Source of the DNA: a virus
Virus record (IMG/VR): IMGVR_UViG_3300032224_001455
Span: 1 to 20,160 of that record
DNA length: 20,160 nucleotides
Direction: 5' to 3' (one strand)
The notes under the pieces were generated by a model, which had not been told where the DNA came from, did no database searches, and saw only the letters and a list, made by a program, of their open reading frames with translations. Shown here piece after piece: positions 1-20,160 of the stretch (positions are counted from its first letter, which is position 1; every line of letters begins with the position of its first letter). The position numbers were made by a program, and so were the translations under genes.

Positions 1-957
1 CATATCTTCTAGCTGTTGTGCGTAGTCTACAAATCGCTCGTTCAATTCTGCTTGTGTTATGTTGCCTTTGAGATGTTCTATGAATATGTAATTGGTGTAG
101 ACATAAAAATAGATACTGCTGGCACTGATGGGCTCAAAGAAGATAGCACGATTGCCATTCTTAAGTATGCTACCTTCGTAGACTTTCTTAGAATAGTAGC
201 TTTTGAATTCGTATTCTATTTGACCTTCAAGACGGCCAACATTATCAACATCTACGTTGAATATACGACAAATGTCTTCATAGGCTTGCTCCACAGGCGT
301 AACTGCGTCATTGAATAGGTAGCCGTAGGTTCTGCGATGCTTCAAAGGAATGCCAAACATCCATCCATTTGCAGTAGCACGATGTTCTGTGTATTGCCAG
401 TCACCAGGTTTATATTCTGTATGAATGATGCCGTGATTCAACGGAAGACTGGTTACAATATGATATCCGGAGTAGTCCTCGGGAAAGCCACGGGTATCTA
501 CAACATGATCAAAATGATGGGCAACACCGTTTACAATAACATCTGCTCCGTTACCTGTGCTGACAATATCGTCTACTAGGCCTTCCATGGTTTTAAACTT
601 TAAAGGAAAGCGTTCTGTAAGACGGGGAAATACAAAGTCTTTTAGTTTAAAATTATTGATGTGTATAGCAACGCCGCCGTCAAGCAAGGGATTGAACCAA
701 TCGTCTGATCTCCAGTCTATAAACTTATTGCCAAACTTTAGAGTGCTGTCCATAGCATCTAGGTCGTCCATGAAGCTGAACCCACAGGCTTGTTCTAAGA
801 CTGTGATCAATCCGCTGTTAGTGCTTTCACCGATGCCTAGTATCTTTGTGTTGGGGTCGTATATGTTTACAATTTCAAATCCGTTAGGCACATTGGCACA
901 TAACTGTGCGGCCGAGATCACTCCAGCTGATCCTGCCCCTATTACCGCTATTTTCAT
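1..957 (-). CDS. Flavin-dependent (tryptophan) halogenase-like protein, C-terminus beyond left edge
   Basis: The frame stays open from an ATG at 957 to the left edge, giving 319 residues without a stop. The N-terminus is an FAD-binding Rossmann start (GAGSAG, residues 7-12), followed by GIGEST (41-46), which matches the GVGEAT signature of tryptophan halogenases. LKFGNKFIDW (73-82) aligns with the segment of PrnA that carries the catalytic lysine, making K74 its likely equivalent. GWMFGIPL (198-205) stands where the family has WxWxIP, with Phe for the second Trp. FFEPISASSIYF (273-284) aligns with the LEPLESTG segment, but the second Glu is replaced. Such enzymes use FADH2, O2 and halide to make a hypohalous species; a cyanophage halogenase of this superfamily has been described. 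The start overlaps the iscU stop as ATGA, suggesting translational coupling. The altered motifs leave open another flavin-dependent oxidation; substrate unknown. Confidence 0.85.
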   Translation of the reverse strand, partial: MKIAVIGAGSAGVISAAQLCANVPNGFEIVNIYDPNTKILGIGESTNSGLITVLEQACGFSFMDDLDAMDSTLKFGNKFIDWRSDDWFNPLLDGGVAIHINNFKLKDFVFPRLTERFPLKFKTMEGLVDDIVSTGNGADVIVNGVAHHFDHVVDTRGFPEDYSGYHIVTSLPLNHGIIHTEYKPGDWQYTEHRATANGWMFGIPLKHRRTYGYLFNDAVTPVEQAYEDICRIFNVDVDNVGRLEGQIEYEFKSYYSKKVYEGSILKNGNRAIFFEPISASSIYFYVYTNYIFIEHLKGNITQAELNERFVDYAQQLEDM

Positions 958-1334
958 TTATGTTTTTCTTTATAGTCTGCTATCGCGGCTTTGATAGCAT
1001 CTTCTGCTAGGATTGAACAATGTATCTTCACCGGAGGCAACGCTAATTCTTCGGCGATTTGGGAGTTTTTAAGGTTAGAAGCATCATCAATATGCATACC
1101 CTTAACCCACTCTGTAACCAACGACGAACTGGCGATTGCTGAACCGCATCCATATGTCTTGAAACGAGCATCTCTAATAATACCATCTTCGTCTACCTTT
1201 ATTTGTAGTTTCATTACATCACCGCAGGCAGGCGCACCAACCATACCTGTACCTACATCAGTGTCTTCTTTTGGAAAACTACCAACATTGCGAGGATTTT
1301 CATAATGATCTATTACTTTGTCACTGTAAGCCAT
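954..1334 (-). CDS. iscU: IscU, iron-sulfur cluster assembly scaffold
   Basis: This 126-residue protein has the full length of bacterial IscU and resembles the E. coli protein almost throughout. The three cluster-ligand cysteines (C37, C63, C106) and the conserved D39 are present, as is LPPVK (99-103), the loop recognised by the Hsp70 chaperone HscA. IscU receives sulfur from cysteine desulfurase IscS, builds [2Fe-2S] clusters and passes them on with HscA/HscB help. No iscS, hscA or hscB is visible here, so it would have to work with host partners. Its start lies inside the 3' end of the upstream oxygenase gene (22-base overlap), with a GGAGT ribosome site at 1341-1345, six bases from the ATG. 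The details of the sequence look proteobacterial, beta or gamma (judged from memory, not by search). Confidence 0.97.
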   Translation of the reverse strand: MAYSDKVIDHYENPRNVGSFPKEDTDVGTGMVGAPACGDVMKLQIKVDEDGIIRDARFKTYGCGSAIASSSLVTEWVKGMHIDDASNLKNSQIAEELALPPVKIHCSILAEDAIKAAIADYKEKHK

Positions 1335-2095
1335 TCGCCGACTCCTTCAAATAATTCACCCGCCGAGATAATTTCTTTATCCCCAAATTTAGAGATCATC
1401 TTATCGTATACATACTGATTAGATTTTATCATTTTCTGTTTCAGTTCACAGCCCGATAGCATCACATGTTTAGATATAGGCTTAGAACTATCAGTACATC
1501 TTATACTTATCGCTATCCGATTGGTTAGATTATCTTGTGTTCTATGAATTACTCCACCTCTAAGTAATAATAGATCCCCAACATGTAATTGAGGAGTTTC
1601 TTTGATATCCTCAATATTTACAGAAACTTTAAATACGTCTCCGGTAGTATCATTATAAACTGTTGTACCTGTTTCATCGGGCTCGTATCTCGATGCGCCT
1701 ATTTCAGATAAATCTAACTTGTCTAATGGAACAACACAAAGTCCAGATAAGTTAGAAGCTGCCTTAACTAATGGAATATACATGTTGATGTAATTACGTG
1801 TTTGTTGCAACATGTAATAGGGTTCATGATCTTGATGCCATGACCAGTTAATAATTTCTGTGTTTACAAAAAACCCATTAATCCAAAGATCAATACCTTC
1901 AATATCTTTTGCCACCGCCTCTATTTTAGATTTAATTTTTTTAATCAATGTTGGTGTACAAGGTGGTAATTCATAGTTTTTATTAGCTGTAGGACTGCTT
2001 TTTTTATACTCGGTCAATGCTAACTGTACCTCTTCGTCAGATAAAAAATTTGGAATGACTTCAAACCCCTGTGTTCTAAATTGATCAGAGATCAT
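1313..2095 (-). CDS. 2-oxoglutarate/Fe(II) dioxygenase, phytanoyl-CoA dioxygenase-like
   Basis: The predicted protein has 260 residues. The iron-binding facial triad can be read: H87-x-D89 in NWSWHQDHEP and distal H184 in GGVIHRTQDN, with R193 in the position that usually binds the 2-oxoglutarate carboxylate. GDLLLLRGG (173-181) leading into the distal His is typical of PhyH-like double-stranded beta-helix enzymes. Family members hydroxylate small molecules or side chains using O2 and 2-oxoglutarate. The frame extends upstream to an ATG at 2182, but the ATG at 2095 is preferred: it has AGAGGA at 2103-2108 seven bases upstream and overlaps the preceding gene by only 11 bases. The HxD carboxylate argues for hydroxylation, not for the halogenase branch, which lacks it. 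It lies second in the operon ending in iscU and the halogenase-like gene. Substrate unknown. Confidence 0.85.
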   Translation of the reverse strand: MISDQFRTQGFEVIPNFLSDEEVQLALTEYKKSSPTANKNYELPPCTPTLIKKIKSKIEAVAKDIEGIDLWINGFFVNTEIINWSWHQDHEPYYMLQQTRNYINMYIPLVKAASNLSGLCVVPLDKLDLSEIGASRYEPDETGTTVYNDTTGDVFKVSVNIEDIKETPQLHVGDLLLLRGGVIHRTQDNLTNRIAISIRCTDSSKPISKHVMLSGCELKQKMIKSNQYVYDKMISKFGDKEIISAGELFEGVGEWLTVTK

Positions 2096-2807
2096 ACCGC
2101 CATCCTCTAACAAAAGGAGGAGTATTTGCTTCAAGCTCCGGATCATAGGGATCCCCTGGAACAGCACCAATTGCCCTTGCATCTAAATCAAACAAAAATA
2201 CCAATCTCCATTCTGAACTGTAGTTATGGGCACTATGCTGTAGTTGGTTGTTAAACGCAAACAAATCAGTCCATTCAACTTCATTTCCGTAGACTTCTAA
2301 AAAGATATCGCCTTTGGGAATTATTAACGGTATATGTACTCTAATAAATTTTCCATCTCTGTTTTCTGGGCCAGTATGTCTTTGTAAAATTGTATAAGGC
2401 CCAATTAAACTATAATTCATTATAGGGCATATATCGTTGTATTTTTTTAACATGTTTGTAGCTGTTGGAAATTTTTTGTAATCTTCCTCGCTATGGGCAT
2501 ACATTCTATTTCCGTGTCCGTCGTCAAATCTAAACTGTTTAACCATCCAACCTTTTGGATTGGGACTCCACTTTTTAGTCGTAGGATCTCTTGATACTAG
2601 ATACTTGTTTTTTGATTTTTCATAATCATTGCTTACACCAGTATACTCTTCTTCCATTACAGGTTGACAATGTGCATCGCGAGCATCTTCTAGGCTGGCA
2701 AATCCTGCCATAAAATCGTCAAGCAACCCCTGTTGATTGGCCATAATTTCGTCTGCAATTGGAATTTCACTTCTGGTATAAAGTGCTTTAGGAACGTGTT
2801 TTGACAT
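2085..2807 (-). CDS. Aspartyl/asparaginyl beta-hydroxylase-like 2-oxoglutarate oxygenase
   Basis: This 240-residue protein has an AspH-type core in its C-terminal half. RHTGPEN (143-149) carries the first iron-ligand His (H144). IRVHIPL (155-161) supplies R156 and H158, equivalent to the RxH pair next to 2-oxoglutarate. LQHSAHN (189-195) supplies the distal ligand (H191), and R201 fits the 2-oxoglutarate-binding Arg. AspH-family enzymes naturally lack the iron-ligand Asp/Glu, so its absence is not degeneration. The N-terminal 90 residues are polar and unrecognised. It is the first gene of the leftward operon, reading from a 58-base divergent intergenic region, with a rather distant AAGAGG ribosome site. 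Its stop overlaps the next oxygenase start. Cyanophage and other marine myovirus genomes commonly carry such oxygenases; targets are unknown and may be virion or host proteins. Confidence 0.83.
   Translation of the reverse strand: MSKHVPKALYTRSEIPIADEIMANQQGLLDDFMAGFASLEDARDAHCQPVMEEEYTGVSNDYEKSKNKYLVSRDPTTKKWSPNPKGWMVKQFRFDDGHGNRMYAHSEEDYKKFPTATNMLKKYNDICPIMNYSLIGPYTILQRHTGPENRDGKFIRVHIPLIIPKGDIFLEVYGNEVEWTDLFAFNNQLQHSAHNYSSEWRLVFLFDLDARAIGAVPGDPYDPELEANTPPFVRGWRYDL
2103..2108 (-). promoter_or_regulatory. Ribosome-binding site fixing the PhyH-like start
   Basis: AGAGGA on the minus strand lies seven bases before the ATG at 2095. The longer upstream alternative (ATG 2182) would place 29 extra residues wholly inside the preceding gene and give no comparable match, so this site decides the start. 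Confidence 0.65.
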
Positions 2808-2830
2808 TTTTTTCGCTTGCCTCTTATTCT

Positions 2831-2838
2831 ACTAAATA
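2831..2838 (+). promoter_or_regulatory. Possible late-type promoter octamer, rightward
   Basis: ACTAAATA on the plus strand (two mismatches to TATAAATA, keeping the TAAATA core) lies 27 bases before the iscA start at 2866. It faces the leftward octamer in the same 58-base gap. It is weaker than the leftward site and supported mainly by position. Confidence 0.3.
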
Positions 2839-2847
2839 TGTTATAGG

Positions 2848-2855
2848 TATTTATT
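2848..2855 (-). promoter_or_regulatory. T4-late-type promoter octamer, leftward
   Basis: AATAAATA on the minus strand differs at one position from the T4 late promoter TATAAATA and fits the relaxed NATAAATA form described for marine T4-like phages. It lies about 40 bases before the ATG of the AspH-like gene (2807) in the only real intergenic region of the left half. It would drive the oxygenase-oxygenase-iscU-halogenase operon. The site is short and AT-rich, so chance occurrence is possible. Confidence 0.45.
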
Positions 2856-2865
2856 GTAGCATATA

Positions 2866-3192
2866 ATGATCATTTTAACATCTGACGCAGTCAAAAAAGT
2901 ATCACAAAACCTGGCCAAACGTGGTAAGGGGGTTGGTATTAGGATAGGTGTTAAAACCACCGGATGCAGTGGATTGGCTTATGTACTGGAATACGTAGAC
3001 GAATACAGATCTGAAGTAGGAGTCACAAATTATGCATACCAAGATTTTGTAGTGTTGGTTAGTGCAAAGGATGAACCTTACTTAAAAGGATTAACAATGG
3101 ATTGGGTACGCAACGGACTAAATGAAGGATTTGAATTTAATAATCCAAATGAAAGAGATCGTTGCGGATGCGGAGAAAGTTTTAGGGTTTAA
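2866..3192 (+). CDS. iscA: IscA/HesB-type A-type iron-sulfur carrier
   Basis: This 108-residue protein has the usual length of IscA. The three invariant cysteines are present: C34 in TTGCSGLAYVLEY and C100/C102 in the terminal CGCGESF. A-type carriers accept Fe-S clusters (or iron) from scaffolds such as IscU and deliver them to apo-enzymes, particularly [4Fe-4S] proteins. It is divergent from the operon containing iscU and shares its 58-base upstream region, so both Fe-S genes may be expressed together. No clear Shine-Dalgarno sequence precedes the ATG. The virion-type gene starts six bases after the stop, so iscA is at the head of a structural-gene run. ErpA and SufA have the same fold and cysteines, so the exact subfamily name is less certain than the family. 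Confidence 0.93.
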   Translation: MIILTSDAVKKVSQNLAKRGKGVGIRIGVKTTGCSGLAYVLEYVDEYRSEVGVTNYAYQDFVVLVSAKDEPYLKGLTMDWVRNGLNEGFEFNNPNERDRCGCGESFRV

Positions 3193-3198
3193 AAATAT

Positions 3199-4110
3199 AT
3201 GGCAACCAGCAAAGTAGTAGCACTTAGTTACAACAATATTCAATCAAAGATAGGGGCAATATTAGGGCCACCTAGTCCGTCTGTATTGGATCTTGGTTAT
3301 AATCTTACTGTAAGTAGCATACAAGTTCAGCCCGGTAAAAGAGTCTACGGCCAAGATGCCAACTTGATGATCGGCGACCTAAACACTATTTTTACTCATC
3401 AAACTACATTAGATTCTGGTCTAACTACATTTAGTCAAGGTCAACTAATCAAAACAGGAGACCTTACACCGCTATCTTCAAAAACAGATACTGCATACGC
3501 CAATCGTAACACAGTTGGTCTTGCAAATTTATCTCAAATAAATTCAGATTCATACAGCGACGGAACTACATGGTCGGCATATAGGATACACACCGTAACA
3601 CTAGATTGGGGCAGTAATGCTGAATTCCGTGGTTGGGGTAATTTAGGTGGTTTTATAACTATTGGTGCAGGTTTCCAAGGAGGCAGCGGCACCCTTCAAA
3701 CAAATTCTTGGAGCCAGCTGTTGCAATCTACGGGAGTGATAGTTCTTGGAAATGTAGCGGCAACACAAGAAAATCAAACACGTAACGGCAGTTTTCCAAA
3801 TGGCGGGCTATATAATATCTTGCAAAACGGCCAACAAGGTGCCAATGCAGGTACCGCTTTTAAAATCTTAGCCACAGACGCAAACTATACAGGTAACTTG
3901 TATAAAATAACAATAACACCATACGGTGGTGCTGATGCATTTAACTGCAAGGGATTTACAATAACAGCAACAATGACAGATCCTCATACTTCTCCACCTA
4001 AGGCAAAAAATTCAGATTTCATTGATGCAGATTTTACATGGACCGTTAACACCTATTATGCGTTTAACAAATCCCCCACTGCATCTAACGTTACTAACAG
4101 TATATCGTAA
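3199..4110 (+). CDS. Virion-type structural protein, repeated-module family copy 1
   Basis: This 303-residue protein is rich in Ser, Thr, Asn and Gly, without signal peptide or membrane segment. It shares a module order with the next protein and with the C-terminus of the 1454-residue protein. The shared parts are an N-terminal helix-like stretch (YNNIQSKIGAILG, 11-23), then a Gly-Tyr-Asn turn, a DLNTIFTHQ element, a GDLTPL...YANRNTV element, and a NAEFRGWGNLGG strand-turn motif. Proteins beginning with a similar (D/Y)N-x-IQSKI-x-x-(V/I)LG stretch are annotated as virion structural proteins in marine T4-like phages (recalled, not searched). A tail-fibre, adhesin or decoration role is inferred. 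It is packed six bases after iscA and nine bases before copy 2, so co-transcription is likely. Confidence 0.7.
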   Translation: MATSKVVALSYNNIQSKIGAILGPPSPSVLDLGYNLTVSSIQVQPGKRVYGQDANLMIGDLNTIFTHQTTLDSGLTTFSQGQLIKTGDLTPLSSKTDTAYANRNTVGLANLSQINSDSYSDGTTWSAYRIHTVTLDWGSNAEFRGWGNLGGFITIGAGFQGGSGTLQTNSWSQLLQSTGVIVLGNVAATQENQTRNGSFPNGGLYNILQNGQQGANAGTAFKILATDANYTGNLYKITITPYGGADAFNCKGFTITATMTDPHTSPPKAKNSDFIDADFTWTVNTYYAFNKSPTASNVTNSIS

Positions 4111-4119
4111 GGAAATAAT

Positions 4120-5004
4120 ATGGGAAAAATATACGCATCAGATTGGAATCCTATTCAATCTTCTATAGCTAATATTATGGGAGCTCCGAGCGGAACTGCT
4201 TACGGATGGAACAAAGCATCTAGTGTAACAAGTGCGCAGGTTAACAGCACACAGCAGATTAATCATACTCACTATAACGTTCTTAAAGACGATATTAATT
4301 TTTGTTATACACATATTACGGGATCAAATTCTTCATTACCTATTAGAAATGCAGGAACACAAATAACCCAAGCTGATTTAACCAACGTCGCTGCCGCCCA
4401 AAGTTACATTAGCACAAATAAAACCACGGCCGCTGCCTCACAACTGACTACATCTAACATATTCAGTGACACCCAGGCATACACATGGACAGCTTCATTG
4501 GGAGCCACGTATACATGGTCTTGGGCAAATGCTACCCAGTTTAACGCTTTTTGGAATGCTGGTGGACAAATTTATTGGAACACATCTAGATATGCAGGTT
4601 CATCAACACCACAGAATCAAGGCTGGACGAATCTCTTGGCCAATTCGGGATTTATCTATATTACAGCAACAGCCTCGGGTCAAGTAGGTGCTACTTGGGC
4701 AGGAACTGTTTATAATACTAACGGTATAGGCGGCTTTTCAACCGTGCCGTCAATATTTACAAAGGTATATGATCAGGATTTAAATTATACCAATAATTAT
4801 TATCAAACTGAAGTATGGTTAGATGCCCAAGCTGGTAATGGAGCCACAACAATGAATTTGAAGATATCTCTAATCGATACCCACGTGGGAACTGCTGGAG
4901 GCCCCGATGGAATTGATGGTAACGTTGCATTAACTATAACTCAAAAATATCCATATACATGGGCGGCTGGTGCGGCCACTTCCAGCAACGGCTTCTTGAC
5001 CTAA
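4120..5004 (+). CDS. Virion-type structural protein, repeated-module family copy 2
   Basis: This 294-residue protein is a divergent paralogue of the preceding one. SDWNPIQSSIANIMGAP (7-23), a YGWN turn, INFCYTHIT, a DLTNVAAAQSYISTNKTT element and NATQFNAFWNAGGQIYWN match elements in the same order in copy 1 and in the C-terminus of the next gene. It resembles the C-terminal copy more than copy 1, notably in FWNAGG and the shared Cys-Tyr-x-His element. AAGGA lies upstream of the ATG. The protein is Asn/Thr/Ser-rich and beta-strand-like, with no catalytic motif. A fibre or adhesin role is inferred from the paralogy and position. Confidence 0.7.
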   Translation: MGKIYASDWNPIQSSIANIMGAPSGTAYGWNKASSVTSAQVNSTQQINHTHYNVLKDDINFCYTHITGSNSSLPIRNAGTQITQADLTNVAAAQSYISTNKTTAAASQLTTSNIFSDTQAYTWTASLGATYTWSWANATQFNAFWNAGGQIYWNTSRYAGSSTPQNQGWTNLLANSGFIYITATASGQVGATWAGTVYNTNGIGGFSTVPSIFTKVYDQDLNYTNNYYQTEVWLDAQAGNGATTMNLKISLIDTHVGTAGGPDGIDGNVALTITQKYPYTWAAGAATSSNGFLT

Positions 5005-5007
5005 GGA
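5003..5007 (+). promoter_or_regulatory. Ribosome-binding site fixing the 1454-residue protein start
   Basis: AAGGA lies five bases before the ATG at 5013. The longer in-frame start at 4959 lies inside the 3' end of the preceding gene and would add 18 residues unlike a protein N-terminus of this family. Confidence 0.7.
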
Positions 5008-5012
5008 ATAAC

Positions 5013-8000
5013 ATGACTGAATTAAATGAATACATTGTAATTATACATAACATTGAAGACCACGAGTCTTTGCACCAAGAGATTATAAACTCTGGTGGTA
5101 GTGAATGTGTTCCTGATAGGGCCATCGAATCTGTCCTAAATCCTGTTGGCAGTCGTTGTACGCATTACATGATGACAGAAGCAGAAGCTGAGTTGTTGAA
5201 ACAAGATCCTAGAGTTTGGGAAATTACTAGAACAATGAAGGATCTTGGTATTGAAGCGGTGCCAGCTGGGTCTTATACACAAACTTCTAATTTATGGAGT
5301 AGAGGATATGTAACTGCACAGGATGATCTAAACTGGGGCAAACTAAGAGTCTCCGAAGGTGTACAAAGATTTCAATGGGGAAGTGATAGTCCACAACAAC
5401 TATATGATGTATCAGCATCTATAAATGTTCCATACAGCGGAGCCAATGTTGATGTAGTGATTGTAGACGGACATGCTGACCCAGCCCATCCAGAATTTGC
5501 AGTAAATCCAGACGGTAGCGGTGGGAGTCGCTATAACCAATTCAACTGGTTGAGTCTTAGTAACGCCATGTTTGGAACAACTAACGGAAACTATATCTAT
5601 ACTCCTTATAGGCAATCACAGGGAGCAAGTTCGGCATTAGAAACCAATAACATGCACGGCTCTCACGTTACTGGAATTGCATGCGGTAATACACAGGGCT
5701 GGGCCCGTGGTGCTAATATATATAACATATACCCATACGGCAATGATAGTAATGCAGGAGGGTTTGGTAGTTCTACCAATCAATGGATTAGCGGATACTT
5801 TTTTTACTATCTAAAATACTGGCATCAGAACAAGGCAGTTAATCCTGCAACTGGCACTAGAAATCCTACCATCATTAATAACAGTTGGGTAACTCAAAGA
5901 ATTATGAATATAGCTGATATCACGCAAGTGGTCTATAGGGGAACAACCTATACAGCACCTAGCGGCGGGTTCAGCATAGCTACTCTAAATGGTTTTGGAT
6001 TTCCAACTTATACCAATACCCAAGTTAGAATACTTGTTAGATACCCTGCATATGAAGCACAGTTACAAGATTGCATTAGTGCAGGAATGATAGTAGTCAG
6101 TGCCGCTGGTAATTATTCTACAAAGATAGCAAGAGATGATCAATCTACAACAGATCCAGATTATAATAATTCAGTTACAGCCTTAGGTGCAACAGATTAC
6201 TATAACAGAGGAACATTTACCACAACAGGAAATGGCATAGTAGTTGGTGCTCTAAGTTCTTCCTACATTGATATCAAATCAGGATATTCTGAAACAGGTC
6301 CTAGAATTGACGTATGGTCTCCTGGATCTTATATTACAAGTTCAGTGTTTAACAATACCACCTACAGCGGCGCTGTTGCTGACACTAGGAATAGCAATTA
6401 CTATCAGGTTAAGATTAACGGAACATCAATGGCAAGCCCGCAGGTCACAGGACTGTTAGCATGTTTGTTAGAGTTATTCCCAACAACTACTCAGGCAGAT
6501 GCACAACAGTACTTAATCGACCACGGTAAAGAGGGAACCATGCAGGACGGCGGGTATAATGTAGTAAATCCATTATACGATACCGGCAAACTACAAGGTG
6601 CTCCAAATAGGACCTTGTATGCATATTGGCCGCCTGCGCCTACTGCAACTGTGGCATTGCCTTCAACAACTATCAAAACAGACACTGTGGCAAAATTTAC
6701 TCCTGTAGTAGGATCAGGCGGAGTAGGACAATTGGTTTATACCATCAGTCCTGCTCTGCCCTTAAGTTCCTTAAATGGTACTGCACAATGTTGGATTGAA
6801 GCAATAGCCGGAAGAACTGATGTAGCCTACTTTCATTTAGTATCTGCAACGCCAGTCGATAACTTTAAAGTAGGGGACGGAATCTTTGGGGCAGGAATCA
6901 CAGACGGATCAGTTTTAGGATTTCCTACAGATTCAAGCAAGCTAATATGGACCATCTCGCCAGGCCGCACTTCTAATTTAGGTAGTGCTGGTAGTCCAGT
7001 TTACTTTGATACAGGCTTACATATTAATAATAAGACTGGCGAAATTACAGGAAGAACTGTAAGAACTCAAGTGTCGACTACTTATACTGTTACAGTTACA
7101 GGAGGCGGCATATCAGCAACAGCACAGTTTTCTTTAGCGATCACTCCAGGCTCCGACTATCAAGTCAACCGTGATATATCTTACGGATCTGATGCTATAC
7201 AAAAATGTGACTTCTGGGAAGTACTAAGTGGTACTCCAAAAGGAGTTATCGTTTGGGTTCACGGGGGCGGATGGGTAGGTGGTACCAAAGGACCTGGCGG
7301 GTTTACAATAAGTCAGGGCGGCAACTGGATCAATGACGAAGATCAAATAAGACAACTGGTACAGAAAGGCTATTATGTTGTTAACTGCAACTACCGATTA
7401 GCTACAACTGATACTAATTATATTCCTACAGGTGGTAGTAGTACCGCCAACTATCATCCAGCCGGTGCCGATGATATTGAAACTATCATAAGATTTTGTA
7501 CGACCGCCAACGCTGGGTCTAGTTATAGTTCAGTATGGAATACAATTTCAGCTAGAGCCAACACCTATGGACTTATCATTTCTGGAGAAAGTGCAGGCGG
7601 ACACTTGGTAGCTTATGCTGGTATGAAGTATATCAATGATTACGGACAAGGTCCTATCACTGCTATTTGCCCAGTAGTAGGTCCTATGGATTTAGACCAC
7701 GTAACACTGGAAAATATTGGGCCAACGAACATAACTCAGACTGCTAAGGATATAGTTAATAATTATGTAAACTCTGTTAATAATAGTACAGCGTTACAAG
7801 CGGCTTCACCTAGATACAAGTATGGATCTCTGGCAAGTCCTGGACCATGGCGTACTGCTGTAAAAAATTCTGGTGTGAAATTTATTTTTGTAAACAACAT
7901 CAATGATACATTAGTTCCGTCAATTCTCACTGACAATTTCATTAACACTCTACAATCAGAATTAGGAAATAATAGAATTAAGTATATCAAACTAGATGAA

Positions 8001-9377
8001 GGTGGCGATTGGGCGGCGGCCAATATTGCATATCCCAATCATAATTTAACCAGCGCAATTTCAACTATTGCAGAAACAGTAGCGGCGCTTGGTAATATAA
8101 TAACGCCGTCAGTATTAGTTACATCAAAAATCATCACAGCAGGACAAGCGACATCATTTACTCCAGTAACCTTCGTTGGCGGTGCAGGAACTGTCACGTA
8201 TAGCATAAACCCAAGTCTTCCAGCAGGGATGAGTTTTAATACCTCCAATGGTGCTATTACTGGAACACCTAGTGCGTTTTCACAAACCACTACATATACA
8301 GTTACAGGAACAGACGCAACAAACACTTCAGCATCTGGTACGTTTACCTTATTGGTTCAATCTGCTCCGTCAGTGGGCGGGACAACTCCAGTGAATCATA
8401 ACGATTGGAACGCATTACACAACAAAGTTGCAACGGTGCTTGGAGCCCCTGATGGTTCCATAGTCGACTTAGGGTGGAATCAGGGTATTATAAGCGGTAT
8501 CGTAAATACCAATGACACGATCACCGGTATTGAATACGATCAGATTGCTCAAGACGTTGACGTTTGCTATCAACACATTGCCAATACAAGATATCAACCT
8601 CCATCTAGAGTACCAGTTACTACAAAGTATCATGTTACACAGTCAGACTATACAGGTCTAAGTGCGGCTGTTGACTACTGTTATGCAAATAGAACTACAG
8701 TTTCTCCGACCAAATTAACTGCATCTTCATGGACTGCACATAGCGGTAATATAACATGGACTTTGATCCATGGATTTGGTTATCAGATTGATTTCGCAGA
8801 TAATGCCGCCTTTAGAAGTTTTTGGAACGCGGGCGGGACTATATCTTGGAATTTTGGATTCGTTCCCACAGCATCTCCTCCATTCGCTCCTATTAATCAA
8901 AATTGGGTAGATTTGTTAAGTGGTATTGGTACCTTTACACTTTCTAGAAATTCTTTTACTCAAACTGGGCAAGTTACCGGTTATAATGCTACTATATATT
9001 CGAACGTATCTTCCGGAGTCTATGGCGGAAATATGTTAGTAAATCCAGACCCAATATCCAATCCTGGAACAGCATTGTCTATGAAATGTTTTGGTGGCGA
9101 CCCAAATTATACCAGTAGTTATATAGAAATGTGGCTCGGTCTGGATAGTAGTAATTTGCTTGCCGCGAAATCTATTTGGGTCGTTTCCGCAGTAGTTACC
9201 GCCCATACTGGATTAGGTGGCTCTAATAACTACACCTCTGATGGTAATTTAAGCCTATCACAAACCACTAGATATCCATTCAATATTCAACAGGTTGGTC
9301 AGAGCCATGCGTATAATTACACTGACGGCGTCAGAACTAACGCTCTAAGCTACCCAGGAATACAGCCGTCATTTTAA
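5013..9377 (+). CDS. Giant virion-type protein: subtilisin-like protease + Ig-like + esterase + Ig-like + adhesin module
   Basis: The protein has 1454 residues. Residues 1 to about 100 form an unrecognised N-terminal segment, possibly a propeptide. A peptidase S8 domain follows with D152 (IVDGHAD), H215 (HGSHVTG), oxyanion N367 (AAGN) and nucleophile S472 (GTSMASP), so the triad is complete. Residues about 543-713 resemble a putative-Ig (He_PIG) domain split by an insertion. An alpha/beta-hydrolase follows: HGGG (750-753), S860 in GESAGG, candidate D965 (NDTLVP) and H1010 (PNHN), as in hormone-sensitive-lipase-type esterases. A clean He_PIG domain covers about 1030-1117. Residues 1127-1454 repeat the fold of the two preceding proteins, probably the virion attachment or shared adhesin part. 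No secretion signal is seen. A role in degrading host surface protein and acyl or ester groups during adsorption is inferred; the protease could instead process virion proteins. Confidence 0.85.
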   Translation: MTELNEYIVIIHNIEDHESLHQEIINSGGSECVPDRAIESVLNPVGSRCTHYMMTEAEAELLKQDPRVWEITRTMKDLGIEAVPAGSYTQTSNLWSRGYVTAQDDLNWGKLRVSEGVQRFQWGSDSPQQLYDVSASINVPYSGANVDVVIVDGHADPAHPEFAVNPDGSGGSRYNQFNWLSLSNAMFGTTNGNYIYTPYRQSQGASSALETNNMHGSHVTGIACGNTQGWARGANIYNIYPYGNDSNAGGFGSSTNQWISGYFFYYLKYWHQNKAVNPATGTRNPTIINNSWVTQRIMNIADITQVVYRGTTYTAPSGGFSIATLNGFGFPTYTNTQVRILVRYPAYEAQLQDCISAGMIVVSAAGNYSTKIARDDQSTTDPDYNNSVTALGATDYYNRGTFTTTGNGIVVGALSSSYIDIKSGYSETGPRIDVWSPGSYITSSVFNNTTYSGAVADTRNSNYYQVKINGTSMASPQVTGLLACLLELFPTTTQADAQQYLIDHGKEGTMQDGGYNVVNPLYDTGKLQGAPNRTLYAYWPPAPTATVALPSTTIKTDTVAKFTPVVGSGGVGQLVYTISPALPLSSLNGTAQCWIEAIAGRTDVAYFHLVSATPVDNFKVGDGIFGAGITDGSVLGFPTDSSKLIWTISPGRTSNLGSAGSPVYFDTGLHINNKTGEITGRTVRTQVSTTYTVTVTGGGISATAQFSLAITPGSDYQVNRDISYGSDAIQKCDFWEVLSGTPKGVIVWVHGGGWVGGTKGPGGFTISQGGNWINDEDQIRQLVQKGYYVVNCNYRLATTDTNYIPTGGSSTANYHPAGADDIETIIRFCTTANAGSSYSSVWNTISARANTYGLIISGESAGGHLVAYAGMKYINDYGQGPITAICPVVGPMDLDHVTLENIGPTNITQTAKDIVNNYVNSVNNSTALQAASPRYKYGSLASPGPWRTAVKNSGVKFIFVNNINDTLVPSILTDNFINTLQSELGNNRIKYIKLDEGGDWAAANIAYPNHNLTSAISTIAETVAALGNIITPSVLVTSKIITAGQATSFTPVTFVGGAGTVTYSINPSLPAGMSFNTSNGAITGTPSAFSQTTTYTVTGTDATNTSASGTFTLLVQSAPSVGGTTPVNHNDWNALHNKVATVLGAPDGSIVDLGWNQGIISGIVNTNDTITGIEYDQIAQDVDVCYQHIANTRYQPPSRVPVTTKYHVTQSDYTGLSAAVDYCYANRTTVSPTKLTASSWTAHSGNITWTLIHGFGYQIDFADNAAFRSFWNAGGTISWNFGFVPTASPPFAPINQNWVDLLSGIGTFTLSRNSFTQTGQVTGYNATIYSNVSSGVYGGNMLVNPDPISNPGTALSMKCFGGDPNYTSSYIEMWLGLDSSNLLAAKSIWVVSAVVTAHTGLGGSNNYTSDGNLSLSQTTRYPFNIQQVGQSHAYNYTDGVRTNALSYPGIQPSF

Positions 9378-9390
9378 TTAAAGGCGCAAA

Positions 9391-9732
9391 ATGGATGAAA
9401 GATTAGTCAAGGCATTAGAACATGCTGATTATCGACAGACTCTTGGTATTGAAAGACAGCGGTTAAAAGACAAAGCTCACGCAGATCTTATCATAGGCTA
9501 CAATGGTGGCATGTTTACTGTTGATCGAACACTTATTGGATTTGTAACAGCTATCAAAGAATACGGATCTGCTGTTATTTTAGATGACAACGGATATCCA
9601 GTTGAAATTGAAGACCTAGATGAATTCCAAGCAAGGGTAGTTGGTACATATTTCGAAGTTACCAACAAATACCTAACAGACTATAACGAAATCAAACAAA
9701 AAAGATCTGCGGCAAAATTGGTGGATTTATGA
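9391..9732 (+). CDS. Conserved hypothetical phage protein, 113 residues
   Basis: This small charged protein resembles a conserved hypothetical of marine T4-like phages as I recall it: an N-terminal helix (MDERLVKALEHADYRQTL), a YNGGMFTVD turn (residues 31-39), a DDNGYPVEIEDLDEF acidic stretch, and a C-terminal YFEVTNKYLTDYNEIKQKRS helix. There is no catalytic motif, membrane segment or signal peptide. It starts 13 bases after the giant protein with AAAGGCG upstream, and its stop overlaps the next ATG as ATGA. It therefore bridges the adhesin run and the glycosyltransferase run, and may be translationally coupled to the interrupted gene that follows. Function unknown. Confidence 0.75.
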   Translation: MDERLVKALEHADYRQTLGIERQRLKDKAHADLIIGYNGGMFTVDRTLIGFVTAIKEYGSAVILDDNGYPVEIEDLDEFQARVVGTYFEVTNKYLTDYNEIKQKRSAAKLVDL

Positions 9733-10559
9733 ACCAAGGATGTTGTATATTTGCCTACGACGGCGATATAGCCTACGGCACTCAAGCGGCTCTGTCAGCT
9801 CGGTTAGTTAAGAAATATCTTAATATACCTGTTAGTCTTATAACAGATGAAGATACTTCGAAGCGGGTTGATCACAGTATTTTTGATCAAATCATTATAA
9901 CTGAAATAGAAGACACAGGTAACTCACGTATGCTGTCCTGAGAAGCCATTGCTTTTAAAAACACCAACAGAAATAAAATCTACGATCTTACTCCTTATGA
10001 TCGTACACTATTAATCGACAGTGATTTTTTAGTATTCAGTAATCGTCTAAAAGATTATTTAGATAGTGGTTACAATTTTATGATATGCGAAAACATGAAA
10101 GATCTATGCCCCAATAGACCCGGAAGTAAAGTCACGTTCGGTCCAGCAAGTCTTCGCATGCTGTGGGCAACAAATATTATATTCAACAAAACTCCCGAAA
10201 ATAAAATTCTTTTTGATCTAGTAGAACACATTCGCGAAAACTGGGAATGGTATGGAGTGCTTTATCATTTTGATACCAGGAGATTCCGTAACGACTATGC
10301 ATTTACAGTAGCATGTCATATTATGGGAGGATTTGGCGCTGATCAATATTATATAGCCTTGCCTAGTCCCATATTGTTTAATGATCAAGATTCATTAGTT
10401 AGTAAGAAGGCCGTGGAAAAAACAATAGCTAAAAAAGATCTAACATGGATTGTTGGGGAGCAAAACATATTAGTTAAAACGCAAAATCAAGATATTCACA
10501 TGATGAACAAACTAGATTTGCTGAAAAAAATAGATACATTTTTAAATTTATATGATTGA
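9729..10559 (+). pseudogene. Glycosyltransferase-like gene interrupted by an in-frame TGA
   Basis: One continuous frame of 277 codons is broken only by TGA at 9939-9941 (codon 71). Before it stand 70 residues with FAYDGDIAYGTQA and NIPVSLITDED, typical of the nucleotide-binding start of GT-A phage glycosyltransferases. After it the same frame continues through LTPYDRTLLIDSDFLVF, whose DSD (codons 97-99) fits the metal-binding DxD motif, and a WYGVLYHFDTRRFRNDYAF segment. The whole matches a phage glycosyltransferase family and is a distant paralogue of the next gene. The 138 bases between the TGA and the next ATG (10080) also encode family-like sequence, so a single-base change (for example TGG to TGA) explains the break best. 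It could be a real nonsense mutation, an assembly or sequencing error, or readthrough. TGA serves as a normal stop in several neighbouring genes. Confidence 0.75.
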
Positions 10560-11412
10560 TAAACTTTTAGACAAAGGCTATTTTATGATAGCCAATAGTA
10601 CCAAAGAAACCAACTATATAAGATTGGCCTATGTTACTGCGTTGACTATAAAATTGACTCAGCCAGACGGATATAATAATGTAAGCATAGCCACCACCCA
10701 TGTACAAAATGCACAATCTTTAAAGTTGTCTTGGGTTTTTGATAGCATCATTGATTACGAAGGTCCTAAAGGTATGAACGCAAGATCACGTGCTTACGAA
10801 CATACTCCTTATAAAGAAACAGTATTCATTGATAGCGATTTCCTTTTCCTTAATGATGTGAGCCACTGGTGGCCGTATATGCAGAAACACGATTTATGGT
10901 GTGCTACTCGTCCTATGACATTCCGAGGTGAGACAATGACCAGCAAATATTATCGGCAAGCGTTTGTTGATAATAATTTACCAGATTTTTATTCGGGATG
11001 GCTCTATTTTAAACAGAGTAGGGAAACATCTAAATTTTGGGATATCATGCGAGCGTTAACTGACTACCCAGAAACATGGAAAGATCAATTAACTGGTTGC
11101 AATTTTGAAAGTATTCCTACAGACGAAGCATGCGCCCTAGCCGCCAAAATGTTAGACATAGTAGAAGACATGAGCGATCCTAAAATGCCGTTTCCTAGAT
11201 TTACTCACATGAAACCAAAAAGTCAAGGGTTCGTCGATGGCGTTAATTGGCCGGACTACATTGCCTTTTATTATAACAAAGATTTTAATGTAAAAATAGG
11301 ACCATATCATCAACAAGATATTTTGCATTATACCAAAAAAGATCTAATAAGCGATGGCTTGATTAACATGTTAGAGGAGAAAGTATGGAACAAGTACAAA
11401 GATATTATGTAA
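10552..11412 (+). CDS. GT-A glycosyltransferase-like protein
   Basis: This 286-residue protein is a paralogue of the interrupted gene before it. TPYKETVFIDSDFLFLND (85-102) carries the DxD-type motif (D94, D96) and matches the LTPYDRTLLIDSDFL segment of its neighbour. The SGWLYFK segment, a TDEACALA segment and C-terminal HYTKK are in places where this phage family keeps acceptor- and donor-site residues, but I cannot assign these precisely. It would transfer a sugar from a nucleotide-sugar to an unknown acceptor. The start overlaps the previous stop by eight bases with no strong ribosome site, so it may depend on coupling to, or readthrough of, the interrupted gene. The 3' end overlaps the next gene by 28 bases. 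Confidence 0.72.
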   Translation: MIDKLLDKGYFMIANSTKETNYIRLAYVTALTIKLTQPDGYNNVSIATTHVQNAQSLKLSWVFDSIIDYEGPKGMNARSRAYEHTPYKETVFIDSDFLFLNDVSHWWPYMQKHDLWCATRPMTFRGETMTSKYYRQAFVDNNLPDFYSGWLYFKQSRETSKFWDIMRALTDYPETWKDQLTGCNFESIPTDEACALAAKMLDIVEDMSDPKMPFPRFTHMKPKSQGFVDGVNWPDYIAFYYNKDFNVKIGPYHQQDILHYTKKDLISDGLINMLEEKVWNKYKDIM

Positions 11413-11948
11413 AGTTTGATTCTTCTACATTAGAAATTAAGTCAATGGGGCAACATTATACAGAAGAGCCCGGATGTTCTATACTAGAGGTTGATTGGAA
11501 TTTAATAAAACCATTTTTTGTTGATTTTAAAAACCTATATGAGTTCTATCCTCTAATTGAAAATGAAAAAATTACAGGATTTAGACGTAAGCGCATGTTC
11601 ATGAGTCAATTGGTTAAAAATGACGACTTAGAAACAGTTAAATCCTTAAGACCTTATGAAAATTTTATTGCAGACTGTGCAATAATAGCTTTGCTAGATA
11701 ACAACGTTTTAAAATTGCATTACGATAAAGATCATTTTGACAGTCTTACCAATCAAGAAAATATTGAAAGATTGACATTAGTTAAAGGAGTAATGTATAA
11801 TATACATATTACAGAAAAGGGTAATCCTTATTGTTTGTATGACTGTCAAGAAATACAAGTAGACGACTTAATAGAAGGAATACCAATTTTATTACCATAT
11901 ACAGGGCCAACACCTATTTCAGTTTATGTCTCTACTAAAAATCAATGA
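11385..11948 (+). CDS. Unrecognised protein in the glycosyltransferase operon, 187 residues
   Basis: I do not recognise this protein. It begins with a strong ribosome site (AGGAG at 11375-11379, five bases before the ATG) inside the end of the preceding gene, and its own end overlaps the next glycosyltransferase by 23 bases. This makes it a genuine operon member. It has mixed alpha/beta character, no signal peptide or membrane segment, and no DxD or nucleotide-binding motif. The C-terminal part has a VMYNIHITEKGNPYCLYD stretch. The DNA is very AT-rich compared with the next gene (18 G+C in 60 bases at 11641-11700). Its position suggests a glycan-related or virion role, which is only an inference. 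Confidence 0.6.
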   Translation: MEQVQRYYVKFDSSTLEIKSMGQHYTEEPGCSILEVDWNLIKPFFVDFKNLYEFYPLIENEKITGFRRKRMFMSQLVKNDDLETVKSLRPYENFIADCAIIALLDNNVLKLHYDKDHFDSLTNQENIERLTLVKGVMYNIHITEKGNPYCLYDCQEIQVDDLIEGIPILLPYTGPTPISVYVSTKNQ

Positions 11949-12801
11949 ACTAGATTGCGTGTTCATCTCTTATGATGAACCAAATGCAGAACTAAACTAT
12001 GCCAAGTTGCTATATGAAGCTCCGTGGGCAAAACGTGTTCACGGAGTTAAAGGTAGTGATGCTTGCCACAAGGCTGCGGCCAACCTGAGCGAAACAGAGT
12101 GGTTTGTTACTGTGGACGCAGACAATATTGTTAATCCTAAGTTTTGGGATTTAGAAATTGAGTTAGACAATTATCCAAATGCACAGGCATTTAACTGGCC
12201 AGGTCGCAATAACATCAACGGCCTGCGTTACGGCAACGGCAGTCTCAAGGCATGGCGTAAAGACTTTGTGCTTAATATGAAAACACACGAGGCCGCAGAG
12301 GAAGACAAAGGCCAGGTAGACTTTTGTTGGGAAGCTGGTTATTATCCGCTTACTGTTAGCTACTCAGATACGATTATAAACACAACTCCATTACAAGCAT
12401 GGCGAGCAGGATTTCGTGAAGGTGTAAAGATGTGTTTAGATCGCGGCATACGATTAGAACAAGGCAAGAACGCTAAGGAAGTCATATGGTGGGAGAACCT
12501 ACATAGGCTAAAGCAGTGGCTCACGTTGGGTATACATGCTGATCAAGGTGCGTGGGCAATAGTCGGTGCGTGGCAAGGCGTTTACCTTACTATGTGTACT
12601 GATTGGGACATTACTAATGTACGAGATTTTGAAGTACTAAATGAAATGTTTAGTAGAATAGCCGGCATAGATCCCTTAGAACTAATTCAAATGTATCAAA
12701 TAAAAACAAAAGATTTTATCAGTGTGCCTGTACTTAATGCAGATACAAGCGCCTATGTAGTTAACACCTTTGACGAATTTTACAGGCTCAATCGTGTATG
12801 A
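11926..12801 (+). CDS. Glycosyltransferase-like protein, FISYDEPNAE family
   Basis: This 291-residue protein has a GT-A type start, with FISYDEPNAE (13-22), RVHGVKGSDACHKAA (37-51) and TVDADN (62-67), where D64/D66 fit the metal-binding DxD. Later GNGSLKAWRKD and TPLQAWRAGFREGVK resemble conserved acceptor-side segments of a glycosyltransferase family often found in marine myoviruses (recalled, not searched). It is a paralogue of the following gene. The DNA is richer in G+C than its neighbour upstream (28 of 60 at 12241-12300, against about 18 of 60 at 11641-11700), which suggests separate origin. The 3' end overlaps the next start as GTGTATGA. Confidence 0.75.
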   Translation: MSLLKINELDCVFISYDEPNAELNYAKLLYEAPWAKRVHGVKGSDACHKAAANLSETEWFVTVDADNIVNPKFWDLEIELDNYPNAQAFNWPGRNNINGLRYGNGSLKAWRKDFVLNMKTHEAAEEDKGQVDFCWEAGYYPLTVSYSDTIINTTPLQAWRAGFREGVKMCLDRGIRLEQGKNAKEVIWWENLHRLKQWLTLGIHADQGAWAIVGAWQGVYLTMCTDWDITNVRDFEVLNEMFSRIAGIDPLELIQMYQIKTKDFISVPVLNADTSAYVVNTFDEFYRLNRV

Positions 12802-13495
12802 TATAATTTTTATTAGTTACGGAGAACCAAACGCTGAGGACAACTATCAGCGGGTTAAATCACGATTTCCTTTAGTAAAGCGTGTTAAGGATGTTAAAGG
12901 AATACATCAAGCACACGTGGCGGCCGCCCGTAAGAGCTTTACTGAAATGTTTTGGGTCGTCGACGGCGATGCTCATATTCTAGATTCTTTCAACTTTGAT
13001 TATAAAGTACCCGAATGGGATTTAGAATGTGTGCATGTGTGGCGCAGTCGAAACCCGCTTAATAATCTAGAGTACGGATACGGTGGTATCAAACTACTAC
13101 CTAAGAAGCTAACAATAGCAATGGATCTAACCAAGCCGGATATGACTACAAGTATTAGTAAATCATTCAAGGCTATGGAGGAAGTTAGCAACATTACAGC
13201 ATTTAATACAGATGCATTTAGTACATGGCGTAGTGCATTTAGAGAATGTGCTAAACTTGCCAGTAAGACTATAGACGGACAGGTAAATGAAGAAAGCGAA
13301 TCTAGACTTTACTTTTGGTGCCAGTTGAATACCCATGTTCCGTTTGGCGCACAAGGATATTGCGGTGCTTTAGCCGGTCGGAAATTTGGTACTGAGAACA
13401 AAGCAGAAATAAGTAAGATTAACAACTACCTATGGTTAAAAGAACAATATGAACTGGCTTATAAGAATATTAACGACTCCCTGGCGCTGGTATAA
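12794..13495 (+). CDS. Glycosyltransferase-like protein, FISYGEPNAE family, probably frameshifted near its end
   Basis: The product is 233 residues from a GTG at 12794. It is a paralogue of the preceding protein: FISYGEPNAE (6-15), DVKGIHQAHVAAA (33-45) and VVDGDA (55-60), with D57/D59 as the DxD, then YGYGGIKLLPK and STWRSAFRECAKLAS. The GTG start is preferred to a TTG at 12770 because it places the conserved strand at the same distance from the N-terminus as in the paralogue and leaves an eight-base overlap. The frame stops at 13495, but skipping one C at 13481 continues for 22 more residues ending RDPFIYK and stopping at 13550, just overlapping the next ATG. The displayed C-terminus (LALV) is therefore probably not the natural one. 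Confidence 0.75.
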   Translation: MYDIIFISYGEPNAEDNYQRVKSRFPLVKRVKDVKGIHQAHVAAARKSFTEMFWVVDGDAHILDSFNFDYKVPEWDLECVHVWRSRNPLNNLEYGYGGIKLLPKKLTIAMDLTKPDMTTSISKSFKAMEEVSNITAFNTDAFSTWRSAFRECAKLASKTIDGQVNEESESRLYFWCQLNTHVPFGAQGYCGALAGRKFGTENKAEISKINNYLWLKEQYELAYKNINDSLALV

Positions 13496-13550
13496 AACTC
13501 GCCAACATATTAAAGAATTGCGTAAACGCGACCCATTTATCTACAAATGA
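13482..13550 (+). other. Displaced C-terminal tail of the preceding glycosyltransferase (one-base shift)
   Basis: In the shifted frame these 23 codons read WRWYKTRQHIKELRKRDPFIYK followed by TGA, without the second in-frame break. This Arg/Lys-rich tail fits the end of such phage glycosyltransferases as I recall them. Its TGA overlaps the next gene's ATG as ATGA, the same junction used at 954-957 and 9729-9732. Removing one base from CCC at 13479-13481 joins it to the upstream frame, giving a protein of about 251 residues. Otherwise these 51 bases beyond 13495 would be the only unexplained gap in the operon. Confidence 0.65.
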
Positions 13551-15040
13551 TTACTTGGGGGATATCAGCTAACAGTCACAATGCGGCAGTTGCTGTGTTT
13601 GCTAATGAACGACTGGTATTTGCTTCTGAAACAGAAAGATGGAGCGGAATTAAAAACGATCCAGACCTCGATAAAGATCTAATATACGATTTACATTATA
13701 AGGGTCTTACACCAGATCAAGTAGTTTGGTACGAGCGGCCATTAGTTAAAACTTTTAGACAACTCGAGGCAGGTCAAGGTTGGCGCTACAAAGAAAACAA
13801 CATAAAAAGATATCTAAAAGAATATCTTCCTAGTACTCCAATAAAATATGTAAGCCATCACAAGAGTCATGCCGCAGGCGGCTACTATACCAGTGGGTTT
13901 AATAGTGCATGCATCGTTGTCATAGATGCAATTGGAGAATATGAGTCTCTTAGCATTTGGTCTGGCGTAGGAGAAGAATTACATAAAGTTTATAGTTTAG
14001 ATTATCCCAATAGCATTGGTTTATTTTATAGTGCTATGACACAACGCTGTGGACTAAAACCCAACGAAGAAGAATATATTCTTATGGGAATGGCCGCATA
14101 CGGAAATCCTAAAAGACTATGGAAAGAAATGCTCACTGAGTTTATTAGTTTGCCAAATGATGACTGGGGACATATCTTCCGTCTCAAGCAAAATCTGCAT
14201 AGAGGATGCCTAGATTGGAGGCCCGACTTAACTACCGAACAAGATATATTTGATATTGCGGCGGCTACACAATATATCTATGAAATGATATTTGAAAGAA
14301 TATTAATGTGTGCCAGTCAAGATGTAGATCTTACGCCTAATCTTGTTATTGCGGGCGGGTGCGCATTAAACTGTGTAGCTAATCGCCTGGCAGGCAAGTA
14401 CTTTAACAACATTTGGATTATGCCTGCGCCCGGGGACAGTGGTAGTGCTATAGGAGCGGTGCTGGCCGCAAACCCAAATTGGAGGATGCGCACTGGAGAA
14501 TTTACTCCCTTCCTTGGGCACGATATGGGAAGTCACGTAACTAATCATGAAATAGTGTCCTATTTAGAACAACACCAGATATGCGGTGTTGCTAGAGGTC
14601 GAGCAGAGTTCGGTCCTCGTGCATTAGGCAATAGAAGTTTGTTAGCCGATCCCCGTGGCAAAGACATTAAGGAAACAGTAAATGCAATTAAACAACGACA
14701 ACAATTTAGACCATTTGCTCCCGCAATTTTGGAGGAGCTATGCGACACTTACTTTGATATGCCTAGCGGTTGGAGTGATAGTAGGTATATGCAAGTCGTC
14801 GCTCGCTGTAGGGTTCCTGAGCTATTTCCTGCTATCGTTCATGCTGACGGGACTTCTCGTGTGCAAACTGTTCCAAAAGACGGAAGCAAGTTTAGAGAAC
14901 TCTTAGAATTATGGTATGCTCGGACAGGATGTCCTATGTTGTTAAACACCAGCTTAAACATTAAAGGCAAGCCGATGGTTAATGATGTCAACGATGCGTT
15001 AGAATTTCAAAACACCTATAATGTCAAAGTGTTTACGTAG
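13547..15040 (+). CDS. Carbamoyltransferase, NodU/CmcH/TobZ family
   Basis: This 497-residue protein catalyses, by family, ATP- and carbamoyl-phosphate-dependent O-carbamoylation of a sugar or related hydroxyl. The N-terminal Kae1-like domain shows GISANSHNAAVAV (5-17), SETERWSG (27-34), VSHHKSHAA (102-110, metal-binding His cluster), VVIDAIGEYES (124-134) and GMAAYGNP. The C-terminal domain shows GRAEFGPRALGNRS (351-364) and RQQFRPFAPAILEE, both hallmark YrdC-like carbamoyl-adenylate site segments. It is somewhat shorter than the roughly 550-600 residue antibiotic and Nod-factor enzymes, but both domains are present. It is the last gene of the glycosyltransferase run, so its likely target is a sugar added by these enzymes, on phage or host surface or nucleotide-sugar. 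It converges on the next gene with an eight-base 3' overlap and no visible terminator. Confidence 0.92.
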   Translation: MITWGISANSHNAAVAVFANERLVFASETERWSGIKNDPDLDKDLIYDLHYKGLTPDQVVWYERPLVKTFRQLEAGQGWRYKENNIKRYLKEYLPSTPIKYVSHHKSHAAGGYYTSGFNSACIVVIDAIGEYESLSIWSGVGEELHKVYSLDYPNSIGLFYSAMTQRCGLKPNEEEYILMGMAAYGNPKRLWKEMLTEFISLPNDDWGHIFRLKQNLHRGCLDWRPDLTTEQDIFDIAAATQYIYEMIFERILMCASQDVDLTPNLVIAGGCALNCVANRLAGKYFNNIWIMPAPGDSGSAIGAVLAANPNWRMRTGEFTPFLGHDMGSHVTNHEIVSYLEQHQICGVARGRAEFGPRALGNRSLLADPRGKDIKETVNAIKQRQQFRPFAPAILEELCDTYFDMPSGWSDSRYMQVVARCRVPELFPAIVHADGTSRVQTVPKDGSKFRELLELWYARTGCPMLLNTSLNIKGKPMVNDVNDALEFQNTYNVKVFT

Positions 15041-15824
15041 CCCAACCCATATTAATTAGTAAATTTTTTAATACACTATCGTCTGGTAGACTAGATGCAA
15101 TAATTGAAGCTAGAACGTGATCATTTTCACATTGTTCACTTAAGACTGCCATTATTTCGTAACTTCCCAACCAATACTTTGAATCTAATCTAGCTACTGC
15201 TCTACAAACTTCTGGGTCTAAAGACATTGCATTTGCAACAGCTGATCGAATATCCACACTCTGACCAAATTCTGATTGTAACGCATCTAGTGATGCAGTT
15301 GTATCTAATGTTATTGCTCTTACTAAGGCAATACGATTTTCGTCTTGTCTAAACTGCTCTGCTAAATTACGCTGTTTTTGTTCTTCTGTAAGATTTTTTT
15401 GGAATAACACCATCTCAGAGTATTCTTTTTCCATATCTATCATTCTTTGATGTAGCTCAGCTTCTTGGCGTACCATACTTGCTTCATCAATTTGATCTTG
15501 TTGAAGCTTCATAGATGCAACATCTTGCAGATATTGATTGTATAAATTCTTAGCTTCTTGTACCATTCCATAAACTCTTTTAGATCTGTGTTTAGGATCC
15601 GACGTAAGAATATGATACTGGTCCCATACGTCTACATCTTTTCGATTATCATGGCCGGGCTCAACTATTATGTTTCCGTCGATATTATATTTTATTTTTC
15701 TGCCAGGCTTAGTAAATGCTTCCATAATGCTTCCTAAGAGAGGATAGGGAGCGTTCATTGACAAAATGACTTCGTTGTTTTCTTCTATAGAAATATTAAT
15801 TAAGGATATTGATGTATTGAGCAT
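15033..15824 (-). CDS. Unrecognised coiled-coil-rich protein, 263 residues
   Basis: I do not recognise a family. An N-terminal beta-like part (1-60) with SMNAPYPLLG and IDGNIIVEPG is followed by a long, strongly helical stretch (about 82-172) rich in Gln, Glu, Lys and Met, with heptad-like spacing that suggests a coiled coil. A C-terminal helical part (about 185-260) has short repeating units such as SAVANAMSLDPEV and VLASIIASSLPD. No signal peptide, membrane segment or cofactor motif is seen. It is the last gene of the leftward block behind three radical SAM genes and overlaps the preceding gene by 25 bases. It may be a virion protein with an independent role, or a partner or substrate of the radical SAM enzymes; the sequence does not decide. 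Confidence 0.6.
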   Translation of the reverse strand: MLNTSISLINISIEENNEVILSMNAPYPLLGSIMEAFTKPGRKIKYNIDGNIIVEPGHDNRKDVDVWDQYHILTSDPKHRSKRVYGMVQEAKNLYNQYLQDVASMKLQQDQIDEASMVRQEAELHQRMIDMEKEYSEMVLFQKNLTEEQKQRNLAEQFRQDENRIALVRAITLDTTASLDALQSEFGQSVDIRSAVANAMSLDPEVCRAVARLDSKYWLGSYEIMAVLSEQCENDHVLASIIASSLPDDSVLKNLLINMGWAT

Positions 15825-16510
15825 TGTGTGTTTACTATGTTGACCATTTCATTTTTAAATCCAGATCCTTCGACGCCTAGAAGATTTTCTATATTTTCTG
15901 TCATAAGTTTAAATCTTTCAAGATATTCCTCTCTCGAATATGTAAACTTCATGGGTCCTGCCCAGAAAATATTTTTTGTTACTGGATCATAAAACGGATT
16001 TCCGTTTAAACTTAGCGGATATGTGTGAGATTTCAGATCGCCTGCCGCTATATCAATGACTTGGATTAGCTGTTCTGAAGCCATTAAAAACTTAGGAAAT
16101 ATTTCTCGAAGAGCTGTTAATTTATCTTCTACTGCTATTAAATTTTCAAAAGGTATACCGTAGCTATTATATGGGCGAGATTGCTCAACATAAGTTATTA
16201 CCAATCCCATTATACTATGTAATTCTATCAATGTTGGTTTTTCAATAGCGACAGTTTTATTTGTATCTGAGAGATCACTGAGTTGTTTTTTTCTAATATA
16301 TAATTCGGTTCTATCGCCGTACTCTAATGAATAGGTTTTTCCATTATAATCGCGATATTCTGCTTTTCCTGCACCGATTAGAAAAAAACCAGTGGGAGCA
16401 ATTTCCCACATGCGGTCGCCATCTTGATTGACCCTAGCAACATTGTTGTAGAAAGAATCGGACAATTCTGGAGTCCATGACAGCAGTTTTTGTTGTAGAA
16501 TTTCAAGCAT
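15800..16510 (-). CDS. Unrecognised protein downstream of the radical SAM genes, 236 residues
   Basis: I do not recognise a family. The N-terminal third looks beta-rich and includes APTGFFLIGAGKAEYRDYNG (38-57). The middle and C-terminal parts are helical, with a NPFYDPVTKNIFWAGP loop (residues 182-197). Only one cysteine is visible (near the C-terminus), so it is unlikely to be an Fe-S protein. It begins 19 bases after the third radical SAM gene and has a late-promoter-like CATAAATA 21 bases upstream, so it and the 263-residue gene may be transcribed separately from the enzymes. The next gene starts within its last 25 bases. A structural or assembly function is possible, without direct evidence. 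Confidence 0.6.
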   Translation of the reverse strand: MLEILQQKLLSWTPELSDSFYNNVARVNQDGDRMWEIAPTGFFLIGAGKAEYRDYNGKTYSLEYGDRTELYIRKKQLSDLSDTNKTVAIEKPTLIELHSIMGLVITYVEQSRPYNSYGIPFENLIAVEDKLTALREIFPKFLMASEQLIQVIDIAAGDLKSHTYPLSLNGNPFYDPVTKNIFWAGPMKFTYSREEYLERFKLMTENIENLLGVEGSGFKNEMVNIVNTQCSIHQYP

Positions 16511-16529
16511 TATTAATCCCGGTATACCT

Positions 16530-17477
16530 TTATTTATGCTTGGGCATCTTACTGTCTGCAGAGCTTACACAAGAGTCTGTAACGCACAAACTTGGAGTTT
16601 TTAATAAACTAAAATTTGTTAATGTTCCTATAGATTCTTCTTTGCAAGAATACCCTCGTTTAACTTCATTTCCTCGGATAATTAGTCCTTGGAATCCTGC
16701 AGAGCACTTCCAGTTCTTAAATCTATTGAATCCTAATGCGTTGAATCTTTCAGCTTGATCAATATAGTAGTTGTTAATTCCGTCAGTTAATCTAATCTGA
16801 AACCCTTCTTGCTGTTCAAAATCGTCTTGCATGATTCTAATCATCTCGGGCGTGTAGCCGTCAACAATGGCAGTAGCAGTATTGTTACTCTGCGGTTTAA
16901 GTGTTACATTGATTCCTTTAGATCGAAATCTGTTACATCTTTCCAAGGTTTCAAAAAACTTATCAGGAACCATAACTTGATTAATAGTGACATGCACTAA
17001 ATCTTCCATGAGCTGTAGGCACTTATCGCTGAATTCATTTTCCTTTGCAAACTCTGCATGAAAGCTGGCTGTAATGCTCCTTCTTTGTAACATTTCTGTC
17101 GATATATGCCATCGTTTCCACCAATTTAAACTAGGACTTAGATTGGTAGTCATATGTACTGATTGGTACGGAGATTCTAGTTCGTCTAGATATTTGATTA
17201 ACTCTAGTAGATTTTTGTAGGCAGTAGGTTCGCCGCCACTAAAACTCCAATGAAACTCAGTAAAACCATTTAGTCTTGCTTGTCTTTTGATTTCATCTAT
17301 GGTGTTTTTATATATGTCCAACGATTCATGGTCCGGGGTATCGTTTCGAGCATATGGCCAACAGTAAGAGCAATTATAGTTACAAAATCTACCTAGTATC
17401 CAACTAACATTAAATCTAGGATTATCTAGTAAAGTTTGTTGCCCGAAATAATTAATTTGTTCTAGAGGTATTGTCAT
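16530..17477 (-). CDS. Radical SAM protein with C-terminal auxiliary-cluster cysteines
   Basis: This 315-residue protein carries the radical SAM signature CxxxCxxC as C32, C36 and C39 (FCNYNCSYCWP), which binds the [4Fe-4S] cluster that cleaves S-adenosylmethionine. SGGEPTAY (80-87) is the GGE motif that contacts the SAM amino group. Four further cysteines at 258, 278, 298 and 303 sit where SPASM/twitch-type proteins hold an auxiliary Fe-S cluster, as in peptide-modifying enzymes. The spacing is not a textbook SPASM pattern. The start overlaps the previous gene by 26 bases. It lies third in the run of radical SAM genes, so the three may act on one pathway. The substrate could be a peptide, a sugar or a nucleotide; nothing here decides it. 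Confidence 0.88.
   Translation of the reverse strand: MTIPLEQINYFGQQTLLDNPRFNVSWILGRFCNYNCSYCWPYARNDTPDHESLDIYKNTIDEIKRQARLNGFTEFHWSFSGGEPTAYKNLLELIKYLDELESPYQSVHMTTNLSPSLNWWKRWHISTEMLQRRSITASFHAEFAKENEFSDKCLQLMEDLVHVTINQVMVPDKFFETLERCNRFRSKGINVTLKPQSNNTATAIVDGYTPEMIRIMQDDFEQQEGFQIRLTDGINNYYIDQAERFNALGFNRFKNWKCSAGFQGLIIRGNEVKRGYSCKEESIGTLTNFSLLKTPSLCVTDSCVSSADSKMPKHK
16531..16538 (-). promoter_or_regulatory. T4-late-type promoter octamer before the 236-residue gene
   Basis: CATAAATA on the minus strand fits NATAAATA, the relaxed T4 late-promoter form. It overlaps the last codons of the radical SAM gene (its TAA stop begins just past the core) and lies 21 bases before the ATG at 16510, leaving a very short leader. 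The only non-overlapping junction of the right block is here, which supports a separate transcript. Part of the motif is constrained by coding sequence, so chance is possible. Confidence 0.4.
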
Positions 17478-19083
17478 TCTTTAATTTTTCTAGTAGTGGG
17501 GTAAAATATTGTTCTATAACTGTGTCAAAATATAATTTCGTCATGTCTATAGATTTTAGCAGATCTTTGTATTCCTGCTGTGACATGTTCTTTGTTAATT
17601 CTCTATTTGAAAGTATAGGATGATTGAGAGACGATTTATAAAAATCACCCGTGTATATTCTTTTAGGTACTGATCGATCGTACGAAGCGGCTAATTCGGT
17701 GGCTTGTTCAAATGTATATATTCCGCTACAGTCTTCTTTCTTTTTCCAGCTGACTCTATCGTATGCTGTTTTAATTTCTCCAAAGTAATATCCGTGTTTA
17801 TCGTAATTCTTGTCAAACTCACTCTTATATATCCAGTGGTTTCCGTGCTCAGTAGTATCTTTTCCATCAAAGATGTTTATCGGAAACACCCAAGATTCGT
17901 GTATAGGACATTCTGGATCTCGCAAATAATCACAAGTAGATGCAATAGATTCTTCCGGTTCGGTCGGAAGTCCTACCATAAAACCTGCTTGGATGTGTAC
18001 ATCATTACCCCATACTTCTTTGCATTTAGCAAGAGCTTCTTTTGTTTTTTCGGCCTTCATCGCTTTTCCAACTGCTTTTCCTGCGCCTGGATGAAATGTT
18101 TCAACTCCCATATAAGTTTGTTCTAGACCTATTTCTTTAAGTAACGTAATCTGTTCAGGGTGTACTGCTAATAAGTCTAATCTTGTATAGCACCAGAACT
18201 TAATTTTAAAAGGTAACGAATCAACTACCTCTTTAAACATTAGTAATTTTTCTGTAGTATCATTAAAGGTATCATCCATAATGTAATACTGTGTTATTCC
18301 CCAACGATTATAATTTTCTAGCAATTCGTCTTTTAATACTTCTTTGTATTTTAGATAATCGTCTATATTTTTTTGCCCTATGAGAGGATAAGAGCAGTAT
18401 GTACATTTGAATCTGCATCCGCGAGCTACCTCTAAAGAAAGCGTTTCGTTAGGAGTAATAAAGTCGTAGTCAGTGTATGATGTTTTGCTTTTTCTAAAAT
18501 CCCACACCGGAAGTTGTGCTTTATAATCGTAATCAAGAACTTTATTGAATAGTCTTTTCTTAGAACGACCGGTTACTGAATCTAGGTAATCAATAACCAT
18601 TGTTTCTGATAAGCCGTATATAAAATTATCTACGTCTTGAAAATCTGTAAAAAATCCTATTCCAGACCCACCAAATACAATTTTAGTTTTTGAATTTAAA
18701 TTTTTAATACAGTCAAACCATGGGGCCTGGCGACCTGCGGCAATCTCATCAATTAATCTTTTTGAATACATAGACTCTGTATCAAATCTAAGTATATCAG
18801 TTTCTCTTCTATCTCTACCGGGCACTTCTGTACTTAATGGTTCGCCAGGAATACGCATAGGCATAAAAGTAGTAGAAAACCCAACCATATAGGTTTCTTC
18901 TCCGACTGTATTTTTTAATATTTCATTGTACATTTCTCCGTCAATTGCTGAAGAAAAATTAACCACAAGGCAAGTGTACCCATTATCTCTAATATGAGAT
19001 GCCAATCGATAAGCTCCATAGTTTCTAGTCTTGGTATCTTGAACTGGCGTATCTGCAAATATTATTACATTAAATTTTGGCAT
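17452..19083 (-). CDS. Radical SAM protein with N-terminal B12-binding-like domain
   Basis: This 543-residue protein has the class B-like architecture. An N-terminal Rossmann-type half (1 to about 170) carries YGAYRLASHIRDNGY (22-36) and IVFGGSGIGFF (135-145). The radical SAM core starts at C223, C227, C230 (RGCRFKCTYCSYPLIGQ). FWCYTRLDLL, MGVETFHPGAG and GFMVGLPTE are conserved strands of the TIM-barrel in this family. I do not see the DxHxxG cobalt-ligand motif, so it may bind cobalamin base-off without His or not at all. Family members methylate, cyclise or rearrange unactivated carbons. It overlaps the first tandem paralogue by 14 bases and the third radical SAM gene by 26 bases. It is a close paralogue of the upstream gene in the core and C-terminal tail (FYKSSLNHPIL against FYASSFNHPIL). 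Confidence 0.88.
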   Translation of the reverse strand: MPKFNVIIFADTPVQDTKTRNYGAYRLASHIRDNGYTCLVVNFSSAIDGEMYNEILKNTVGEETYMVGFSTTFMPMRIPGEPLSTEVPGRDRRETDILRFDTESMYSKRLIDEIAAGRQAPWFDCIKNLNSKTKIVFGGSGIGFFTDFQDVDNFIYGLSETMVIDYLDSVTGRSKKRLFNKVLDYDYKAQLPVWDFRKSKTSYTDYDFITPNETLSLEVARGCRFKCTYCSYPLIGQKNIDDYLKYKEVLKDELLENYNRWGITQYYIMDDTFNDTTEKLLMFKEVVDSLPFKIKFWCYTRLDLLAVHPEQITLLKEIGLEQTYMGVETFHPGAGKAVGKAMKAEKTKEALAKCKEVWGNDVHIQAGFMVGLPTEPEESIASTCDYLRDPECPIHESWVFPINIFDGKDTTEHGNHWIYKSEFDKNYDKHGYYFGEIKTAYDRVSWKKKEDCSGIYTFEQATELAASYDRSVPKRIYTGDFYKSSLNHPILSNRELTKNMSQQEYKDLLKSIDMTKLYFDTVIEQYFTPLLEKLKNDNTSRTN

Positions 19084-20160
19084 TTCTTAACTTAATTAGT
19101 AATAGATTAAAATAGTCAGTATGCACCGTGTTATAATAAAGTTCATCAAAATTGATATTATCCATAACATTTCTATATTCTCGTGGTGTCATATCGATAG
19201 TGGCTTCTCTATCACGCAGTATAGGATGATTAAAGCTACTTGCGTAAAAATCACCACGACGCTCTCTTTGGTAAGGTTTAAGTTCCGCTAGAGTAGCATC
19301 CGCTATGTCTTGCGCTATCACAAAAGAGGGAATGTCAGTATCATCATCCTTTTGCCAGGCCAGCATGCCTTCCACACCTGTATGGGGAAAGTAGTAGCCA
19401 AAATCTTCGTAGTTGTTGTCAAACCAGCTGGTGGGGAACCACTTGTTGCGTTCTGATTTTTTGACTATGTTTAAAGGGTAACAAGTGCTGATGTCCAAAG
19501 GACAGTCTGTTTGCTTTAACCAGTCAACGGTTTGACGCCAACTGGCCTGTGTTTCGTAGGGCAAGCCAATCATAAAGCCGCCTTCCATCCACACACGGTC
19601 TCCCCATACTTCTTTGGCTTTGTATAGTGTATCCTTACGACGACTGCTGGGCATGCCTTTGCCGATAGTCTTGCTACTCTTATCGTTAAACGTTTCGAGT
19701 CCAAAGAACGTTTCAGCAATGCCTATTTCTTTAAGCAACATCATTTGCTCAGGATGTGTGGCCAACAAGTCAATACGTGTATAACACCAGAACTTGATTT
19801 TAAAAGGCAAGTCACTCATGACCTTGGCCAGCATTTCTAACTTTTCAGTGCTGTCGTTAAATGTGTCATCCACAATAAAATATTTTGTGGTGCCCCAGCG
19901 TTCATAGTTCTCCAACAGCTCATCGCGTATGTGTGTGGGATACTTGAGATAGTCGTTGACATTCTTCTGTCCAATGAGAGGAAAGTTGCAGAAGGCACAT
20001 TTGAATCTACATCCACGCCCTACTTCAAGCACTTGCGTTTCCTGTGGTTGTATAAAGTCCCACTCAGTATAACGTGTACTGCTTTCACGAAAGTCCCATG
20101 TAGGTTGGTGTGCTTTACGGTCATGGTCAACAAATTTGCTAAAGATTCGTTTGCTTTTAC
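19070..20160 (-). CDS. Radical SAM protein, tandem paralogue, N-terminus beyond right edge
   Basis: The open frame continues through the right edge: codons from 20158 read KSKRIFSKFVDHDRKAHQPT, matching the segment just before the radical SAM core in the paralogue. The GTG near 20032 is therefore not the start and the N-terminal domain is cut off. The visible 362 residues include CRFKCAFC (C50, C54, C57 of the visible part), FWCYTRIDLL, FFGLETFND and GFMIGLPYE, in the same order as in the next gene. The C-terminal tail is also shared. Base composition changes inside it: about half G+C at 19501-19560 (30 of 60) against about 15 of 60 in the equivalent region of the paralogue (18301-18360), while its last 150 bases are AT-rich. 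The two copies are not a recent duplication; this one looks separately acquired. Confidence 0.88.
   Translation of the reverse strand, partial: KSKRIFSKFVDHDRKAHQPTWDFRESSTRYTEWDFIQPQETQVLEVGRGCRFKCAFCNFPLIGQKNVNDYLKYPTHIRDELLENYERWGTTKYFIVDDTFNDSTEKLEMLAKVMSDLPFKIKFWCYTRIDLLATHPEQMMLLKEIGIAETFFGLETFNDKSSKTIGKGMPSSRRKDTLYKAKEVWGDRVWMEGGFMIGLPYETQASWRQTVDWLKQTDCPLDISTCYPLNIVKKSERNKWFPTSWFDNNYEDFGYYFPHTGVEGMLAWQKDDDTDIPSFVIAQDIADATLAELKPYQRERRGDFYASSFNHPILRDREATIDMTPREYRNVMDNINFDELYYNTVHTDYFNLLLIKLRNAKI

Follow-up and report, generated by a model that had tools for sequence, protein, structure and literature searches.

Does one gene of an uncultured, T4-like aquatic phage encode two complete hydrolases, a subtilisin-like protease and an esterase, on a single chain, and what would such a protein do? 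The question arises from a 20,160-nucleotide stretch of IMG/VR record IMGVR_UViG_3300032224_001455 (hereafter the window), in which a sequence-only reading had recognised both catalytic sets and proposed a virion protein of unusual dual activity. Phage depolymerases have been studied mostly as glycan-cutting spikes.

Domain architecture and catalytic residues

The gene at 5013-9377 is a single, stop-free frame of 1454 codons whose product runs from a Peptidase_S8 domain through Ig-like linkers and a BD-FAE-type alpha/beta-hydrolase to a C-terminal module common to its two upstream neighbours:

3199..4110, + strand: upstream gene, 303 aa, same module as the fusion C-terminus (26% identity, E 3e-16); position kept in relatives
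4120..5004, + strand: upstream gene, 294 aa, same module (32% identity, E 2e-28); stops 8 bases ahead of the fusion gene
5013..9377, + strand: whole gene, 1454-aa protease-esterase fusion (ORF; full-length orthologues in nine IMG/VR contigs)
5013..5252, + strand: I9-propeptide-like domain, residues 1-80 (family matches, PDB match, AlphaFold topology, fold match)
5430..6632, + strand: subtilisin-like protease (S8; phrog_9158), residues 140-540 (Pfam, PHROG, Foldseek)
5466..5468, + strand: Asp152, aligned with the family DTG/DSG Asp; kept in 24 of 25 family members
5655..5657, + strand: His215, first His of the HG(S/T)H motif; 25 of 25 members
6111..6113, + strand: oxyanion Asn367 (AAGN/SAGN); 25 of 25 members
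6426..6428, + strand: nucleophile Ser472 (GTS motif); 25 of 25 members; begins the long helix 471-488 in the model
6633..7124, + strand: beta-rich Ig-like linker, residues 541-704; all-beta in the model
7125..8117, + strand: esterase, alpha/beta-hydrolase of the BD-FAE family, residues 705-1035 (Pfam, profile match, model)
7260..7271, + strand: HGGG oxyanion motif, residues 750-753; invariant in eight orthologues
7590..7592, + strand: nucleophile Ser860 (GxSAGG); invariant; between strand 854-859 and helix 863-877 in the model
7905..7907, + strand: Asp965; invariant; low-confidence loop in the model
8040..8042, + strand: His1010; invariant; low-confidence loop in the model
8124..8357, + strand: Ig-like domain (He_PIG), residues 1038-1115 (Pfam E 9e-12, above the curated cut-off); beta sandwich, pLDDT about 90
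8358..9374, + strand: C-terminal module common to the two upstream genes (tblastn within the window; alignment)

The protease assignment is carried by a Pfam Peptidase_S8 match over residues 144-505 (E 1.1e-20; 74.6 bits against a curated cut-off of 21.8), a PHROG profile match to phrog_9158 (E 4.6e-92) and Foldseek matches of the domain to subtilases (E 1e-14 to 1e-16), and its triad and oxyanion Asn lie in canonical motifs and in canonical order, with the nucleophile in GTSMA (residues 470-474). For the esterase, the Pfam BD-FAE model matches residues 743-969 (E 1.4e-11; 44.8 bits against a curated cut-off of 26.8) and also matches in L020 (E 2.1e-14, 54 bits), the domain gives a profile match to esterase 4zrs (E 2e-6), and its nucleophile lies in SGESAGG (residues 857-863). 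All seven catalytic residues named by the sequence-only reading are found exactly as it numbered them, and they are conserved in eight orthologues. Structure prediction agreed with it in part: in the AlphaFold model, built from a 19-row alignment, the subtilase fold and the alpha/beta order of the esterase domain are visible, but the Asp965 and His1010 loops reach a pLDDT of only about 30-45, and assignment of that triad rests on sequence.

The proposed joining by Ig-like domains and the sharing of the C-terminal module with two neighbours were both recovered. The He_PIG match covers two stretches, and no separate Pfam model beyond it was reported for linker 541-704; the C-terminal module matches the window by tblastn at 4096-4962 (32% identity) and 3217-4080 (26%). 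A homologue of the 294-aa upstream gene ends the tail gene cluster of another phage (L062:16860-17804, E 1e-6). Neither PHROGs, searched up to E 10, nor Pfam, searched up to 0.1, contains a match to the module itself, which makes an anchoring role for it a guess.

At the other end of the chain, residues 1-80, with no apparent signal peptide ahead of them, look like an I9-type propeptide. Inhibitor_I9 is the commonest family match (8 of 21 rows of the family alignment), with a sub-threshold best E of 0.0046; the window protein has no match to the Inhibitor_I9 profile, and the family's best score is about 17.4 bits against a cut-off of 21.2. Because no profile score reaches the curated cut-off, we use the term I9-like rather than calling the domain an I9 member. 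In the PDB its sequence matches a single entry, at E 0.5: 8c4z_A, a chain of 112 residues that accompanies a subtilase. The AlphaFold model of the region shows the beta-alpha-beta-beta-alpha-beta topology of I9 (strand 5-11, helix 14-25, strands 39-42 and 49-54, helix 56-62, strand 68-73), and ProN-Tk-SP is the top PDB fold match, with pro-subtilisin structures among the best. Given this resemblance, the protease probably starts out as a zymogen. The I9-like domain, the cyanophage tail family of the protease half and a second, stand-alone subtilase copy, both described below, were absent from the sequence-only reading.

Occurrence, conservation and origin of the fusion

An assembly chimera is ruled out for the fusion by the same full-length ORF and the same surrounding gene order in other, related IMG/VR contigs. 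In contig 3300032240_001872, borders at 5000 and about 6400 may mark either true recombination or a chimeric assembly. A search for the same domain order found the fusion in twelve further IMG/VR contigs, nine with a full-length ORF (1441-1462 aa) and three spanning the protease-esterase junction; some contigs duplicate a single virus almost exactly, so the independent lineages number about five or six, not thirteen. Across the eight intact orthologues compared, all eleven catalytic and oxyanion positions are invariant, at esterase identities as low as 43-48%. In the orthologue comparison dN/dS was 0.04-0.25 for the protease and 0.11-0.34 for the esterase, with both domains evidently under purifying selection.

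In the tree, the fused copies fall into a clade of their own (100/99), separate from stand-alone copies, and the fusion, judged from these sequences, arose once. Phages with the fusion also encode a separate stand-alone subtilase, which in contigs G001-G003 sits in the tail cluster; since the fused copies group apart from the stand-alone ones, the fused copy as a recent duplicate of the same phage's stand-alone copy is unsupported. Neither the 50,697 phage records nor the 72,556 plasmid records searched by BLAST yielded a match to the esterase, and a pattern scan of GTDB contigs, sensitive to close relatives only, found no relative. A search of the related contigs for T4 gp23 gave no match, with an equally silent control.

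Tail setting and proposed role

On its alignment, the protease half falls within a cyanophage tail family that is already known (phrog_9158 / T4-GC292). In S-H38, S-CREM1 and Sf-FR1 the family members adjoin genes for the baseplate wedge/tail pin; in S-WAM2, S-RSM4 and P-SSM2 they lie close to genes for tail fibres and for virion structural proteins or tail spikes; and they recur in numerous tail clusters of IMG/VR. In S-SCSM1 the family member, a protein of 1411 aa with subtilase and laminin-G domains, is tagged 'virion protein' in a record with about 48 such tags, which include all three non-structural proteins named in PMC9602691; mass spectrometry detected 45 proteins in the S-SCSM1 proteome (PMC9602691). 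The virion association earlier proposed for the fusion protein is thus supported for the protease family, through this tag and the stand-alone relatives in tail clusters. The fusion gene itself directly follows two module paralogues in the window, yet is surrounded by metabolic genes (NifU_N-type IscU, Fe-S carrier, oxygenase-like, radical SAM and carbamoyltransferase), and lies about 15 kb away from the tail cluster as gauged on related contig G001.

With moderate confidence, we favour a tail-associated (baseplate or fibre region), self-activating bifunctional protease-esterase that acts on host surface layers. The I9-like propeptide would chaperone and inhibit the subtilisin domain; once folded, that domain would cleave off the propeptide and thereby gain activity at the assembly stage or later. 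The Ig-like domains would serve as spacers, and the C-terminal module as a tail anchor or glycan binder. On reaching the cell, the protease might cleave protein that is exposed at the surface or associated with the capsule, and acyl groups might be stripped off surface polysaccharide by the BD-FAE-type domain, the two cleavages together clearing the route to the receptor. Of the substrates earlier suggested, acylated surface glycans would fit the BD-FAE assignment better than lipoproteins. We counted against the tail-associated reading the metabolic neighbourhood, the family-less C-terminal module and the poorly modelled esterase loops. An ordered version appears improbable: the zymogen protease would lose its propeptide and strip surface protein, the esterase would then deacylate the underlying glycan, and the barriers would be cleared in turn; as a variant of this same scheme, the protease would cut the Ig linker and free the esterase module instead of cutting a surface protein.

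Alternatively, the subtilisin domain may be a maturation protease for itself and the neighbouring tail proteins at assembly, with only the esterase acting on the host. The I9-like propeptide implies autoprocessing, the cyanophage family gene starts one or two bases after the upstream tail gene or overlaps it, and a maturation role is ascribed to many phage virion peptidases (PMC7824862); we nevertheless consider this unlikely, as a stand-alone subtilase already in the tail cluster makes another enzyme for maturation less necessary, and the partner domains (esterase; laminin-G in other phages) point to surface work. It is less likely still that the protein is virion-borne with one catalytic site, most probably that of the esterase, binding ligand without cutting: across the eight orthologues, invariant positions make up only 28% of the esterase against 40% of the protease, and the model is of low confidence in the esterase's catalytic loops, but its Ser, Asp, His and HGGG are kept in every orthologue compared while most of the domain varies. 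A non-virion, cytoplasmic or lysis-time enzyme produced among metabolic genes would suit the neighbourhood, but is rendered very unlikely by the Ig-like domains, the repeated C-module genes, the S-SCSM1 tag and the family's usual place in tail clusters.

If the activity of a tail-associated protease-esterase is real, it suggests that phage entry into aquatic bacteria is also shaped by protein and acyl barriers. The family would then be a testable case of modular entry enzymes, because its C-terminal partners vary (none, laminin-G, Ig plus esterase) and the protease is apparently exchanged as a cassette.

Comparison with known systems

Residues 1-540 align near full length, start included, with phrog_9158 / T4-GC292 members (S-H38, S-CREM1, S-WAM2, P-SSM2, S-SCSM1) at about 26-40% identity, with the I9-like start and catalytic set in common. 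Those members are usually about 550 aa and stand-alone, whereas the window protein is fused, and none in the phage collection carries the esterase domain, S-SCSM1 having laminin-G instead. BD-FAE (PF20434; PMC8165983), a non-viral bifunctional feruloyl/acetyl-xylan esterase of bacterial polysaccharide utilisation, is an alpha/beta-hydrolase with Ser-Asp-His, as is the window esterase; the Ser-to-Asp spacing is 105 in the window against 109 in BD-FAE, and Asp-to-His 45 against 32.

Deacetylating tail spikes and fibres (such as Vi phage acetyl esterase, PP99 and Aristophanes) resemble the proposed action in virion-borne deacylation of host polysaccharide; they showed no homology in the phage collection search, and the window domain differs in being of BD-FAE type and fused to a protease. 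The earlier view that a dual activity is unusual needs narrowing. There is a precedent for two unlike hydrolases on one virion chain in phi29 gp13 (PMC9863714), whose lysozyme-like and endopeptidase domains are cell-wall enzymes unrelated to those of the window protein; a phage protein pairing protease and esterase was not found in the literature covered, mostly outside subscription journals. Set against these systems, the protease half is known as a cyanophage tail family, and what is new is the I9-like start, the single origin of the fusion, the esterase with no match in 50,697 phage records and the additional stand-alone copy in the same phages.

A protease and an esterase in one reading frame

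The window, a complete IMG/VR record of 20,160 bases, carries one long frame that reads without interruption, directly preceded by two genes related to its 3' end:
3199-4110, first upstream module gene
4120-5004, second upstream module gene
5013-9377 (+), fusion gene (1454 residues)

Inspection of the protein placed every catalytic residue where the sequence-only reading had put it, with D152/H215/S472 and N367 in the subtilisin-like protease and S860/D965/H1010 and HGGG in the esterase. Peptidase_S8, BD-FAE and He_PIG domains each exceed their curated Pfam cut-offs, and residues 5-536 match the cyanophage tail subtilase family phrog_9158 in PHROGs (E 5e-92). The C-terminal 339 residues are akin to both adjoining upstream genes (32% and 26% identity), bearing out the common module proposed earlier. 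The full-length fusion gene recurs in 9 further IMG/VR contigs, and 3 more cover the protease-esterase junction, so that the domain order exists elsewhere and the objection of an assembly chimera fails; part of this set consists of near-copies of a single virus. Gene order is constant among fusion-bearing contigs (two module genes, the fusion gene, the same downstream genes). The presence of protease and esterase domains in one chain is real, with more support than was available to a reader of the sequence. Separately, an 82-kb virus record encodes a 771-aa protein (L092:5980-8295) whose N-terminal part is a distant copy of the C-terminal module (30% identity, E 2e-5); the repeats after it appear Calx-beta-like by eye.

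Pairwise comparison of eight intact fusion proteins gave identities of 51-98% for the protease and 43-95% for the esterase; as background, 40% of all protease positions and 28% of all esterase positions do not vary. Sequence comparison indicates that both active sites are under retention, because all catalytic positions are invariant over these divergent proteins (4/4 in the protease; 7/7 in the esterase, comprising HGGG, Ser, Asp and His) and dN/dS is low (about 0.04-0.25 and 0.11-0.34, respectively).

The tail subtilase family and the origin of the fusion

Relatives of the protease half occur in 47 records of the phage collection, almost all T4-like cyanophages, and align to the fusion protein inside residues 3-548 only, the usual family member having about 550 residues. 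Stand-alone copies lie as follows:
S-H38, S-CREM1, Sf-FR1: adjoining baseplate wedge and tail pin genes
S-WAM2, S-RSM4, ACG-2014e, P-SSM2: close to tail fibre and virion structural genes
L037:1195-2772 (-), also L055 and L056: 525-aa subtilase in the tail cluster of fusion-carrying phages

The P-SSM2 copy is annotated as T4-GC 292 with a PF00082 domain, and numerous further stand-alone copies lie within tail clusters of IMG/VR. The catalytic set is complete in 24 of the 25 members inspected, the exception being S-CAM1, with Glu replacing Asp. The S-SCSM1 member (L013:7938-12173; 1411 residues, subtilase and laminin-G domains) is tagged "virion protein", one of about 48 such tags in that record; mass spectrometry identified 45 proteins in CsCl-purified S-SCSM1 virions (PMC9602691), and the three non-structural virion proteins named there all carry the tag, which very probably mirrors the published proteome. 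Laminin-G is a second type of partner for the same protease.

With tblastn at E 0.1 the esterase domain matched none of 50,697 phage records; plasmids gave no match either, nor did a pattern scan of GTDB contigs suited to close relatives. In IMG/VR every strong match is the same fusion gene, with two weak matches elsewhere. Judged from sequence, the protein is a new form of a known cyanophage-type tail subtilase, joined to an Ig-linked, putative BD-FAE-type esterase and the C-terminal module.

Three related contigs (G001, G002, G003) carry both the fusion and a separate stand-alone 525-residue phrog_9158 protease adjoining tail genes. In a maximum-likelihood tree all fused copies group together (100/99), apart from a second clade (100/100) made up of the stand-alone subtilases of the same phages; the fusion therefore most likely arose once, and the separate clades argue against its protease being a recent copy of the neighbouring subtilase. 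Compared with the related contig L006, the window shows about 99% identity in the two upstream module genes and, for the most part, 90-100% from linker to stop, with most of the C-terminal half near 99%. From 5013 to about 6350 the identity drops sharply to about 71-89% (mostly about 76%), and there L006 matches another related contig, L004, at 98-100%. Either recombinational exchange of the protease cassette or an assembly chimera in L006 would account for this mosaic, and the fusion itself is untouched by the question.

Genomic setting and host

Neighbouring genes in the window encode a NifU_N-type IscU, an Fe-S carrier and tryptophan-halogenase-like, oxygenase-like, radical SAM and NodU-like carbamoyltransferase proteins; three regions are located as follows:
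954-1334 (-), IscU-like gene
9729-10559 (+), frame with an in-frame stop at codon 71
16530-20160 (-), three consecutive radical SAM-type frames (Radical_SAM by Pfam in 2/3)

The IscU-like protein shares 80-85% identity with beta- and gammaproteobacterial counterparts, and T4-like marine viral genomes are on record that contain IscU, A-type carrier and radical SAM genes (PMC5332604). Judged from this single acquired gene, a proteobacterial host appears more likely than a cyanobacterial one. The codon-71 stop occurs in the window copy only, the L006 counterpart (16495-17325) being uninterrupted over 276 aa; variation, decay or sequencing error could each explain it.

Predicted fold and putative action

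Residues 1-80 show the pattern EYIV...THYMMTEAEAELLRQDPRVWEV, resembling the subtilase I9 propeptide. Eight of 21 family members hit I9, more than hit any other Pfam family (best E 0.0046, sub-threshold), and the sole PDB sequence match of the profile is 8c4z_A (E 0.5), a small chain that accompanies a subtilase. An AlphaFold model of the fusion protein (19-row alignment, mean pLDDT 66) predicts beta-alpha-beta-beta-alpha-beta topology here, with ProN-Tk-SP as best fold match and unautoprocessed pro-subtilisin E also listed. There is thus good evidence for an N-terminal I9-like domain, from which we infer activation of the zymogen type. A putative tail location with action on the host surface is the most likely reading, with moderate confidence; self-processing during assembly, its main rival, would be a less likely role for the protein. 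For the esterase, the model recovers the strand-Ser-helix element and strands alternating with helices as expected, and alpha/beta-hydrolases are among the viral fold matches, but the HGGG, Asp and His loops are modelled at pLDDT about 30-45, too low to establish that the triad assembles. The triad spacing is similar to that of BD-FAE, a bacterial alpha/beta-hydrolase that strips feruloyl and acetyl groups off xylan (PMC8165983).
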